From: Bradyrhizobium sp. Ash2021
GTDB lineage: Bacteria > Pseudomonadota > Alphaproteobacteria > Rhizobiales > Xanthobacteraceae
Assembly: GCF_031202265.1 (NCBI RefSeq)
Contig: NZ_CP100604.1
Location: 2,152,501 to 2,216,500 of the forward strand
Direction: 5' to 3'
Length of the DNA: 64,000 bases
The position numbers and the translations under genes are program-made. A model generated the notes under the pieces. The model was given only the letters and a program-made list of their open reading frames with translations. It made no database searches and was not told where the DNA came from. Shown piece after piece: positions 1 through 64,000 of this stretch; within the stretch, counting starts at the first letter, position 1, and every line of letters begins with the position of its first letter.

Positions 1-603
1 GCCGTCCACGAGGCCCTTGATGTGCCGCAGCACGGGATAGCCGTGATCGCTGCTTTCGCTCAGGGCTGTATAGGCATCGGCGCCCAGCAATACCGAATAG
101 GGACCGTTAACGCCCTCGATCCGCAATTTGCTCAGGGCATGGGCAATGGCGTCGGGATAGGCGCGCACGTCGGGCGGAAGGGTCAGCACCGGATTGCTGG
201 TTCCCTCGCGGACGCCACCGATGCCGGCGGCGGTGTAGCCCTCGAAGATCGCGCGGTCCTCGGCAAAGGCCAGCAGCCGCGCGGCGTCCTTGGCGGGCTG
301 CCAATCCGAATCGCTGGCGCCGCGCTCGACGTCGTCGATCTGCTGGCGATCGAGCTCGAACGGCACGCGCAGTTCGACCAGCGGCTTGACCTCGCGCTGC
401 CGCGCCAAAATTCCGTCGCCGGGGGCGGCAAGATTACGCAAATGCCCGGTGCCGATGGCGGAAAGCGCCATGCCGCCCGGTCCCAGCACGTCGACGACGC
501 GCCGCCCGGCCAGATAGCGCTTGATGGTGCGCGACGTTTCCTCTTCGATCTCCGACCACGCGGCGTCGGAAATCGGGGCAAGCTCGCGGTGAAGATTATT
601 CAT
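1..603 (-). CDS. Encapsulin shell protein (family 1, linocin-M18 type), 3' end outside window
   Basis: Only the first 201 codons are visible; the gene runs off the left edge and lacks its stop. The N-terminus (MNNLHRELAPISDAAW, then an ETSRTIKRYLAGRRVVDV stretch and GPGGM) is the hallmark start of HK97-fold encapsulins, which run to about 265 residues and self-assemble into cytosolic protein nanocompartments. Later segments (FEGYTAAGI near residue 130, LLGADAYTAL near 180) also fit the family. Its ATG overlaps the stop of the upstream DyP peroxidase gene by 4 nt (ATGA), so shell and cargo are made together. The missing C-terminal quarter cannot be checked here. Confidence 0.93.
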   Translation of the reverse strand, partial: MNNLHRELAPISDAAWSEIEEETSRTIKRYLAGRRVVDVLGPGGMALSAIGTGHLRNLAAPGDGILARQREVKPLVELRVPFELDRQQIDDVERGASDSDWQPAKDAARLLAFAEDRAIFEGYTAAGIGGVREGTSNPVLTLPPDVRAYPDAIAHALSKLRIEGVNGPYSVLLGADAYTALSESSDHGYPVLRHIKGLVDG

Positions 604-1661
604 GACGCAGGATCTCCTTTGAGCGAACCGATGTCGAGCGAACCCGCGCGCCGCAGCGCCGGCTCTGGTGCTGGAACGGCAGGCGCAGGCGAAAGTGCCG
701 CAGCTTGATCGTCGGCGATATTTTCCAGGAACGTCGCCGACGGCACGAAGAACAGGTTGCCGGTTTTGGCAACGCTGAAATCGAGCAACCGATCGTAGTT
801 GCCGGCGGGCTGGCCTACGAACATGTTGTCGAGCATCTGCTCGATGGTTCGCGGCGACCGCGCGTAACCGATGAAATAGGTGCCGAATTCCTTTTCGGCG
901 GCGCGGCCAAACGGCATGTTGTCGCGGATGATCTTGATTTCCTTGCCGTCGACCACGACCTTGGCGAGCGCGTTGTGGGCGTAGCTAGGCTTTGTGGCGT
1001 CGTCGAGCTCGATGTCGGACAGCTTGGTGCGGCCGATAATGCGCTCCTGCGCTTCAGTGGATAGCGCATTCCAGCCAGCCAGATCGTGCAGGTATTTTTG
1101 CACGATCACGTAACTGCCGCCGGCGAAGGCGGCGTCTTCGGCTCCCACATAGGCGGCATCGATCGCGGCCTGTCCGGTCGGGTTTTCCGTTCCGTCGACA
1201 AAGCCGATCAGATCGCGGTCGTCGAAATAGCGGAAGCCATGCACTTCGTCGATCGGCGCAACGGCTCCGCCGAGCCGGATCATGATATGCGTCGCCAGCT
1301 CGAAACAGAGGTCCATGCGTTTGGCGCGAATGTGAAAAATAAGATCGCCTGGTGTTGCAACCGCATGGCGCGGGCCGGACTGGATTTCCCGAAACGGATG
1401 CAGTTCCGCCGGCCGCGGTTGGCCGAACAGCCTGTCCCAGGCGTCGGATCCGATCCCGATCACGCAGGAGAGGTTGCCCTCGATATCGCGGAAGCCAACC
1501 GCACGGACCAGCGCCGCAAGATCGCTGCAAAACGACCGGACGACGGCTCTGTTCGTCGTGCCGGGGTTGATCGTGACGACCAGAAAGATCGCGGCGCGGG
1601 TCAAATCCTGAACCACCGGCTGGGGCAGGGGCAGGTCGGATGGCGTGCCGGGCGCGGTCAT
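600..1661 (-). CDS. DyP-type heme peroxidase, encapsulin cargo
   Basis: 353 residues, a normal length for a bacterial dye-decolorizing peroxidase. The distal motif GFVDG lies at 153-157 (Asp156), a probable proximal His at 229 and the distal Arg at 246 (RDNMPF). DyPs oxidise dyes, phenols and possibly porphyrinogens with H2O2. After the enzyme domain comes an Ala/Pro linker (about 320-338) and the terminal peptide SLDIGSLKG (341-349), which matches the known encapsulin targeting signal. The encapsulin gene follows directly with an ATGA overlap. The start at 1661 places the gene divergent to the SDR gene, with a shared promoter region of about 210 bp. The cargo role is inferred from the peptide and the operon. 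Confidence 0.95.
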   Translation of the reverse strand: MTAPGTPSDLPLPQPVVQDLTRAAIFLVVTINPGTTNRAVVRSFCSDLAALVRAVGFRDIEGNLSCVIGIGSDAWDRLFGQPRPAELHPFREIQSGPRHAVATPGDLIFHIRAKRMDLCFELATHIMIRLGGAVAPIDEVHGFRYFDDRDLIGFVDGTENPTGQAAIDAAYVGAEDAAFAGGSYVIVQKYLHDLAGWNALSTEAQERIIGRTKLSDIELDDATKPSYAHNALAKVVVDGKEIKIIRDNMPFGRAAEKEFGTYFIGYARSPRTIEQMLDNMFVGQPAGNYDRLLDFSVAKTGNLFFVPSATFLENIADDQAAALSPAPAVPAPEPALRRAGSLDIGSLKGDPAS

Positions 1662-1873
1662 CGGACCTGCTCCGTTCGTGGTGCCGCGTTAGAACCCATT
1701 CGCCAAACGCCAGATCTGTACAAAATACTGCCGCCGCACTGTATCGGCAGTCTGGCCCGGGTTCAAATACGGGAGCGTGACGCGCGCTCGAATCGGGCAT
1801 CCGAATCCCGCTTGGTTGGCCTGCGCTTTCGGCTAAGCTGTCCGGCATAAGCTCACCAACCAAGAGTGATCGC

Positions 1874-2682
1874 ATGACCGGGCAGGATTCGTCGGATTGG
1901 CTTGGACTTTCGGGCCGCGTTTGTGTGGTGACGGGCGGCGGTGGCGGCATCGGCCGCGCCACCGCTGTGAGCCTCGCCCGCGCCGGCGCCCATGTCGCGG
2001 CGATCGATCTCGACGAACGCGGCCTGGAGGTGACGGGCGCAGAGCTGCGCAAATTGGGCGGCGAGCATGTCGTGACGCGATGCGACACCACCAGCGTCGA
2101 GAGCGTGACCGCCGCATCCGAAGCAATCGAGAAATCGCTGGGACCGTGCAGCGTGCTGGTCAACACCGCGGCGGTGTTGCGGCCGGGAGCGCTGGACACC
2201 CTGTCGCTGGCCGAATGGAACGCGGTTCTCGCCGTCAACCTGACCGGCTATTTCCTCTGCGCCCAAACCTTCGGCCGGCCAATGCGAAAGCTCGGGCGCG
2301 GCAGTCTGGTCCATATCGCGTCGATCGCGGGCAGCCATGCCCAGGGGCGAGCGGCGCCTACAGCGTCAGCAAGGCCGGGGTCATCATGCTGTCGCGTCAG
2401 CTTGCGAACGAATGGGGGCCGCATGGCATTCGCAGCAACGTCGTCAGCCCCGGCCTCGTCGTCACGCCGATGAGCCAGTCGTTCTACGATACGCCGGGCG
2501 TCACGGAACGGCGCAAGGCCGTCGTTCCCGCACGCCGCATCGGTATGCCGCAGGACATGGCCGACGCCATCCTGTATCTCGCCAGCGACCGCGCGTCCTA
2601 TGTCAATGGCGACGAGATCATTGTCGATGGCGGCTACGTCAACATGCTGATGAATTTGGTGCCGCGGCCGGGGTTTGAGTGA
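1874..2682 (+). pseudogene. SDR-family oxidoreductase, broken by a one-base frameshift
   Basis: Two overlapping frames together make one short-chain dehydrogenase of about 269 residues, close to FabG-like enzymes. The first frame carries the NAD(P) motif TGGGGGIG (20-27), NTAA (97-100) and the catalytic Ser region HIASIAG (148-153). The second frame carries YSVSK (catalytic Tyr and Lys), SPGLVVTPM and the C-terminal IIVDGGY. The break is at the GGGG run 2344-2347: one extra G would give the family-like QGASGAYSVSK. It is therefore either a recent pseudogene or a homopolymer error; the rest of the coding sequence looks intact. Substrate unknown. Confidence 0.85.
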
Positions 2683-2746
2683 CGAACCGGCGAGGGCGGG
2701 CAGCAGGGTCCCTTGGCAAGGAGGGCAGCGTGCCGGTTGACGTCCG

Positions 2747-2783
<37 letters not shown>

Positions 2784-2825
2784 CCGGACATTAGGCCTAG
2801 CCCGACTGCCTCTCATCATGGTTTG

Positions 2826-4616
2826 ATGCGCGATATTTTCCGAAAGGTGAAACCGTTGGTTGATGAGCAGGTTCAACGCAGGCTGGCGGCCATCCTGGCC
2901 GCAGACGTCGTCGGGTTTTCTTCGCTGATGGAGCGCGACGAAGAAGGCACGTATGCCCGCGTTGGCCGGCTGCGGCGCGAGTTGATCGAGCCGCGCCTTT
3001 CCGAGCACAATGGACGGTTGATCAAGACCACTGGCGATGGCTTTTTGGCCGAGTTTGCCAGCCCCATCGCGGCCCTGCGGTGCGCGATTGCCATCCAGGA
3101 CGGTCTGAGCCGCGATCCCGGCCCGTTCCGGATGCGGGTCGGTCTCAACCTTGGCGATGTCATCGTGGAGGCGAGCGGCGACGTCTACGGTGAAGGGGTT
3201 AATGTGGCCGCACGGCTGGAAGCCCTCTGTGATCCCGGGAGCATCCTGATATCCGGGAAAATCCATAGCGAAGTCGACGGCAAGGTCGAGGCGACGTTCG
3301 AGGATCGCGGCGAGCAGCAGGTCAAGAACATCTCGCGGCCCGTTCGCATATATGCAGTGCATCCGGCCGGTGCGACAACGACGCCGGCCGCCACCGCTTC
3401 CGCCATCGAAGGCAGGAAACCGCTGCAACTTCCCGACAAGCCCTCGATCGCCGTGCTGCCGTTCCAGAACATGAGCGGCGATCCGGAGCAGGAATACTTC
3501 GCCGATGGCATGGTGGAAGATATCATCACCGCGCTGTCGCGGTTCAAGTCGCTGTTCGTGATCGCCCGCAATTCGAGCTTCACCTACAAGGGCAAGTCGG
3601 TCGAGATCAAGCAGGTCGGTCGCGAACTCGGCGTGCGCTATGTGCTCGAAGGAAGCGTCAGGAAATCAGGTAGCCGCGTTCGGATTACCGGGCAGCTGAT
3701 CGAGGCGGCGACGGACAGGCATTTATGGGCGGACAAATTCGACGGCGCGCTCGAGGACGTGTTCGACCTGCAGGACCAGGTTACCACGAGGGTCATCGGC
3801 TTGATTGCTCCAAAACTCGAGCAGGCGGAGATCGAGCGGGTGAGGCAGAAACCCACCGGGAGCCTCGACAGCTACGATTGCTTCTTGCGGGGCATGGCGC
3901 TGACGCACAAGAGAACGCTTGAGGAGGCACGCGAGTTTTTCCGCAAGGCATATGAGCAGGATTCCGAATACGGCCCCGCATTTGCGATGGCTGCGACAAC
4001 GCTGATGTTTGAACAGGGCATCAGCGGCGTGCCTTTGACCTCCGAAAAGCGCGCCGAAGCCGTTCGGCTTGCTCATTTGGCGTGGAGAGTGGGAGATGAC
4101 GACGCATTTACGTTGGCGAGATCCGGGCATGTGCTGACCTATCTCGGCGGCGAATATGATCGGGGCGCATCCATGGTCGAGCAGGCGGTCGAGCTCAATC
4201 CGAATCTCGCGATCGCATGGTACAGCCGGGGATGGGTCAGCATGATGTGTGGTGACGCAGAGCGCGCGATTGAGAGCTTCGACCGGATGATCAGGCTCAG
4301 TCCTCTCGACCCGCTGAGGATAAGCGCCTGGAACGGAAGTTCATTCGCGTATTTTTGCCTTGGCCGCTACGAGGAAGGCTGCGCGTCGGCGACGAAATCA
4401 ATTCAGGTTGTCGCGAATGCTCATACGCTGGGCGCCTACATCGTGAACGCCGTTCGCGCCGGACGGGTTGTCGAAGCCCAACAGGCGGCTGCGCGACTGC
4501 TGAGGTCACAGCCTGACTTTCGCGCGGCTCATGCGGAAGAGGCTTTTCCTACCCGCTCTTCGGACATCCGCAATCAAATGATCGCGGCGCTGCGGGAGGC
4601 AGGCATGCCGGGCTAG
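2826..4616 (+). CDS. Class III adenylate/guanylate cyclase with TolB-like and TPR regions
   Basis: 596 residues from ATG 2826 (MRDIFRKVK); a GTG at 2847 is an alternative. The frame is open back to 2679, but that would translate the TC repeat as a Ser-Leu run and is unlikely. Residues about 18-190 form a cyclase homology domain with metal Asp27 (AADVVGF) and Asp71 (TGDGF), and the YGEGVNVAARLE segment that supplies the transition-state Asn and Arg. Residues about 205-330 (IAVLPFQNMSGDPEQEYFADG) are the TolB-like part common in rhizobial cyclases, followed by TPR-like helices to the end. No membrane segment was seen, so it is a cytosolic cAMP signalling enzyme; its input is unknown. Confidence 0.9.
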   Translation: MRDIFRKVKPLVDEQVQRRLAAILAADVVGFSSLMERDEEGTYARVGRLRRELIEPRLSEHNGRLIKTTGDGFLAEFASPIAALRCAIAIQDGLSRDPGPFRMRVGLNLGDVIVEASGDVYGEGVNVAARLEALCDPGSILISGKIHSEVDGKVEATFEDRGEQQVKNISRPVRIYAVHPAGATTTPAATASAIEGRKPLQLPDKPSIAVLPFQNMSGDPEQEYFADGMVEDIITALSRFKSLFVIARNSSFTYKGKSVEIKQVGRELGVRYVLEGSVRKSGSRVRITGQLIEAATDRHLWADKFDGALEDVFDLQDQVTTRVIGLIAPKLEQAEIERVRQKPTGSLDSYDCFLRGMALTHKRTLEEAREFFRKAYEQDSEYGPAFAMAATTLMFEQGISGVPLTSEKRAEAVRLAHLAWRVGDDDAFTLARSGHVLTYLGGEYDRGASMVEQAVELNPNLAIAWYSRGWVSMMCGDAERAIESFDRMIRLSPLDPLRISAWNGSSFAYFCLGRYEEGCASATKSIQVVANAHTLGAYIVNAVRAGRVVEAQQAAARLLRSQPDFRAAHAEEAFPTRSSDIRNQMIAALREAGMPG

Positions 4617-4946
4617 TCTGGTGATCCGGAGAAATAATGACATCCGCTATAGGCATTTCGGGCGTGGCGCGGTGGAGCTGACGGTGTCCGTTGGTGGGCG
4701 GCAAACGGACTTTGTCCCATGCCGAAAAAGACTTTTGGAAACAGTCAAACAGTATTGAGGGAAGAGCAGACTAGAGTAAGGCCGATCGGTTCCGTGCGGG
4801 AACCTTTTTGGGCGCTGCTTTGATTGCCTCGCAGTTGCACCGATTCCTGGTGACAGTTCATTCTGCTCTTCAGTTTAATTTGCGCATCAGAAACGAGTCT
4901 GGTCCTCTGCCCCTGGGGTATTCACATAGGCACCGACGGGGGCACC
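4617..4946. other. Intergenic region without a supported gene
   Basis: AT-richer than the flanks. It holds a degenerate fragment (about 4636-4720) with spaced GGAC/GTCCG words like fragments at 41.9, 43.3 and 44.4 kb, and the terminator at 4788-4809. No convincing ORF with a ribosome binding site was seen. Confidence 0.5.
4788..4809 (+). terminator. Rho-independent terminator
   Basis: A perfect 6-bp stem GGTTCC / GGAACC with a 5-nt loop is followed directly by five T. It lies about 170 nt downstream of the cyclase gene and 140 nt upstream of the next gene on the same strand. Confidence 0.6.
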
Positions 4947-5198
4947 ATGCTGATGCGTGGAATTGGCGCTGTTGCGCTGACCTTATCTCTTTCATCCGAG
5001 GCGCTTGCAGAGAGAGGCTTCATGCAGCGAGTATCTTGCGCGATGGTTCGGGTTTACGTGGCAAAGTATTCAGCTTCGGCAGCAGAAATGTGGGCGCGAA
5101 GTCACGGTGCAACCGATGCGCAGATCGAGGCTGCGCGCCAATGCTTGAAAGGCACGGCGGAGCAGGCCGCGCAGGTTGCTCGCTGGTCTGCTCGGTAA
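4947..5198 (+). CDS. Small secreted protein of unknown function
   Basis: 83 residues (81 if the ATG at 4953 is used). The N-terminus MLMRGIGAVALTLSLSSEALA is a clear signal peptide with probable cleavage after ALA at about 21. The mature part is short, basic and helical, with two cysteines (VSCAM and RQCLKG) that could form a disulfide. I do not recognise a named family. It stands alone between a terminator and a repeat-filled spacer. Confidence 0.55.
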   Translation: MLMRGIGAVALTLSLSSEALAERGFMQRVSCAMVRVYVAKYSASAAEMWARSHGATDAQIEAARQCLKGTAEQAAQVARWSAR

Positions 5199-5384
5199 AC
5201 GCAAGCCGCGCGAAGACCGATAAGACTGTTTGACCGAACGCTGAACGCGCTGCCTGGCGGCGCATCAGTGGCCAACTTGTTTGATTGCGATCCAACGATC
5301 CACGGGTCGCCTCATCCACGGATTGCGCCTCGCATCGGCTCTATGACCCGTGCGCGCACAGCCTAATTTGTTCAGCCATTTCAA

Positions 5385-5850
5385 CGTGATTTGCCCTGTC
5401 CAGACCTCGCTCAAAAAATTTTCCGCTTGTCGCGTCGGGCAAATCAGTGATTTCTCTCCGCGCGTCTCACCCGACAAGAGGGGCGGCTCGCGATCGTCAC
5501 GAAACGCGCGGTGGGATGCGATGGACGCGAAAGCTGCGACTGACGAGCGCAGCCGATGCGGACGGCGAAGTCGTGTGGTCCTGGCGCCCGACGCTGGCGC
5601 CAAGTCGCAGAGCAAAGCTTCTGCGGGCGATGGTGGCAAAAGAGCCCGGCTCACCAAGGAGAGCGCGAAGTAAGCCGTAAAACCATTGCGCAGGGAAGGC
5701 CGGATGTTCTCCGCTGAACCTGTATGCTCGTGTGCGTGTTCTTGTGCACATATTGCACGCGAGACCGCGGGTGCAGCGCGCACCCGGCTTTCCCTGCGCC
5801 CTCTGATTGGAGAGGGCGGGAAGTTCAAAGCAAAACTCGCGCGAAATGCG
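5385..5850. repeat. Long dispersed repeat, copy 1 (inverted relative to 20905-21440)
   Basis: The reverse complement matches 20905-21440 over most of its length. Shared landmarks are a GGGTGCA..GCTGCACCCGCGGTCTCG block, ACACGAGCATACAGGT, CGCAATGGTTTTACGGCTTA and GATTTGCCCGACGCG. Copies have diverged and carry small indels. ORFs across it are not conserved between the copies, so I treat it as non-coding. The rest of 5199-6019 holds only this repeat and the palindromic element at 5881-6000. Confidence 0.75.
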
Positions 5851-5880
5851 CGGCGAGATCGCGAAGGCATGTCATGAGGC

Positions 5881-6000
5881 CGTCATTGCGAGGAGCGAAG
5901 CGGCGAAGCAATCCAAGCTTGTCTTTGCACGGCGAGATGGATTGCTTCGCGGAGCCTGTCATCGGGCGCGCATTCGCGCGACCCGGTGGCTCGCATTGAC
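5881..6000. repeat. Palindromic dispersed repeat, family A, long form
   Basis: Begins CGTCATTGCGAGGAGCGAAG and ends with the complementary CTCGCATTGAC. Three long forms (about 120 bp: here, 14683, 20668) carry an internal TCATCGGGCGCGCATTCGCG block; three short forms lack it (48798, 51110, 63033). It sits just downstream of prs and could fold into a large hairpin. Confidence 0.85.
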
Positions 6001-6019
6001 GTGGAGAGGTCGCGACCCC

Positions 6020-6973
6020 TCAGTCGAACAAACTCGACACCGACTCTTCCGCAGCCGTGCGGCCGATGGCTTCGCCGATCAGTGCGGCGATCGAGAGCGT
6101 GCGGATGTTGGGCGCCTTGACCACCGCCTCTGTCGGCAGGATCGAGTCGGTGATGACGAGCTCTTTCAGCTTCGACGAGGCGATGCGGGCGGCGGCGCCG
6201 CCGGACAGCACGCCGTGCGAGATGTAGGCGTAGACATCCTTGGCGCCGTTGGCGAGCAGCGCATCGGCGGCGTTCACCAGCGTGCCGCCGGAATCCACGA
6301 TGTCGTCGATCAGGATGCAGGTAAATCCGGCGGCGTCGCCGATCACGTTCATGACTTCGGATTCGCCGGCGCGTTCGCGGCGTTTGTCGATGATCGCCAG
6401 CGGCGTATTGATCCGCTTGGCGAGCCCGCGCGCGCGCACCACGCCGCCGACGTCGGGGGACACCACCATCAAATTGGCGAGGTCGAAGCGCTCCTTGATG
6501 TCGCGCACCATCACCGGCGAGGCGAAGAGATTGTCGACCGGGATGTCGAAGAAGCCCTGGATCTGGGCGGCGTGCAGATCGAGCGTCATGACGCGGTCGA
6601 CGCCGGCATGGGTGATCAGGTTGGCGACCAGCTTGGCCGAAATCGGCGCGCGCGAACCGACCTTGCGGTCCTGCCTGGCGTAGCCGAAATAGGGGATCAC
6701 AGCGGTGATGCGGCGCGCGGAAGCCCGGCGCAGCGCATCGGTGATGATCAACAGTTCCATCAGATGGTCGTTGGCCGGAAACGACGTCGACTGGACGATG
6801 AAGACGTCGGAGCCGCGGACGTTTTCCTGGATCTCGACGAAAATCTCCATGTCCGCGAAGCGCCGGACCACGGCCTTGGTCAGCGGCAAATGCAGCCAGT
6901 TGGCGATTTCCTGGGCCAGCGCGGGATTGGAGTTGCCGGCGACCAGCTTGATCGAGCCATTCTTGGCCGACAT
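6020..6973 (-). CDS. prs: Ribose-phosphate pyrophosphokinase (PRPP synthetase)
   Basis: 317 residues from ATG 6973 ([16 protein letters not shown]), chosen because GGAGA lies 8 nt upstream; the open frame extends 14 codons further. It makes PRPP from ribose 5-phosphate and ATP for purine, pyrimidine, His, Trp and NAD synthesis. Seen in the sequence: the class I signature region ending [11 protein letters not shown], the [18 protein letters not shown] stretch, and the PRPP loop [11 protein letters not shown]. It stands alone, with a palindromic repeat directly after its stop. Confidence 0.98.
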
Positions 6974-7135
6974 CGACGCTTCTCCTCGCGCCTTGCTGGA
7001 TACGACGTTCAGCATATCGAGGGATCCTCAAAACCAGCGCGTTTCGACGAGCGAGGTCATATCAAATGTGGCCGGGCTGGCAACCCATTGCCCCGGTTTT
7101 CCCGGGCAAAAATGGCCGTCACCCCGGCGATTTGG

Positions 7136-7756
7136 CTAATGTCCGGTGTAGCTGAGGGAGCTAACGCTAAAACTGCCCGATCCGGGCTCAGTTTGCTCGG
7201 CGCTTGCGACCGCCGGACCGCGGCGGCCGGGCGCCGGTGCCGCGGGCGGCGCATCCGCCGGCGTTCCGTTGATCATGCCGGAGAGGCCGCTCAGCCCCGC
7301 TTGGGCGATTTTCCGCAAAACCAGGTCGTCGGCGGCGGCCCAGGCGTCGCGTCCGGCCTTGCCGGCGGGTTCCTCGCCGGACAGCCGCAGCGCGCGCTGC
7401 TGGTTGTTGTCATAGACGTCCCAAACCCAGGCGATCATGGTTTTGCCGCGAACAACCTGCGCCGAGAGATAGCTGCGTATGCGGTAGGAGGCGCCGCTTT
7501 CGCGCGACACGATCGAGAGATTCCGCAGCTTCGACTCACTGTCGAGCACGCCGACCATGCGGTCGAACACCGGCGGCGGCGGGCCGTCGATCGATTCGAA
7601 GGCCACGGTGGCGGCCCCGCCAGTGGAGGCCATCGCAAAGGAGTCGTTGACCGCCCCGCCGCTGGCGCAGCCGCCGAGCCCGCAGGCGAGCATCAGGAGC
7701 GTCGCGGCAATGGCCGCGCACGGAATTCGGCTCAGGGTGGCGATCGTGTCCCTCAT
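7136..7756 (-). CDS. Putative lipoprotein of unknown function
   Basis: 206 residues with a hydrophobic signal sequence ending in the lipobox LGGC (Cys30), so probably exported and lipidated by Lgt, whose gene is nearby. The middle (about 50-150) is soluble alpha/beta-like sequence (VFDRMVGVLDSESKLRNLSIVSRES and SYLSAQVVRGKT segments). The last 50 residues are low-complexity Pro/Ala/Ser. No named domain was recognised. Such lipoproteins are common in bradyrhizobia. It lies about 130 bp upstream of the pgeF stop and has no close operon partner. Confidence 0.75.
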   Translation of the reverse strand: MRDTIATLSRIPCAAIAATLLMLACGLGGCASGGAVNDSFAMASTGGAATVAFESIDGPPPPVFDRMVGVLDSESKLRNLSIVSRESGASYRIRSYLSAQVVRGKTMIAWVWDVYDNNQQRALRLSGEEPAGKAGRDAWAAADDLVLRKIAQAGLSGLSGMINGTPADAPPAAPAPGRRGPAVASAEQTEPGSGSFSVSSLSYTGH

Positions 7757-7885
7757 CGGTCCCTGCGATATCGTTAAAATGCATTAAGGTCTAGGGCAGG
7801 GGGGACACAAAGGTAAATTGAGCGTGAGACCGGTGTTGACGGCGGCGGGAAGATTTTCGTTCAAGTTGAAGGACTTCTGCCGGGG

Positions 7886-8650
7886 TTACGGCTCCAGCGC
7901 GATCGCATGAATGTGCCGGCCGTAATCCGTCTCCCCGCGATGCACCGAGCGCCGGTAGCTATAAAAACGCTCGTCAGAATAGGTGTCGACGCCGATGTCG
8001 TCGATCATCAACACGCCGGCATTCTCCAGCCGCATCCGGATGAAGCCGGCGAGATCGAACATCGCGTGTCCGTCGCGCACCGAGGGAATGAAGAACACGG
8101 CATTTTCAGCGTCGGCGTCCAGGAAGCGCTCGACGAATTCGCCGCCCACTTCGTAGGAGTGCTGCCGGATCAGCGGGCCGATCGCGGCGAGCATGCCGCT
8201 GCGGTCGGCACCGAGTTTCTCCATCGCCTCCACGGTGGATTCGAGCACACCGGTCAGCGCGCCTTTCCAGCCCGCATGCGCCGCGCCGATCACCCGCGCG
8301 GCCGGATCGACCAACAATATCGGTCCGCAATCGGCCGCGGTGACGCCGATGGCGATGCCTACGGTGCGGGTGACGAGGGCGTCGGCGCGCGGCTTGTCGC
8401 CCTGCCATGGCCCGGTCGCCACCACCACGTCGGGCGAATGGATCTGGTGCACGCTGAGGAAGTGCTCCGGCGCGACCCCCATCTGCGCGGCCATCCGGCG
8501 GCGATTTTCCGCGACATGGGCCGGATCGTCATTCGAACCGAGCCCACCATTGAGGCTTTCATAGATGCCGCCGGACACGCCGCCCTCGCGGGTCGAAAAG
8601 GCGTGACGGAGGCCCGGAATGGCCGAGAGCAGCGACGATCCGAAGGTCAT
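7886..8650 (-). CDS. pgeF: Purine nucleoside phosphorylase YfiH/PgeF (laccase-domain protein)
   Basis: 254 residues. The metal and active-site residues of the family are present: His71 (HQIHSPD), Cys108 (TAADCGP) and His125 (GAAHAGWKG). Family members act on purine nucleosides and also edit misincorporated L-Ser in peptidoglycan precursors. The ATG at 8650 overlaps the stop of midA by 4 nt (ATGA), making it the last gene of an lgt-midA-pgeF operon. The longer frame extending upstream is overlap with midA and not coding. Confidence 0.95.
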   Translation of the reverse strand: MTFGSSLLSAIPGLRHAFSTREGGVSGGIYESLNGGLGSNDDPAHVAENRRRMAAQMGVAPEHFLSVHQIHSPDVVVATGPWQGDKPRADALVTRTVGIAIGVTAADCGPILLVDPAARVIGAAHAGWKGALTGVLESTVEAMEKLGADRSGMLAAIGPLIRQHSYEVGGEFVERFLDADAENAVFFIPSVRDGHAMFDLAGFIRMRLENAGVLMIDDIGVDTYSDERFYSYRRSVHRGETDYGRHIHAIALEP

Positions 8651-9771
8651 GGCCGATCGGCTCCAGCCGCCGCTGCATCGCTCAGGCCCGCAAGCTCGGT
8701 GAGGTTCGGCTCGGTGATCGCCAGCACCTTGAACATCGAGCCCATGCCGCCGCGGCCAGAATCGGTCAGCCGCTTCAGCGCGCCGGAAATATCGGCGGAA
8801 ACCTCGTGGGTGGTTTTCGCCATCAGGGTGACGGCGCGGGTTTCGATGCCGAGCCGCTTGAGAAACTCGCCCTGCGTCACCGGGCCGTGGACGCGCGCGC
8901 CGAGATCCTCGGCGGCGCGCACCAGCGCCTGGAAATCGACATGGGCGGTGACGTCGGCCTGGCCGGGATTCTTCAGGGGATCGGTGAAGCTGTGACGGGC
9001 GATGGCCTGAAAGGTGTCGCCGGCGTCGCTGCGCAAATGGCCGTAATCGATGATCAGCGCAGCACCATCCTGGTCGCGCACGCGGCTGGCGATCTTCATG
9101 ATCTCGGCATCGGGCCGCCATTCGAACACTGCGCCGACGGGGGCCGCGCGCACCAGCGGCGGCAGCAGCACCTCGAACCGCGGCGTCGGCTCGGCGGCGG
9201 CGCCGAACTCCAGCCGGCCGCTGTCGTCGAGCTGAACCACGCGTTCGTGCCAGCCGGTCTCGCGCTTCACCACCTGGTGGATCGGCAGCACGTCGAAATA
9301 TTCGTTGGCCAAGATGACCGCGGGGCCGTCCGGCACCTCGTCGATGCTGTCATGCCAGGCGATGTTGCGCACGCCCGACAGCGTCGCCCGCTGCTTTTCG
9401 CGCAGCACCGGATTTATTTCGACCAGATGGACGCTGAGCGACTGGTACAGCGGCGGCAATACCCGAAGCGCGCGCAGCGCGTCCGCCATCATGGTGCCGC
9501 GGCCGGGCCCGAGTTCGACCAGCCGCAACATCGGCGGCGAACCGATCGCCTTCCAGACCGACGCCGCCCACAGCCCGAGCAATTCGCCGAACATCTGGCT
9601 CACTTCTGGCGCGGTGGTGAAATCGCCCTCCCGTCCCAGCGGATCGCGCGACACGTAATAGCCGTGCTCGGGATGCATCAGGCACAGTTCCATGTACCGC
9701 CAGACCGGCATCGGCCCCGACGATTTGATCAGCTTCTTGATCTCGGACTGCAGCGGCGAATATTCGGTCAA
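8647..9771 (-). CDS. midA: SAM-dependent methyltransferase, MidA/NDUFAF7 family
   Basis: 374 residues starting at TTG 9771; an in-frame TAA four codons upstream excludes a longer product and no ATG fits better. The SAM motif ELGPGRGT lies at 86-93, and the N-terminal GYYVSRDPLGREGDFTTAPEVSQMFGE block is diagnostic for MidA/NDUFAF7. Eukaryotic homologues methylate an arginine of the complex I subunit NDUFS2; a role in complex I assembly is inferred. It starts 21 nt after the lgt stop and overlaps pgeF by 4 nt. Confidence 0.93.
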   Translation of the reverse strand: MTEYSPLQSEIKKLIKSSGPMPVWRYMELCLMHPEHGYYVSRDPLGREGDFTTAPEVSQMFGELLGLWAASVWKAIGSPPMLRLVELGPGRGTMMADALRALRVLPPLYQSLSVHLVEINPVLREKQRATLSGVRNIAWHDSIDEVPDGPAVILANEYFDVLPIHQVVKRETGWHERVVQLDDSGRLEFGAAAEPTPRFEVLLPPLVRAAPVGAVFEWRPDAEIMKIASRVRDQDGAALIIDYGHLRSDAGDTFQAIARHSFTDPLKNPGQADVTAHVDFQALVRAAEDLGARVHGPVTQGEFLKRLGIETRAVTLMAKTTHEVSADISGALKRLTDSGRGGMGSMFKVLAITEPNLTELAGLSDAAAAGADRP

Positions 9772-9792
9772 CGGCCTGCCTTAAATCGATTT

Positions 9793-10623
9793 CTAGGTAG
9801 GCTCCGGCGCCTTGCGGCGCCAAGCCGTCACAATAATGATAGCGCCGACAATAATCATTGGCACGGAAAGCAGCATACCCATAGTCAAGCCGCCCCACAG
9901 AAATCCGAGCTGCGGGTCGGGCTCCCGGAAGAATTCGCCGGTAATCCGCGCAAAACCATAGATCGCAATGAAACTGCCGAGGATCAGGCCGGGCCGCTTC
10001 AGGGCCCCCATCCGGATCATCACGGCCAGGATCGCAAACAGCAGGATGCCCTCGAGCCCGGCCTCATAGAGCTGGCTGGGGTGCCGCGGCAGCGGTCCGC
10101 CGTTGGGAAACACCATCGCCCACGGCACGCTGGAATCCGCCGGCCGGCCCCACAGCTCGCTGTTGATGAAATTGGCGAGCCGCCCGAGAAACAGCCCGAT
10201 CGGCCCGACCGCGGTGGTGACGTCGCCGAGCGACAGGATCGGAAGATTATTCGCGCGGCAGAACAGGATCACCGCGGCGACGCAGCCGAGGAAGCCGCCG
10301 TGGAACGACATGCCGCCCTTCCACAATTCGAAAATCTCGGCCGGATGCTGGATGAAGAACGGCAAATTGTAGAACAGCACGTAGCCGGTGCGGCCGCCGA
10401 GGATGATGCCCACGGTGACCCACAGGATGAAGTCGTCGAGCTGCACCAGCGAGATCGGTGCCGGCCCGCCCCACAATCTTTCGTTCTTGATCAGCGCACG
10501 CGCGTAGATCCACCCCAGCACGATGCCGGCAATATAGGCCAGCGCATACCAGCGGATCGCGAACGGCCCGATCGAGATCGCGATCGGGTCGAACACCGGA
10601 AAGGTGATGGTGAGGAAGGGCAT
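9793..10623 (-). CDS. lgt: Prolipoprotein diacylglyceryl transferase
   Basis: 276 residues, polytopic inner-membrane enzyme that moves diacylglycerol from phosphatidylglycerol to the lipobox Cys of prolipoproteins. Seen in order: [19 protein letters not shown], the Lgt signature [23 protein letters not shown] and GEFFREPD. About seven hydrophobic segments can be counted. It is the first gene of the operon with midA and pgeF; the dienelactone hydrolase gene ends 12 nt upstream on the same strand, so that gene may be part of the transcript. Confidence 0.97.
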
Positions 10624-10635
10624 CGGGTACTAAAT

Positions 10636-11373
10636 CTACGAAAGATTGCGGCGATAGAGCGCCAGCAGCCTCTCCCAGTGCCGCTCGGCGGCGTCGCGGT
10701 CGTAGACCGGCCGCTTTGGAAACGCAAATCCGTGATGGGTGCCTGGATAGAGCTCGACCTCGGCATTGGCGCCATCGGCCTTCATTTGCTGCTTGACCTT
10801 CTCGACGATCTCCATCGGCGCGTAGACATCGGTCTCGGCGCAACCGAAATAAAGCTCGGCCGTGGTCTTTTGGCCGGCCAGATGCGGGCTGTCGGGCCGG
10901 TCGGTGGCCAGTTGCACGCCGTATATCGAAGCTGCAGCTTTGACCCGTTCCGGAAAATGCGTGGCGGCATTGACGGCGTATTGCCCGCTCATGCAGTAGC
11001 CGACGGTGCCGACGATCTTCGTGTTGGCGGCAGCCTGGCCGTCGGCGTAAGCGAGCAGCGCTTTGGTGTCTTCCATCACCAGCGGAATGCTGAGCGAGTT
11101 CATCAGTTCGAACATGCGCTTGCGCTCGGGCGAATTCGGATCCGGATTGATCGGCCCGAGCTCCATGGCGCCGGAACGGTAATACATATTGGGCAGCATC
11201 ACGTAATAGCCGGACGTAGCAAGCCGGCGGGCCATGTCGCGCAGTTCCTCGCGGATCGCGGGCGCGTCCATGTAGAAGATGATGACGGGAAACGGGCCCC
11301 CGCGTTCGGGGTGGGTGATGAACGCGGTGGTTTTGCCGTCCTTGGTGGGGATGTCGATTTGCTGGTCGATCAT
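10636..11373 (-). CDS. Dienelactone hydrolase family protein
   Basis: 245 residues from ATG 11373 (MIDQQIDIPTKDGK); the open frame extends 26 codons upstream, but that part is not domain-like. Alpha/beta hydrolase with a Cys nucleophile: Cys127 in GYCMSGQ, Asp182 (CAETDVYAP) and His213/214 (GTHHGF). Classical members open dienelactones in chlorocatechol breakdown, but most genomic copies act on unknown esters. The canonical GYCMGG is GYCMSG here. It lies 12 nt before lgt on the same strand. Confidence 0.9.
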   Translation of the reverse strand: MIDQQIDIPTKDGKTTAFITHPERGGPFPVIIFYMDAPAIREELRDMARRLATSGYYVMLPNMYYRSGAMELGPINPDPNSPERKRMFELMNSLSIPLVMEDTKALLAYADGQAAANTKIVGTVGYCMSGQYAVNAATHFPERVKAAASIYGVQLATDRPDSPHLAGQKTTAELYFGCAETDVYAPMEIVEKVKQQMKADGANAEVELYPGTHHGFAFPKRPVYDRDAAERHWERLLALYRRNLS

Positions 11374-11567
11374 GGGCGTTTCTTTGTGTTTTGTGATTCT
11401 GATTTGGTGGTGGGCGCTGAATACGATTGCAAGGAAACCGCAGCATGACAAGGCGAACCGGCATCACATCGGCCTTGAACCGTGGCCTCCGGATCGCCAT
11501 TGTCTCGGCTTAGCTACCAAATCCTTGGCTACCCATTTTGCAATTTGCAGCGAGCGGAGCGTTCCAG

Positions 11568-11861
11568 ATGACCCAGACCAGCAACCGGTTTTTCGACGAG
11601 ATCGGCCGCCTGATGAACGATGCCGCCGGCGCCGCCCAGGGCGTCAAGCGCGAGGTCGATTCCGTGATGCGCAATCAGGCCGAACGCATCCTGCGCGATC
11701 TCGACCTCGTCAAGCGCGAGGAGTTCGACGCGGTCAAGGACATGGCCCGGCTGGCGCGCGAGGAAAACGAGGCGCTGAAAACGCGGATCGCGGCGCTGGA
11801 GGCCAAGCTCGGGGTTGCGCCCTCGGCGCCGGATACCGGCAGCATGAAGACCGGCGGCTAG
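11568..11861 (+). CDS. ubiK: Ubiquinone biosynthesis accessory factor UbiK (YqiC/BMFP type)
   Basis: 97 residues from ATG 11568 (MTQTSNRFFDEIGRLM), with GGAG 9 nt upstream. It has an N-terminal amphipathic helix and a strong coiled coil (about 35-80, FDAVKDMARLAREENEALK), as in the membrane-fusogenic family. UbiK homologues bind UbiJ and lipids and help the Ubi complex under aerobic conditions; the role is taken from the family. It is divergent from the dienelactone hydrolase gene. Confidence 0.85.
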   Translation: MTQTSNRFFDEIGRLMNDAAGAAQGVKREVDSVMRNQAERILRDLDLVKREEFDAVKDMARLAREENEALKTRIAALEAKLGVAPSAPDTGSMKTGG

Positions 11862-11880
11862 GGGCTTTCTTCGCTATCCT

Positions 11881-11982
11881 CGTCATGCCCGGGCTTGACC
11901 AGGCTTGACCCGGGCATCCATCAATTTTCAGAAGAATCCTTGCGTAGGAGGATGGATTGCCTGGTCGAGCCCGGCAATGACG
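11881..11982. repeat. Palindromic dispersed repeat, CGTCATGCCCGGGCTTGACC type
   Basis: Opens CGTCATGCCCGGGCTTGACC and closes with the near-complement GGTCGAGCCCGGCAATGACG, so it can fold into a long hairpin. It contains a short duplication of GGCTTGACC. It fills most of the ubiK-rplY gap. Confidence 0.75.
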
Positions 11983-12115
11983 AGCCCGGGGCCATTTCGG
12001 GCCCCAACCTCCATAAAAATCCCCGCATTTCCTTGTCATTTCGCCTCTTTGGGGCTAAAAGCCCGCCACGTCCGCAGCCCCCGCACCCCTGGAGGCTTGC
12101 TGTAGGACGCTACCG

Positions 12116-12139
12116 GGCCGCGATGCGGCCTTTAACTTT
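12116..12139 (+). terminator. Possible terminator or attenuator hairpin before rplY
   Basis: A perfect GGCCGC-GAT-GCGGCC stem is followed by TTTAACTTTTT. It lies only about 25 nt upstream of the rplY start, so it could end upstream transcription or attenuate rplY. Only the structure is seen; function is inferred. Confidence 0.35.
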
Positions 12140-12163
12140 TTAGAAAACAAGGACTTAAGCACA

Positions 12164-12901
12164 ATGGCGACCGTCAAGGAATTGAAGGCGACCGCACGTC
12201 CGAAGAGCGGCAAGGGGGCCGCCCGGGCAGAGCGTCGCGCCGGGAGAGTTCCCGGAGTGATCTATGGTGACAACCAGCCCCCCGTGACCATCTCGGTCGA
12301 CGATGCCGAACTGCGCCAGCGCATCCTGGCCGGCCGGTTCCTGACCACGATTTACGATATCGATCTCGAGGGCAAGAAGCACCGCGTGATTCCGCGCGAC
12401 TTCCACCTCGATCCGGTGCGTGATTTCCCGATCCATGTCGATTTCATGCGGCTCGGCGAAGGCGCCACCATCCGCGTCAGCGTTCCCTTGCGCGTGATGA
12501 ACGGCGACGCCTCGCCCGGCGTCAAGCGCGGCGGCACGATCAACGTCGTCACCCACACCATCGACATCGAATGCTCGGTCGAGAGCATTCCGCCGTACAT
12601 CGAAGCCGATGCCGGCACGCTGGAAATCAGCCACTCGCTGCATCTGTCCGACATCAAGCTGCCTGCCGGCGTGAAGTCGCTGTCGCGTGAAGACGCGACG
12701 CTCGTGACCATCGTGCCGCCGTCCGGCTATGCTGAAGAACAGAAGGCTGCGGCTGCTGCTGCTGCGGCCGGTCCGGCCGCTGCTGCGGCGCCCGGTGCTG
12801 CTCCGGCGGCGGGTGCGGCTGCGGCTGCGCCTGCGGCGGGTGCTGCGGCTCCGGCGGCGGGTGCGAAGGCGCCTGCCGGTGGTGGCGACAAGAAGAAGTA
12901 A
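12164..12901 (+). CDS. rplY: 50S ribosomal protein L25/general stress protein Ctc
   Basis: 245 residues. Residues 1-95 form the L25 5S-rRNA-binding domain (ELKATARPKSGKGAARAERR, GRVPGVIYG) and about 96-190 the TL5/Ctc C-terminal beta domain. After about residue 192 the protein is almost only Ala, Pro and Gly with a terminal GDKKK, a long flexible tail that varies between relatives. It begins a same-strand cluster rplY-pth-ychF with 20-40 nt gaps, a common order in Rhizobiales. Confidence 0.96.
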   Translation: MATVKELKATARPKSGKGAARAERRAGRVPGVIYGDNQPPVTISVDDAELRQRILAGRFLTTIYDIDLEGKKHRVIPRDFHLDPVRDFPIHVDFMRLGEGATIRVSVPLRVMNGDASPGVKRGGTINVVTHTIDIECSVESIPPYIEADAGTLEISHSLHLSDIKLPAGVKSLSREDATLVTIVPPSGYAEEQKAAAAAAAAGPAAAAAPGAAPAAGAAAAAPAAGAAAPAAGAKAPAGGGDKKK

Positions 12902-12922
12902 GCGGACGCGGGATGCCGCGTC

Positions 12923-13528
12923 ATGCGACTCTTTGTTGGCCTCGGTAACCCCGGTGCGAAATACGCGAACAACCGGCACAACATCGGTTTCGCGGTCGTC
13001 GATGAGATTGCGCGGCGTCATGGTTTTGCACCATGGCGCCGCCGTTTTCAGGGCGAGACGTCGGAGGGCACGCTCGATCGCGAACGCGTCGTTTTGCTGA
13101 AGCCCACGACGTTCATGAACGAGTCGGGGCGCGCGGTTCAGGAAGCGGCGAATTTCTTCAAACTTGCGGCCGGCGAGATCACCGTGTTCCAGGACGAGCT
13201 CGAACTGCCGCCGGCGAAGGTGCGCGTCAAGATCGGCGGCGGCATTGCCGGCCATAACGGGTTGCGCTCGATCTCCTCGCATATCGGCAACGAGTATCGC
13301 CGGGTGCGGCTCGGGATCGGCCATCCCGGCATCAAGGAATTGGTGCACGGCCACGTGCTTTCGGATTTCGCCAAGAGCGATCGGCCCTGGGTCGAGGCGC
13401 TGTGCGAGGCGGTCGCCGACAATGCCGGTCTGCTCACGACCGACAAGGATTCGACGTTCCAGAACAGGGTGCACCTGGCACTGCAGGCCAAGGGAATTTT
13501 TGACAAGGGCGATGACGGCGCCGCGTAA
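12923..13528 (+). CDS. pth: Peptidyl-tRNA hydrolase
   Basis: 201 residues, the usual size. It releases peptides from prematurely dropped peptidyl-tRNA. The catalytic residues are visible: Asn9 (GLGNPG), His19 (NNRHNIGF), the Asp of QDELELPP near 91, and the His-Asn of GHNGLRSI near 112. The loop usually written GGGHGGHNGL reads [10 protein letters not shown] here, a change outside the catalytic set. It is 21 nt downstream of rplY and 39 nt upstream of ychF. Confidence 0.97.
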
Positions 13529-13567
13529 CGCGCCGCCGACCGTCAGCAACGGACTTCAGGACACATT

Positions 13568-14665
13568 ATGGGATTCAAATGCGGTATCGTCGGGCTGCCC
13601 AATGTCGGCAAATCGACGCTGTTCAACGCGCTGACCGAGACGGCCGCGGCGCAGGCGGCGAATTATCCGTTCTGCACCATCGAGCCGAATGTAGGCGAGG
13701 TCGCGGTGCCCGATCCCAGGCTCGACAAGCTGTCGGAGATCGCCAAATCCGCGCAGATCATCCCGACGCGGCTGACCTTCGTCGATATCGCCGGCCTCGT
13801 CCGCGGCGCCTCCAAGGGCGAAGGTCTCGGCAACCAGTTCCTCGCCACCATCCGCGAGGTCGATGCGGTCGCGCATGTGGTGAGATGTTTTGAGGATTCC
13901 GACATCACCCATGTCGAAGGCAAGATCGCGCCATTGGCCGATATCGAGACCATCGAAACCGAGCTGATGCTCGCCGATCTCGACAGTCTCGAAAAGCGCG
14001 TCGACAATCTCTCCAAGAAGGCCAAGGGCAACGACAAGGACGCCAAGGAGCAACTCGATCTCGTCAACCGCGCGCTGGTGCTGTTGCGCGAAGGCAAGCC
14101 GGCGCGGTATCTCCAGCGCAAGCCGGAGGAAGAGCGGGCCTTTGGCATGCTCGGGCTGCTGACGTCAAAGCCGGTGCTGTATGTCTGCAATGTCGAGGAG
14201 GGCTCGGCCAAGGACGGCAACGGCTTTTCGAAGCAGGTGTTCGAGCATGCCAGGAAAGAGGGCGCGGTCGCGGTGGTGATCTCGGCCAAGATCGAATCCG
14301 AGATCGCGACGCTGTCGCGTGAGGAGCGCACCGAGTTCCTCGACACGCTCGGTCTGGAAGAGGCCGGCCTCGACCGCCTGATCCGCGCCGGCTATCAGCT
14401 GCTCGACCTCATCACCTATTTCACCGTCGGCCCGAAGGAAGCCCGCGCCTGGACCATCAACCGCGGCACCAAGGCGCCGGCGGCGGCCGGCGTGATCCAC
14501 ACCGATTTCGAAAAAGGCTTTATCCGCGCCGAGACCATTGCCTATGCCGACTATGTCGCGCTGGGCGGCGAAGCCGGCGCGCGCGACGCCGGCAAGCTGC
14601 GGCTGGAAGGCAAGGAATATGTCGTCGCCGACGGCGACGTCATGCATTTCAGGTTTAATAATTGA
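13568..14665 (+). CDS. ychF: Ribosome-associated P-loop ATPase/GTPase YchF (OLA1 family)
   Basis: 365 residues, full length. The P-loop GLPNVGKST is at 9-17. The central coiled-coil hairpin (about 125-200, [15 protein letters not shown]) and the C-terminal TGS-like domain (from about 280, [29 protein letters not shown]) are both present. Family members bind ATP better than GTP and act in translation and oxidative stress response. It follows pth closely. A family A palindromic repeat starts 17 nt after the stop. Confidence 0.97.
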
Positions 14666-14682
14666 GACGTCGAAGCTTAAAG

Positions 14683-14802
14683 CGTCATTGCGAGGAGCGA
14701 AGCGACGAAGCAATCCATTCTTTCATCGCGCGGCCAGATGGATTGCTTCGCGGAGCCTGTCATCGGGCGCGCATTCGCGCGACCCGGTGGCTCGCAATGA
14801 CG
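14683..14802. repeat. Palindromic dispersed repeat, family A, long form
   Basis: Near-identical to the copies at 5881 and 20668, with the internal TCATCGGGCGCGCATTCGCG block and closing CTCGCAATGACG. It separates the convergent ychF and DUF4282 genes and may act as a bidirectional transcript end. Confidence 0.88.
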
Positions 14803-14810
14803 GCAGAGCC

Positions 14811-15104
14811 CTAACGCATCTGCCCCTGGTCGCGGATCGCGCCGAGGTGCTCGTTGATGCGGAACACGATCAGGATGAATTCCGCGGCGATGCGTGAAAA
14901 CACCACGCCGACGATGACGCCGGCGATCGACGACAGCAGCAGGATGAAGCCGCCGAACGGGCTGATCGCCATGGCGGCGAGGCCGGAGAAGATGCCGGAA
15001 ATGCCGAACAGTACGATCAATCCGATCACCAGCCAGTAGAAGGTCTTGATAATGGTGGGCGTAATGAAGCGGTCCCACTGAAACAGGTCCTGAAAATCGA
15101 ACAT
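14811..15104 (-). CDS. DUF4282 family membrane protein
   Basis: 97 residues from ATG 15104 (MFDFQDLFQWDRFITP) with GGGAGAA 7 nt upstream; upstream codons in the frame are not protein-like. Two hydrophobic helices (about 20-42 and 50-75) and the final RINEHLGAIRDQ match the DUF4282 pattern of small two-helix membrane proteins. Function unknown. It is convergent with ychF and divergent from the MaoC-like genes. Confidence 0.85.
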   Translation of the reverse strand: MFDFQDLFQWDRFITPTIIKTFYWLVIGLIVLFGISGIFSGLAAMAISPFGGFILLLSSIAGVIVGVVFSRIAAEFILIVFRINEHLGAIRDQGQMR

Positions 15105-15276
15105 CGGTGGTTCTCCCGGCAGGTCGAATATGATTCGCGTCCAAGCTGTGCCTGAGGGCAATGGGCTACCTCCGAATACCGGTTCGGGCAAGTCAGGGAC
15201 GAGCCATGCGAGTGGGCGGGTTGAGATTGCTGCAAATAACGGCCACAATCGGGCTTCCCTCCATTATATCCCGATC

Positions 15277-15735
15277 ATGACCACGCTCACCTTCGAAGAC
15301 TTCAAGCCCGGCCGTTTTGGCACATTCGGCCCGCGCCATGTCACGCGGGAGGAAATTCTCGCCTTCGCCGCCGAGTACGATCCGCAGCCGATGCATCTGG
15401 ACGAGGAAGCAGCGCAAAAGTCGATGCTCAAGGGTCTCTCCGGATCGGGCTGGCATCTCGGCTCGATCATGATGCGGATGCTGGTCGACGGTTTTATCGG
15501 CCGCACCGCGTCGCTGGGCTCGCCCGGGGTCAACGAGATGCGCTGGCTGGCGCCGCTTCGCCCGGGCGACGATCTGATGCTCGACGTCGATGTTGCGGAC
15601 GCCAGAATTTCGCGCAGCCGTCCCGAGACCGGCATCGTGACGTTCAAGGGCACGATCCGCAATGCCGCCGGCGTGGTGCTGTGCGAGATGGAATCGCCGA
15701 TCATCGTGAGCCGGCGCACCGGGGCGGCGGAGTAG
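15277..15735 (+). CDS. MaoC-like (R)-hydratase family protein 1
   Basis: 152 residues from ATG 15277 (MTTLTFEDF). Hot-dog fold hydratase/dehydratase with the catalytic pair Asp35 and His40 in EYDPQPMHLDEE, followed by GSGWHLGS (56-63). Such enzymes hydrate 2-enoyl-CoAs. The next gene, 6 nt downstream, is a paralogue of similar length, so the two may form a heteromer or act on related substrates. The true CoA substrate cannot be told from the sequence. No strong ribosome binding site was seen. Confidence 0.88.
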   Translation: MTTLTFEDFKPGRFGTFGPRHVTREEILAFAAEYDPQPMHLDEEAAQKSMLKGLSGSGWHLGSIMMRMLVDGFIGRTASLGSPGVNEMRWLAPLRPGDDLMLDVDVADARISRSRPETGIVTFKGTIRNAAGVVLCEMESPIIVSRRTGAAE

Positions 15736-15741
15736 CACGCG

Positions 15742-16224
15742 ATGGGTTTCTTTGAAGATATCGAGATCGGCGCACTGCGCGAGTTCGGCTCGTTCACCTT
15801 CACGGCGGATTCAATCAAGAAGTTTGCCACGCAATTCGATCCGCAACGTTTCCATCTCGACGAAGAGGAGGGACGCAAGTCGCTGTTCGGCGGACTGGCG
15901 GCGTCTGGCTGGCATGTTGCCGCGGTGTGCATGAAGCTCCTGGTCGCCGACGGCCAGCGCCAGGCGAAAGAGGCGACCGCGTGCGGCGAGGAAGTCGCGG
16001 TGTGGGGGCCGTCGCCGGGCTTTCGCGAACTGCGCTGGATCAAGCCGGTGCTGGCCGGCGACACCATCAGCTTTTCGAACCAGGTCGAGACCAAGCGAAC
16101 GTCGGAGAAACGTCCCCAATGGGGCATCCTGCAGGCCCGCAACACCGGCACCAACCAACACGGCGAAGTGGTGTTCTCGTTTCTGGCGACGGCTTTCGTG
16201 CCGCGGCGGAACAAGGGTTCCTGA
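15742..16224 (+). CDS. MaoC-like (R)-hydratase family protein 2
   Basis: 160 residues. It has the same motif layout as its upstream neighbour: Asp33 and His38 in QFDPQRFHLDEE, then ASGWHVAA (54-61) and PGFRELRWIKPVLAGD, which corresponds to PGVNEMRWLAPLRPGD in the first protein. The two genes are 6 nt apart and probably arose by tandem duplication. It is likely a CoA-ester hydratase subunit in the cytosol; substrate unknown. Confidence 0.88.
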   Translation: MGFFEDIEIGALREFGSFTFTADSIKKFATQFDPQRFHLDEEEGRKSLFGGLAASGWHVAAVCMKLLVADGQRQAKEATACGEEVAVWGPSPGFRELRWIKPVLAGDTISFSNQVETKRTSEKRPQWGILQARNTGTNQHGEVVFSFLATAFVPRRNKGS

Positions 16225-16358
16225 AGCCAACATGGTTACCGCCTGGCTACCGCGTTTCGGCGCAGTCGATGATTCCGCGGAACCGTTTTTTTGCTAACGC
16301 ATTTTGAACTTTGTCCCTGCCATATGGATCCCGGGGAAAGTTTGCCCAGGGGACGACC

Positions 16359-16502
16359 ATGGCAGATCGCAGCAGCCTGAAATTTGTCGGCTTTATCTTC
16401 GCAACCGTCACCGTGGGGGTGATGCTGACCACCGCGATGGTGGTGAAAGGATATGCCGACGGCGGCTACACGCTCGAGAGCACGTCTTTCGCCCGCCGAT
16501 AG
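16359..16502 (+). CDS. Small single-helix membrane protein
   Basis: 47 residues from ATG 16359 (MADRSSLKFVGFIF), with AGGGGA 5-10 nt upstream. It has one membrane helix (about 8-28, VGFIFATVTVGVMLTTAMVV) and a short polar tail GYADGGYTLESTSFARR. Not a family I can name. GC-rich third positions and a clean signal-anchor layout support coding. Confidence 0.6.
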   Translation: MADRSSLKFVGFIFATVTVGVMLTTAMVVKGYADGGYTLESTSFARR

Positions 16503-16590
16503 GTTAAGGATTTGCTAACCATAGACGCTGAATAGGGCGCGTCCGGGAATCGGAATCCGGGACGGGAACGCCATCATTGCGCGCGAAAAA

Positions 16591-16728
16591 TCAGCGGCTC
16601 CAGATCAGCGCCAGAACCACCACGGCTACGGCCAGCAGTCCGATGAACCTGATCAGGATGGTGCCCATGCTGTGCGACGAATGCCGCAACGGGATCGGAT
16701 CGGTATTGTCCGGCCGAACGCTTTCCAT
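16591..16728 (-). CDS. Small membrane protein, 45 residues
   Basis: The minus-strand frame from ATG 16728 reads MESVRPDNTDPIPLRHSSHS, then a membrane helix (about residues 22-43, ILIRFIGLLAVAVVVLALIW) and ends SR. A polar N-terminal half and one clean helix are typical of bradyrhizobial microproteins. A GGGGAT sequence lies 6-11 nt upstream. Function unknown. Confidence 0.6.
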   Translation of the reverse strand: MESVRPDNTDPIPLRHSSHSMGTILIRFIGLLAVAVVVLALIWSR

Positions 16729-16893
16729 CAAAAATATCCCCAAAATCTGAAGCCCAAAATCTGAAGCCCTGGTGCGGGCGCCTGCTGTTGGTCGCAGTTC
16801 ACCGCCGGCAAGTTCAAATCAATTTTTAGCCAAACGAAACCGCCGCGCTCCATTAGCAGGAGGCGGCGGCAGGTCAAGTCTAGACGGGAGGGT

Positions 16894-17316
16894 CTAGCTG
16901 TTGCGAAGCCCGTCGGCGGCGCGTTTCCACTGCGTGACGTTGTCGGCGATCATGCGCGTCGACTTCATCGCAGCCTGGCTGAGCTGGGCGTAACCGGAGA
17001 TTTCGCGCTGGACGCGCTGGCCTTCGGCATGCAGCAGGTCGCGCAGGCTTTCCAGTTCGGAAATCAGCTTCTCGATTTCGGCGAGCGAGGTGCCGGCGAC
17101 GCGCTGGATCAGCGAGTTCACGTTGTTGACGGTGGCCTCGGTGTTGGGCTCGAGCGGCGCCGTTTCCGGGCTGGCAGCCGCCGGGCGGCGCAGATAGGCG
17201 ATATCGTTGCGGACGAAATCGCGGATCCCGGCCTCGACTTCGGAGACCGCAGCGAGATTGCTGTCAACGACATCCTCGGGTGCATCAACTTGTTCGGAAC
17301 GAATGGTAGCGTTCAT
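16894..17316 (-). CDS. Hypothetical helical protein
   Basis: 140 residues, no signal peptide. It is acidic and helical at the N-terminus (VVDSNLAAVSEVEAGIRDFV), has a Pro/Ala-rich linker around 45-60, then a long helical part (65-135) with coiled-coil character (LAEIEKLISELESLRDLLHAE). It may be a small regulatory or scaffold protein; no known domain was recognised. A 160-bp gap separates it from the microprotein at 16591, with short direct repeats of AAAATCTGAAGCCC at about 16742-16768. Confidence 0.7.
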   Translation of the reverse strand: MNATIRSEQVDAPEDVVDSNLAAVSEVEAGIRDFVRNDIAYLRRPAAASPETAPLEPNTEATVNNVNSLIQRVAGTSLAEIEKLISELESLRDLLHAEGQRVQREISGYAQLSQAAMKSTRMIADNVTQWKRAADGLRNS

Positions 17317-17471
17317 CGGCTATTCCTCTGTTTCGCATTTGAGCGAGCGCGGACGTCCCCCGCACGACGAAGTGAACGGTGCTATCAGGGCTGCCGATTT
17401 TGACCGCATCTGGGCCAATATGCGGCAAGGCTGGATCATTCCTGGGCAATGGCGGAATGGTATAGGTTTAA

Positions 17472-18377
17472 CTACCAGCTGCGCTTGAACCCGGCGCTGA
17501 AGCTCTTGTTGGCGGTGCCCTGCGCGGTTTCGCCGATCGAGCCCGAGATGGTGACGCCGTCGAACAGCTTCTGCTCGGCGCCGACCTTGCGCAGCCATTT
17601 GTCGTCGTTGGTCGACAGCGTCTGGCCGGCCGTGAAGCTGGTGCCGGTATCGGTGATGCTGAGCCTGGCCGACTGGTCGGTTTCGTAGCTGCGCACCGGG
17701 CGGCTGACGATACCGGGCACCGGCACGATGCCCTGCTGGATCAAATGATAGTCGTTCTGCAGGGTGACCGAATATTGCTCGTTGAGCGGCAGCGATTTGC
17801 TCAAGGAGGTGCCGAGCTTGCTCTGGTCCTGGCCGGGATCGACGCGGGCTTCGACCGCGGTCTTGTCCCAGATCGAGCCGACCCCGGGTGCGGTGATCGC
17901 CGCCCAGGCGGTGCCGGAGGATTGCGGCACGCTGCCGCCATTCGCCAGTTTTTCCGACAGCACTTCCGAGGCCGTCAGCGTGCCTTGCCGTGCGACCGTC
18001 ATGTCGGCGCCGATCCGCGTGTCCAGGAACGGCGAGACCGACTGCTTGACCGAGACGGCGGATGAGCCGTCCGGCCTGGCGTTCGACGACCACGACGCCT
18101 CGGCGCCGGCGGTCTTCGGCGCGGCACGGCCTTTCGGGGCGGGGCCGGTCAGGGTGGAGGCGTCGACATTGAGCTGGCTCCAGTCGAGCTTGCTGACGTC
18201 GATGTCCTTCATGATATCGGCGTCATTGACGTCGGGAACTGTGGCTTCCGCCGCGGGTTCTTCCGCATCGTCTTCCGCCGGGGGCGTCTGCGCAGCCGCC
18301 GCCAGCAGCGTGGCCAGGCTGAAGCCGGCCACCAGCAGCGGCAGCCTTGCCCAGCGAAATCGTGTTGAGGGAGTCAT
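17472..18377 (-). CDS. Exported protein, probable outer-membrane beta-barrel-like
   Basis: 301 residues with a signal peptide (LPLLVAGFSLATLLAAAAQT, cleavage near 29). An acidic, Pro/Ala-rich segment (30-85) follows, then about 200 residues of alternating polar and hydrophobic strands (YSVTLQNDYHLIQQ, SARLSITDTGTSFTAG) that end in the aromatic SAGFKRSW, a C-terminus typical of outer-membrane beta proteins. No named family was recognised. Periplasmic or outer-membrane location is inferred. Confidence 0.72.
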   Translation of the reverse strand: MTPSTRFRWARLPLLVAGFSLATLLAAAAQTPPAEDDAEEPAAEATVPDVNDADIMKDIDVSKLDWSQLNVDASTLTGPAPKGRAAPKTAGAEASWSSNARPDGSSAVSVKQSVSPFLDTRIGADMTVARQGTLTASEVLSEKLANGGSVPQSSGTAWAAITAPGVGSIWDKTAVEARVDPGQDQSKLGTSLSKSLPLNEQYSVTLQNDYHLIQQGIVPVPGIVSRPVRSYETDQSARLSITDTGTSFTAGQTLSTNDDKWLRKVGAEQKLFDGVTISGSIGETAQGTANKSFSAGFKRSW

Positions 18378-18453
18378 TACCCGCCCGCATTCCAGATGCC
18401 GCCGAACATGCGTCGGCTCTGGTGCGAAATTATGGCGGGCAGGCGTACGGTCG

Positions 18454-18888
18454 TTACACCGCCATCCGCGGCAAATGGATCGGATAGCCCACGGTCTGCT
18501 CGACCAGATCGAAGCTGTCGACCAGGACCCGGAAATTGGTCAGCCGGCCGCCTTTGAACTGCGCGAAATGCGCGATCCGCAAGCTGATCGGCTTGTTCGA
18601 ATCCAGCGCGGTCAGCGAATAGCGCATCATCGAGGATGCCGAATCGGTCCCCAGCATGATCGACTCGCGATCGAAGCGACGGATGCGGACATTGTCGGCG
18701 ATCTGCCGGATCACCTCGATCACGGCCGCCTTGCCCCGGCGTGAGCCGAAGAACGGAAACATGTCGATCGGGCCATAGATCGCCCAGTCGACCTCCTCGT
18801 CGAGCAGGGCTTCGAGATCTGCGGACTGGCGCTCATTGATCGCGCGGTGAAACGCGCGCGAAAAACGCCAGAGACTGTGCTCTGTCAT
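18454..18888 (-). CDS. NTF2-like/SnoaL-type protein 1
   Basis: 144 residues with the cone-fold pattern: an N-terminal helix (RFSRAFHRAINERQSADLEALLDEE is the start), then DVDWAIYGP-like strand, DMFPFFGSRRGKAAVIEVI, and C-terminal strands including FKGGRLTNFRVLVDSFDLVEQ. This architecture occurs in SnoaL-like cyclases, isomerases and limonene epoxide hydrolases, but most are uncharacterised. A second family member lies at 19579. A palindrome-rich region upstream may control it. Confidence 0.82.
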   Translation of the reverse strand: MTEHSLWRFSRAFHRAINERQSADLEALLDEEVDWAIYGPIDMFPFFGSRRGKAAVIEVIRQIADNVRIRRFDRESIMLGTDSASSMMRYSLTALDSNKPISLRIAHFAQFKGGRLTNFRVLVDSFDLVEQTVGYPIHLPRMAV

Positions 18889-18975
18889 TTGCGGTGGTTC
18901 CCAAGACTGGATTGCTAAAACAGCGACCTGCCTGCGGGCGTCAGCTTTGACGCGGCGTCAGGGGGCTGCAATTCA

Positions 18976-19042
18976 TTAGTGTACTAACAATAGGGTGAGT
19001 TGGCCAAAATACAATTGACATTTTTGCATTGCACAAATGCAA
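18976..19042. promoter_or_regulatory. Two operator-like palindromes upstream of the NTF2-like gene
   Basis: TTAGT-GT-ACTAA at 18976-18987 and the perfect TTGCATT-GCACA-AATGCAA at 19024-19042 flank a minus-strand promoter-like pair (TTGTAT, 16 nt, TATTGT). They lie 88-154 nt upstream of the start at 18888. Binding proteins are unknown. Confidence 0.35.
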
Positions 19043-19055
19043 CGGTTACGGGCAT

Positions 19056-19322
19056 TTACCGGTCACTTCGCCGTGCGGGCTCGCGTTCGATGGCGATTTC
19101 GGCGTCCCGGATCGCGATCATGCCGAACAACAAGGCGCCGGCGATGCCGCCGACCGCGGTCCCCAGCGGCATGAAGGTGAAGAACACCAGCATGCCGCTA
19201 TACCCTTCAAAACTCGTGGTTTTAAAGATTTCGACCCAGGCCAGCCCGGCCCCGATCCCGAGCGCTGCGCCACCCAGCGCCCCCAATGCCAATCCCAGCA
19301 AAGCCAGCAACGCGATCTTCAT
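19056..19322 (-). CDS. Small integral membrane protein of unknown function
   Basis: 88 residues with two hydrophobic segments: 1-30, rich in Gly and Ala (LLGLALGALGGAALGIGAGL), and about 45-70 (MLVFFTFMPLGTAVGGIAGALLFG), then a charged C-terminus ending REPARRSDR. Glycine zippers suggest tight helix packing. No named family. It is followed by the operator-like region of the next gene. Confidence 0.68.
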   Translation of the reverse strand: MKIALLALLGLALGALGGAALGIGAGLAWVEIFKTTSFEGYSGMLVFFTFMPLGTAVGGIAGALLFGMIAIRDAEIAIEREPARRSDR

Positions 19323-19417
19323 GCTTCGTCTTCAGCCCCGATATCCGCAACAAGCCCAGTGGTAAGTCACGGCGAGCGCGGTGAGGTTCAATGCGGCGGG
19401 AAATTTCTAAAGGGTGC

Positions 19418-19571
19418 TGTCATTCCGGGGCCTCTCCGCAACTTTCGCTGTCATTCCGGGGCGCGCTGAAAGCGCGAACTAGGTGCGCAATTGCGCACCT
19501 GAGAATCTCGAGATTCCCCGGTGCGCATTGCGCACCTGAGGTCTGGTCCTTCGGACCATCCCGGAATGACG
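19418..19571. repeat. Palindromic dispersed repeat, family B, extended copy
   Basis: Starts TGTCATTCCGGGGC, and the motif recurs at about 19450; it ends CATCCCGGAATGACG. The middle has extra hairpins, AGGTGCGCAATTGCGCACCT and GGTGCGCATTGCGCACC, and GGTCCTTCGGACC. Other family B copies are at 21738, 22333 and 55013. Confidence 0.85.
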
Positions 19572-19578
19572 AGGAGAC

Positions 19579-20028
19579 CTAGATCCCGTCCGGCTCGCCG
19601 CCGGTCAGCACCGCGGTGACGTCGCGTTCGAGCACCTGCTGGACCAGGTCGAAGGTGTCGATGATCTCCCGGATCTCGGCGATGCGGCCGTCGCGCAGCG
19701 TATAGAAGGCCGCGATGTCGAACTGCATCACCCGATCATTGCTGCGCTTGCGGAACAACACCCTGATATGCGTCGCGACCTTGTCGCCCTCGGCGACCAG
19801 GATCGGCGCCTCGTAGCGCATCTCGGAATAGCGGGCGTTGACCGTGGTCCACATCTCCCGCATCGCTTCCTTGCCGTGGCGGTGGCCCATATGCGGCAGG
19901 ATGTCGACCGGGGCGTTGGCGAGGAAATCGATGTCGTCGGTGCAGCGCGCCAGCGCGCCTTCGATGTCGCCGGAATAAAAGACCTCGAGAAATTTCAGCA
20001 CGCGCTGACGGTGAAGATCCGCAGACAT
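19579..20028 (-). CDS. NTF2-like/SnoaL-type protein 2
   Basis: 149 residues. It has the same fold pattern as the gene at 18454: VLKFLEVFYSGDIEGALARCTDDIDF, then VDILPHMGHRHGKEAMREMW and the C-terminal AFYTLRDGRIAEIREIIDTFDLVQQVL. The shared ending (SFDLVEQ versus TFDLVQQ) suggests that the two are distant duplicates separated by a membrane protein and a repeat. The active-site set of characterised members cannot be assigned. Confidence 0.85.
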   Translation of the reverse strand: MSADLHRQRVLKFLEVFYSGDIEGALARCTDDIDFLANAPVDILPHMGHRHGKEAMREMWTTVNARYSEMRYEAPILVAEGDKVATHIRVLFRKRSNDRVMQFDIAAFYTLRDGRIAEIREIIDTFDLVQQVLERDVTAVLTGGEPDGI

Positions 20029-20233
20029 CTCGTTCTCCGTCGGCGTTCGATCCGACTCGCTTGGAACGGTTGCATTGTGGCCGGAACGGTTTTGGGATCA
20101 ATCGGCAAAAGGAAGCACACGTTGGACGTCACCAGGGCAAAAAAGGTTCACACAACTAAAAAGAGTGATTTGTGAAAATGCACCATTGGCCGGGCGCGCC
20201 GGCCGCTGAACGGCGGGCCGCTCCACACTTGAT

Positions 20234-20337
20234 CGTCATCACCCGCGCATGCGGGTGATCCAGTACGCCGCGGCCTCTCGATTCCATTGCTGGCGTCTCT
20301 GGAATACTGGGCGCCCGGTCAAGCCGGGCGATGACAG
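20234..20337. repeat. Palindromic dispersed repeat, CGTCATCACCCGCGCATGCGGGTGA type
   Basis: Opens with a perfect stem TCACCCGC-GCAT-GCGGGTGA and closes with CCGGTCAAGCCGGGCGATGACAG, complementary in its outer part. It is a different family from A and B. The rest of 20029-20415 holds no supported gene. Confidence 0.7.
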
Positions 20338-20415
20338 CTGTAAGCGTGGCAGCGTGGAACCCTCCAGCGCAATAGCCGTTAACGATGCGACATCCCCGTC
20401 AGGAGATACCGCGTC

Positions 20416-20655
20416 ATGAAAACCGCAGCCGCCATTTTTGCCGCCGCCGCATTGGCGCTGGTTTCGACTTCTTCGGCCGATGCAAAAGGCTGCCTGAAAG
20501 GCGCCGCGGTCGGCGGCGTCGCCGGTCATTATGCCGGCCATCACGGCGTGCTCGGCGCCGCCGCCGGCTGCCTCTACGGCCGCCACCGCGCCAAGGAGCA
20601 GGAAAAGCAGCAGCAGGGCCAGGGCCGGCCGCCGGCGGGTCAGGAGAAGCTGTAG
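20416..20655 (+). CDS. Small secreted glycine-zipper-like protein
   Basis: 79 residues with a signal peptide cleaved near residue 23 (STSSADA-K). The mature part starts with KGCLKGAAVGGVAGHYAGHHGVLGAAAGC, a glycine-zipper-like stretch flanked by two cysteines, then a polar Gln/Lys-rich tail. Similar short proteins are frequent in Bradyrhizobium; function unknown, probably periplasmic. Confidence 0.72.
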   Translation: MKTAAAIFAAAALALVSTSSADAKGCLKGAAVGGVAGHYAGHHGVLGAAAGCLYGRHRAKEQEKQQQGQGRPPAGQEKL

Positions 20656-20667
20656 CGCTGTTGCATC

Positions 20668-20787
20668 CGTCATTGCGAGGAGCGAAGCGACGAAGCAATC
20701 CATTCTTTCTTTGCGCGGTGAAATGGATTGCTTCGCGGAGCCTGTCATCGGGCGCGCATTCGCGCGACCTGGTGGCTCGCAATGACG
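20668..20787. repeat. Palindromic dispersed repeat, family A, long form
   Basis: Same length and internal block as the copies at 5881 and 14683, closing CTCGCAATGACG. It starts 12 nt after the stop of the small secreted protein. Confidence 0.88.
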
Positions 20788-20904
20788 AGGCTTATCCGTG
20801 CACTTTTCCTCCGTGCGCCCTCACACGAATTTCTGATTCAAATGTCAAAGAGCGAATACACGTCCGCCGTCTCGCGGCGCGATGCGTCCGAGCTTTGCGA
20901 AGGC

Positions 20905-21440
20905 TCTCCCTCAAAAAGAGGGAGCAGGGAATGCCGGGTGCACGCTGCACCCGCGGTCTCGTGCGCAAAATTGTGCAAAGAAGCGCACACGAGCATACAG
21001 GTACAGTCGGAACACTCCGGCATTCCCCGCGCAATGGTTTTACGGCTTATATCGCGCTCTCCCCGGCGACGAATTCGTCTTGTCACCGTCGCTGCCGGCT
21101 TGATGGCGAAATCGAATCCGGTCGGATCGATCTCGCCACCGGCAGCTTGGCACCAGCAACGGGTGTCGGGACCACACGGTTTTGCCGTACGCTTTGGCGC
21201 CGTTCGTCCTGCGCGCCGGTTGGTCGCTCACGAGAGACTCGCCCTGCGACACCGTTTCGCGCCGACGCTGCTGCGTCCACCGCATCCCCTCCCGCGTTCG
21301 TGACGATCGCGATACGCCCCTCTTGCCGGGAAAGGACGGGGCGAGCTGGTAGCGCTGATTTGCCCGACGCGCCAAGTGGAATATTTTTGCTGGCGGCACT
21401 GGACCGAGCAAAAGCGTGATTTGCCCGTCGGGCAACACAA
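20905..21440. repeat. Long dispersed repeat, copy 2 (inverted relative to 5385-5850)
   Basis: Matches the reverse complement of 5385-5850 in order: CTGCACCCGCGGTCTCG, ACACGAGCATACAGGT, CGCAATGGTTTTACGGCTTA, GACCACACG, and GATTTGCCCGACGCG. Frames through it resemble often-annotated hypothetical proteins, but indels between copies break them. With the family A element it fills 20656-21536, which holds no supported gene. Confidence 0.75.
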
Positions 21441-21536
21441 GCGCTTGTGGGTGCTGACGGGCATGGGTACTCAGGAATTTCCGGGAACAACGCCGATGCG
21501 TGCCGCGTTTCTCTCGTTGCGTAACGGAGACCATCG

Positions 21537-21728
21537 ATGACAAAGCCGCTGACCGACACCATCCTGCCCGTTCCCGACGACAACCGCAGCCACAAGGGCC
21601 CCGGCAGCGCGCCCGCCGTTCCCCTCGACACCACCAGGGGCCATCGCGACGACGAAAAGCAAAACATCCGCGAACAGGCCGCGCACGGCAACATGGTGCA
21701 GAACACCAGCAGCCGACGGTCGGGGTGA
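21537..21728 (+). CDS. Short hydrophilic hypothetical protein
   Basis: 63 residues from ATG 21537, with GGAG 8 nt upstream. It is polar, without hydrophobic segments, likely disordered (VPDDNRSHKGPGSAPAVP, then DDEKQNIREQAAHGNMVQNT). Short disordered proteins with a similar ending are common in rhizobia. Function unknown. Confidence 0.5.
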   Translation: MTKPLTDTILPVPDDNRSHKGPGSAPAVPLDTTRGHRDDEKQNIREQAAHGNMVQNTSSRRSG

Positions 21729-21737
21729 TTCTTTCCC

Positions 21738-21819
21738 TGTCATTCCGGGGCGCGTCGAAGACGCGAACCCGGAATCTCGAGATTCCGGGTCTGGTCCTTC
21801 GGACCATCCCGGAATGACG
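21738..21819. repeat. Palindromic dispersed repeat, family B, compact copy
   Basis: TGTCATTCCGGGGCGCGTCG to CATCCCGGAATGACG, with the central palindrome CCGGAATCTCGAGATTCCGG. Nearly the same as the copy at 55013. Confidence 0.88.
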
Positions 21820-21937
21820 AGCCTCTCTAAAAACGATGCGTGACGCGCATCACGGCACGCGCCAGCGCAAGCAGCCAGACTGGCATTCAGGAACGACGGT
21901 CCTCGCCGAGGACGGTCTGCTCACAGGGAATGCCGCC

Positions 21938-22261
21938 ATGAATGCCATCACCGAATCGAGATCCCGTTCGAACCGGCTCGAAGGTTTTGCGCTCACCGCC
22001 ATCTTCCAGGGCCTGCCGACCTTCGCCATCGCCGTGCTGATGCTCAAGCTTGCCGGCAGGCGCGAGATCGTCGGCGAGAAAGGTGGCGCCGCGATCTTCG
22101 TGGTGCTGTCCACGATCTTCTACGCGCTGTTCACGCCCTGGCTCGCGGCAAAATTTCCAAACCGGTTAAAGTACGCGCACGAGCCGCTGTTCTTCGACGC
22201 CAACCTGTCGTTCGCCGAAAAGATCGCGCAATGGCGCACCCGGCCGGCGGCGTCGCTGTAA
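21938..22261 (+). CDS. Small membrane protein, possibly truncated by a stop before its last helix
   Basis: 107 residues from ATG 21938 (MNAITESRSRSNRLEGF; AGGGA 8 nt upstream). Two membrane helices at about 17-35 and 50-68. The TAA at 22259-22261 is followed in the same frame by 19 codons that spell a third hydrophobic helix (LLTTVFILSLLAVGVVSVG) and then TGA at 22319-22321. This suggests a nonsense mutation that removed a C-terminal helix, or a base error. Family not recognised. Confidence 0.65.
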   Translation: MNAITESRSRSNRLEGFALTAIFQGLPTFAIAVLMLKLAGRREIVGEKGGAAIFVVLSTIFYALFTPWLAAKFPNRLKYAHEPLFFDANLSFAEKIAQWRTRPAASL

Positions 22262-22332
22262 CTGCTGACGACGGTGTTTATTCTGTCGCTGCTGGCGGTG
22301 GGGGTGGTGAGCGTGGGGTGATTTCTCTGCGC

Positions 22333-22452
22333 CGTCATTCCGGGGCGCCGCGCAACGGCGAGCTATGATGTGCAATTGCACATCAGAGAATCCGTAACCA
22401 CGATCGGGAGCGTGGATTCCAGACAGCCGCTTGCGCGGCTTCCGGAATGACG
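22333..22452. repeat. Palindromic dispersed repeat, family B variant
   Basis: CGTCATTCCGGGGCGCCGCG to GCGGCTTCCGGAATGACG, with an internal GATGTGCAATTGCACATC palindrome. It ends 4 nt before the stop of the zinc-ribbon gene and marks the left border of the AT-richer island. Confidence 0.82.
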
Positions 22453-22456
22453 CACT

Positions 22457-22735
22457 TCAGATCCCGTCAGCGGACAAAAACTCCAACGCCTTTTCGCGGG
22501 TCGGGAAACGCCCAAGTTCGCGGTAGTCGGGATCGTGCTCCGCCGTCTCGGGCGACCAAAGCACGATGAACTCATTGCCTTCCTGCTCGATCAGTGTGGT
22601 CAGTTCCTCGCTATTGTACGGCGTCATGTCCCGTCTACCACAATGCGGGCACTCGTCGTCGCACATACAGGACCATTCATCGGTCCATCGGCGCTTGCAT
22701 CGATCGCATTTGTAGAAGTTGAGAAACCAGGCCAT
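22457..22735 (-). CDS. Zinc-ribbon protein downstream of the DpnI-like gene
   Basis: 92 residues. Cysteines occur as CDRC (9-12 area), CMCDDECPHC (23-33 area), enough for one or two zinc sites, followed by an alpha/beta C-terminal part (EFIVLWSPETAEHDPDYREL, TREKALEFLSA). It starts 9 nt after the DpnI-like stop, so it is probably co-transcribed. I do not recognise the family; nucleic-acid or protein binding is a guess from the ribbon. Confidence 0.75.
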   Translation of the reverse strand: MAWFLNFYKCDRCKRRWTDEWSCMCDDECPHCGRRDMTPYNSEELTTLIEQEGNEFIVLWSPETAEHDPDYRELGRFPTREKALEFLSADGI

Positions 22736-22744
22736 GCAGGTCTC

Positions 22745-23512
22745 CTAGGTTCGTAAACGATAACTTCCTCGCGAAATGAAATCAATAAATCCGCGGTCAC
22801 GCAAATATTGAAGTTGCTGACGTATCTTCGGTTTGACGTTCTGGTTGCCGGGATAGAGGTCACCCAGATGCCGCTCGAAGGCATAGACTTCTTCAAGCGT
22901 GAAATCGCGTTTCCCGAGCGACTCCACGCATTTCATAACATCGAGCAGCCAGCCGCGTGTCTCCGGCGATTCATTTCTGAGGAAAAGCGTTTTCTGCCAT
23001 TCGGCGAGAACGAGGTCTTTCTCGCGGACGATACCCTTCTGTACGATATGAATCTTGCCGGACTCAGGTACCCGGCTGAGCAGTATATTGGAGCCGATCC
23101 AGCCCGCGCGCCGCGCAGTAGCCTTTAGCGGCTTTCGTTCCTCGATGATCTCGCGGACGAAAAAATGCTTCGGTACAATGAAGAGATTGACGACCGCGAG
23201 TGACTTCAGATCGTAGTTCATCAGTAAAAGGTTTGGATTGTTGCTGGCAGCCAGGCGCTCGCATTTCGTCTTGAATGCGCCATCGACAACCCTGCTGCCG
23301 AACTTGCCCTTTTGGCTTTTGAGCTCGAACTCCTCGCGGCAGGAGGTGCAGAAGAAATCAGCGAGCGGGCTGTTGTTTGGAAACGAAGAAATCCTGGCGT
23401 TGCCGCAGTGCGGACAATACGCCCACGCGCTGACCCAGGCTTCGGTCCATGTGCGGGCGTTCTGCGCACCGCTGGAATAGGACGACTGGGATTCTTCAAA
23501 GCCGAGTTTCAT
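22745..23512 (-). CDS. DpnI-family restriction endonuclease (methyl-directed, GATC type)
   Basis: 255 residues from ATG 23512 (MKLGFEESQSSYSSGAQNAR); Streptococcus DpnI has 254. The PD-(D/E)XK site is Asp52 (LADFF), Glu63 and Lys65 (FELKS), matching DpnI D53/E64/K66. The zinc ribbon is C33/C36/C55/C58. KPLKATARRAGWIGSNI (127-143) and the C-terminal winged-helix ending KIRQQLQYLRDRGFIDF are also characteristic. DpnI cuts G(m6A)TC, so it needs no cognate methylase; none is seen here. Alphaproteobacteria normally methylate GANTC with CcrM, so this enzyme would target DNA from Dam-positive sources. Cleavage specificity here is inferred. Confidence 0.93.
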   Translation of the reverse strand: MKLGFEESQSSYSSGAQNARTWTEAWVSAWAYCPHCGNARISSFPNNSPLADFFCTSCREEFELKSQKGKFGSRVVDGAFKTKCERLAASNNPNLLLMNYDLKSLAVVNLFIVPKHFFVREIIEERKPLKATARRAGWIGSNILLSRVPESGKIHIVQKGIVREKDLVLAEWQKTLFLRNESPETRGWLLDVMKCVESLGKRDFTLEEVYAFERHLGDLYPGNQNVKPKIRQQLQYLRDRGFIDFISRGSYRLRT

Positions 23513-23608
23513 GGCGCCAGCGTAGCCGAATTCTATTGAATTGCCAGCGTCACCGGACCGGCTTGCGCTTCTTGCACCCGTCCCAATCTCTTGGTGCACC
23601 CGCGAGTG

Positions 23609-24211
23609 TTAGTGGCAACTCGGACGATGGTCAAAATAGGTGGCTCGAAGATATTCGTTCTTAATGCATCCTCTGCAACGACCGCAAGGATAGTCTGCCG
23701 CGAAACAGGAAAAGGTCATGTCTAGCAGGTCCCCATCAATATTTGATTTGAGCAACAGATCAATTGATTCGAGGGTGACCGCGGGTGCTACCAGTGTTGC
23801 GCTGCCTTCCTGCATCAAGAGAACCGATCTCATCTTTTCGACGAACTCAGAAGTGCCGTCGCGGTGCGATGCGTCTCCTTTGGCAGTTCCGATTGAGATT
23901 ACCAAGCTGTCTTGATCCGCAAACTTCATAGCTGCGAGCGTCACCAGCATTTGGTTGCGATACGGCCAGAATTCCGGGATCGTAGCTTGAGGGATTTTAG
24001 GGCGATCGGCTAGTTGACCGCTTCCCAAATTCGACAAGCCCACCGTCAATGTTTCATGATGCAGACCTAGGTAATCAGCGATATTTCTTGCGGCAGCGAT
24101 CTCGCTTCTCGCAATAACTTGCCCATAGTCAACGGTCAAACAAACGTCTGGTCTTCGCATAAAAGCCAAGCATGTGGACTCGATGCCACCAGAGAACAGA
24201 AGGACTTCCAT
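23609..24211 (-). CDS. QueC-like PP-loop enzyme (7-cyano-7-deazaguanine synthase family)
   Basis: 200 residues from ATG 24211, which overlaps the TAA of the upstream fusion gene by one base (TAATG). The PP-loop SGGIEST is at 7-13 (canonical QueC has SGGxDS), DYGQ at 28-31, PYRNQMLV at 83-90, and the zinc set C169/C176/C179/C182. QueC makes preQ0 from CDG with ATP and ammonia. Here the usual substrate-binding region is altered (SHRDGTSEF) and no queD/E/F is nearby, so it probably serves the neighbouring enzymes and not tRNA queuosine. The gene is AT-rich relative to the chromosome. Confidence 0.88.
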   Translation of the reverse strand: MEVLLFSGGIESTCLAFMRRPDVCLTVDYGQVIARSEIAAARNIADYLGLHHETLTVGLSNLGSGQLADRPKIPQATIPEFWPYRNQMLVTLAAMKFADQDSLVISIGTAKGDASHRDGTSEFVEKMRSVLLMQEGSATLVAPAVTLESIDLLLKSNIDGDLLDMTFSCFAADYPCGRCRGCIKNEYLRATYFDHRPSCH

Positions 24212-24605
24212 TACATACCTGCCCAAACCGCATTATAAACTGCAGAACAGAAATCCTCGCTGTAGATGCATCTGCTGCCAATTATCATGGTCAAGTGCTC
24301 TACCTTGACGCCTTCGCCGTGCGCAACGACAGGAATGTTGCGGGCGCGAGCATAACCAACTTCAAATATTGTGCCCGGATCTAAGTCGGTAACGAGCGCC
24401 AGAACTACCGAGCATTGTTCGAGGCCTTGGAGGTCTTGCGTCGCAATCGTTTCGACGGGAAGATCAAAGCCGACCTCATGCATGGGGGAGAATACTTTTG
24501 CGCCCAAACCCAAAAGAGCGGTCCGCGTTTGTTCAATAAAAAATTTTTGGGCTAACGAGAAAAACGGTCCGGCCAAATACACATGCGGTCTACGTTGGAA
24601 TTTAA

Positions 24606-25539
24606 GAGTCTGTCCGGGATCATGCTGTTTTTTGACAGAGCTTTCTGAGCATGAGGCGGATTGAGGCAAGGCGCAAGAACGCCAAGGCCTTTCGGTTGAG
24701 ACACTCCCAATCCTTGGCCAAGCGGCGGCAGCGATTGAGCCAGGCGATGGTGCGCTCGACGATCCATCGCTTGGGCAAGACCGCAAAGCCCTTTGCTGTA
24801 TCGGAACGCTTGACGATTTCCACGTCGATTTGCCGGAGGATTTTGCGAACGGCGGACTGAAAGATCGGCCCCTGGTAGCCGCCGTCGGCATAGAGCTTCA
24901 GCAGGAATGGATGCAGGCCAAACAGAGTGGCCATCACCAACACCCCGCCGTCTCGATCCTGGATGTCCGCCGAATGTACAAGGGCGTGGAGCAATAAGCC
25001 CTGGGTATCGACTAGGATGTGGCGCTTCTTGCCCTTGATCTTCTTTCCCGCATCGTAGCCATGCGGGTCAATCCACGCCCCCCTTTTTCCGCGCTCTTGA
25101 CGCTTTGACTGTCGATGATGGCGGCGCTCGGGCTGGGTTCTCGGTTGGCCAACTCCCGACATTGTACATAGAGCGCGTGATGGATGCGATCGAGCGTGCC
25201 GTCCCAAGTCCACAAGTCAAAATAACCGTGCACCGTGCTGCGCGGCGGCAGATCCTTCGGGATCGCTCGCCATTGGCAACCGCTGCTCAGCACATACATC
25301 AGACCATTGACCACTTCACGCACATCCACCGTGCGCTTGTTGCCGCCTCGCTTGGCTGACGCAATCAGCGGCTCCACAAACGCCCATTCCTCATCGGTCA
25401 AATCGCTGGGATAGCGTAGCCGGCTGCGGTCGTAACGACCGCGGTTCTCTTTCGTCCACATCGGCGCTCCTTCAGATTCGGACCGCCTCCCTTGAATCAC
25501 AAATGATTCCGATGATTCAACATGTTTTCGGACAGACAC
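24606..25539 (-). mobile_element. IS5-family insertion sequence (IS427-group-like), 934 bp
   Basis: Imperfect terminal inverted repeats GAGTCTGTCCGGGATCATG (left) and GTGTCTGTCCGAAAACATG (right), flanked by the 3-bp direct repeat TAA (24603-24605 and 25540-25542). It carries a two-frame DDE transposase and has no passenger gene. The intact flanks and perfect repair of the interrupted frame indicate a recent insertion. Confidence 0.93.
24620..25461 (-). CDS. IS5-family transposase, two frames joined by probable -1 frameshift
   Basis: The first frame starts at ATG 25461 (MWTKENRGRYDRSRLRYPSDL) and holds the N-terminal DUF4096-like part and the first Asp (AAIIDSQSVK); it stops at 25012. The second frame holds GAWIDPHGYDAGKKIKGKKR, the second Asp (YADGGYQG) and the Glu motif RWIVERTIAWL..RRLAKDWE, ending at 24620. 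The switch is at the minus-strand run A5G6 (25088-25078), where a -1 slip gives GGAWIDPHGYD. Such slippage is normal in this IS group. The joined product is about 280 residues. Confidence 0.9.
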
Positions 25540-26325
25540 TAAGAGATTGTCCGCTGAATTCACTTAATAGCGATAATGAGTCAATACTCCGAGTGTCACA
25601 GTATAGCGAAGTGCATTTTGATGCGTTTTCAGCCGCCTGCGGAGCGTTCATATTGTCGATGCCCCAAAATTTGGCGAACGATGCTGAGAATATGTCGCCC
25701 GAGCCGATCTTGAAAACCGATTTTGTTGGAAATACTGGAATAGAATGCACGCCGTTCTTATCAATTACGGTGCAGCCAAACGGGCCTCGCTTGACTACTA
25801 CACAGCATACAGTTCCTTCGTGGACATTTGCTTCGGCTATCTTTTCAGGAGCCTCGGAACCGAAAATCAATTCGAGCTCTCGTTGATTGAGAACGAGAGC
25901 AATTTCCTTTGCGTGGATAAAATCTCGAGGGGATTTGCAGCGGGTCTCTGATTGCGGATCAAAAATTGCGCGTCTAGCGCTTATTGCGGGTAGTCCCTCC
26001 AGCATTCCGTAAGCAAGGACGACGTCGCCCGATATGGGTTCTGCAGCATCTGCCACTTCAGGATTGGGAGCGAGAGTCGGCTCCGATAATGGGTGCAAAT
26101 ATGCAAATTCGTACAAGGCGGCCGAAGGCCGAACTTCGATTTCAACACCATAGGGAGCCAGAGTAGCTTGCGCAGACTTCTTCGACTTTTCGGGAAGACA
26201 CGTAAACAGTTTTACGTCCTCGACGCCCAATCGAGTTAATGCGGCGGCACCTCTTCCTCCAGAGCCGAATATTTGATTCCAATCTGGTTGGTAACAGTAC
26301 TCCGAGTACACCCCGCCAACGACAA

Positions 26326-26694
26326 TCATTTGCGAGCAACTAAAACTTTGACGCTGGTTGCGGACAAGTTCAGAACTGTCGCTTGGTATTCAAAGCCCTC
26401 GTTAATACAATCAATCAGCTCTTCAACGTCAGCGTAGGCTATCGTACCGACGTAAGCTCGGCCGGTTGGTATGACTGCGATTACTGAGTCCGTACCGCGT
26501 GATCGGCGAACTGCGACATCCAAAACTGAACCGACTGATATCTTTTTTATGTTGGCAGGATCGGTGGCTGAAAGGGGAATCTGAAGTTTGATATTGCATC
26601 GATCCCCTCCCGCCGCGTCCCCTCCACCGCGAGTTTGTTTCTTAGGAACGAACGTTCCGCCTCCACCGCCGCCGCCGCCACTTCCTCCTGACAT
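26326..26694 (-). CDS. Glycine-tailed small beta-rich protein, possibly HIRAN-like; first gene of the island operon
   Basis: 122 residues from ATG 26694 (MSGGSGG), with GGGGGAG 6 nt upstream. The N-terminus is a Gly/Lys-rich disordered tail (to about 32). The rest is beta-rich: VGSVLDVAVRR, DSVIAVIPTGRAYVGTIAYADVEELIDCINEGFEYQATV, KVLVARK. The pattern (beta strands, a small G-x-x-V-G-x-I turn, a helix, then a Y-x-A-x-V strand) is reminiscent of HIRAN domains, which bind DNA ends, but I cannot confirm that by eye. Its stop overlaps the PfkB start by 4 nt (ATGA). Function unknown. Confidence 0.7.
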   Translation of the reverse strand: MSGGSGGGGGGGGTFVPKKQTRGGGDAAGGDRCNIKLQIPLSATDPANIKKISVGSVLDVAVRRSRGTDSVIAVIPTGRAYVGTIAYADVEELIDCINEGFEYQATVLNLSATSVKVLVARK

Positions 26695-26716
26695 GCTCTC
26701 CCCCAAGCCTTACACC

Positions 26717-26746
26717 ATTATTGAGCGCACGCTAAAAGATTTGCAA
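26717..26746 (-). promoter_or_regulatory. Candidate promoter of the island operon
   Basis: On the minus strand TTGCAA (26746-26741), 18 nt, AATAAT (26722-26717) lies about 23 nt before the start at 26694. It sits in the short AT-rich gap between uvrB and the island. Confidence 0.35.
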
Positions 26747-26783
26747 GCCTAGGATGTGTGGCGTCAAGTGATTTCTTGCGTCT

Positions 26784-29700
26784 CTACCGCTTCTTCCACC
26801 CGCCCCGATGTCCCGGTGCACCACCGCTCGATCGCGGCGCCGGTCCAAATTCGGGGCCAGATTGGCGCGAGTCGGTTGGCTGGAAGATTTTGCTGCCGCT
26901 GCCGGCGTCGGTGTCATCACGCGACGGCTTGGCGCGGTTCGGGCGGTAGGGCAGGGACTCGGGGCCGTGCATTTCGTCGAGATGGGGTTTGTGGACTTTT
27001 GAAGTCGCGCTGACACCGCCCGTGGATCGCCCCTCACCCCGACCCTCTCCCCGTGAAGGGCGGGGCGAGGGGGAAGAGGCACCGCCGCCGCGCTTCTTCA
27101 TCGCGCTGGCGGGCAAATTCGCGGCTTCGCCGTATTTCTTCGCTCCGGCATAGGCGCCGGCCTTGTTCTGCACGGCGCGCTGTTTGGCGGTGGGGTCGTC
27201 GACCACGGCGAGTTCGGTGGCGCGGAGGCGCTTGACTTCGTCGCGCAGGCGGGCGGCTTCCTCGAAGTTCAGGTCGGCGGCGGCTTCGCGCATGCGGGTT
27301 TCGAGGTCGGCCAAAACGGCTTCGAAATTGTGGCCGATTGAGATGACATCGTCGGCCATGCCGCCGTCGCCGATTTCCACCAGCACATGGTCGCGCTCGT
27401 AGACGCTGTTCATGATGTCGCCGATGGATTTCTTGATGCTCTCCGGCGTGATGCCGTGGAGGGTGTTGTATTCGACCTGCTTTTCGCGGCGGCGGTCGGT
27501 CTCGGCGATGGCGCGCTCCATCGAGCCCGTCATCTGGTCGGCATAGAGGATCACCTTGCCGTCGACATTGCGCGCGGCGCGGCCGATGGTCTGGATCAGC
27601 GACGTCTCGCTGCGCAAAAAGCCTTCCTTGTCGGCGTCGAGGATCGCGACCAGCGCGCATTCGGGAATGTCGAGGCCTTCGCGCAACAGATTGATGCCGA
27701 CCAGCGCGTCGAAGGCGCCGAGCCGCAAGTCGCGGATAATCTCGATGCGCTCGATGGTGTCGATATCCGAGTGCATGTAGCGGACGCGAATGCCCTGCTC
27801 GTGCAGATATTCGGTGAGGTCTTCCGCCATGCGCTTTGTCAAAACCGTGATCAGGCTGCGGTAACCCGCCTGCGCGGTGGCGCGGACCTCGCCGACGAGA
27901 TCGTCGACCTGGGTGCGCGCCGGGCGGATATTGACGGGCGGATCGATCAGCCCGGTCGGGCGGATCACCTGTTCGACGAACACGCCGCCGCTTTCGTTCA
28001 GCTCCCAGCCGCTTGGCGTGGCGGAGACCGCGACCGATTGCGGGCGCATCATGTCCCATTCCTCGAAGCGCAGCGGACGGTTGTCCATGCAGGAGGGCAG
28101 CCGAAAACCGTATTCGGCCAGCGTCGCCTTGCGGCGGAAATCGCCTTTGAACATACCGCCGATCTGCGGCACCGTGACGTGGCTTTCGTCGGCGAACACC
28201 AGCGCGTTGTCGGGGACATATTCGAACAGCGTCGGCGGCGGCTCGCCGGGGCGGCGGCCGGTGAGATAGCGCGAATAGTTTTCGATGCCGGCGCAGCTGC
28301 CGGTGGCTTCCATCATTTCGAGATCGAAGGTGGTGCGCTGCTCCAGCCGCTGCGCCTCGAGGAGGCGGCCCTGGTTGTGGAGCTGGTCCAGCCGCAGCTT
28401 CAATTCGGATTTGATCGACTTGATCGCCTGCACCAGCGTCGGCCGCGGCGTCACATAGTGCGAATTGGCGTAGATCTTGATGAATTCGAGATCGTCCTGC
28501 TTGTGGCCGGTGAGCGGATCGAACTCCTCGATATTCTCGACGGTGTCGCCGAACAGGTTCACGCGCCAGGCGCGGTCTTCATAATGCGCCGGAAAGATGT
28601 CGATGACGTCGCCGCGGACGCGGAAGGTACCGCGGGTAAAATCGGCCTGCGTCCGCTTGTACTGCAGCGCGACGAGATCGGCGATCAGCTGCCGCTGGTC
28701 GATGCGCTCGCCCTTCTTCAGCGCAAAGGTCATCGCGGTATAGGTCTCGACCGAGCCGATACCGTAGATGCACGATACCGAGGCGACGATGATGACGTCG
28801 TCGCGTTCCAGAAGCGCGCGCGTCGCCGAATGGCGCATGCGGTCGATCTGCTCGTTGATCGAGGAGTCTTTCTCGATATAGGTGTCGGTCCGCGGCACAT
28901 AGGCCTCGGGCTGGTAGTAGTCGTAATAGCTGACGAAATACTCCACCGCGTTGTCGGGGAAGAAACTCTTGAACTCGCCATAGAGCTGCGCGGCCAGCGT
29001 CTTGTTCGGCGCCAGGATGATCGCGGGGCGCTGCGTCGCCTCGATCACCTTGGCCATGGTGTAGGTTTTGCCGCTTCCGGTGACGCCGAGCAGCACCTGG
29101 GTGCGGTCGTTGCGCTGGATGCCCTCGACCAATTCCTTGATCGCGGTCGGCTGGTCGCCCTTCGGCTCGTATTCGGACTTGATCACGAACGGCTGGCCGC
29201 CCTCGGACTTTTCCGGGCGGGGCGGGCGGTGCGGCGTCCAGATCCTGACCTGGCCGTCTTCGCCCTTAAACTCCGGACGGCCGTCGCGAATCAGCGCGTC
29301 GAGCGCATCCGCGGTGGCGGCGACGCCGAGCGCCTCCATCTTGTTGCGCGGCGGCCGCGCTAACGCTGCGGCGTCTTCCTCCTCGGTGGTGAAACCGAGT
29401 TGCCTTGCCAGCTCGGGGTCGAGCGTCGGGATCGTCGCCGAGGTGCCGTAATTGGCCTGCGGAGCTTCGTCGAGGCCGGGCCCTGCGGCCGAGGCATCGC
29501 GCTTCGCGACATCCTCGTTGGTCCCCTTGGTCGACGCCCGCGCGCGATGCGCGGCGGCCTCGCCACCGGCGCGGCGATCCCAGGAATTATCCGGCGGCGG
29601 CTGCAGGCCGGTGCCCGAACCCATGCCGGCATCGCCCCGATTGATCGCGGGATTGAGCAGTTCCGCCAGCGCCGGTCCGATCGGCTGCACGTCGGGCCTC

Positions 29701-29789
29701 GACGCCTTGGAACTTGGTGCCTTGGAACTTGGTGCTTTGGATTTCGGGGTTTTGCCGGGCTTTTTGGGAGTGTCGGGATTCTTCGCCAT
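26784..29789 (-). CDS. uvrB: UvrABC system protein B
   Basis: 1001 residues from ATG 29789 ([16 protein letters not shown]). The frame stays open much further upstream, but that is antisense to the kinase gene. An N-terminal extension of about 170 low-complexity residues precedes the helicase core: Walker A GVTGSGKT at 235-242, the beta-hairpin [12 protein letters not shown] near 290, DESHVT near 532, and the C-terminal UVR motif (about 820-855, [16 protein letters not shown]) that binds UvrC. UvrB verifies DNA damage delivered by UvrA and recruits UvrC. The last about 100 residues are low complexity and include a translated palindromic repeat. Confidence 0.97.
27029..27075. repeat. Palindromic repeat inside the 3' end of uvrB
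   Basis: The GCCCCTCACCCCGACCCTCTCCCCGTGAAGGGCGGGGCGAGGG-type element (hairpin CTCTCCCCG..AGGGCGGGGCGAG) is usually intergenic in proteobacterial genomes. Here it is read in frame as about 15 residues ([17 protein letters not shown]) in the UvrB tail. Confidence 0.65.
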
Positions 29790-30092
29790 GCCGGGAATAT
29801 GGGGCGAGTCCGGCGGCGAGAAAAGGGCAAATGCCCCTCGGGGAAATAGCGGAATGTACGCTGATCTCAACCGGTTGATATGGCCTGCCGCGTCCGGCGC
29901 CTGCTGCGCGCCGTTGTCAGCAGCTGTCAGCACGCTCGGGGGACGCGCGGAACCGGCGCCGCACGCCGCGCGATGACCGGTGACGCCTTGAAGCTTCAGC
30001 CACGTCGCGTTCGATGCGGTCGGTTGATTTGGAACCAATCGGGGGGCACATTGGTGCGGACGTCGATCGAGGCGTCGCGCAGAGGACAATCC
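29790..30092. other. Divergent promoter region between uvrB and the hybrid kinase
   Basis: About 300 bp with no supported gene. The kinase frame is open back to 29880, but the upstream codons show no domain. It must hold both promoters; no clear LexA/SOS-type GTTC-N7-GTTC box was found by eye. Confidence 0.4.
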
Positions 30093-33000
30093 ATGAGGTT
30101 GTCGACCAGGTTGACCGTTGCGATGGTGGCGTTGGTGCTGCTGGCGACAACCGCGGTCGGGCTGCTGACCTATCGCAATATCGCCGATTTTGCCCGGCCC
30201 CGGGCCCTGGACCGGATCGATACTCACGCCCAGCTGCTCGCCAACGAGCTTTCGGCCTCGGTCCGCGGCGCGCATGCCGACGTGATCGGCTTTCGCTCGG
30301 CCGTCGCCGTCATCGACATCATGACGGCGCATCTTGCCCGCGGCACCGATCCGGCCGCCGCCGCCGTCGAAGCGGAGTCGAGGAAGCGGCTGGGGCAGCG
30401 TTTTGCCGCCGAACTGGCCCCCAAGCCGAATTATTACGAATTCCGCTACATCGGGGTCGACGACGGGCACGAATTGGTGCGGGTCGACCGCTCGGGTCCC
30501 GGCGGCGCCGTCCGCGTCGTTCCCGACAGTGAACTGCAGCGCAAGGACGATCGGGACGCCTTCAGGCAAACCATCGCGTTGCCGCCGGGCGGGGTCTATG
30601 TCTCGCCGGTCGACCTCACTGTCGAACCGCCGCGCATTCCGGTGCTGCGGGTCGCAACCGTGGTGCGTGCGCCGGACGGGCGGCCGTTCGGCATCATGAT
30701 CATCAATGTCGACATGCGGCCGGCCTTCGACCGGATCCGCTCCAGCGCGGTCAAGGGCGGACGGAGCTATGTCGTCAACGCTCAGGGCGACTTCCTCGTG
30801 CATCCCGACCGGGCCCGCGAATTCGGCTTTGCGTCCGGCAAGCCGGTTCATATCCAGGACGATTTTCCGGATTTCGCAGGCATCCTCGCGCGCGGCGATT
30901 CGGGGCCGCGCGTGATTGCGAACCGGGCCGGCAGGCGCTTCGGGTTCGCCGTGCAGTTCGTGCACCTCGCCGACGGTCCGCAGGTCGCGGTGATCCAGAC
31001 GGTGCCGTATTCGGTGCTGATGGCCGCCGCCACATCCGTGCGCGACTCCAGCCTGTTGGGCGGCGCCATCGCGACGTTTTGCGCGTTCGTGGTGGCGCTG
31101 ATCGTCGCCCGCTCGCTGACGCGGCCGCTGGTGCAGATGACCAAGGCCGTCGAGGGGTTTGCCCGCGATGAGACGGTCGCGCTGCCGGCCGGGGGCGGCT
31201 ACGAGATCGGCGTGCTCGCCAATGCATTCGCTGGCATGGCGGCGGAGTCGCGGGCGAAGACGGCGGCGCTCAATCAGGAGATCGAGCAGCGCCGCCGTAC
31301 CTTCGAGCACGAGCAGCTTTTCCTCGCCGCGGTGGAATCCTCGAACGATGCGATCATCACCGAAACGCTGGACGGCATCATCACCGGCTGGAATCCAGCC
31401 GCCGAACGCCTGTTCGGATTCTCCGCGCAGGAAGCGATCGGAAGCCACATCGATATCATCGTGCCGGAGCCGCTGCGGGACGAGGTCCGCGGCATCCTGG
31501 ACAAGATACGCGCCGGAGAAAAAATCGAATACCGCGAAACCGTTCGCGTCGACAAGAACAGAAGGTGGATCGACGTGTCGCTCGGCATCGCTCCGATCAG
31601 GTCGCAGTCGGGAGCGGTCATCGGCGCCGCCAAGGTTGTGCGCGATATCACCGCGCAGAAGATCGCGCAGGAGGCGCTGCTCGAAAGCGAGCAGATGGCG
31701 CGGGACGTCATCGAAAACGCCCTGGAGGCGTTCATTCAGACCGACGAGCAAGGCTGCATCCTGCAATGGAATCCGCAGGCCGAGGCGATCTTCGGATGGT
31801 CGCGGCAGGAGGCGATGGGAAAGCACCCGACCGAGCTGATGCTGCCGGAGGCGCTGCTGCCGCAATTCGAGACCATGACCGAGCGGCTGATCCGCAACGC
31901 GGAGAACGCGGCCGGTGGTTCGCGCTTTGAGGTCGAGGCCATGCGCAAGGATGGACACACGCTCAAGGTCGAGGTCTCCCTGAAGGCGCTGCGCCGGCGC
32001 GGCGGCTATGTATTCAATGCCTTCGTCAGGGATCTCACGCAACGGGTCGCGGCGGAGGAACAGTTGCGGCAGGCCCAGAAGATGGAAGCGATCGGCCAGT
32101 TGACCGGCGGCATCGCGCACGACTTCAACAATGTGCTGACCGTGATCACCGGCACCATCGAAATCCTCGCCGAGGCCGTGGCCGCCAAGCCGAATCTTGC
32201 CGCCATCACCCGGCTGATCAGCGAGGCCGCCGATCGCGGCGCCGAACTCACCGGCCATCTGCTGGCCTTCGCCCGCAAGCAGCCGCTGCAACCGCACGAA
32301 ACCGACATCAACCGGCTGATCGTCGAATCCTCACGGCTGATGCGGCCGGCGCTGGGCGAGCACGTCGAAATCGTATCGAAACTTTCGCCCTCGCTCTGCG
32401 AGGCCCTGGTCGACCCGGGCCAGCTCAGTTCGGCGCTGCTCAATCTTGCGATCAACGCCCGCGACGCCATGCCCGACGGCGGCAAGCTGACGCTCGAAAC
32501 CAAGAACGTGAGTTTTGACGCGGACTACGCCGCCGCCAACGACGTCCAGGCGGGGGATTATGTCATGATCGCGGTGAGCGATACCGGCAGCGGAATTCCC
32601 GAGGCGATCCGCGACCGGGTGTTCGACCCGTTCTTTTCGACCAAGGAAGTCGGCAAGGGCACCGGGCTCGGGCTGAGTATGGTGTACGGCTTCGTCAAGC
32701 AATCCGGCGGACACATCAAGGTCTACAGCGAAGAGGGCTACGGCACGACATTCAGGCTCTATCTGCCGCAGGCCGATGCAAGGCGGGAGTCGCTCGCGGC
32801 GGAGCCGCCGACATCGGAGATCGAAGGCGGCAACGAGACGATTTTGGTCGTGGAGGACGACCCGCTGGTGCGCGCCTATGTCACCACCCAGCTCCAGAGC
32901 CTGGGCTACGCCACCCTGTCAGCCGGCAACGGCGCCGAAGCGCTTGCGATCGCCGCTGGCGGCGCGCCCTTCGACCTGCTGTTCACCGATGTCATCATGC

Positions 33001-33236
33001 CCGGCGGGATGAACGGAAGGCAGCTTGCCGCGGAGATGATGCGGCGACGCCCGGCGCTGAAGGTGCTGTTTACGTCGGGCTATACCGAAAATGCCATCAT
33101 CCATCATGGCAGGCTGGACCGCGGCGTGCTGCTGCTCGCCAAGCCGTACCGGAAGCTGGATCTGGCCCGCATGCTCCGCATCGCCCTCAGTACCGCCGGA
33201 GTTTTGCCGGAGGGAAAGCCGGCGGCCGCGCAATGA
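30093..33236 (+). CDS. Hybrid sensor histidine kinase (Cache-HAMP-PAS-PAS-HisKA-HATPase-REC)
   Basis: 1047 residues from ATG 30093 ([14 protein letters not shown]), AGAGGA 6 nt upstream. TM1 is at about 8-28. A large periplasmic sensor part (30-315, Cache-like) follows, with TM2 near 319-340, HAMP, PAS1 (about 410-530, [19 protein letters not shown]), PAS2 (535-655), the HisKA phospho-acceptor His676 (GGIAHDFNN), the ATPase boxes [14 protein letters not shown] (784 on), DTGSGIP and GTGLGL, and a C-terminal receiver with Asp966 ([10 protein letters not shown]). The cognate partner and ligand are unknown; no response regulator gene is adjacent. Confidence 0.95.
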
Positions 33237-33251
33237 GCCGCAACAATCTGG

Positions 33252-33494
33252 TCAGATACGCAGGTCGCCGGAATCCCGGGGCAGCGCGGAGGATTTGACG
33301 ATATCGAGATGGATGCCGCCGCATTTCGTGCACCGCATGGTCCAGTATTCGGCGCCGCCGCGGCCCGGGATGATGCTCAGCACCGCGAGGTCGGCGTTGC
33401 ATTGCGGGCAGTTCGACATCACGGGCGCCGAAGAGGGCGGCGGCTGCTCGGGTTCAAGCTGCGGCAGGGGGGCAACCATGTACGGGGCAACCAT
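33252..33494 (-). CDS. Small zinc-ribbon protein
   Basis: 80 residues from ATG 33494 (MVAPYMVAPLPQLEPEQPPP). A Pro-rich N-terminus precedes CPQCNADLAVL and CTKCGGIHLDI, two CxxC knuckles of a zinc ribbon. Upstream codons in this frame are not protein-like. It follows the gene at 33506 by 11 nt and may be co-transcribed. Function unknown. Confidence 0.65.
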   Translation of the reverse strand: MVAPYMVAPLPQLEPEQPPPSSAPVMSNCPQCNADLAVLSIIPGRGGAEYWTMRCTKCGGIHLDIVKSSALPRDSGDLRI

Positions 33495-33505
33495 TTTCCA
33501 GCCGC

Positions 33506-33754
33506 CTATGGCGAGGTCGTGGGTTCGCTCGAACGCATCGTCCGGGACGTCGCATAGCGCCGCTCCAGCCGGTCGATGTGAGCTTTCGCATCCGCGACCG
33601 CCGCATCCGGATCGGGCCACGCGAAGCCGACTTCGAGCGTCGGAAACGGCATGCCATCGATGACGACCGGCTCTTGATCGGCCCGTTGAATCCTGGCGTG
33701 CCATAGCCCGCTCCCCGCCTCGAACGACTGAATTTCAAAGCCGCCGTAAATCAT
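33506..33754 (-). CDS. Small conserved-looking protein of unknown function
   Basis: 82 residues from ATG 33754 (MIYGGFEIQSFEAGSGLWHAR). An alpha/beta start with several aromatic residues and a predicted helix DAAVADAKAHIDRLERRY near the end. It is cytosolic, without a signal. Such short proteins occur widely in Bradyrhizobium, but I have no family name. The much longer frame upstream runs through the flavoprotein gene and is not coding. Confidence 0.62.
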   Translation of the reverse strand: MIYGGFEIQSFEAGSGLWHARIQRADQEPVVIDGMPFPTLEVGFAWPDPDAAVADAKAHIDRLERRYATSRTMRSSEPTTSP

Positions 33755-33879
33755 GTCGCGACTCCTGTGATTGTCCGGGATCAAGGGAAGCACGACCGGG
33801 CCGAAGCTTTTGTGAAGGGGTTCACATGTCCCGGCGATTTTTCGCCGCAAGCGGGGTGTGCGCCGGAGGAAGGGGAACT

Positions 33880-35103
33880 TCAGCCGCGTCCGGCAATGTG
33901 ATCGGCGAGCACGGCCGCATCGTCGCCGACCCCCGACAGGAAGGAGGATTTCATCCGCGCCAGCCATTGCAGGCCGAGGAAATACAGGCCGGGTATGTCG
34001 GTAATGCCGTTGCGGTGAACCGGTTCGCCGTGCGCATCGAGCACCGGGACGTCGATCCAGCCGAAATCGACGCCGTAGCCGGTGGCCCAGATCACCGCAT
34101 GGATGTTCTCGGCGCCAAGATCGAGCCGCGACAACGGCGCATCGACGCAAGGCGGATTTGGCAACTGGGCGCGGGCTGTGGGTTCGTCCGGAAAATCCAG
34201 ACCGTGGAGCTGGACGTGCGCATCCACCATGTTGAGGAAGGTGGCGTAGACGACGTCGCCGTTGGCGAGGCTTTCGGCGAGATCCGGTGCGATCTCGAGC
34301 ACGCCATCGCGTGCTGCCTTCAGCCGTCCGAGCAGCGTCATGCCGCAGGCGGCGAAGCGACGGAAGTCGATGGTGTGGCCGCCATAGGCGCCCGATATCA
34401 CCGGCAGCAACCGCGACGGCCCGCGCTGCTCGGTCGTCGTCTGGTCGATGCCGAGTTCGCTCAGCCACCAGATCAGGTCGCGGCCGCGGTAGCGGCGCGG
34501 CAGGCGGGTGTGGCGGCCGACCGAGAGAAAGACGCGGCGGCCGGCGCAATGCAGCTCTTCGGCGATCTGCGCCCCCGACGCGCCGGCGCCGGCCACCAGC
34601 ACCGCGCCCGGCGGCAGTTGTTCGGGATTTTTGTATCGGCTGGCGTGGACCTGAAAGATGGCGTCGTCGCGCAACAAATCCGGGATCTGGGCGCGCTGAT
34701 AGGGGCCGGTGGCGACGACGACATTTTGCGCTTCGATGGCCCCGTCCGTGGTCTCGACGATGAAGCCGGAAGCGCCGTCGCGGCGTCGCAGCCGCGTCGC
34801 CTCGACGCCGCAGCGGATAGGCGGCGCGACGAACGCGGCATAGGCGTCGATGAAATCCACGATCGCGCTGGTGCTCGCAAACGCGTTGGGCTCGGTGTGC
34901 GGAAACGAAAACTCCGGCAACTGCACCGACCAGTTCGGAAACTGAAACTTCAGGCCGTCCCAGCGTTCGCTGCGCCAGCGCTCGGCGATCCGGTGCCGCT
35001 CCAGCACCAGATGCGACTGCCCGCGCTGCTTGAGCCGGTGGCTCATGACCAGCCCGGCCTGGCCGCCGCCGATCACCAGCGTTTCGACCCGCTCAACCGG
35101 CAT
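33880..35103 (-). CDS. FAD-dependent monooxygenase/oxidoreductase (CzcO/FMO-like)
   Basis: 407 residues from ATG 35103 (MPVERVETLVIGGGQAG). The FAD motif GGGQAG is at 12-17, the NADPH-type motif GAGASGAQIAEEL about 170-182, and ATGYG near 345 matches the conserved ATG of flavin monooxygenases. Members hydroxylate or oxidise small N- or S-containing or ketone substrates; the substrate is unknown. Its start overlaps the 3' end of the LysR gene by 11 nt, so they form one transcript. Confidence 0.9.
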   Translation of the reverse strand: MPVERVETLVIGGGQAGLVMSHRLKQRGQSHLVLERHRIAERWRSERWDGLKFQFPNWSVQLPEFSFPHTEPNAFASTSAIVDFIDAYAAFVAPPIRCGVEATRLRRRDGASGFIVETTDGAIEAQNVVVATGPYQRAQIPDLLRDDAIFQVHASRYKNPEQLPPGAVLVAGAGASGAQIAEELHCAGRRVFLSVGRHTRLPRRYRGRDLIWWLSELGIDQTTTEQRGPSRLLPVISGAYGGHTIDFRRFAACGMTLLGRLKAARDGVLEIAPDLAESLANGDVVYATFLNMVDAHVQLHGLDFPDEPTARAQLPNPPCVDAPLSRLDLGAENIHAVIWATGYGVDFGWIDVPVLDAHGEPVHRNGITDIPGLYFLGLQWLARMKSSFLSGVGDDAAVLADHIAGRG

Positions 35104-35998
35104 GGCGCTGGCCCCTGGCGCGGCTGGCGGGCTCGGTTGCGGCGCGGATGATCCAGCGCCGGAACGCGGTAAAATCGCGCTGCCCGGTGCGGAAGTCGCG
35201 ATAGACCAGATACCAGCGCATGCCCTTGGGCACGCTGAGCGCAAATGGCGCGACCAGCCGTCCGGCGGCGAGGTCGTCGTCGATATAGGGGCGGATGCCC
35301 ATCGCAATGCCGAGGCCGTCGATCGCCGCCTGCAGCGCCTGGCCATAAAATTGAAACTCCGGTCCGCGCGCGGTGACCCGCGAGATTCCGGCGGCGCGCA
35401 GCCATAACGGCCAATCGTCCGGCGAATGGGCGACGCGCAACAGGCTCGGCCCCTTCAGGTCGGCTTGCCGTTTCAACGGGCCGGCCAGCCGCGGCGTGCA
35501 CACCGGCAACAGATCGCCGGCAAACAGCGGTTCGGCGACCAGACCCGGCCACTCGCCGTCGCCGAGCTTGATGCCGCAGCTCCAGTCGTCGCCGAACGGT
35601 GCCGCGGCGCCGCCGGTGGTGATGCGCACCTCGATGTCCGGCTCCTGTTTGCGGAAATCCGCCAGCCGCGGGATCAGCCATTTCATCGCAAAGGTCGGTC
35701 CGACGCCGACAGTCAGCACCCGGACGCTGGCCGGCGCGGTGACCTGCGCGGTCAGGCTTGCCAGTGCATCGAAGATTGGCGTCAGCCCGCTCTGATAGGC
35801 GCGGCCGGCCGGGGTGGTCACGAGCCGGTTGGCCTTGCGCTCGAACAAGGCGACGCCGAGCCGCTCTTCGAGCAGATGCACCATCCGGCTGATCGCCGCC
35901 GCCGATACGTTCATCTCGGCGCCGGCCGCAGCGAAGCTGCCGCTCCGCGCCGCGGCCTCGAACGCCTTGATACCGTTGAGAAAGAGCAGCCGCCGCAC
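35093..35998 (-). CDS. LysR-family transcriptional regulator (GcvA-like)
   Basis: 301 residues from GTG 35998, with GAGG 6 nt upstream. The N-terminal winged HTH is at about 5-65 (FEAAARSGSFAAAGAEMNVSAAAISRMVHLLEERLG), with an effector-binding domain after 90. The gene reads away from a divergent TauE/SafE exporter with an inverted repeat between them, and overlaps the monooxygenase gene at its 3' end. It is likely to regulate one or both neighbours; its ligand is unknown. Confidence 0.93.
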   Translation of the reverse strand: MRRLLFLNGIKAFEAAARSGSFAAAGAEMNVSAAAISRMVHLLEERLGVALFERKANRLVTTPAGRAYQSGLTPIFDALASLTAQVTAPASVRVLTVGVGPTFAMKWLIPRLADFRKQEPDIEVRITTGGAAAPFGDDWSCGIKLGDGEWPGLVAEPLFAGDLLPVCTPRLAGPLKRQADLKGPSLLRVAHSPDDWPLWLRAAGISRVTARGPEFQFYGQALQAAIDGLGIAMGIRPYIDDDLAAGRLVAPFALSVPKGMRWYLVYRDFRTGQRDFTAFRRWIIRAATEPASRARGQRHAG

Positions 35999-36012
35999 AT
36001 AACCCTCAGGAA

Positions 36013-36043
36013 AACTGATGCCAGAGCAAGATAACTCAGTTTG
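36013..36043. promoter_or_regulatory. Candidate LysR-type operator between divergent genes
   Basis: Perfect 7-bp inverted repeat AAACTGA-N17-TCAGTTT in the 88-bp gap between the LysR start (35998) and the TauE/SafE start (36087). Position and symmetry fit LysR-type control; binding not shown. Confidence 0.45.
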
Positions 36044-36086
36044 CGCAGTCAGTCCAAGCGCGGCACTAATGACGGCGGAGATTCTG

Positions 36087-36848
36087 ATGACGCCGTTTTT
36101 GATCGCCGCGCTCGGCTTGCTGATGGTCGCGACCGCGTTCCTGTCGGGCCTGTTCGGCATGGCCGGCGGGCTGATCCTGATCGGCGTGCTGCTGGCGCTG
36201 ATGCCATTGCCGACCGCGATGGTTTTGCATGCGATCACGCAGATGGCGTCGAACGGCTGGCGCGCCTTCCTGTGGCGCGCGCATATCCGCTGGCGGCCGG
36301 TGATGGTCTATCTGATCGGATGCGCGCTCGCGCTCGGCGCGTGGTCGATCACCCGCTACGTGCCGGACAAGCCGGTGGCGCTGCTTCTGCTCGGCGTGAC
36401 GCCGTTCATGGCGCGGCTGATGCCGGCCAACATCAAGCCGAACCCCGACAGTGTTTGGCAGGGCGCGCTGTACGGCTCGCTCTGCATGGGGCTGATGCTG
36501 ATGACCGGCGTCTCCGGTCCGCTGCTGGATACGTTTTTTCTCGGCGGCAATTTCGGCCGCCGCGAAATCGTCGCCACCAAGGCGACCTGCCAGGTCGCGA
36601 GCCATTTCACCAAACTGATCTATTTCGGCGGTATCATCGACCAGGCCGCAACCCTCGATCCGGTGCTGGCCGGTGTCGCGATCGCGGCCTCGATGCTCGG
36701 CACCAGCCTGGCGCGGCGGATTCTCGAAGCCATGAGCGATGCGCAGTTTCGCACCTGGGCGAACCGGCTGATCACGACGGTCGCGAGCTACTACATCCTC
36801 TATGGAAGCTGGCTGTTGCTGGCCGGAAGCTCGGTCGCCTCTTATTGA
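36087..36848 (+). CDS. TauE/SafE (TSUP) family membrane exporter
   Basis: 253 residues from ATG 36087 (MTPFLIAALGLLMVATAFLSG), with GGAG 6 nt upstream; ATG 36069 is an alternative. Two repeats typical of the family: FLSGLFGMAGGLILIG near the N-terminus and GLMLMTGVSGPLLDTFFLGG near 140-160, with about eight membrane helices. The family exports sulfite, sulfoacetate and other organosulfur or organic anions. It is divergent from the LysR/monooxygenase operon, so a related substrate is plausible. Confidence 0.9.
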   Translation: MTPFLIAALGLLMVATAFLSGLFGMAGGLILIGVLLALMPLPTAMVLHAITQMASNGWRAFLWRAHIRWRPVMVYLIGCALALGAWSITRYVPDKPVALLLLGVTPFMARLMPANIKPNPDSVWQGALYGSLCMGLMLMTGVSGPLLDTFFLGGNFGRREIVATKATCQVASHFTKLIYFGGIIDQAATLDPVLAGVAIAASMLGTSLARRILEAMSDAQFRTWANRLITTVASYYILYGSWLLLAGSSVASY

Positions 36849-37393
36849 GAGCTATGGGCGATCTGTAGTCGCCTCAGATGAAGTATCCTATGTAAGAGGT
36901 TCGGTACTTTTGGTGGCCGGCCGGTTCACGAAGCGAGACCATGGCCGGCGCGTCAAAGCTAGCACTTGATTTCCTGGTGCGACGGGCGACAATGACGTCG
37001 CGCCAGCTTCAGGTACCGAACTTTATATAAGACGGGGAAAACCCGCTTGGCCACGGCAAGACCGTCGCTGCGCGGGAGGGAACGTTATGAGGGTAGGGTT
37101 CATGCGCTGGCAGCAGCGCCGACGCGATCCAGGCCGCCCGTGGTATCGCCATTACGACTTGGAGCGATGTAATCGCGCCGTTGCTCTGCAAAGAATTCGC
37201 CCTGTTTCGCGGCGAACTCGCCGCCACGGCGCTGCAAGTGGAACACCAACAAATGATCATCGAGCCAACGTATTGCGCACGTTGTCGCGTGCGCATGCGT
37301 TGAACCACGGAGGCGCGATAGACTGAAAGGGACTCGAAGCCGGCGTAAGACTGGCCAAAGGGCATCAGCTCAGACACACCGAGGGAGGAATGC
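36849..37393. other. Intergenic region with a possible gene remnant
   Basis: 545 bp. The plus frame from about 37097 to 37306 reads without stops (SADAIQAARGIAITTWSDVI ... CARCRVRMR, then TGA) and looks protein-like, but has no start codon close to its beginning and no family I recognise; it may be a remnant or a regulatory leader. The remainder must hold the promoter of the ABC operon. No clear motif was seen. Confidence 0.3.
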
Positions 37394-38710
37394 ATGACGA
37401 CAGTAACCCGACGTCACGTCCTCAAGAGCGGTACCGCGCTCGTGGGCGGCATGGCCGGCATCCTGGCCACCGGCCGCGCGCCCGCTTTTGCACAGGGCAC
37501 GACGGTACACTGGCTGCGCTGGACCGACTTCGTTCCGGCGTCAGATCAGCTTCTGCGCAACGAAATCGCCAAAGAGGGCGAGAAGGCGCTCGGCATAAAG
37601 CTCAATATCGAGACCATCAACGCCAACGACATCCAGGCCCGCGTCACCTCGGCGATCCAGTCGGGGTCGGGCCCCGACGTCATCTGCGTCCTCAACAATT
37701 GGGGGCAACTTTACGGCGAGAGCGTCATAGACGTCAGCGACATCGCTGAGGAACTCGGCAAGGGCCAGGGCGGCTTCTACGAAACATCCCGCGCTGTCGC
37801 CAATGACGGCAAGAAATGGATCGCAGTGCCGTGGTGCATCGTCGGCCTGCAGATCGCATACCGAAAGTCCTGGTTTGCCGAGATCGGCTACACGGATGGA
37901 AAATTTCCCCAGACGTGGGAAGAGTATCGCGAGGCCGGCAAGAAGCTGAAGGCAAAGGGACGGCCCATCGGCCAAACGCTGGGTCACACCTTCGGCGATG
38001 CGCCCGCCTTCGCTTACCCCTACCTGTGGTCCTGGGGCGGCAAAGAGGTCGAAGCAGACGGCAAGACGGTTGTGCTGAACAGCCCAGCAACGGTCGAGTC
38101 GGTGAAGTTCATGGTGGCCTTCTGGAAGGACGCCCACGATGAAGGCGGGCTCGCCTGGGACGATTCCAACAACAACCGCGCTTTTCTGTCGGGGACGTGC
38201 AGCGCCACGCTCAATGGCGCCTCGATCTACATCGAGGCTCTGCGCAAGCCGGATACCTACAAGACGGAGGCAGGCGGGCAACTGAAGGACGACATCCTGC
38301 ACGCCGCGCTGCCCAAGGGCCCCGGCGGGCAGTTCAGCTATCACGTCCCGTTCTCGAACCTCCTGATGGGTTATTCGAAGAACCAGGATGCGGCGAAGAA
38401 ATTCCTTGGCTGGATTCACTCCAAAGACGTCTACGACAAGTGGTTCGTCTCCCAGAAGGGCTTCTCGGTCGGCCCGACCACGGATTGGGAAAAGCACAAG
38501 CTGTGGGGCGACGACCCGATCATGCTGCCCTACAAGCAAGCGGCGCGCACAGGGCGCTTTGCTGGCTACCAAGGGCCCTCTACGCGCAAGGCAGCCGAGG
38601 TCGTAACCAAGTACATCATCATTGATATGTACGCAAAGGCCGTCCAGGGCATGCCCGCCGAGGATGCCGTGAAGTGGGCAGAGGCTGAGCTCACGAAGGT
38701 CTACGTCTGA
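37394..38710 (+). CDS. ABC transporter solute-binding protein, sugar type, Tat-exported
   Basis: 438 residues. The twin-arginine signal is TRRHVLK near residue 5-11, with cleavage after PAFAQ near 34. The mature part has the two-lobed fold of family 1 solute-binding proteins (WLRWTDFVP, SGSGPDVI, IGQTLGHTFGDA). It feeds the membrane complex encoded by the next three genes; the sugar or polyol bound cannot be told. GGAGGAATGC gives a strong ribosome binding site directly at the start. First gene of a four-gene operon. Confidence 0.93.
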   Translation: MTTVTRRHVLKSGTALVGGMAGILATGRAPAFAQGTTVHWLRWTDFVPASDQLLRNEIAKEGEKALGIKLNIETINANDIQARVTSAIQSGSGPDVICVLNNWGQLYGESVIDVSDIAEELGKGQGGFYETSRAVANDGKKWIAVPWCIVGLQIAYRKSWFAEIGYTDGKFPQTWEEYREAGKKLKAKGRPIGQTLGHTFGDAPAFAYPYLWSWGGKEVEADGKTVVLNSPATVESVKFMVAFWKDAHDEGGLAWDDSNNNRAFLSGTCSATLNGASIYIEALRKPDTYKTEAGGQLKDDILHAALPKGPGGQFSYHVPFSNLLMGYSKNQDAAKKFLGWIHSKDVYDKWFVSQKGFSVGPTTDWEKHKLWGDDPIMLPYKQAARTGRFAGYQGPSTRKAAEVVTKYIIIDMYAKAVQGMPAEDAVKWAEAELTKVYV

Positions 38711-38777
38711 GGTTAAGCCTCCCCCGCCCCATTTTTCGTGGGGAGCAAGGGAATCTTCCGGCCGACGAGGATCGAAC

Positions 38778-39713
38778 ATGGCGATAAGCGCGGTTTCCGC
38801 CACCACGCTCCGCGAGGCGCCCCCTCCGCGGCGACAGCGGTTGCTCGAGGACGAGCGCTGGCTGGCGTTCGTGCTGCTGGTGCCGACCATCGTGCTGCTC
38901 GGCATGTTCATCGCCTATCCCTTCATTCGAGGGATATTGCTGTCGGTCACCAGCTCGCGCGTCGGTATGCCCGGCGACTTCGTCGGCCTCGCTAACTTCT
39001 ACAAGATCTTCAATGACGGGATCTTTCGCACCTCCGTTTACAACACCTTCGTCTATACGGGCGTGACCACCGTCTTCAAGCTGGCGCTCGGGCTGTGGCT
39101 GGCCATGCTGCTCAACCGTAATTTCCGCGGCAAGGCTTTTACCCGTGCTTTCATCCTGCTGCCTTTCATTATCCCGACCGTGCTCTCGACTTTCGCCTGG
39201 AAGTGGATGTTCGACCCGACGTTCAGCGTTCTCAATTGGCTCCTCTACCATTTCGGCTTGATCACCGGTCGGATCAACTGGCTGGGCGATCCGGACCTCG
39301 CCATGATCTCGATCATCATCGTCAACATCTGGCGCGGGGTGCCGTTCTTCGCCATCAGCCTGCTCGCCGGCCTGCAGACCATCAGTCCCGAACTCAACGA
39401 GGCCGCCGCCGTCGACGGCGCCAAGCCGTGGCAGCGATTCTGGCACATCACCTGGCCGCTGCTGCTGCCCGTGACCATGGTCGTGGTGCTGTTCTCGGTG
39501 ATTCAGACGTTCGCCGACTTCCAGATCGTCTATGTGATGACGGGCGGCGGACCAGCCAACGCAACGCACCTGTTCGCCACCTACGCCTATCAGATCGGCA
39601 TCGGCACCGGCCTCTTGAGCGAGGGCGCCGCCATCTCGCTCGCAATGTTTCCAGTCTTGTTTCTGGTCGTCATCATCCAACTTCTCTACATCCGCCGCGT
39701 GGAGGTCCGCTGA
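38778..39713 (+). CDS. ABC transporter permease, MalF/UgpA-type
   Basis: 311 residues, six membrane helices. The EAA motif region NEAAAVDGAKPWQRFWHITWPLLLP is at about 205-230 and contacts the ATPase. An N-terminal cytoplasmic segment with several Arg precedes the first helix (WLAFVLLVPTIVLLGMFIAY). It lies 67 nt after the binding-protein gene and 3 nt before the second permease. Confidence 0.95.
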   Translation: MAISAVSATTLREAPPPRRQRLLEDERWLAFVLLVPTIVLLGMFIAYPFIRGILLSVTSSRVGMPGDFVGLANFYKIFNDGIFRTSVYNTFVYTGVTTVFKLALGLWLAMLLNRNFRGKAFTRAFILLPFIIPTVLSTFAWKWMFDPTFSVLNWLLYHFGLITGRINWLGDPDLAMISIIIVNIWRGVPFFAISLLAGLQTISPELNEAAAVDGAKPWQRFWHITWPLLLPVTMVVVLFSVIQTFADFQIVYVMTGGGPANATHLFATYAYQIGIGTGLLSEGAAISLAMFPVLFLVVIIQLLYIRRVEVR

Positions 39714-39716
39714 GCC

Positions 39717-40568
39717 ATGATCGAAGGTGCAATCTGGCGAAAGTGGGTGTTCTTCTACGTCCCCATGGCGCTGTTCCTGCTTTTCCTGCTGTTCCCGTTC
39801 TACTGGATGGTGATCACTTCGGTGCGGCCGGACGGCGAGCTTTACCGGCCCTGGAATTCGATCAACTACAATCCGTTCTGGACCTGGAAACCGACCTGGG
39901 ACCATGTCAGGTACCTGTTCGAGGAGACGCTGTTCGCATCGTGGCTGTGGAACACGACGTTCATCGCGCTCGCGTCAACCGCTATCTCGCTCGTGTGCGG
40001 CGTGTTCGCCGGCTATGCTCTGTCGCGGCTGAACTTTCCATTTGCCGGCAGCCTGGGCACCGCCATCTTCATTACCTATCTGGTGCCCCAGACGCTGCTG
40101 TTCATTCCGCTGGCCGAGATCATCCGCAACTATCGATTGGGTGATACGCCCTGGTCGCTGATCCTGACCTATCCAACATTTCTTATTCCGTTCTGCACCT
40201 GGCTGATGATGGGCTACTTCAAGGCCGTGCCCAGGGAGCTCGAGGAATGCGCGCGCATTGACGGAGCCTCGCGCTGGCAGGCCATGCTCTACATCGTCAT
40301 CCCGGTGGCGATTCCAGGCATCCTCTCGGCCGGCATCTTCGCTTTCACGCTGTCGTGGAACGAGTTCATCTATGCACTTGTCTTCCTGTCCTCGCCTGCG
40401 CAGAAGACCGTGTCGGTGGGCGTCACATCGGAGCTGATCCGCGGCGATGTATTCTACTGGGGGCCGCTGATGGCTGGCGCCCTGCTCGGATCGATCCCGG
40501 TCGCTATCGCCTATTCGTTTTTCGTCGAGCACTACGTCGCGGGATTGACCGGATCGGTGAAGGGCTGA
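39717..40568 (+). CDS. ABC transporter permease, MalG/UgpE-type
   Basis: 283 residues, six membrane helices. The EAA motif is ELEECARIDGASRWQAMLYIVIP (about 172-194). The opening helix (VFFYVPMALFLLFLLFPFYWMVITS) and the loop with KTVSVG are typical of carbohydrate-uptake type 1 importers. It begins 3 nt after its partner's stop and precedes the ATPase gene by 57 nt. Confidence 0.95.
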   Translation: MIEGAIWRKWVFFYVPMALFLLFLLFPFYWMVITSVRPDGELYRPWNSINYNPFWTWKPTWDHVRYLFEETLFASWLWNTTFIALASTAISLVCGVFAGYALSRLNFPFAGSLGTAIFITYLVPQTLLFIPLAEIIRNYRLGDTPWSLILTYPTFLIPFCTWLMMGYFKAVPRELEECARIDGASRWQAMLYIVIPVAIPGILSAGIFAFTLSWNEFIYALVFLSSPAQKTVSVGVTSELIRGDVFYWGPLMAGALLGSIPVAIAYSFFVEHYVAGLTGSVKG

Positions 40569-40625
40569 CAGCACCCCGGATCATGGGGATTGAAAAGCGC
40601 GCATGCTTGGGAGGCAGGTGAGCGA

Positions 40626-41717
40626 ATGGGACAGGTCGTCCTCAAGGGGATCAACAAGTTCTACGAGAGCGTGCACGCTGTCAAAGACGTAAATCTGCAG
40701 ATCCGCGACAAGGAGTTCGTGGTGTTCGTCGGACCGTCCGGCTGCGGCAAGACCACGACGCTCAGGATGATCGCCGGGCTGGAAGCGATCAGCTCCGGCG
40801 ATATCTCAATCGACGGCAACGTGATCAACGCACTTGCGCCCATGGACCGCGACGTCGCCATGGTGTTCCAGAACTACGCGCTCTACCCGCATATGAGCGT
40901 ATACGACAACATGGCATTCGGCCTGAAGATGCGCAAATTCGAAAGGCCCGAGATCGAGAAGCGCGTGCGCGAGGCGGCCGACATCCTCGGCATCGGCGAA
41001 TTGCTAAAGCGCAAGCCGCGGCAGCTCTCCGGCGGCCAGCGCCAGCGGGTGGCTTTGGGCCGTGCCATCGTGCGCCACCCCCGCGTGTTCCTGTTCGACG
41101 AGCCGCTGTCGAACCTCGATGCCAAGCTGCGGGTGCAGATGCGCGTTGAGCTCAAGAAGCTGCATCTGCGTCTCGGCACCACCGCCATCTACGTTACCCA
41201 CGATCAAGTCGAGGCTATGACGCTGGGTGACCGGGTCGTCGTCATGAAGGACGGCGTGGTGCAGCAGGTGGGGGAGCCGCTCGAGCTGTATAATCAGCCC
41301 GCCAACAAGTTCGTCGCCGGCTTCATCGGCTCCCCGGCCATGAATTTCGCCGCCGTTACGGTGACCGAGGCGGACGGATCGCTGATCGCCGAGAACTCCG
41401 GCCTGCGCATCAAGCTGCCGGACGAGATCGCGCAGCGCCTGCGCGGCCATATCGGGCGCGAGGTCATACTCGGTGTGCGGCCGGAGGACCTCACCGTGGC
41501 GGGTAGCGCTGATCTCGACTACCCGTGCTTCGATGCGGTGATTGAGGTGGTCGAGCAACTCGGCTCGGAAATCCTGCTCGATATGAAGGTCGGGGAGAGT
41601 ATCATGGTGGCGAGCGTCGAGCCGACCGCGAGGGTGAGGGTGGCCGACAAGCTGCGCGTTGCCATGCGGCGTTCCAGGCTTCACGTTTTCGACGCGCAGA
41701 CCGAGGCGGCCATCTAA
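40626..41717 (+). CDS. ABC transporter ATP-binding protein, UgpC/MalK-type
   Basis: 363 residues from ATG 40626 ([13 protein letters not shown]); upstream codons in the frame are not conserved-like. Walker [10 protein letters not shown] (36-44), Q-loop QNYALYPHM, signature LSGGQRQR (about 134), Walker [13 protein letters not shown] and the switch His in VTHDQ. The C-terminal TOBE/regulatory domain (from about 240) is typical of MalK/UgpC. It energises uptake by the two permeases. Confidence 0.96.
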
Positions 41718-41740
41718 TGCCGGCAGTTGGCCATTTTTTT
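41708..41740 (+). terminator. Possible terminator of the ABC operon
   Basis: GGCCA (41708) pairs with TGGCC (41728) around a self-complementary TGCCGGCA, followed by A and seven T. It overlaps the last codons of the ATPase gene. The stem is modest. Confidence 0.4.
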
Positions 41741-42118
41741 ACTGGTGAGGGGGAATTCGCTCAAAACCGGTGACCTCCCTGTCACCAGCTTCAATGCCGC
41801 CCGGCGAGCGCGAAGGCAGTTGGTCTAACCATTCCCGAGCCCTTCTTGCTGCGTGCTGACGAGATGATTGATGATGCCATTTGCTGCGGTACCGGAGTCC
41901 GTTATTGGCACTTTTCGGACGTGGCGCTTTCGCTCGGCGATGTCCGCTCCTTGGGGTAAAGCTGACAACATCTACTCGCGGTGAGTATTTCCGGATTTGA
42001 CCCAGCTCGGACATCGAGAGCAGCCGACTTTTTGATGGCCTCCGCCCATTTACAACCTCAAGGCGTAGCGTTAGCGTTTTTCGAACATGGCTAAATTTGA
42101 GCCAACACGGAGGCGGTC
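41741..42118. other. Intergenic region without a supported gene
   Basis: AT-richer spacer. It contains a degenerate element with GGCACTTTTCGGACGTGGCG and ATGTCCGCTCCTTGGGG words that resembles fragments at 4.64, 43.3 and 44.4 kb. The minus frame at 41739-42014 runs through it but has no domain. The four secreted paralogues begin right after. Confidence 0.45.
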
Positions 42119-42364
42119 ATGCATACGATGCTCGTTTCGACGGCCTTCGCCTTGTTATTGGCAAGCGGCTCCTGCAACGCCCAGACCGTGCTTAAAGCAG
42201 AGCCGATGATGATGAATAGAGGCGCCGTCGTACTTGTCGACGACGGAACCTGCCCCAAGGGCCAACTCAAACAGATCTCTACGGTACTTGCCACAGGCGT
42301 CGTGACGGCCCCTTACGGTGCAGTGACGAAAAAATGCATCCAAGCCGCTTCAACGAAGCAATAG
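42119..42364 (+). CDS. Small secreted protein, tandem family member 1
   Basis: 81 residues with a signal peptide (about 1-21, ending SCNAQ) and a mature core TVLKAEPMMMNRGAVVLVDDGTCPKGQLKQIS..KKCIQ. Two conserved cysteines (DGTC and KKC) may pair. The same core recurs in the next three genes. It may correspond to a domain of unknown function (possibly DUF6719; from memory, unverified). Probably periplasmic. Its 3' end is almost identical to that of member 4. Confidence 0.7.
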   Translation: MHTMLVSTAFALLLASGSCNAQTVLKAEPMMMNRGAVVLVDDGTCPKGQLKQISTVLATGVVTAPYGAVTKKCIQAASTKQ

Positions 42365-42381
42365 TCGATATGGGGGGATAC

Positions 42382-42633
42382 ATGAGAATGCTTTTTACTG
42401 GCTTGATAGCGTTCGCTGTTGCACTTGCTGTGGGCGGCACTTGCAGCGCCCAAGTAATTGTCAAAACAGAACCGATGGAAGGCCAACTCAGAACCGGGGT
42501 GACGATCTTGGTGGACGACGGAACATGCGGCAGGGGAAAGATTAAGCTGATAACCGCAACCGGAGGTAATGAGATGAACGGGCGTCCTCCGCGCTCCAGA
42601 ACTTGCGTTTCACGTCAGGCCGATCTTCGTTGA
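42382..42633 (+). CDS. Small secreted protein, tandem family member 2
   Basis: 83 residues from ATG 42382 (MRMLFTGLIAFAVALAVGG), or 87 from ATG 42370. The signal peptide ends near TCSAQ. The core VIVKTEPMEGQLRTGVTILVDDGTCGRGKIKLI keeps the EPM, VDDGTC and basic GKIK positions of the family, with the second Cys in RTCVS. It is 17 nt after member 1. Function unknown. Confidence 0.65.
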   Translation: MRMLFTGLIAFAVALAVGGTCSAQVIVKTEPMEGQLRTGVTILVDDGTCGRGKIKLITATGGNEMNGRPPRSRTCVSRQADLR

Positions 42634-42698
42634 GTTGGACAGCCACTTTTTTAAGTTGTGACAGTCTAGTTGGCGAACCGGCGCACCGTGTACCTTCA

Positions 42699-42935
42699 AT
42701 GAATATGAAAATGTTCATGGCGAGACTAGTAGCATTCATTTTATTTGCTGCCGCGAGTGGTACCTGCAGCGCCCAGATCGTTGTCAAAAAAGAACCGATG
42801 GACTTGAGAAATGGGACCTCGGTCATGGTCGATGATGGTACTTGCGGGAAAGGCAAGATCAAACTGGTAACCGTAACACACGGCAATCCGCTGCCTGGCG
42901 TCCCTCAGCGCGATACAAAATGCGTTCCAAGATGA
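42699..42935 (+). CDS. Small secreted protein, tandem family member 3
   Basis: 78 residues from ATG 42699 (MNMKMFMARLVAFILFAAAS). The signal peptide ends TCSAQ as in member 2. The core IVVKKEPMDLRNGTSVMVDDGTCGKGKIKLV is followed by RDTKCVPR. It is closest to member 2 (TCSAQ, CGKGKIKL versus CGRGKIKL). The start is uncertain because no clear ribosome binding site is present. Confidence 0.62.
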   Translation: MNMKMFMARLVAFILFAAASGTCSAQIVVKKEPMDLRNGTSVMVDDGTCGKGKIKLVTVTHGNPLPGVPQRDTKCVPR

Positions 42936-43011
42936 GGTTGATACTGCGAGCGCAACCAAGAACTCCGCAGACCCCAACGTTCGCGCTTCAATTTTGAATT
43001 GGGAGAATGTC

Positions 43012-43260
43012 ATGAAAGCCATTATCGCATCAGCCGGTGTGGCCCTGCTCTTCGTGCTAAGCAGTTCCGGCATTGCTCAGACGGTGCTCAAAAAAGAACC
43101 GATGATGATGAATAGAGGAACGGTCGTGCTTGTCGACGATAGAAGCTGTCCCAAGGGCCACATCAAACAAGTTACCGCGCAAGGCGCCACCGGCAGTATT
43201 GACTCCCCTTACGGTGCAGTGACGAAAAAATGCATCCAAGCCGCTTCAACTAAGCAATAG
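43012..43260 (+). CDS. Small secreted protein, tandem family member 4
   Basis: 82 residues from ATG 43012 (MKAIIASAGVALLFVLSSSG), with GGGAG 9 nt upstream. The core TVLKKEPMMMNRGTVVLVDDRSCPKGHIKQVT and end SPYGAVTKKCIQAASTKQ match member 1; the last 60 bp (43205-43264) differ from 42309-42368 by a single base. VDDGTC is VDDRSC here. Recent gene conversion or duplication with member 1 is likely. Confidence 0.7.
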   Translation: MKAIIASAGVALLFVLSSSGIAQTVLKKEPMMMNRGTVVLVDDRSCPKGHIKQVTAQGATGSIDSPYGAVTKKCIQAASTKQ

Positions 43261-43570
43261 TCGAAAGACAGGCTTCGGGTTGTTTGACCGCCATTGGCAC
43301 AACTCGGACATGCCGCCGTGGTCGCTCTATGTCCGTTGTTGGGGGCAGAGCGGAAAACATATGCTCGCATTGAGCTTTTCAGCTTTTGACCCTAAGCAGA
43401 CTCGGTCGTACCCACCGGCAAGGTTGCCATCCCCTAGTCAAGGCGTCCGCCCAGCCGATATGATGCCGCCCATTGACGTTTGGGGCGGACATGCGGCGAC
43501 GCCGCCGGCCGGGGCCGAGGCGGGGAGTCCCGCGCTACCCCCTACACGCGCAAGCCCGCCCCCTGCCCGT
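43261..43570. other. Intergenic region with degenerate repeat
   Basis: Holds another degenerate fragment (about 43290-43400: GGCACAACTCGGACATGCCGCC, then GTCCGTTGTTGGGGGC). Long plus frames extend through it into the hydroxylase gene antisense and are not coding. Nothing else seen. Confidence 0.45.
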
Positions 43571-44253
43571 TCACAGTTCCGTCCAACGCTGCAGCAGCTT
43601 GTGATAGTGGCCCAGAAATCCCGAGACGGACGGGTGGTCGGGATGTGTTGCCGCCAGCGAACCGATAACTTCGCCCAGGTCGTAGAGCATCGACCGCCGC
43701 GCGTCATCGCCGATCAGGCTCTGTATCCAGAAAAAAGAGGACGTGCGGATCCCCCGCGTGACCGGCGTCACCTCGTGCAGGCTCGTGGCGGTGTAGAGGA
43801 TGGCATGTCCCGCCGGGAGTTTAATGGCCTTGTGGCCATACGTGTCCAGCACACGCAACTCGCCCCCGTCGTATTCCCCGGGTTCAGAGAAGAACACAGT
43901 CATCGAGAGGTCCGCGCGCATGCGCAGCCCCCCGGGGCCGGGGATGTCCATAATGGCGTTATCAATATGCGCCCCGTAGTGCTCCCCCCTTCGTACCGGT
44001 TGAACTTCGGCGGCAGCACCTTCAGCGGCTGCGCGGCAGACAAAAAGGTCCCGTTGCTGCCCAGCGCCTTCACAATCATCTGCCCGATTTCGCGTCCAAC
44101 GGGGGCGCTCTGGTCGATCTGCCGGTTCCGCTTCACTTGTTTCGCCAGAACACCAGCCGTGGCCGCACCGTCGGTCCAGTTCGCCGCGTCGAGCTTTTGC
44201 CGCGCGTACGCAACCTGTTGCGGCGTAAGAAGGTTAGGAATCGCAATGAGCAT
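43571..44253 (-). pseudogene. PKHD-type Fe(II)/2-oxoglutarate hydroxylase, one-base frameshift
   Basis: Two minus-strand frames make one 227-residue protein, the normal length of the PKHD/PiuC family. Frame 1 starts MLIAIPNLLTPQQVAYARQ and runs to FNRYEGG. Frame 2 gives GAHIDNAIMDIPG with the Fe-binding HxD, and later SLHEVTPVTRGIR with the distal His and 2-oxoglutarate Arg. The break is at the six-base C/G run 43984-43989; one more G restores YEGGEHYGAHID. Family members are often linked to TonB-dependent iron uptake; no receptor gene is near. Decay or a homopolymer error. Confidence 0.88.
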
Positions 44254-44654
44254 GGTAAAAGGAAACCTAAAATTGGAGATTGCCGAAACGCGGAAATACA
44301 GCTTAGCCGTTCCGGAGTCGTGGCGTCAACGCAGAGGAAACAATAACCCCAGGCCGCTAGGACGCGACGCCGGTTCGACTGCTGACGTTGGCCGACGAAG
44401 TGATCGAATAATACACGATGTCGGCTTATGGCACAAAACGGACATGCTGCAGTATTCGATATCTGGTCGCTATCGGGGCGAAAGCGGACATTGAGAACGC
44501 GGCACTTAACGTCGCGAGGAAGCCGTAGTCACACCAGGGCGCGCTGCCTCGATCTGCTCCTGCTTATTTCCTGGGGGAAGCCTGCGAAAAACTATTATTG
44601 AGTGTTGAACTGTGTGTCACACTGAATTTGCGGCAATCGCCTTGGAGCATCAAC
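44254..44654. other. Intergenic region without a supported gene
   Basis: AT-richer 400-bp spacer. A degenerate fragment near 44400-44500 (GGCTTATGGCACAAAACGGACATGC) resembles those at 4.64, 41.9 and 43.3 kb. No coding frame or terminator with a convincing stem was seen. Confidence 0.45.
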
Positions 44655-44894
44655 ATGACTGTCGTCGAACGTACATCCGCGGGCCTACAGACCGTCATTC
44701 CCGGCTGTGAGCGGCGCACATTGCCGAAATCAACGACTAGAGTAGATGAAACCGGCCAAGGTCTGCTTCATTTCTACAAGCCGCCGACTTTGCGAGAAGA
44801 ACTGGCAAGACGCGCGGATGCGCCTTTGGAACCCACCAAGGGGCAAAAGGCGTTGCCAAAAGCCGGTTTGTTTTACTCTCAGCCGGTGAAGTAG
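44655..44894 (+). CDS. Short hypothetical protein
   Basis: 79 residues from ATG 44655 (MTVVERTSAGLQTVIPGCER), with GGAG 7 nt upstream; the frame is open 19 codons further. It is polar, mostly disordered, with a motif HFYKPPTLREELARRADAPLEP. It resembles small proteins common in Bradyrhizobium, function unknown. No close operon partner. Confidence 0.6.
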   Translation: MTVVERTSAGLQTVIPGCERRTLPKSTTRVDETGQGLLHFYKPPTLREELARRADAPLEPTKGQKALPKAGLFYSQPVK

Positions 44895-44968
44895 CGGCTC
44901 AGCTGCGATCGGCTTCCAGACCGAGTTCTGCGAAGCGTTGAAATCCAGGGACTGGAGACAAACTTCCC

Positions 44969-45973
44969 GTGAAGGTCGCCGCCGTTAAGGCCCCAGGGGG
45001 GCTCGACAAGATCGTCGTCGAAGGACGCTCCGAACCGATCGCCGGACCAGGGCAGGTTTTGGTCAAACTGCACGCCAGTTCGTTGAACTTTCACGACCTC
45101 GCTGTCGTCTCCGGGAGGATCAAGACGGCCGACGGCCGCATCCCGATGTCCGACGGTGCCGGCGAAGTCGTGGGCATCGGCGATGGCGTCGGCGCCGTGA
45201 AAACGGGAGATCATGTTCTCTCAACCTTCTTTCCGAATTGGACGTCAGGTGGTCCAACGGGCGACCGGCTCAGGGGAGTGCCGGGGGATCACATAGATGG
45301 CTTCGCCGCCGAGTATGTAGCCATGCCCGCCACGGCGTTCACACGGCTGCCCAAGGGGTGGAGCTTTGCCCAGGCGGCCACTTTGCCCTGCGCCGCCCTG
45401 ACCGCGTGGCGCGCGCTGATGGTCGAGGCGCGGATCAAGCCGGGAGATGTCGTGTTGACCCAAGGGACCGGCGGTGTCTCAATCTTTGCAGTTCAGTTCG
45501 CCAAGGCCGCTGGCGCGACGGTGATCGCAACCTCGTCGTCCGATGAAAAGCTGGCGCGTTTGAAAGACCTCGGTGCGGACCACTTGATCAACTACAAGAG
45601 CGATCCGAAATGGGGTCGGTCTGCGGCGGCTTTGGCTACCGGGCAGGGCGTTGACGCTGTCGTCGAAGTCGGCGGCCCCGGAACCCTGTCCCAGTCGATC
45701 CACGCCTGCCGGATCGGCGGTCATATCTCCTTGATCGGCGTGTTGACCGGGGTTGCTGGAGATGTCCCTACCGCTTTGGCCATGTCCAAGAACGTGACGA
45801 TCAAGGGCATCACCGTGGGCTCTCGCCAGGAACAGCAAGAGATGATCGCCGCGATCGACGCTAACGGCATCCAGCCGATCATCGACTCAACGTTCCCGCT
45901 GGATGCGATCGCGGCTGCGTTCCGGCATCAGGTTTCGCAGAGTCATTTCGGAAAAATTTGTCTTACGTTGTGA
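44969..45973 (+). CDS. Zinc-independent NAD(P)H:quinone oxidoreductase/MDR-family alcohol dehydrogenase
   Basis: 334 residues from GTG 44969. GroES-like N-terminal domain (SSLNFHDLAVVSGRI, SDGAGEVVGIG) and a Rossmann domain with GTGGVSIFAVQFAKAAGATVI (about 166-186). The zinc-ligand cysteines of true alcohol dehydrogenases are absent, pointing to the quinone-oxidoreductase or reductase branch. Cytosolic; the substrate is not predictable. Confidence 0.9.
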   Translation: MKVAAVKAPGGLDKIVVEGRSEPIAGPGQVLVKLHASSLNFHDLAVVSGRIKTADGRIPMSDGAGEVVGIGDGVGAVKTGDHVLSTFFPNWTSGGPTGDRLRGVPGDHIDGFAAEYVAMPATAFTRLPKGWSFAQAATLPCAALTAWRALMVEARIKPGDVVLTQGTGGVSIFAVQFAKAAGATVIATSSSDEKLARLKDLGADHLINYKSDPKWGRSAAALATGQGVDAVVEVGGPGTLSQSIHACRIGGHISLIGVLTGVAGDVPTALAMSKNVTIKGITVGSRQEQQEMIAAIDANGIQPIIDSTFPLDAIAAAFRHQVSQSHFGKICLTL

Positions 45974-46119
45974 TCAGCGAAACCGGATGATGCCTCGCGC
46001 GAGCGCGGTTTCACCTCCTGGGCGTCGCCGCCGCCAATTCATCTTGGGCGAGGCGGCCATGGTGCGAGATGTCCGCCGTTGGGGTTGAAGCGGACGAGGG
46101 AAGGACATCGTCAGGCGCG

Positions 46120-46740
46120 CTATCTTGCCGGTTCACCAAGCCGCGGCCGGATGATTTCCGCCATGCGGTCGGCGGTGGTGCCGGGCGGGAAGAAGCCGAG
46201 ATAATTGCCGTCGCGGTCCATCAGATAGATGAAGGCGGTGTGATCGACGGTGTAGTCGTCGGCCGCTTTGCCGAGGGGGACTTTTGCGTAATAGACCTTG
46301 TAGGCGTCGGCGGCCCTGCGGATCGCCTCGGGGCTGCCGGTCAAGCCGATCAGGCGCGGGTGAAACATCGGCACATATTGCGCCAGATGCTCCGCCGTGT
46401 CGCGCTCGGGGTCGACGGTGATGAACAGCGGCTGCACGCTGGCGGCGTTGCTGCCCAGCTTGTCCAGCGCGAGGCCGATCGCTTGCAGGTCGGTCGGGCA
46501 GATATCGGGACAATAGGTGAAGCCGAAATAGACCAGCATCAGCTTGCCGCGAAAGTCGCGCTCGGTGCGGGTATGGCCGGTCTGGTCGGTGAGCTCGAAC
46601 GGCCCGCCGACCAGCTCCCGATTCCACATCAGGATGTCCATGATTTCCGCAGCCGACCGCGCCGGTGCGTCGCCGGCGCAAGCCGGCGCCAACATCAGCC
46701 ACAGGCTGACGCCGACCCGGCAGGCGGCGCGAAACGTCAT
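46120..46740 (-). CDS. SCO1/SenC family copper-binding protein
   Basis: 206 residues. An N-terminal hydrophobic stretch (GVSLWLMLAPACAG) is a signal sequence. The copper-binding pair is Cys77 and Cys81 (CPDIC), with the third ligand His167 (VDHTAF). SCO proteins deliver copper to cytochrome c oxidase CuA or act as thiol-disulfide reductases in the periplasm. Its ATG overlaps the stop of the upstream Tat-exported MBL protein by 4 nt (ATGA). Confidence 0.93.
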   Translation of the reverse strand: MTFRAACRVGVSLWLMLAPACAGDAPARSAAEIMDILMWNRELVGGPFELTDQTGHTRTERDFRGKLMLVYFGFTYCPDICPTDLQAIGLALDKLGSNAASVQPLFITVDPERDTAEHLAQYVPMFHPRLIGLTGSPEAIRRAADAYKVYYAKVPLGKAADDYTVDHTAFIYLMDRDGNYLGFFPPGTTADRMAEIIRPRLGEPAR

Positions 46741-47852
46741 ATGCCGAAGGTGAGGCGGCTGCCGGTGGTGGTGACCAGCACCTTGTCGCCCATCTGCGCG
46801 GTGGCCTCCTGGACGAAATTCAATCCGCTGCAATGCATCGGAATCACCACGTCGGGATCGAGTTTCCTGACCTCGGCGACGACCTCCTTGAGGTAATCCG
46901 CCGGCGCCGGTCCGAGATGGAAGCCGCCGACGATGGCGTGAACTTTCTGAATGCCCGAGACTTCCTGCGCCTGCTTGACCGAATTGACGATGCCGACATG
47001 GCCGCAGGAACTGATCACGACCAGGCCCATATCCCTGACGTTGAAGCAGGTCGCGTGCTCGTGGATGTGCTCGTCGGGCACGATCTTGCCTTCCATCTCG
47101 GCCGGCAGATAGTGGCCGGCATTGCAGCCCAGCCCATCTTTGATGCCGAATTCGACCCAGGTCTGCGGCAGGATGCGCTCCATGCTGCGCCGCGTGATCT
47201 TGCCTGTCGTGAACGCATGGCCGGCGATCACGGTCGGCGTTTCGCACAATACAGTCGTGACTTTCTGCGCGGCGAGCTGGCGGCGATCGAGCGCGCCGAA
47301 ATCAGAGAACTGGCCCTTGGTCGCCGTCGGATTGACGCGATGACAGAAATTGTCCTCGCCGCCGGCATAGAGCTTGACGTCGGCGGGCAGCTTGTCGCGG
47401 AATTTGTCGAGGAAGCCGAGCAAGCCGCCGAAATGATCGTAATGGCCGTGGCTGACGATCAGCGCATCGAGTTTCGACGGGTCGACGCCGACCAGCTCCA
47501 TGTTGTTGATGAGGACGTCGGGCGTATAGCCGTAATCCAGCATCAGGGTGCGCTGGGCGCCCGCGGCCTGCGATTCCAGCCACAGCGACAATCCCCATTC
47601 ATTATGCAGGGTCTTGCGGAAATCGGCGCCGCGCGCCATCGGCACGATCGACACGCCGTTGGCCTGCTTGGGGCGGAAGAACTGATCGAAACTGCTGTCG
47701 ACCAGCACGCGGATCGAGAGCTTGTCGACCGTCGGCACCTCGATCGGCGCGGCGCTGGCGATCTCGACGCATGAAAACGCGTTCGCGGCGGCGGCGCCGG
47801 CGAATGCAGCTGAAGCTTTCAGAAAATCCCGGCGCGCCAGATCCCTGGTCAT
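46737..47852 (-). CDS. Tat-exported metallo-beta-lactamase-fold hydrolase
   Basis: 371 residues. The Tat signal ARRDFLKAS is at 6-14, with cleavage near residue 35. The zinc motif HGHYDH is at 135-140, followed by GLGCNAGHYLP, SSCGHVG and a late PMHCSG His, a layout seen in MJ0296-like/dihydropteroate-synthase-related MBL proteins. It probably acts on a periplasmic substrate that is not known. It is translationally coupled to the SCO gene downstream (ATGA overlap). Confidence 0.9.
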   Translation of the reverse strand: MTRDLARRDFLKASAAFAGAAAANAFSCVEIASAAPIEVPTVDKLSIRVLVDSSFDQFFRPKQANGVSIVPMARGADFRKTLHNEWGLSLWLESQAAGAQRTLMLDYGYTPDVLINNMELVGVDPSKLDALIVSHGHYDHFGGLLGFLDKFRDKLPADVKLYAGGEDNFCHRVNPTATKGQFSDFGALDRRQLAAQKVTTVLCETPTVIAGHAFTTGKITRRSMERILPQTWVEFGIKDGLGCNAGHYLPAEMEGKIVPDEHIHEHATCFNVRDMGLVVISSCGHVGIVNSVKQAQEVSGIQKVHAIVGGFHLGPAPADYLKEVVAEVRKLDPDVVIPMHCSGLNFVQEATAQMGDKVLVTTTGSRLTFGI

Positions 47853-48067
47853 TTGACTACCCCGATAATTTCAGTCGTGAAATCCGCAATCAGGCCGGTG
47901 AGCTTAGGTCCAATCGTGCATCAGCTCAATATGGCGGACGCGCGAGGCCGCCCATCACTTTCGCGCGCGTCATGCCAATACCATTGACTTGAGCGCACGA
48001 TCCGACCACATTCATGCATCGGCATCCACTTTTGCGATGCACGGTTTCATCAGCCCAGGATCGTCCC

Positions 48068-48775
48068 ATGATCGACCTCCATTACTGGACCACGCCGAAC
48101 GGTCACAAGATAACGATGTTCCTCGAAGAGGCCGGCCTCCGTTACAAAATCTTCCCGGTCAACATCGGCAAGGGCGATCAGTTCAAGCCGGAGTTTCTGG
48201 CGATCGCGCCGAACAACCGGATCCCGGCGATGGTCGATCACGAGCCGAAGGGCGGGGCCAAGCCGATCTCGATCTTCGAATCCGGCGCGATGCTGCTGTA
48301 TCTCGCCGAGAAGACCGGCAAGTTCCTGCCCGCTGATTTCTACGGCCGCTACGACGCGATCCAGTGGACGTTCTGGCAGATGGGCGGGCTCGGGCCGATG
48401 GCCGGCCAGAACCATCACTTCCGAAATTACGCCGTGGAAAAGATCAAATACGCCATCGACCGCTATGTGAACGAGACCAACCGGCTCTACGGCGTGCTCA
48501 ACAAGCGGCTTTCCGATCGCGAATTCATCGCCGGCGAATATTCGATCGCAGACATGGCAAGCTATCCCTGGATCGTGCCTTACAAGAACCAGGAGCAGAA
48601 CATCGACGATTTTCCGCATCTGAAGCGCTGGCTCGAGACCATCCGCGAGCGGCCGGCCACGATGCGCGCTTACGCCCTCGCCAAGGAGGTCAATCCGAAT
48701 TTCGGCCAGCCCGCGATCCGCACCGAGGAAGAGCGCAAGCTCTTGTTCGGGCAAACCGCAGCGGTGGTGCGGTAG
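48068..48775 (+). CDS. Glutathione S-transferase, YghU/YfcG-like
   Basis: 235 residues from ATG 48068 (MIDLHYWTTPNGHKITMFLEEAG). The N-terminal thioredoxin fold carries the family's TTPNGHK start and the NNRIPAMVD cis-Pro loop (about 49-57), with FESGAMLLYLAEKTG. The C-terminal helical domain has GEYSIADMASYPW. YghU/YfcG enzymes reduce disulfides with glutathione. No ribosome-binding motif of note; stands alone before a repeat. Confidence 0.93.
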   Translation: MIDLHYWTTPNGHKITMFLEEAGLRYKIFPVNIGKGDQFKPEFLAIAPNNRIPAMVDHEPKGGAKPISIFESGAMLLYLAEKTGKFLPADFYGRYDAIQWTFWQMGGLGPMAGQNHHFRNYAVEKIKYAIDRYVNETNRLYGVLNKRLSDREFIAGEYSIADMASYPWIVPYKNQEQNIDDFPHLKRWLETIRERPATMRAYALAKEVNPNFGQPAIRTEEERKLLFGQTAAVVR

Positions 48776-48797
48776 GACATCGGCACCACTCTATCAA

Positions 48798-48883
48798 CGT
48801 CATTGCGAGCGCAGCGAAGCAATCCATAGAGCGGCACAAAGAAAGAATGGATTGCTTCGTCGCAAGCGCTCCTCGCAATGACG
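48798..48883. repeat. Palindromic dispersed repeat, family A, short form
   Basis: CGTCATTGCGAGCGCAGCGAAGC to GCTCCTCGCAATGACG, lacking the internal block of the long forms. Fills the gap between two GST genes. Confidence 0.87.
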
Positions 48884-48916
48884 GTTCTTGTCCGACGCCC
48901 GCGCGAGGATTAATCG

Positions 48917-49612
48917 ATGCCCCTCAAACTCTACGAACTCGTCGGCAGTGACGACGCCCGTCCGTTCAGTCCGTTTTGCTGGCGGACGCGGATGGCGCTG
49001 GCGCATAAGGGGTTGTCGGCGGAAACGATCCCGTGGTGTTTTACCGACAAGGCCGCGATCGCCCCGCATCAATCCGAAAAGGTGCCGGTGCTGCTCGACG
49101 GCGATAAGCCGATCGTCGATTCCTGGGTGATCGCCAATTATCTCGAAGACACTTATCCGGACCGGCCGTCGCTGTTCGGCGGCGAGGGCGGCCGCGCCAT
49201 GGCGCGGATGCTGAACTGGTGGGGCGACGTCACCGTGATGGGCGGCATGTTTCCGTTGATCGTCGCCGACATCCCCGCGCATCTGAAGCCGGTCGACGCC
49301 GCCTATTTCCGCAAGACCCGCGAGGCCCGTTTCGGCAAGCCGCTGGAAGAAGTCACAGCCGGCCGCGACAAAACGGTTGAGGGTTTTCGCAAATCGCTCG
49401 ATCCATTGCGGCTGACGCTGCGGACGCAAAACTATCTCGGCGGCGCGGCGCCGAATTATGCCGACTATATCGTGTTCGGCCCGTTCCAGTGGGCGCGCGT
49501 GGTCAGTCCGTTCAAGCTGCTCGCCGAGGACGATCCGGTTTATGCATGGCGTGAACGGCTGCTCGATGCGTTCGACGGCATGGCGCGGAAATCGCCGGGG
49601 TATGCGGTTTAG
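48917..49612 (+). CDS. Glutathione S-transferase family protein (beta-etherase-like)
   Basis: 231 residues. N-terminal thioredoxin fold starting MPLKLYELVGSDDARPFSPFCWRTRMAL, cis-Pro loop KVPVLLDG (55-62) and DSWVIANYLEDTYP. The FSPFCWR start is like that of LigE/LigF beta-etherases and related GSTs. Substrate unknown. It is convergent with the enoyl-CoA hydratase gene. Confidence 0.88.
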   Translation: MPLKLYELVGSDDARPFSPFCWRTRMALAHKGLSAETIPWCFTDKAAIAPHQSEKVPVLLDGDKPIVDSWVIANYLEDTYPDRPSLFGGEGGRAMARMLNWWGDVTVMGGMFPLIVADIPAHLKPVDAAYFRKTREARFGKPLEEVTAGRDKTVEGFRKSLDPLRLTLRTQNYLGGAAPNYADYIVFGPFQWARVVSPFKLLAEDDPVYAWRERLLDAFDGMARKSPGYAV

Positions 49613-49632
49613 CACTCTCCTCCGGCACCTTC

Positions 49633-50406
49633 CTACCGCGGACGCGCGGCCCACGTCTCAAGCCCCTCGGCGAGATCGCGCGTCGGCACCATCGCGGCGA
49701 ATTGTTCGCTCTCGACCAGAAGCCCTTCGGCGATGCCCATGTTCAGGCCGCGCGTGACGGCGGTGATGATGCTGCCGACCGCGAGCGGCGAATGTCGCAT
49801 GATACGCCCCGCCAGTTCGCGCGCCGCCGGCAGCAGTTCGTCGTGCGGCACGACGCTGTTGACGAGCCCGATCTCCAGCGCCCGCGCCGGCGGGAAGGGC
49901 TCGCCGGTCAGCAGCAGTTCCAGCGCGCGCTTGCGTCCGGCCAGACGCGGCAGCCGCTGGGTGCCGCCAAAGGTCGGCGGCATGCCGAGATTGATTTCCG
50001 GCTTCGCAAACCGTGCCTTGTCGCTGGCGATGGCGAGATGGACCGCCTCGGTGATCTCGCATCCGCCGCCGAATGCGATGCCGTTGACCGCCGCGATCAC
50101 CGGCTTCCTGAAGGCTTCGAGCCGCGCCGTCATGGCTTGCCCGCGCCGGACAAAGTCCCGGATCGCGGTATTGGTCCCCCGGCGCAGGCTTGCCGAAAAT
50201 TCTGATATGTCGGCCCCGGCGGAAAACGCCCGGTCGCCGGCGCCGGTGAGGATGATGCCGCGCACCTCGGACGCGACCTCGATGATGTCCAGCAGCGCCA
50301 TCAGCCGGTCGATCAGTTCGTAATTGAGCGCATTGAGTTTTTCCGGCCGGTTCAGCGTGACGAGCGCGATCCCGTCCTTGGTGTCGAGCAGCACGGCGTC
50401 GGACAT
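49633..50406 (-). CDS. Enoyl-CoA hydratase/isomerase family protein
   Basis: 257 residues from ATG 50406 (MSDAVLLDTKDGIALVTLNRP), GGGAG 9 nt upstream. Crotonase fold: oxyanion-hole motifs AFSAGADISEF (about 60-70) and AVNGIAFGGGCEIT (about 98-111), then GMPPTFGGTQRLPRLAGRKRA. The catalytic acids of true hydratases lie in the GGCEI and PPTFGGTQ regions: Glu is present in the first, while the second position is Thr/Phe, so the exact reaction is uncertain. Divergent from a TetR gene. Confidence 0.9.
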   Translation of the reverse strand: MSDAVLLDTKDGIALVTLNRPEKLNALNYELIDRLMALLDIIEVASEVRGIILTGAGDRAFSAGADISEFSASLRRGTNTAIRDFVRRGQAMTARLEAFRKPVIAAVNGIAFGGGCEITEAVHLAIASDKARFAKPEINLGMPPTFGGTQRLPRLAGRKRALELLLTGEPFPPARALEIGLVNSVVPHDELLPAARELAGRIMRHSPLAVGSIITAVTRGLNMGIAEGLLVESEQFAAMVPTRDLAEGLETWAARPR

Positions 50407-50460
50407 GGTGGTGGTCTCCCTGGTTCGATTGGAAGCCACCGTACGATGCGCCGGATGTTG

Positions 50461-50484
50461 TGTATATTCACTGGTTGGTATACA
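50461..50484. promoter_or_regulatory. Candidate TetR operator
   Basis: Perfect inverted repeat TGTATA-N12-TATACA in the 86-bp gap between the divergent enoyl-CoA hydratase and TetR genes, ending 8 nt before the TetR start. Position fits autoregulation. Confidence 0.42.
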
Positions 50485-50492
50485 TACCCGGC

Positions 50493-51089
50493 ATGGCTCG
50501 ATCCGAAACCGATACACGTCAACGCATCATCGCGGCGGCGAGCAAGCTGTTCTACAGCGAGGGCATCAAGAGCGTGAGCGTCGACGCGGTGGCGGCTGCC
50601 GCCGGCGTCACCAAGCGCACGCTGTATTATCATTTCGACAGCAAGGACGATTTGATCGCGGCCTATCTCGGTGGCCGGGACCAGCCCAATCTGGCGCTGT
50701 TCCAGCGCTGGTTCGCCGAGAGCCGTGGCGGCTTGCCGGCCAGGATCGAGGCCATCTTCAAGAATCTGGCCCGCTCCGCCCGGCATCCGAAATGGAAAGG
50801 CTGCGGCTTTCTGCGCACCTCAGCCGAGCTTGCCAACATGCCCGGCCACCCCGCGATCAAGATCGGCGCCGCGCACAAGAAGAAATTCGAAAGCTGGCTG
50901 CGCGTCACCTTCGAGGCGGAGGGGATCGCGCAGGCGTCCAGGCTCGCGCGGCAGATATTGCTGCTGCTGGATGGTTCCTTCGCCGTCGTTCTCCTGCATC
51001 GCGATCCCTCCTACATCGAGACCGCCGGCGAGGCCGCCGCTTCATTGACCAGTGCCGCCATGCGGACACGGCGCCGCGCCGGGAGTTGA
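50493..51089 (+). CDS. TetR-family transcriptional regulator
   Basis: 198 residues from ATG 50493 (MARSETDTRQRIIAAASKLF). The N-terminal HTH (about 8-52) ends GVTKRTLYYHFDSKDDLIAAYL, the classic TetR signature. The C-terminal ligand domain (60-198) has a KGCGFLRTSAELANM segment seen in several rhizobial TetR regulators. Divergent to the enoyl-CoA hydratase gene with a palindrome in between, so it likely represses that gene and itself. Confidence 0.93.
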   Translation: MARSETDTRQRIIAAASKLFYSEGIKSVSVDAVAAAAGVTKRTLYYHFDSKDDLIAAYLGGRDQPNLALFQRWFAESRGGLPARIEAIFKNLARSARHPKWKGCGFLRTSAELANMPGHPAIKIGAAHKKKFESWLRVTFEAEGIAQASRLARQILLLLDGSFAVVLLHRDPSYIETAGEAAASLTSAAMRTRRRAGS

Positions 51090-51109
51090 CAGCCGTCCAG
51101 CGCGCTCCA

Positions 51110-51194
51110 CGTCATTGCGAGCGAAGCGAAGCAATCCATCTCACAGCGTAAAGAAAGAATGGATTGCTTCGTCGCTTCGCTCCTCGCAATGACG
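51110..51194. repeat. Palindromic dispersed repeat, family A, short form
   Basis: CGTCATTGCGAGCGAAGCGAAGC to TTCGCTCCTCGCAATGACG. Separates the convergent TetR and HAD genes. Confidence 0.87.
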
Positions 51195-51198
51195 GCCG

Positions 51199-51885
51199 TT
51201 ACGCGCGCCGCGCAAGCCCGCCGCGGTCAAGCAGCATCGCCCGCACCGCGTTGAGATCGGACAGCACTGCAACGCATCGCGCCCGCGACTCCTCGGTCGG
51301 CGGCACCATGTCGGGCACCATGATGGTGATGGCGCCGGCGGCGTGCGCGGCGGTCACGCCGTGATTGGAATCTTCCACGGCGACGCAAAGTTCCGGCTTC
51401 ACGCCAAGTCGTGCCGCCGCCAGCAGATACAGATCGGGGCTTGGCTTGCCGCGCGTGACGTCGTCACGGGTCAGGATGGTGTCGAAGCGCGACCGGATTC
51501 CGGCAAGCGTCAGGTGCTCGTGGGCGGTGCGTCGCGACGACGAAGTTACGATCGCAAAAGGACATTCGATCGCCTGCAGCGCATCGAGCAGCTCGATCTT
51601 GCCATGCTTGAGCGGCAGGCCGGCGCCGATGAATTCATCCCGCCTGGCGACGAAGGCTTTGGTGATTTCGGCGAGCGGAAAGTCGTCGCCGTAACGATCG
51701 ATCAACAGGCGTTCGCAGTCGGGGCCGGGAAGTCCGACCATGGCGCGGCACAGCGGAGCGACGTCATCGGTGAAGCCGCAGGTATTCAGCGCCGCGATCA
51801 GGCTTTCGAAATAGACTTTTTCGGTGTCGAGCAGGGTGCCGTCCATGTCGAGCAGGACGGCACGGATGTTCCATCGGCCGGTCAC
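51199..51885 (-). CDS. HAD-superfamily phosphatase (beta-phosphoglucomutase/Gph-like)
   Basis: 228 residues from GTG 51885, whose GTGA overlaps the stop of the upstream cysteine-rich protein gene. HAD motifs: DMDGTLLDTE (Asp13 and Asp15), TSSSRR (motif II), GKPSPDLYLLAA (motif III Lys) and VEDSNHGV (motif IV). The helical cap domain lies between motifs I and II. Likely a small sugar-phosphate phosphatase or phosphomutase. Confidence 0.92.
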   Translation of the reverse strand: MTGRWNIRAVLLDMDGTLLDTEKVYFESLIAALNTCGFTDDVAPLCRAMVGLPGPDCERLLIDRYGDDFPLAEITKAFVARRDEFIGAGLPLKHGKIELLDALQAIECPFAIVTSSSRRTAHEHLTLAGIRSRFDTILTRDDVTRGKPSPDLYLLAAARLGVKPELCVAVEDSNHGVTAAHAAGAITIMVPDMVPPTEESRARCVAVLSDLNAVRAMLLDRGGLARRA

Positions 51886-52085
51886 GTCGAAGCCGCTTCT
51901 GCCGCCTGCTTCGCCTTCTGGCGCAGGCAATCCGCGCACAGGCAGTCGCTGCCGTCGAACGGCATCGGCAGCAGAAAGGTCTCCTCCGCGCACCAGCACG
52001 GACCCGACGGGTTGCAGGTGAATTCGGTGCCGCAGCCGGCGCAGGCGAGGCGGCGCGAGGGCGAATTTTCTAACCGATTTGTCAT
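51882..52085 (-). CDS. Cysteine-rich CWC family protein
   Basis: 67 residues with the motif order CAGCGTEFTC, PCWCAEE and CLCADCLRQK, matching the CWC (cysteine-rich, C-W-C) small-protein family, probably zinc-binding. The stop overlaps the GTG of the HAD gene by 4 nt, indicating a two-gene operon. Function unknown. Confidence 0.85.
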   Translation of the reverse strand: MTNRLENSPSRRLACAGCGTEFTCNPSGPCWCAEETFLLPMPFDGSDCLCADCLRQKAKQAAEAAST

Positions 52086-52187
52086 GAATCTGGGCCGCGT
52101 CCCGCTGCGGAATTAATCTCAGGTTCATTTCGAAGCGCGTTATACTGCGCGTCAATATACGCCCGGGAATGGTTCAAGGGAAATCCG

Positions 52188-53783
52188 ATGGCCCGCGATT
52201 CGCAAGCCGCGCTCGTTGCGCTCAATCGCTTCGGTTTCGGTGCCCGCGGCGGCGCGTCGGGCGATTTCGTCAACGCCGCCTCCGATCCGCGCGGCTTCGT
52301 CAAGGCCGAACTCTCCCGCCCCAACGGCGTGCTGCTCGAAGTGCCCGGCCTATCGTCGACCCCAGCGCTGGGCAAGGCGGTGTTCGACTATCAGTTCGAG
52401 ATCAAGCAGGCCCGCGACGCGGCGTCGAAGTCGGGCGCGCCGGCAACCGCGACCGAAGGCCCGCCACAGCAAGCATCGCCGGATGCGCGCGTGCAGCGGC
52501 GAAACCTTTCGCTCTCCAGCATCGCCAAGGACATCACGGCCAAAGAACCGGCTAAAGAATCTGCCAAAGAAATGGCAATGCAGACCGCCGAGAACGGCAG
52601 CGCCAGTGCCACGATGGCGCCGGCCGAGACGATGCAGCCTGCCGCGGCAAAACCGCCGCCGCAGCCGCTCAACATCATCCAGAAGACGTTTCGCGCCGAG
52701 GCGCTGGCGCGGCTGCAGCGCGCGACGATCGCCGATTGCGGATTCGCCGAGCGGCTGGTGGTGTTCTGGTCCAATCATTTCTGCATCTCCGCCAACAAGG
52801 GCCCGCTGGCGCGGATGTGGGCGGGCTCGTTCGAACGCGAGGCGATCCGGCCGCATGTGCTCGGGCGCTTCGTCGACATGCTGCAGGCGGTCGAGCAGCA
52901 TCCGGCGATGCTGTTCTTCCTCGACAACCAGCAATCGCTCGGTCCGGATTCGCGCGCCGGGGTCAACCGCAACCGCGGCCTGAACGAAAATCTCGCGCGC
53001 GAGATCATGGAGCTACATACGCTCGGCGTCGGCGGCGGCTATTCGCAGGACGACGTCACGTCGCTGGCGCGCATCATCACCGGCTGGACCTATGCCGGAC
53101 GGCAAGGCCAGCTCGGCACGCCCGGCACCTTCGTGTTCAACGCCAATGCGCACCAGCCCGGCGCGCAACGGGTGATGGGAAAAATCTACGAGGCCAATGG
53201 CGTGGCGCAGGGCGAGGCGGTGCTGGCGGATATCGCGCGCCATCCCTCCACCGCAAAGTTCGTCGCCACTAAATTCGCCCGTCACTTCACAGCCGACGAG
53301 CCGCCGCCTTCGCTGGTGGCGCGGCTGCAGGATGTGTTCACCAAAAGCGACGGCGACCTCAAGGCGTTGGCGACGGGGCTTGTGGATTCCGATGAGGCCT
53401 GGCAGGCGCCGCTGACCAAGCTGCGCTCGCCTTACGAATTCCTGGTCGCCAGCGGCCGGCTGCTGGCGCGCAATCCGGAAGATGCCGGCCGCTATCTCAA
53501 CGGCCTCAACGTGCTGGGCCAGCCATTATGGTCGCCCGCCGGGCCAAACGGGTTTCCCGACACCAACGCGGCCTGGGCCGCGCCCGAAGGCATCAAGCTG
53601 CGTCTCGATATTTCTGCGCAGATCGCCTCGAACCTCGCCGACCGGATCGATCCGCGCGATCTGCTCGAACTGGTCGCGGCGGACGCCGCCTCGCCGGAAA
53701 CGCGGCGGACCATCGAGCGCGCGGAGTCGCGGCAGCAGGCGCTGGCGCTGCTGCTGATGTCGCCGGAATTCCAGAGGAGATGA
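52188..53783 (+). CDS. DUF1800 domain protein
   Basis: 531 residues. Starts MARDSQAALVALNRFGFGARGG, the usual DUF1800 N-terminus. Later diagnostic parts are RLVVFWSNHFCIS, NENLAREIMELHTLGVGGGYSQDDV and GWTY. A 100-residue low-complexity insert (about 80-165, Lys/Glu/Ala-rich) separates the first part from the rest. DUF1800 proteins pair with DUF1501 proteins, as here, with the next gene starting 2 nt after. The pair is linked to cell-surface or exported functions by context only. Confidence 0.93.
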   Translation: MARDSQAALVALNRFGFGARGGASGDFVNAASDPRGFVKAELSRPNGVLLEVPGLSSTPALGKAVFDYQFEIKQARDAASKSGAPATATEGPPQQASPDARVQRRNLSLSSIAKDITAKEPAKESAKEMAMQTAENGSASATMAPAETMQPAAAKPPPQPLNIIQKTFRAEALARLQRATIADCGFAERLVVFWSNHFCISANKGPLARMWAGSFEREAIRPHVLGRFVDMLQAVEQHPAMLFFLDNQQSLGPDSRAGVNRNRGLNENLAREIMELHTLGVGGGYSQDDVTSLARIITGWTYAGRQGQLGTPGTFVFNANAHQPGAQRVMGKIYEANGVAQGEAVLADIARHPSTAKFVATKFARHFTADEPPPSLVARLQDVFTKSDGDLKALATGLVDSDEAWQAPLTKLRSPYEFLVASGRLLARNPEDAGRYLNGLNVLGQPLWSPAGPNGFPDTNAAWAAPEGIKLRLDISAQIASNLADRIDPRDLLELVAADAASPETRRTIERAESRQQALALLLMSPEFQRR

Positions 53784-53785
53784 CG

Positions 53786-55009
53786 ATGGATTGCTGCGAA
53801 AGCCCGATGGCATCGGCCACGTCACGCCGCGCGCTGCTGCTCGGCGGCGCTTCCTTTGCGGCCTGGGCCTATTTGCCGAAATTCGCGCGCGCCGCCGACG
53901 GCCGCGATCCGCGGCTGGTCGTCGTGATCCTGCGCGGCGCGCTCGACGGGCTCGCCACCGTGGCTCCGATCGGCGACCCTGATTATGCCGGCCTGCATGG
54001 TTCGATAGCGCTGCGGACCGATGGGCTGAATGCGGCGGTGATGCTGGATTCGTTCTTCGCACTGCATCCGGCGATGCCGGCGTTCGCGCGGATGTACCGC
54101 GAGAAGAAGGCCGCGGTGATCCATGCGGTCGCGACCTCCTATCGCGACCGCTCGCATTTCGACGGCCAGGATGTGCTCGAAAGCGGCTTTGCCGGGCCGG
54201 GCCGGGTGCAGTCCGGCTGGCTCAACCGTGCGCTGGAAAACTTGCCGAGGGGCGACCGGGTGATGCGTGCGCTCGCGGTCGGTCCGACCACGCCGCTGGT
54301 GCTGCGCGGCTCGGCACCCACCGTCGGCTGGGCGCCGGTCGCGCTGCCGCAGGCCGCCGACGACACCGCGATGCGGCTTGCCGAACTCTATCAACACCGC
54401 GATCCCGCGCTGGCCACGGCGCTGACCCAGGGCCTGCAGCTCGACAAGGCAGCCCAGGGCGACGACATGAAGCCGAAACCCGGCACCAACGGCGTGGCCG
54501 CGATGCGGCTGGTAGCGCGCGGCGCGGCCAAACTGATGGCGGCCGATGACGGTCCGCGGATCGGCGCGCTCGCCTTCGACGGCTGGGACACCCATGCCAA
54601 TGAAGGCGGCCCGGTCGGCCGGCTCGCTCAGCTCTTGTCCGGGCTCGACGGCGCGCTGGCGGAATTCGAAAGCGGGCTCGGCGAGCGCTGGCGCGACACC
54701 GTGATCGTGGTCGCCACCGAATTCGGCCGCACCGCGCGCATCAACGGCACCGAAGGCACCGATCACGGCACCGGCACCATCGCGCTGCTCGCGGGCGGCG
54801 CGGTGAAAGGCGGAAGGATGATCGCGGATTGGCCGGGGCTGAAGCTCGCCAATCTCTATCAGGGCCGCGACCTCGCGCCGACCGCCGATTTGCGCGCGGT
54901 CATGAAAGGCGTGCTGCACGACCAGTTCGGCCTTGGCGAACGCGTGCTGGCCGAGCAGGTTTTTCCCGACAGCGCGCCGGTGAAGCCGATGAAGGGATTG
55001 GTGGCATAA
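53786..55009 (+). CDS. DUF1501 domain protein, Tat-exported
   Basis: 407 residues from ATG 53786, placed 6 nt after GAGGAG; the ATG at 53780 overlaps the DUF1800 stop. The twin-arginine signal TSRRALLLGG lies at about 12-21. DUF1501 marks: VVVILRGALDGLATVAPIGDP, TSYRDRSHFDGQDVLESG, FDGWDTHANEG and ATEFGRTARINGTEGTDHGTG, a sulfatase/alkaline-phosphatase-like metal site pattern. Exported folded and probably a periplasmic hydrolase, activity unknown. Confidence 0.93.
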   Translation: MDCCESPMASATSRRALLLGGASFAAWAYLPKFARAADGRDPRLVVVILRGALDGLATVAPIGDPDYAGLHGSIALRTDGLNAAVMLDSFFALHPAMPAFARMYREKKAAVIHAVATSYRDRSHFDGQDVLESGFAGPGRVQSGWLNRALENLPRGDRVMRALAVGPTTPLVLRGSAPTVGWAPVALPQAADDTAMRLAELYQHRDPALATALTQGLQLDKAAQGDDMKPKPGTNGVAAMRLVARGAAKLMAADDGPRIGALAFDGWDTHANEGGPVGRLAQLLSGLDGALAEFESGLGERWRDTVIVVATEFGRTARINGTEGTDHGTGTIALLAGGAVKGGRMIADWPGLKLANLYQGRDLAPTADLRAVMKGVLHDQFGLGERVLAEQVFPDSAPVKPMKGLVA

Positions 55010-55012
55010 GGC

Positions 55013-55092
55013 CGTCATTCCGGGGCGCATCGAAGATGCGAACCCGGAATCTCGAGATTCCGGGTTCGCCCTTCGGACGCCCCGGAATGACG
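55013..55092. repeat. Palindromic dispersed repeat, family B, compact copy
   Basis: CGTCATTCCGGGGCGCATCG to GCCCCGGAATGACG with the central CCGGAATCTCGAGATTCCGG. It begins 3 nt after the DUF1501 stop and ends 7 nt before the aldo-keto reductase stop, between convergent genes. Confidence 0.88.
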
Positions 55093-55099
55093 AACTTAC

Positions 55100-56038
55100 T
55101 TACTTCGTGATCCCGTCGATCTCGGCGATCTCCTCCGCGCTCAACGCCCAGTCGATCGCTTTCACGTTCTGCTCGACCTGTTCGATGCGGGTGGCGCCGG
55201 CGATCACGCTCGAGACCGGCGGGCGCGACGCCAGCCAGGAGAAGGCGAGTTCGAGCATGCTGTGGCCGCGTGCCTTGGCAAAGGCCTGCAGCTTCTCGAC
55301 GATGTCCTCGTTGCGCGGCGTCACGTAGCGATCCCTGAGCGCGGGCGCCTTGCCGAACCGCGTATCTTCCGGCGCGGCGGCGCCGCGCTGGTATTTGCCG
55401 GTCAACAGGCCGGAGGCCAGCGGGAAGAACGGCAGCAGGCCGAGATTGTATTGCTGTGCCGCCGGCAACAGATCCTTCTCGATGCCGCGCACCACGAGGC
55501 TGTATTCGTCCTGGCAGGAAACGAAGCGGCCGACATTCATCGCGCGCGCGACGTGCTCGGCCTCGGCGATCCGCCACGCCGGAAAATTCGAATTACCGAT
55601 GTAGCGGACCTTGCCCTGGCGGACCAGATCGTCGAGCGCGCGCAGGCTTTCCTCGATCGGCGTCAAGGAATCGTAATCGTGCTGCTGGTAGAGATCGATG
55701 TAATCGGTCTTCAGCCGCGTCAGGCTGGCCTCGACCGCGGACATGATGTAGCGGCGCGAGGCGCCCTGCCTGGTGCCGTCCTTGCTCATCGGCTTGGAAT
55801 ATTTGGTCGCCAGCACGATGTCCTTGCGGCGATCGCCGAGCACGGCGCCGAGCACGGTCTCGGAGCCGCCCATACCGGCATAGATGTCGGCGGTGTCGAA
55901 CAGCGTGATGCCGAGGTCGATTGCCCTGTGGATCACCTTGCGCGAGGTTTCGAGATCGGTGCGCTGGCCGAAATTATTGCAGCCGAGGCCGACGGCGGAA
56001 ACACGCAGGCCGGAGCCGCCGAGATTGCGAATTTGCAT
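55100..56038 (-). CDS. Aldo/keto reductase
   Basis: 312 residues. The catalytic tetrad of the superfamily is visible: Asp48, Tyr53 (DTADIYAG), Lys79 (ATKYSKP) and His120 (QQHDYDS). The C-terminal cofactor region SSVIAGATRIEQVEQNV fits NADPH binding. Probably a YajO/oxidoreductase-type AKR acting on aldehydes or sugars. Single-gene unit; the terminator-like hairpin upstream probably ends the GNAT transcript. Confidence 0.93.
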   Translation of the reverse strand: MQIRNLGGSGLRVSAVGLGCNNFGQRTDLETSRKVIHRAIDLGITLFDTADIYAGMGGSETVLGAVLGDRRKDIVLATKYSKPMSKDGTRQGASRRYIMSAVEASLTRLKTDYIDLYQQHDYDSLTPIEESLRALDDLVRQGKVRYIGNSNFPAWRIAEAEHVARAMNVGRFVSCQDEYSLVVRGIEKDLLPAAQQYNLGLLPFFPLASGLLTGKYQRGAAAPEDTRFGKAPALRDRYVTPRNEDIVEKLQAFAKARGHSMLELAFSWLASRPPVSSVIAGATRIEQVEQNVKAIDWALSAEEIAEIDGITK

Positions 56039-56472
56039 GGATGATCCAGTAGGGTGTGGGCAAGAGAGGGGCAGGGGACAGGATCATAGTGTGGCGCCCG
56101 CGCCTTGGCGCTGCAAGGTGCGGTCATACCGTGGGGCCTCAGGCCGGTCGCCCGCAGCCGTCAATTGCTTGTGAGTGTAGCGCAAAAAGATGCGGCCCCG
56201 GTCAGACGCGGCGACTGACGGGGGCCGCTTGGGGCGCGTGATCTGAGACGGGGGGCCTGATCATACGCGAGGCGCAACCTAGCCGCGCTTTATTACGCGG
56301 CCGTGACAACTGGACTTATCCACAGGCGGGCTGCGAAGTGGGCCGTGTCCCGGACGCGGTGCAGCGTTCTTCACGCTGCTCCGCAGAGCCGGGACCGATC
56401 ACACCAGACGATAGATGGACCCCGGATCAGCAGCGCACCGCTCACGCGCTGCGCAGCGTCCGGGGAACGCCG
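56039..56472. other. Intergenic region with a strong hairpin
   Basis: 434 bp without a supported gene. It contains the terminator at 56182-56228 and a GC-rich imperfectly repeated stretch at 56340-56465 (CGGACGCGGTGCAGCG and GCGTCCGGGG words). It should also hold the aldo-keto reductase promoter. Confidence 0.45.
56182..56228 (-). terminator. Rho-independent terminator downstream of the GNAT gene
   Basis: A 14-bp stem (13 paired): GCGGCCCCGGTCAG (56192-56205) against CTGACGGGGGCCGC (56215-56228) with a 9-nt loop. On the minus strand it is followed by ATCTTTTT. Confidence 0.7.
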
Positions 56473-56934
56473 TCAGAAAATCTTGCGATAGACGATGAAG
56501 CCGGATTTTTCCGCTACCTTGTCGTAGAGCAACTGCGCGGTGTGATTGGTTTCGTGCGTCTGCCAGTATACGCGGGACGATCCGGCGCGCGTCGCCTGCT
56601 CGTAGACGCCATTGATGAGGGCGCGGCCGACGCCCTTGCCGCGCGCGGCCTCGCTGGTGAACAGATCCTGCAAATAGCAGGTCGGCTCGATCGCCGTGGT
56701 CGAGCGGTGAAACAGGTAATGCGTCAGCCCGAGCAGTTCACCACCGCTCTCGGCCACCAGCGCGTGCACCGGCTCGTACGCGTCGAAGAAGCGCGCCCAC
56801 GTCATCGCGGTGATTTCGCCCGCCAGCGCGGTCGGTCCCGATCGTTTGTAAAATGCGTTGTAGCCGTCCCACAGCGGCAGCCATTGCTCGTAGTCCTGCC
56901 GGGTGACGAAGCGAACGGTGACATCGCTGGACAT
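56473..56934 (-). CDS. GNAT-family N-acetyltransferase
   Basis: 153 residues. The acetyl-CoA pyrophosphate loop (motif A) is LFTSEAARGKGVGRALI near 90-106. An N-terminal beta strand (VTVRFVTRQDYEQWLPLW) and the FDAYEPVHALVAE and ELLGLTHYLFHRST strands fit the fold. The substrate cannot be told. A strong terminator follows about 245 nt downstream. Confidence 0.9.
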   Translation of the reverse strand: MSSDVTVRFVTRQDYEQWLPLWDGYNAFYKRSGPTALAGEITAMTWARFFDAYEPVHALVAESGGELLGLTHYLFHRSTTAIEPTCYLQDLFTSEAARGKGVGRALINGVYEQATRAGSSRVYWQTHETNHTAQLLYDKVAEKSGFIVYRKIF

Positions 56935-57043
56935 GAGTATTCCTGCATTTCCAAGGAAGGTAGCGCGCGAATATGGCGCCGGCCTTTACTATAGGCAGGC
57001 GTGAGCCCGATCAATCGTGCGGGATGCAGCTTGCGCGGCGCGC

Positions 57044-57865
57044 TTATTCCGCAGCGCGCAAGTGCCGGGCGAGGCTGCGCGCGCTGCCGCGGCGCAGCGA
57101 CCGCAGATAGTCGGCTTGCGCGGGATCGTCGGTATGACGGACGAGATCGGTGACGGGCGTATAGCTCAGCATGCGCCCGCCGTCCGGCAATGCCGTGCAG
57201 CTGAAGCGCAGCACCTGTCCGTCGGCGAGATTGATGTTGATCGGGGTGGAATCGCCCGATCGCATCATCTCGGTCCGCCGCGCGATGAAGGCGCTCAATT
57301 CGTCCTCGGGCAGTTCGTAGGCGCCGGTGTCGCGGCCGTGATACATCAGCGCGATGAACGGCGGCTTGGAGTCGGCCTGCGCGTCGGACAGCGCGAAATA
57401 GTCGCGGAAGGCCCGGTTGATGAATTCGGCGCGGGTATCGGAATCCAGCAGCACGATGCCGATGTCGACCTCGTCGAGCGCGGCCGCCAGCCGCATCGAG
57501 GTGGCGTGGTGTGCCTGTTCGGCTGCGAACGCCTCGATCCATTTTTGCCGCAACAGGCCGGTGATCGCAGCCGTGCCGGCGGCCGTCGCCGCCAGCATCA
57601 TCATCCGCGCCATGTCCGACATGTCGTAGCCGGGCAGCGCGCGGTGATTGAGAAAGAACAGCGCCGAGGAAGCCACCGCGATCGCGGCGCTGACCAGGCC
57701 GGAGGCGATGCCGCTGACGGAGCTTGCGAAGGCGACGATGCAGACGAACAATGGAGCCGGATTGGGCACGGCAACGACATGACGATCGACAAAGAAGGCG
57801 GTCAACGCCGTCGCCGTCGTCAAAATTGGACCGGAGATTGCACGCCAGTCGAACTGCATGCCCAT
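57044..57865 (-). CDS. Membrane-bound PAS-domain sensor without an output domain
   Basis: 273 residues from ATG 57865 (MGMQFDWRAISGPILTTATAL). Three membrane helices occupy about 10-105 (LFVCIVAFASSVSGIASGLVSAAIAVASSALFF). A short linker and a PAS fold (about 130-260, LAAALDEVDIGIVLLDSDTRAEFINRAFRDYFAL; then TPININLADGQVLRFSCTALPDGG) follow. The protein ends there: no kinase, GGDEF or HTH part. It may pass its signal by binding a partner. Confidence 0.85.
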   Translation of the reverse strand: MGMQFDWRAISGPILTTATALTAFFVDRHVVAVPNPAPLFVCIVAFASSVSGIASGLVSAAIAVASSALFFLNHRALPGYDMSDMARMMMLAATAAGTAAITGLLRQKWIEAFAAEQAHHATSMRLAAALDEVDIGIVLLDSDTRAEFINRAFRDYFALSDAQADSKPPFIALMYHGRDTGAYELPEDELSAFIARRTEMMRSGDSTPININLADGQVLRFSCTALPDGGRMLSYTPVTDLVRHTDDPAQADYLRSLRRGSARSLARHLRAAE

Positions 57866-58079
57866 CCTCGTCGTCTCCCGGAATGAGGCGGGCAGTTTGC
57901 CGGATATTTCCCTAGATATTTCCAGGGGCTGCGGCTTTTTGAGGTCGCATCCTGAAGCGGTGGTTGACCGGTCAGGCAAAACTTTCGCGGTTTTTAAATG
58001 AAATGATAATGGAACGCGCCGGTGGAACAGGGTTCCATGCCTGATCGTTAGCGCGCGTGACCGAGCCAAGAGGATATTG

Positions 58080-58433
58080 ATGCCCACCATTTCACCGTCG
58101 ATCCTGCCGATCCTGATGCTGTTTGCTTCCAACGTCTTCATGACCTTCGCCTGGTACGGTCATCTGAAATTCAAGCAAAGCCCGCTGCCGCTCGTCATCA
58201 TGGTGAGCTGGGGAATTGCGTTGTTCGAATACTGGCTGGCGGTGCCGGCCAACCGCTGGGGCAGCGCGGTCTATTCGGCAGCGCAGCTCAAGACCATGCA
58301 GGAGGTGATCACGCTGGTCGTGTTCGCTTGCTTTTCGGTGTTGTATCTGAAGGAGCCGCTGGGCTGGAACCACGCGCTCGGCTTTGGCTTCATCGCCGTC
58401 GGGGCGTTTTTGATCTTCCACAAATGGAGTTGA
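58080..58433 (+). CDS. DUF486 (DMT-superfamily-like) small membrane protein
   Basis: 117 residues from ATG 58080, with AGAGGA 6 nt upstream. Four hydrophobic segments cover almost the whole length (ILPILMLFASNVFMTFAWYGHLKFK, VIMVSWGIALFEYWLAVPANR, EVITLVVFACFSVLYLKEPLGW, LGFGFIAVGAFLIFHKW). The EYWLAVPANRWG motif is characteristic of DUF486. Transport role unproven. Confidence 0.9.
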   Translation: MPTISPSILPILMLFASNVFMTFAWYGHLKFKQSPLPLVIMVSWGIALFEYWLAVPANRWGSAVYSAAQLKTMQEVITLVVFACFSVLYLKEPLGWNHALGFGFIAVGAFLIFHKWS

Positions 58434-58466
58434 AGCGGCGATCGTCGCTGATGCGTTGCTGGCGCG

Positions 58467-58607
58467 TCACTTCGCGGCCGGCCACAGAACCTGCGCCGCT
58501 GGATCGCGGCTTTCGCCATGCGTGCCGGTGGCGATCAGCAGCGATGCCGCCAGCAGGATCGCCAACGTCAGCCCGACGGTCACTAGTCCGACAGGTGTTT
58601 TCATCAT
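58467..58607 (-). CDS. Small membrane protein, 46 residues
   Basis: The minus-strand frame from ATG 58607 (or 58604) reads MMKTPVGLVTVGLT, a helix to about residue 27 (LAILLAASLLIATG), then a short polar tail ending VLWPAAK. GC-rich third codon positions and one clean helix support coding. No strong ribosome binding site was seen. Confidence 0.45.
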   Translation of the reverse strand: MMKTPVGLVTVGLTLAILLAASLLIATGTHGESRDPAAQVLWPAAK

Positions 58608-58673
58608 GGACCGATCGCGATGCCGATCATCGCGTAGTGCCGTGCCAAAGGTACAAACGGAAAAGCGCCGGGA

Positions 58674-58850
58674 TCACATCGAAATCGGCATCGCCATGCT
58701 GACCTTGATCGAGAGCACGGTCATTACGACCGCGAGGCACAGCGACAGCGCACCGATCGCCAGCGAGGCGGCAATGGCGTTGGTCAATCGGGAAGAGGCG
58801 ACAGGCGCAAGGCGGCTTTCGAAGCCGGCCGTGCCGGGCGACCTTATCAT
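58674..58850 (-). CDS. Small membrane protein, 58 residues
   Basis: The minus-strand frame from ATG 58850 starts MIRSPGTAGFESRLAPVASS, then a membrane helix (about 24-49, AIAASLAIGALSLCLAVVMTVL) and ends SMAMPISM. AAGGA lies 9 nt upstream. Family unknown. It lies next to the 46-residue membrane protein on the same strand. Confidence 0.55.
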   Translation of the reverse strand: MIRSPGTAGFESRLAPVASSRLTNAIAASLAIGALSLCLAVVMTVLSIKVSMAMPISM

Positions 58851-59027
58851 GGTCCGAATCCTTCAGGACGCGGACGAATCACCCGCGACGTCAGGCAATC
58901 TCGCAATCCTCGCGGGCAACATTGCGGCGGCTCCCGCCCGGAAAATGGCCAAATCGCCGCAAAGGTTAACGTTGGTTCCGCCATTGTTAACGTCTATGGC
59001 GTTTTCGGCCGAACGGCCGCCGGACGA

Positions 59028-59681
59028 TCAAGCCCCGGCGGCAAGGCGGGCGGGATCGTCGATCTCGGCCTCCGGGCTCCAGTCCATCGACACGAAACCG
59101 GGGGTCTGCTCGACCCGCCGCAGCCAGGCGCGGATCGCCGGGAAGGTCGCCAGATCGTAGTCGCAGCGGTCGGCGACGTGGGTGTAGCCGTACAGCGCGA
59201 TATCGGCGACGGTGAGCTGGTCCGCGGCAAAATATTGATGGGTCTTGAGGTGGTTTTCCATCACCTGCAGCGCCGCATAGCCGCGCTCCATCCAGTCTTC
59301 CAGCGCGTGGGTCTGCAGGTCGCGGCCGCCCTTGACCAGCGACAGCCAGAAATAGGCCGCGCCGATGTTGGGCTCCAGCGCGTGCTGTTCGAAGAACATC
59401 CACTGCAGCGCTTCGGCGCGTTCGACCCGCGATTCCGGCGCCAGCGGCGTGCCGCCACAGACGTACCAGAGGATGGCGTTGGACTCGGCGAGGTAGCGTC
59501 CTTCGGCGACTTCCAATAGCGGCACCTGTCCGCTCGGGTTCTTCGCCAGAAAATCCGGCGTGCGGCTTTCGCCGCGCAGGATGTCGATCTCGATCGCATG
59601 ATACGGCACGTTGAGCAGCGCCAGCGCAAGGCGGACCTTGTAGCTGTTACCGGAGCGCTGCATCGAATAGAGCGTGTACAT
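59028..59681 (-). CDS. Glutathione S-transferase family protein
   Basis: 217 residues from ATG 59681 (MYTLYSMQRSGNSYKVR); an in-frame ATG at 59696 would add five residues. Thioredoxin fold with cis-Pro loop NPSGQVPLLE (about 51-60), ESNAILWYV (Glu-Ser typical of the G-site), and helical domain LTVADIALYGYTHV. The MYTLYSMQRSGN start is usual for this rhizobial GST group. Substrate unknown. Confidence 0.9.
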   Translation of the reverse strand: MYTLYSMQRSGNSYKVRLALALLNVPYHAIEIDILRGESRTPDFLAKNPSGQVPLLEVAEGRYLAESNAILWYVCGGTPLAPESRVERAEALQWMFFEQHALEPNIGAAYFWLSLVKGGRDLQTHALEDWMERGYAALQVMENHLKTHQYFAADQLTVADIALYGYTHVADRCDYDLATFPAIRAWLRRVEQTPGFVSMDWSPEAEIDDPARLAAGA

Positions 59682-59696
59682 CTGTTCGGATTTCAT

Positions 59697-61631
<1,935 letters not shown>

Positions 61632-61735
61632 AGCGCTTTCAAGCGAAGCCTGTCCCGCACCTGGATAGCGGGATGGGTTCCGGTTCGCGCCAAGAAATCG
61701 CGTCGGAAAAAAGGCGTGTCAAATCACATCACACG
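61632..61735. repeat. Dispersed intergenic repeat, GCGCTTTCAAGCGAAG type
   Basis: AGCGCTTTCAAGCGAAG, then GGTTCCGGTTCGCGCCAAGAAATCGCGTC, the layout of a repeat found after many genes in Rhizobiales. It starts right after the aminotransferase stop. Confidence 0.65.
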
Positions 61736-61842
61736 TCGAACCCTGATGTTTTGAAGGCATCTTTTTGGAAGCGCCTTGTTTTGGACACGGCGCTTCCTTC
61801 CTGTCCGCTCCGCTATTTCAGTTCATCAAGCGGAGACTACCA

Positions 61843-62361
61843 ATGCGACTCTCGACACTCAGTATCGCCATCGCGGCCCTCGCGGCATCGATCGCCAGCG
61901 CCAACGCGATGCCGCCGGTGCGCGCCGGCATCCTGCAATGCCAGGGCGGCCAGAATGTCGGCTTCGTCGTCGGCTCGGTCACCAGCCTCGAATGCGTGTT
62001 CCAGAGCGAAGGCCGCCGTCCCGAACCCTATATCGCTACCGTGCGCCGGATCGGTCTCGATCTCGGCATTACCGAGCAGACCCAATTCACCTGGGCGGTA
62101 AATGCGACGAACTCCAGGCTCGCGCGCGGCGATCTCGCCGGCAATTATGGCGGCGTCGGCGCCAATGCCTCGGTCGGCATCGGCGGCGGTGGTAATTTCC
62201 TGGTCGGCGGTCCGGCCAATGCCTACGCCCTGCAGCCGATCAGCGTGCAGGGGCAGACCGGGCTGAACGTCGCCGCCGGTGTCGCCGGCCTTGAGCTGCA
62301 GCCGGTTCAGTTCGGCGGCGGCCGCCGGCACTATCATCACCGGCATCACCATCGCGGCTGA
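61843..62361 (+). CDS. DUF992 family exported protein 1
   Basis: 172 residues from ATG 61843 (MRLSTLSIAIAALAASIASANA), GGAG 8 nt upstream. The signal peptide is cleaved near 22. The mature part has GILQCQGGQNVGFVVGSVTSLECVF and IATVRRIGLDLGITE, both DUF992 hallmarks, a Gly-rich middle and a C-terminal His-rich tail (GRRHYHHRHHHRG) that could bind metal. Periplasmic, function unknown. A rho-independent terminator follows. Confidence 0.9.
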   Translation: MRLSTLSIAIAALAASIASANAMPPVRAGILQCQGGQNVGFVVGSVTSLECVFQSEGRRPEPYIATVRRIGLDLGITEQTQFTWAVNATNSRLARGDLAGNYGGVGANASVGIGGGGNFLVGGPANAYALQPISVQGQTGLNVAAGVAGLELQPVQFGGGRRHYHHRHHHRG

Positions 62362-62382
62362 AGAAATATAAGGTAACGAAAA

Positions 62383-62409
62383 AGGCCCGCGGAAGCGGGC
62401 CTCTTTTTT
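62383..62409 (+). terminator. Rho-independent terminator between the DUF992 genes
   Basis: Perfect 8-bp stem AGGCCCGC / GCGGGCCT, loop GGAA, then CTTTTTT. Located 22 nt after the first DUF992 stop. Confidence 0.88.
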
Positions 62410-62533
62410 ATTTGCGCAATGGCCAAAATCTGGCACCGGGGCTTCCGTTGTGGCATAGAACAGCTAGCGCCGCGGGCACGGCGCCGTTTTTGTTCTCTTG
62501 CTCGCATCGCAGCTTTCAGCCGGAGATTTCTTC

Positions 62534-63019
62534 ATGCGTCGCTTCATCATCCTCGCCAGTGCCGGCTTGACCATGCTGGCCGCATCCATCGCCGGAGCCA
62601 ACGCGCAAGCGCCGATGCAACGCGTGCAGGTCGGCGTTCTGGAGTGCCGCGGCGGCGCAAGCGTCGGTTTCGTCGTCGGTTCCGTGACCAATCTCGGTTG
62701 TGTGCTGCGGGTCGATGGCGTGCCTGACGACCGCTATATCGCGACCATCCGTAAAGTGGGTCTCGATCTCGGCATCACCCAGGAATCGGCGCTGGCCTGG
62801 GGCGTGTTTGCGCCGGCGGCGCGGCTCGGGCCGGGCGACCTCACCGGCGATTATGCCGGCACACAGGGCAGCGCGACGCTCGGCGTCGGCGTCGGCGGCA
62901 ATGTACTGGTCGGCGGTTCCAACAATTCGATCGCGCTGCAGCCGCTCAGCTTGCAGGGCCAGGTCGGCGTCAACGTCGCTGCCGGGCTGGAAAGCCTGGA
63001 ACTTAGGCCGGGACGGTAA
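62534..63019 (+). CDS. DUF992 family exported protein 2
   Basis: 161 residues from ATG 62534 (MRRFIILASAGLTMLAASIAG), GGAG 8 nt upstream. The signal peptide ends near ANAQA. The mature sequence GVLECRGGASVGFVVGSVTNLGCVL..IATIRKVGLDLGITQ parallels the upstream DUF992 protein, so the two are tandem duplicates. It lacks the His-rich tail. A family A repeat follows the stop. Confidence 0.9.
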   Translation: MRRFIILASAGLTMLAASIAGANAQAPMQRVQVGVLECRGGASVGFVVGSVTNLGCVLRVDGVPDDRYIATIRKVGLDLGITQESALAWGVFAPAARLGPGDLTGDYAGTQGSATLGVGVGGNVLVGGSNNSIALQPLSLQGQVGVNVAAGLESLELRPGR

Positions 63020-63032
63020 TCTTGTCCCTCGC

Positions 63033-63117
63033 CGTCATTGCGAGGAGCGAAGCGACGAAGCAATCCATTCTTTCTTCGCATGGTTAGATGGATTGCTTCG
63101 CTGCGCTCGCAATGACG
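63033..63117. repeat. Palindromic dispersed repeat, family A, short form
   Basis: CGTCATTGCGAGGAGCGAAG to GCTGCGCTCGCAATGACG, without the internal block of the long copies. Downstream of the second DUF992 gene. Confidence 0.87.
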
Positions 63118-63247
63118 CTGGGGCGCCTGGAGCCAGCCCTTAAGGATGCACCGCAGCGAATTTTTCTCCCTTGCCAAATCGCCGGGACGGGCGGAGCATC
63201 AGTGCGCCGACCCAATCAAGGGCCGAGCTCCAGATGAGGAGGCGGCA

Positions 63248-64000
63248 ATGGGACAGGACGTCAGAAGTCCCCGAGGTCCACGGTGCATTGCGCTGGTGGG
63301 CCCTTTCCAGAGCGGTAAAACCACACTGTTAGAAGCAATTTTGGCGCGGACGGGCGCCATTCGTAATGCCGGCAGCGTCGATGCCGGAACCTCCGTCGGC
63401 GATGCCAGCCCCGAGGCGCGCCACCACAAGATGGGCACCGGCCTCACCGCCGCCACCACGAGTTTCATGGGCGACAACTATACCTTTATCGATTGTCCCG
63501 GTTCGATCGAGTTCGCGCATGACATGCGCGCCGCGATCCCGGCGGTCGATGCCGCGGTCGTGGTCTGCGAAGCCGATGAAAAGAAGCTGCCGCAACTGCA
63601 GATCATTTTGCGCGAGCTCGAGGATCTCGGTATTCCCCGCTTTCTGTTCCTGAACAAGATCGATCGCGCCAACAAGCGCATCCGCGAGACGCTCGCGACC
63701 TTGCAGCCGGCGTCGCGCGTGCCGCTGGTGCTGCGCCAAATTCCGATCTGGAACGGCGAATTGATCGAAGGCTTTGTCGATCTCGCGCTGGAGCGCGCCT
63801 TTGTCTACCGCGAACATAAGCCTTCCGAGGTGGTCGACCTCGAAGGCGGCAATCTCGACCGCGAAAAGGAAGCGCGGTTCTCGATGCTGGAGAAGCTCGC
63901 CGATCACGACGACGCGCTGATGGAGCAATTGCTCGAAGACATCCAGCCGCCGCGCGACGCGGTGTTCGACGATCTCGCCCGCGAATTGCGCGAGGGGCTG
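63248..64000 (+). CDS. Elongation factor G-like GTPase, 3' end outside window
   Basis: 251 codons are visible from ATG 63248, preceded by GGAGG 7 nt upstream; the frame is open to the window edge. The P-loop GPFQSGKTTLLEAIL is at about 18-32, the G3 region FIDCPGSIEF and G4 NKIDRAN follow. The switch and G2 regions differ from canonical EF-G (HHKMGTGLTAATTSF), as in the EF-G-like paralogues of Rhizobiales (FusA-type, not the main factor). The remaining domains II-V lie outside. Confidence 0.92.
   Translation, partial: MGQDVRSPRGPRCIALVGPFQSGKTTLLEAILARTGAIRNAGSVDAGTSVGDASPEARHHKMGTGLTAATTSFMGDNYTFIDCPGSIEFAHDMRAAIPAVDAAVVVCEADEKKLPQLQIILRELEDLGIPRFLFLNKIDRANKRIRETLATLQPASRVPLVLRQIPIWNGELIEGFVDLALERAFVYREHKPSEVVDLEGGNLDREKEARFSMLEKLADHDDALMEQLLEDIQPPRDAVFDDLARELREGL

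Follow-up and report, generated by a model that had tools for sequence, protein, structure and literature searches.

A widespread bacterial gene set, broken by an insertion sequence in Bradyrhizobium sp. Ash2021, is a predicted antiviral module that may tag a HIRAN-like protein with a base

What do three closely packed minus-strand genes, encoding a small Gly-tailed protein, a fusion of PfkB with a nucleoside 2-deoxyribosyltransferase (NDT) and a QueC-like enzyme, do near the DNA-repair gene uvrB in Bradyrhizobium sp. Ash2021? We addressed this question in a window of 64,000 nucleotides, by which we mean the whole stretch of DNA that was analysed. The original prediction described the trio as tightly coupled, and the junctions bear this out: the frames of the small protein and PfkB overlap as ATGA, and the end of NDT and the start of the QueC-like gene as TAATG (Table 1). 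As read, the PfkB open reading frame runs from 26329 to 25517 on the minus strand with its GSGD motif intact, and the NDT half retains the motifs YLAGPFF, DLQGL and DPGTIFEVGYA. An insertion sequence of 934 bp lies in the inter-domain linker between the two; its ends are alike at 17 of 22 positions and its target duplication is TTA, whereas a stricter scan (threshold, 13/15) detected no ends. The fusion measures 391 to 417 aa in intact relatives, with which the 393 residues originally proposed for the repaired protein are consistent. The window trio is thus an interrupted copy of a wider bacterial module, and because its fusion is split, this copy is probably inactive. The block is AT-richer than its flanks, as had been noted (GC, 0.50 to 0.53 in the trio versus 0.65 in uvrB and 0.62 in the window), and the palindrome said to bound it is present but small (22363 to 22388; 13-nt arms, 92%).

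Table 1. Features of the locus, in positions of the window.
Feature	Coordinates	Strand	Remarks
HIRAN-like tail protein gene	26326..26694	-	122 aa; putative substrate of the QueC-like enzyme
PfkB half of the split PfkB-NDT fusion	25540..26329	-	PF00294, 40 bits; ~263 codons before the insertion sequence
Insertion sequence	24606..25539	-	IS4/IS5-family domains DUF4096 (PF13340) and DDE_Tnp_1 (PF01609)
NDT half of the split fusion	24211..24605	-	PF05014, 56 bits; without a normal start of its own
QueC-like gene	23609..24211	-	PF06508, 74 bits; 200 aa, intact
DpnI-type endonuclease gene, outside the module	22745..23512	-	PF06044, 225 bits; PF17726, 103 bits
Zinc-ribbon protein gene, dpnI partner, outside the module	22457..22735	-	next to dpnI in 13/13 fetched relatives

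The proposal that the trio forms a conserved module was supported by the 81 loci with at least 1.5 kb of upstream sequence. Both partners lay upstream of the QueC-like gene in every one of these (77 by open reading frame and the remaining 4 by tblastn), and the arrangement is therefore not due to chance. The gene set is widespread in bacteria but unstudied; intact versions occur, for example, in Methylophilus methylotrophus (L040) and Rhizobium sp. (L020). The module is probably mobile. Some relatives are found on plasmids, and of 149 relatives, the own genome among them, 14 gave any match, 8 of these weak (25 to 30% identical). The motifs of the fusion are kept, with a GSGD-type PfkB motif in 77/77 relatives and, in alignment with 6evs, the catalytic Glu of NDT (GTxxExG; GTIFEVG in the window) in 76/77. 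As the original prediction required, the QueC-like gene does not belong to a queuosine operon, since QueD, present in 42 of 50 module-bearing genomes, lies on another contig or more than 10 kb away.

We aligned the QueC-like enzyme to Cap9 (9nto) and QueC (2pg3 and 3bl5). The enzyme spans 192 to 213 aa in 77 relatives, all of which carry S7, G8, G9, S12, R85, N86 and the four zinc Cys. The window enzyme has all four Cys and the loop SGGIEST. That loop had been singled out as altered, but it is no hallmark: SGGxDS is found in 70/77 and SGGxES in 7/77, the window having Glu. The base-reading Asp of Cap9 and QueC is kept in 77/77, and their base-stacking Tyr is replaced by His in 74/77. Loop Gly is invariant in the trio enzymes (77/77) and occurs in 118 of the 120 Cap9 proteins listed among 1,091 matches, whereas 19 of 20 canonical QueC proteins have Ser; these 20, of 31 loci, were caught by a motif filter, so that their SGGxDS, RN and Cys motif hold by construction. 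Canonical QueC shares fold, PP-loop and zinc site with the trio enzyme. However, the latter scores 65.9 bits, below the equivalog threshold of 150.3, and has HxDG in place of YPDC (YxDC in 0/77), and a separate canonical QueC (241 bits) is encoded in the same genome as the window.

The trio enzyme belongs to Cluster 4 of PF06508, whose link to PfkB/NDT appeared in print in July 2026, with purine salvage as the proposed role (Libby et al. 2026, PMC13329287); the sections of that article used here describe, as in the trio, YGQ(x)6E, CxxCxGCxK and a PfkB-NDT neighbor in ~89%. The earlier statement that no system of this composition has been characterized is correct, although the QueC and PfkB-NDT pair is in print as this cluster. 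In those sections, Cluster 4 is discussed without the tail protein and the terms HIRAN and glycosylase are absent from the main text, and our literature search found no account of the tail protein, an OGG-type gene or tagging for the QueC-PfkB/NDT module. On the published reading, the QueC-like enzyme and PfkB-NDT would make or recycle a small modified (deaza)purine nucleotide, with the small protein as accessory or regulator. The fusion fits this reading insofar as NDT and PfkB are nucleoside and sugar enzymes by family. We nevertheless consider it quite unlikely, given that it accounts for neither the constant tail protein nor the OGG-type gene described below, and that the distribution is patchy, relatives lie on plasmids and among defense genes, and one tail shares a stretch of 10 identical residues with a CBASS tail.

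The small protein consists of a Gly-rich, disordered N-terminal tail (MSGGSGGGGGGGG...) and a predicted HIRAN-like core (residues ~33 to 122), and the family has the same layout of disordered N-terminus and folded core. The original idea of a HIRAN-like protein agrees with the fold, on structural grounds. HIRAN was absent among the 25 listed of 28 weak Pfam families for 78 tail-family members, the HIRAN domains of HLTF and Rad5 are only 6 to 13% identical to the core, and the tail family further differs from these domains in having two invariant Cys residues. The HIRAN fold binds DNA in HLTF. The beginning of the tail is strongly conserved: with chosen starts, 74/77 proteins open with M-[S/G/A/T/C]-G, and under an unbiased nearest-ATG rule, G3 is found in 67/73 and S, G, A or T at position 2 in 69/73. 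The start M[SGATC]G[GSTN] occurs in 66/77 tail proteins, a figure favored by the choice of start, versus 1/320 control ORFs and 2/620 module neighbors. Residue 2 is Ser in 55/77 and Gly in only 11/77.

The trio of the original prediction stands, but its gene set was incomplete, overlooking both the likeness of the Gly tail to those of known systems and a fourth gene. This gene, encoding an OGG-type glycosylase, is found near the trio in 68/77 loci versus 0/20 control loci, and its Lys/Asp motif is kept in 65/66. It is missing from the window and from 9/77 loci, including L004, the closest named relative. A D12 adenine methylase gene is present in 29/77 loci, with DPPY in 29/29. In contrast, DpnI and the zinc-ribbon protein, which the original prediction placed after the trio on the same strand, fall outside the module, because both adjoin uvrB, in the order uvrB-dpnI-zinc ribbon, in 13 genomes of the same genus that lack the trio. 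These neighbors bear on the possibility that the genes make a modified base for host DNA, which OGG, the methylase or DpnI would then police. The frequency of the OGG-type and methylase genes and the adjacency of DpnI in the window agree with such DNA marking. However, DpnI is an unrelated neighbor, no DNA-inserting enzyme such as a TGT/DpdA was recognized among those of the largest neighbor clusters that could be identified, and the tail protein is left without a part, and we regard this explanation as very improbable.

The defense-like setting claimed for the locus holds across the module, as an indication only: 114 models were matched among module neighbors versus 36 in the comparison set, counts of models rather than proteins, of which 25 are shown for each set. 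The commonest model accounted for 5/119 module-neighbor proteins versus 2/120 proteins. The 119 were those kept of 130 picked after over-long proteins and some duplicates were dropped, 7 near-duplicate loci having been excluded beforehand. Clustering of neighbors also identified two families of HTH genes near the module, one in 6 loci and the other in 4, and further HTH genes may be dispersed among the loci; co-occurrence of HTH genes with Cluster 4 is named in the part of PMC13329287 used here.

Base tagging of proteins has so far been linked to two anti-virus systems. The N-termini of partner proteins are modified, or thought to be modified, by the QueC-family enzymes Cap9 (type IV CBASS) and QatC, and Cap9 joins a guanine-like base to the N-terminus of the type IV CBASS nucleotidyltransferase. 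Since similar tails begin the Cap9 and QatC partners, the most likely role of the QueC-like enzyme is to place a deazaguanine-like base on the N-terminus of the HIRAN-like protein. The likeliest product is, by the same likeness, a tagged protein, and not the marked DNA or free signal first envisaged. We consider it reasonably probable that the trio is an antiviral module working in three steps. In the first and best supported, by homology, Met removal would expose Ser-Gly or Gly-Gly on the flexible tail. The QueC-like enzyme would use ATP to adenylate a guanine-like base, either 7-carboxy-7-deazaguanine (CDG) or a related compound, at its carboxylate, and the activated base would be joined to the N-terminal amine, as by Cap9. 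The second and third steps are weaker. PfkB-NDT may act on the tethered base, NDT adding or removing deoxyribose and PfkB phosphorylating that deoxyribose; TGT-like Cap10 may play a comparable role in CBASS. Finally, the HIRAN-like core may deliver the tail with its tag to phage DNA, on which the OGG-type glycosylase would act, joined in many loci by the adenine methylase.

Several observations point to tagging: the constant trio, the tail motif, the tail shared by L064 and CBASS, the TIR tails (see below), the kept Asp, Cys4 and loop Gly, the conserved PfkB, NDT and OGG motifs, and the frequency of the OGG-type gene. A disordered tail on a folded core is also described for QatB in the part of PMC13279940 consulted, according to which the Cap9 and QatC partners carry Gly2. 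Against tagging, residue 2 of the tail is mostly Ser, the base-stacking Tyr is mostly His, the HIRAN assignment rests on fold, and the OGG-type gene is not universal.

The identity of the base is a separate matter. Host CDG was not upheld as a sure substrate, because QueD and canonical QueC are both missing in 8 of 50 module-bearing genomes, which argues against plain CDG. QueE had no match above 24 bits in these 8; since false negatives occur in this search, as in G165, where canonical QueC and QueD are present yet QueE was not matched, the absence of QueE counts only as support. Together, these absences suggest that such genomes have no host-made source of CDG. They would be accounted for, as would the OGG partner, if the module captured its base: a base of deazaguanine type would either be excised from phage DNA by the OGG-type enzyme or be supplied by the phage, and the QueC-like enzyme would fix it on the HIRAN protein, which would then act, so that phages with 7-deazaguanine DNA are recognized. 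A distant QueC-like protein is encoded in 120 phage records. According to the portions of the sources used, 7-deazaguanine DNA is known in phages (PMC6884629), and the phage-base-excising DNA glycosylases Brig1 to Brig3 defend bacteria (PMC13160076). However, canonical QueC is present in 34/50 genomes, deazaguanine is a presumed target of the OGG type, and the OGG-type gene is lacking in the window and in 9/77 loci; we judge capture unlikely.

If tagging of the tail protein is correct, nucleobase tagging would be a shared chemistry with exchangeable targets that extends beyond one CBASS type, and a family read as purine salvage would become a testable defense module. The HIRAN-like protein would gain a role as base-tagged partner, and the clustering of NDT, PfkB and OGG enzymes with QueC-like genes would have a reason. 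Tentatively, we can imagine that QueC-type enzymes serve a general immune chemistry by tagging interchangeable Gly-tailed proteins (nucleotidyltransferase, QatB, ThsB-like TIR and HIRAN) with a guanine-like base, which partners (TGT or NDT/PfkB, plus OGG) convert to a nucleoside or nucleotide or take off again. The base of the HIRAN module might then come from phage DNA, the protein bearing part of the invader and being directed to DNA ends. Possible as it is, we would not count this wider scheme as probable.

Among known systems, qatABCD likewise pairs a QueC-family enzyme with a partner that has a disordered N-terminal tail and a conserved start (QatB, MGTS, in the part of PMC13279940 used). 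QatC, however, has long N- and C-terminal extensions and a Thr/Thr base pocket, whereas the trio enzyme has only 200 aa, and the QatB core is helical, in contrast to the HIRAN-like core. KAP ATPase (QatA) and TatD nuclease (QatD) were not found in scanned window proteins or recognized among those of the largest neighbor clusters that could be identified. The tails MGGGSSGS and MGGGSGGG precede a ThsB-like core in a TIR operon that also has QueC and OGG genes. Type IV CBASS may share the OGG gene, but we do not claim this, since a 214-aa gene in L227 is HhH-like by eye yet had no Pfam match and three module OGG proteins matched no PADLOC model. The partner core of type IV CBASS is a nucleotidyltransferase rather than HIRAN-like, and no CD-NTase (SMODS) was found in eight scanned window proteins or recognized in the largest neighbor clusters of the 77 loci. 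The base pocket differs from that of Cap9 in having His for Tyr and Gly for Cys. Nevertheless, both systems have a QueC-family enzyme that keeps the PP-loop, RN, Asp and Cys4, and both have a base-exchange second enzyme, PfkB-NDT in the trio replacing the TGT-like Cap10. Their partners also carry similar Gly tails: in two loci taken for type IV CBASS, the CD-NTase begins with MGGSGGGS in one and with MGGSGGGFFS in the other, a 10-residue stretch that recurs unchanged in the tail protein of L064.

The original prediction was that a small Gly-tailed, HIRAN-like protein (tail protein), a PfkB-nucleoside 2-deoxyribosyltransferase (NDT) fusion, and a QueC-like enzyme would recur together as a module. 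A profile scan of species genomes found relatives encoded in at least 238 stretches, and the best 80 of these were taken; a viral-contig scan yielded 55, of which the best 5 (40 to 50% identical) were used. Four of these 85 loci had less than 1.5 kb upstream, leaving 81, with near-duplicates among them. The small protein and PfkB-NDT were present as ORFs upstream of the QueC-like gene in 77 of the 81, and both partners were recovered by tblastn in the other four (the gap was longer in two, the NDT frame was broken in one, and one contained undetermined bases). The three genes are thus found together elsewhere, and the module is real and widespread. In L053 and L057, the gap between PfkB-NDT and the QueC-like gene is about 1.3 kb.

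Clustering of 692 flanking ORFs around the 77 loci detected an OGG-type glycosylase in 66 (68 once tblastn was added), compared with 0 of 20 control loci around canonical queC in the same genomes. Other neighbors were a D12 adenine methylase (29/77), a nitroreductase-like gene (17/77), a dGTPase within five ORFs (13/77), and a second PfkB-NDT (7/77). The extra PfkB-NDT lies downstream of the first trio in L007, L011, L012, L019, L023, L038, and L084, with a second tail protein in four. On a Moraxella plasmid (L231:6581-8071), the QueC-like gene overlaps a dGTPase gene annotated as an anti-phage deoxyguanosine triphosphatase. Two layouts were commonest: in one, OGG immediately precedes the trio in the same orientation; in the other, OGG and the methylase are downstream and convergent. 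A conjugative Pseudomonas plasmid carries the full set, named by NCBI as PfkB kinase, 7-cyano-7-deazaguanine synthase, nitroreductase, 8-oxoguanine DNA glycosylase, and DNA adenine methylase; its tail protein is annotated as hypothetical.

Pairwise distances for the QueC-like enzyme were correlated with those for the small protein (r = 0.74), PfkB-NDT (r = 0.83), and OGG (r = 0.87); none of 2,000 permutations was equally high, and common host ancestry contributes to these values. Catalytic motifs were retained in PfkB (GSGD type, 77/77), NDT (76/77, absent in L051), and OGG (Lys/Asp, 65/66), and the best NDT alignments were to 6evs and other 2-deoxyribosyltransferases. Decayed copies, suggesting frequent module loss, include L225 in genome G053 (interrupted PfkB-NDT and a short QueC-like match), L072 (broken NDT frame), and L051 (NDT motif lost). 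Because an insertion sequence (IS) sits in the linker between the PfkB and NDT domains in the window, these survive as pieces of a split fusion, and this copy of the module is broken. In the tail protein, C33 and C96 are invariant across 78 aligned sequences and could form a metal site or a disulfide.

Features of the module in the window and of a related operon at four other loci (positions are within the window unless a locus is named)
Feature	Position	Strand	Remark
Small Gly-tailed protein, 122 aa	26694-26326	minus	
PfkB domain		minus	ATGA overlap with small protein gene
Insertion sequence, IS4/IS5-family domains	24606-25539	minus	TTA duplication; ends alike at 17/22 positions
NDT domain		minus	joined to QueC-like gene by TAATG
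QueC-like gene	24211-23609	minus	
QueC/OGG/TGT-like/TIR tail operon	L229:4209-9491; L234; L233:2076-6438; L228:5879-8636		

The adjacent DpnI and zinc-ribbon genes, initially grouped with the module, do not belong to it. A search of 100 relatives with the DpnI protein gave 16 matches: the window's genome, 12 same-genus genomes (80 to 91% identity), one genome with the match split into pieces (G052), and two weak, fragmentary matches. At the 13 fetched same-genus loci, dpnI adjoins uvrB and the zinc-ribbon gene with the trio absent, and the QueC-like protein had no match in any of those 13 genomes. The trio and IS therefore represent an insertion between uvrB and dpnI. The block is AT-richer than its flank, as first noted (GC 0.50 to 0.53 in the trio versus 0.65 in uvrB). 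The dpnI-zinc ribbon pair (window 22457-23512), downstream of uvrB and recurrent in the 13 fetched relatives, is possibly a small fixed defense site. Within the genus, matches resembling Cluster 4, the PF06508 subgroup that includes the window enzyme, were confined to G016, G041, G053, and G083 (36 to 52% identical); uvrB was absent from the stretches fetched around them, and G016, G041, and G083 carry OGG.

Five IMG/VR viral contigs carry the module. Among named phages, 120 records matched the QueC-like protein, all below 60% identity (ten listed below 30%), with no sign of the module. Matches to the QueC-like gene in 77 plasmid records, 33 of them conjugative, include distant relatives. At E values of 1e-10 or better, 119 module-neighbor proteins matched 114 PADLOC models, versus 36 models for 120 control proteins. 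The 25 neighbor models listed include AriA, PDC-S15, dGTPase, CapP, PtuA, Old, and IetA; the 25 control models listed are mostly PD-T4-6. The commonest model was matched by five neighbor versus two control proteins.

The window's QueC-like gene scored 74 bits against the Pfam QueC model and 65.9 bits against the QueC equivalog model, below its cutoff of 150.3; a canonical QueC (241 bits) is encoded elsewhere in this 9.70-Mb genome. The family aligns over nearly its full length with Cap9 of type IV CBASS (9nto) and with QueC (2pg3, 3bl5). We compared 77 relatives with 120 Cap9-type proteins (those listed of 1,091 matches) and 20 canonical QueC proteins (of 31 loci, those passing an SGGxDS, RN, and Cys-motif filter). 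The PP-loop, RN, Q31/E37, and Cys4 are common to the three sets, and the base-reading Asp is kept in every protein. The stacking Tyr, present throughout the other two sets, is His in 74/77 relatives, and the following Cys is Gly in 76/77.

Canonical QueC was found in 34 of 50 module-bearing genomes searched. QueD, where found, was on a different contig or more than 10 kb from the module (closest in L014, about 11 kb). Eight of the 50 (G152, G158, G161, G162, G166, G172, G173, and G184) had neither canonical QueC nor QueD and no QueE match above 24 bits; according to their record titles, these are a mix of metagenome assemblies and isolates. Unless genes were missed, the base there cannot be home-made 7-carboxy-7-deazaguanine (CDG); it must be a different base or be obtained by uptake or from a phage.

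Passages of PMC13329287 equate this QueC family with Cluster 4, with a PfkB-NDT neighbor in about 89%, and propose purine salvage; a term search of its main text found neither HIRAN nor glycosylase. Literature searches, with most subscription papers and bioRxiv outside their reach, turned up no description of either the tail protein or the four-gene module; to that extent the module is undescribed.

The QueC-like family and Cap9 share a loop Gly (77/77 and 118/120, respectively), in contrast to the Ser of canonical QueC (19/20). According to passages of PMC13279940, Cap9 couples CDG to its CD-NTase at the N-terminal Gly (motif MGGS), and defense by QatB depends on an MGTS start. CD-NTases beside Cap9-like genes at two loci start MGGSGGGFFS in L232 and, past the first Met, MGGSGGGSY in L227; the first ten residues in L232 are identical to those of the L064 small protein. 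Another operon, in L228, L229, L233, and L234, combines QueC (142 bits in L229) and OGG (86 bits) with a TGT-like gene (narrowly below its cutoff, at 25 versus 26 bits; TIR fusion in L229) and a tail protein that starts MGGGSSGS (MGGGSGGG in L228) and has a ThsB-like TIR core. PfkB is present in three of the four, and the decayed NDT part in L229 has no Pfam match; the L229 operon also includes a SLATT 2TM gene. It looks like a Thoeris/CBASS-like system using the same tail chemistry. One kind of tail thus occurs on four unrelated cores, each adjoining QueC-family enzymes, which we take as the strongest sign that the enzyme's substrate is the tail. The parallel with TGT-like Cap10 suggests that PfkB-NDT and OGG might act on the tethered base. 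The best interpretation of the module is that it forms a third protein-tagging system of the QueC family, alongside Cap9 and QatC, with a HIRAN-like target.
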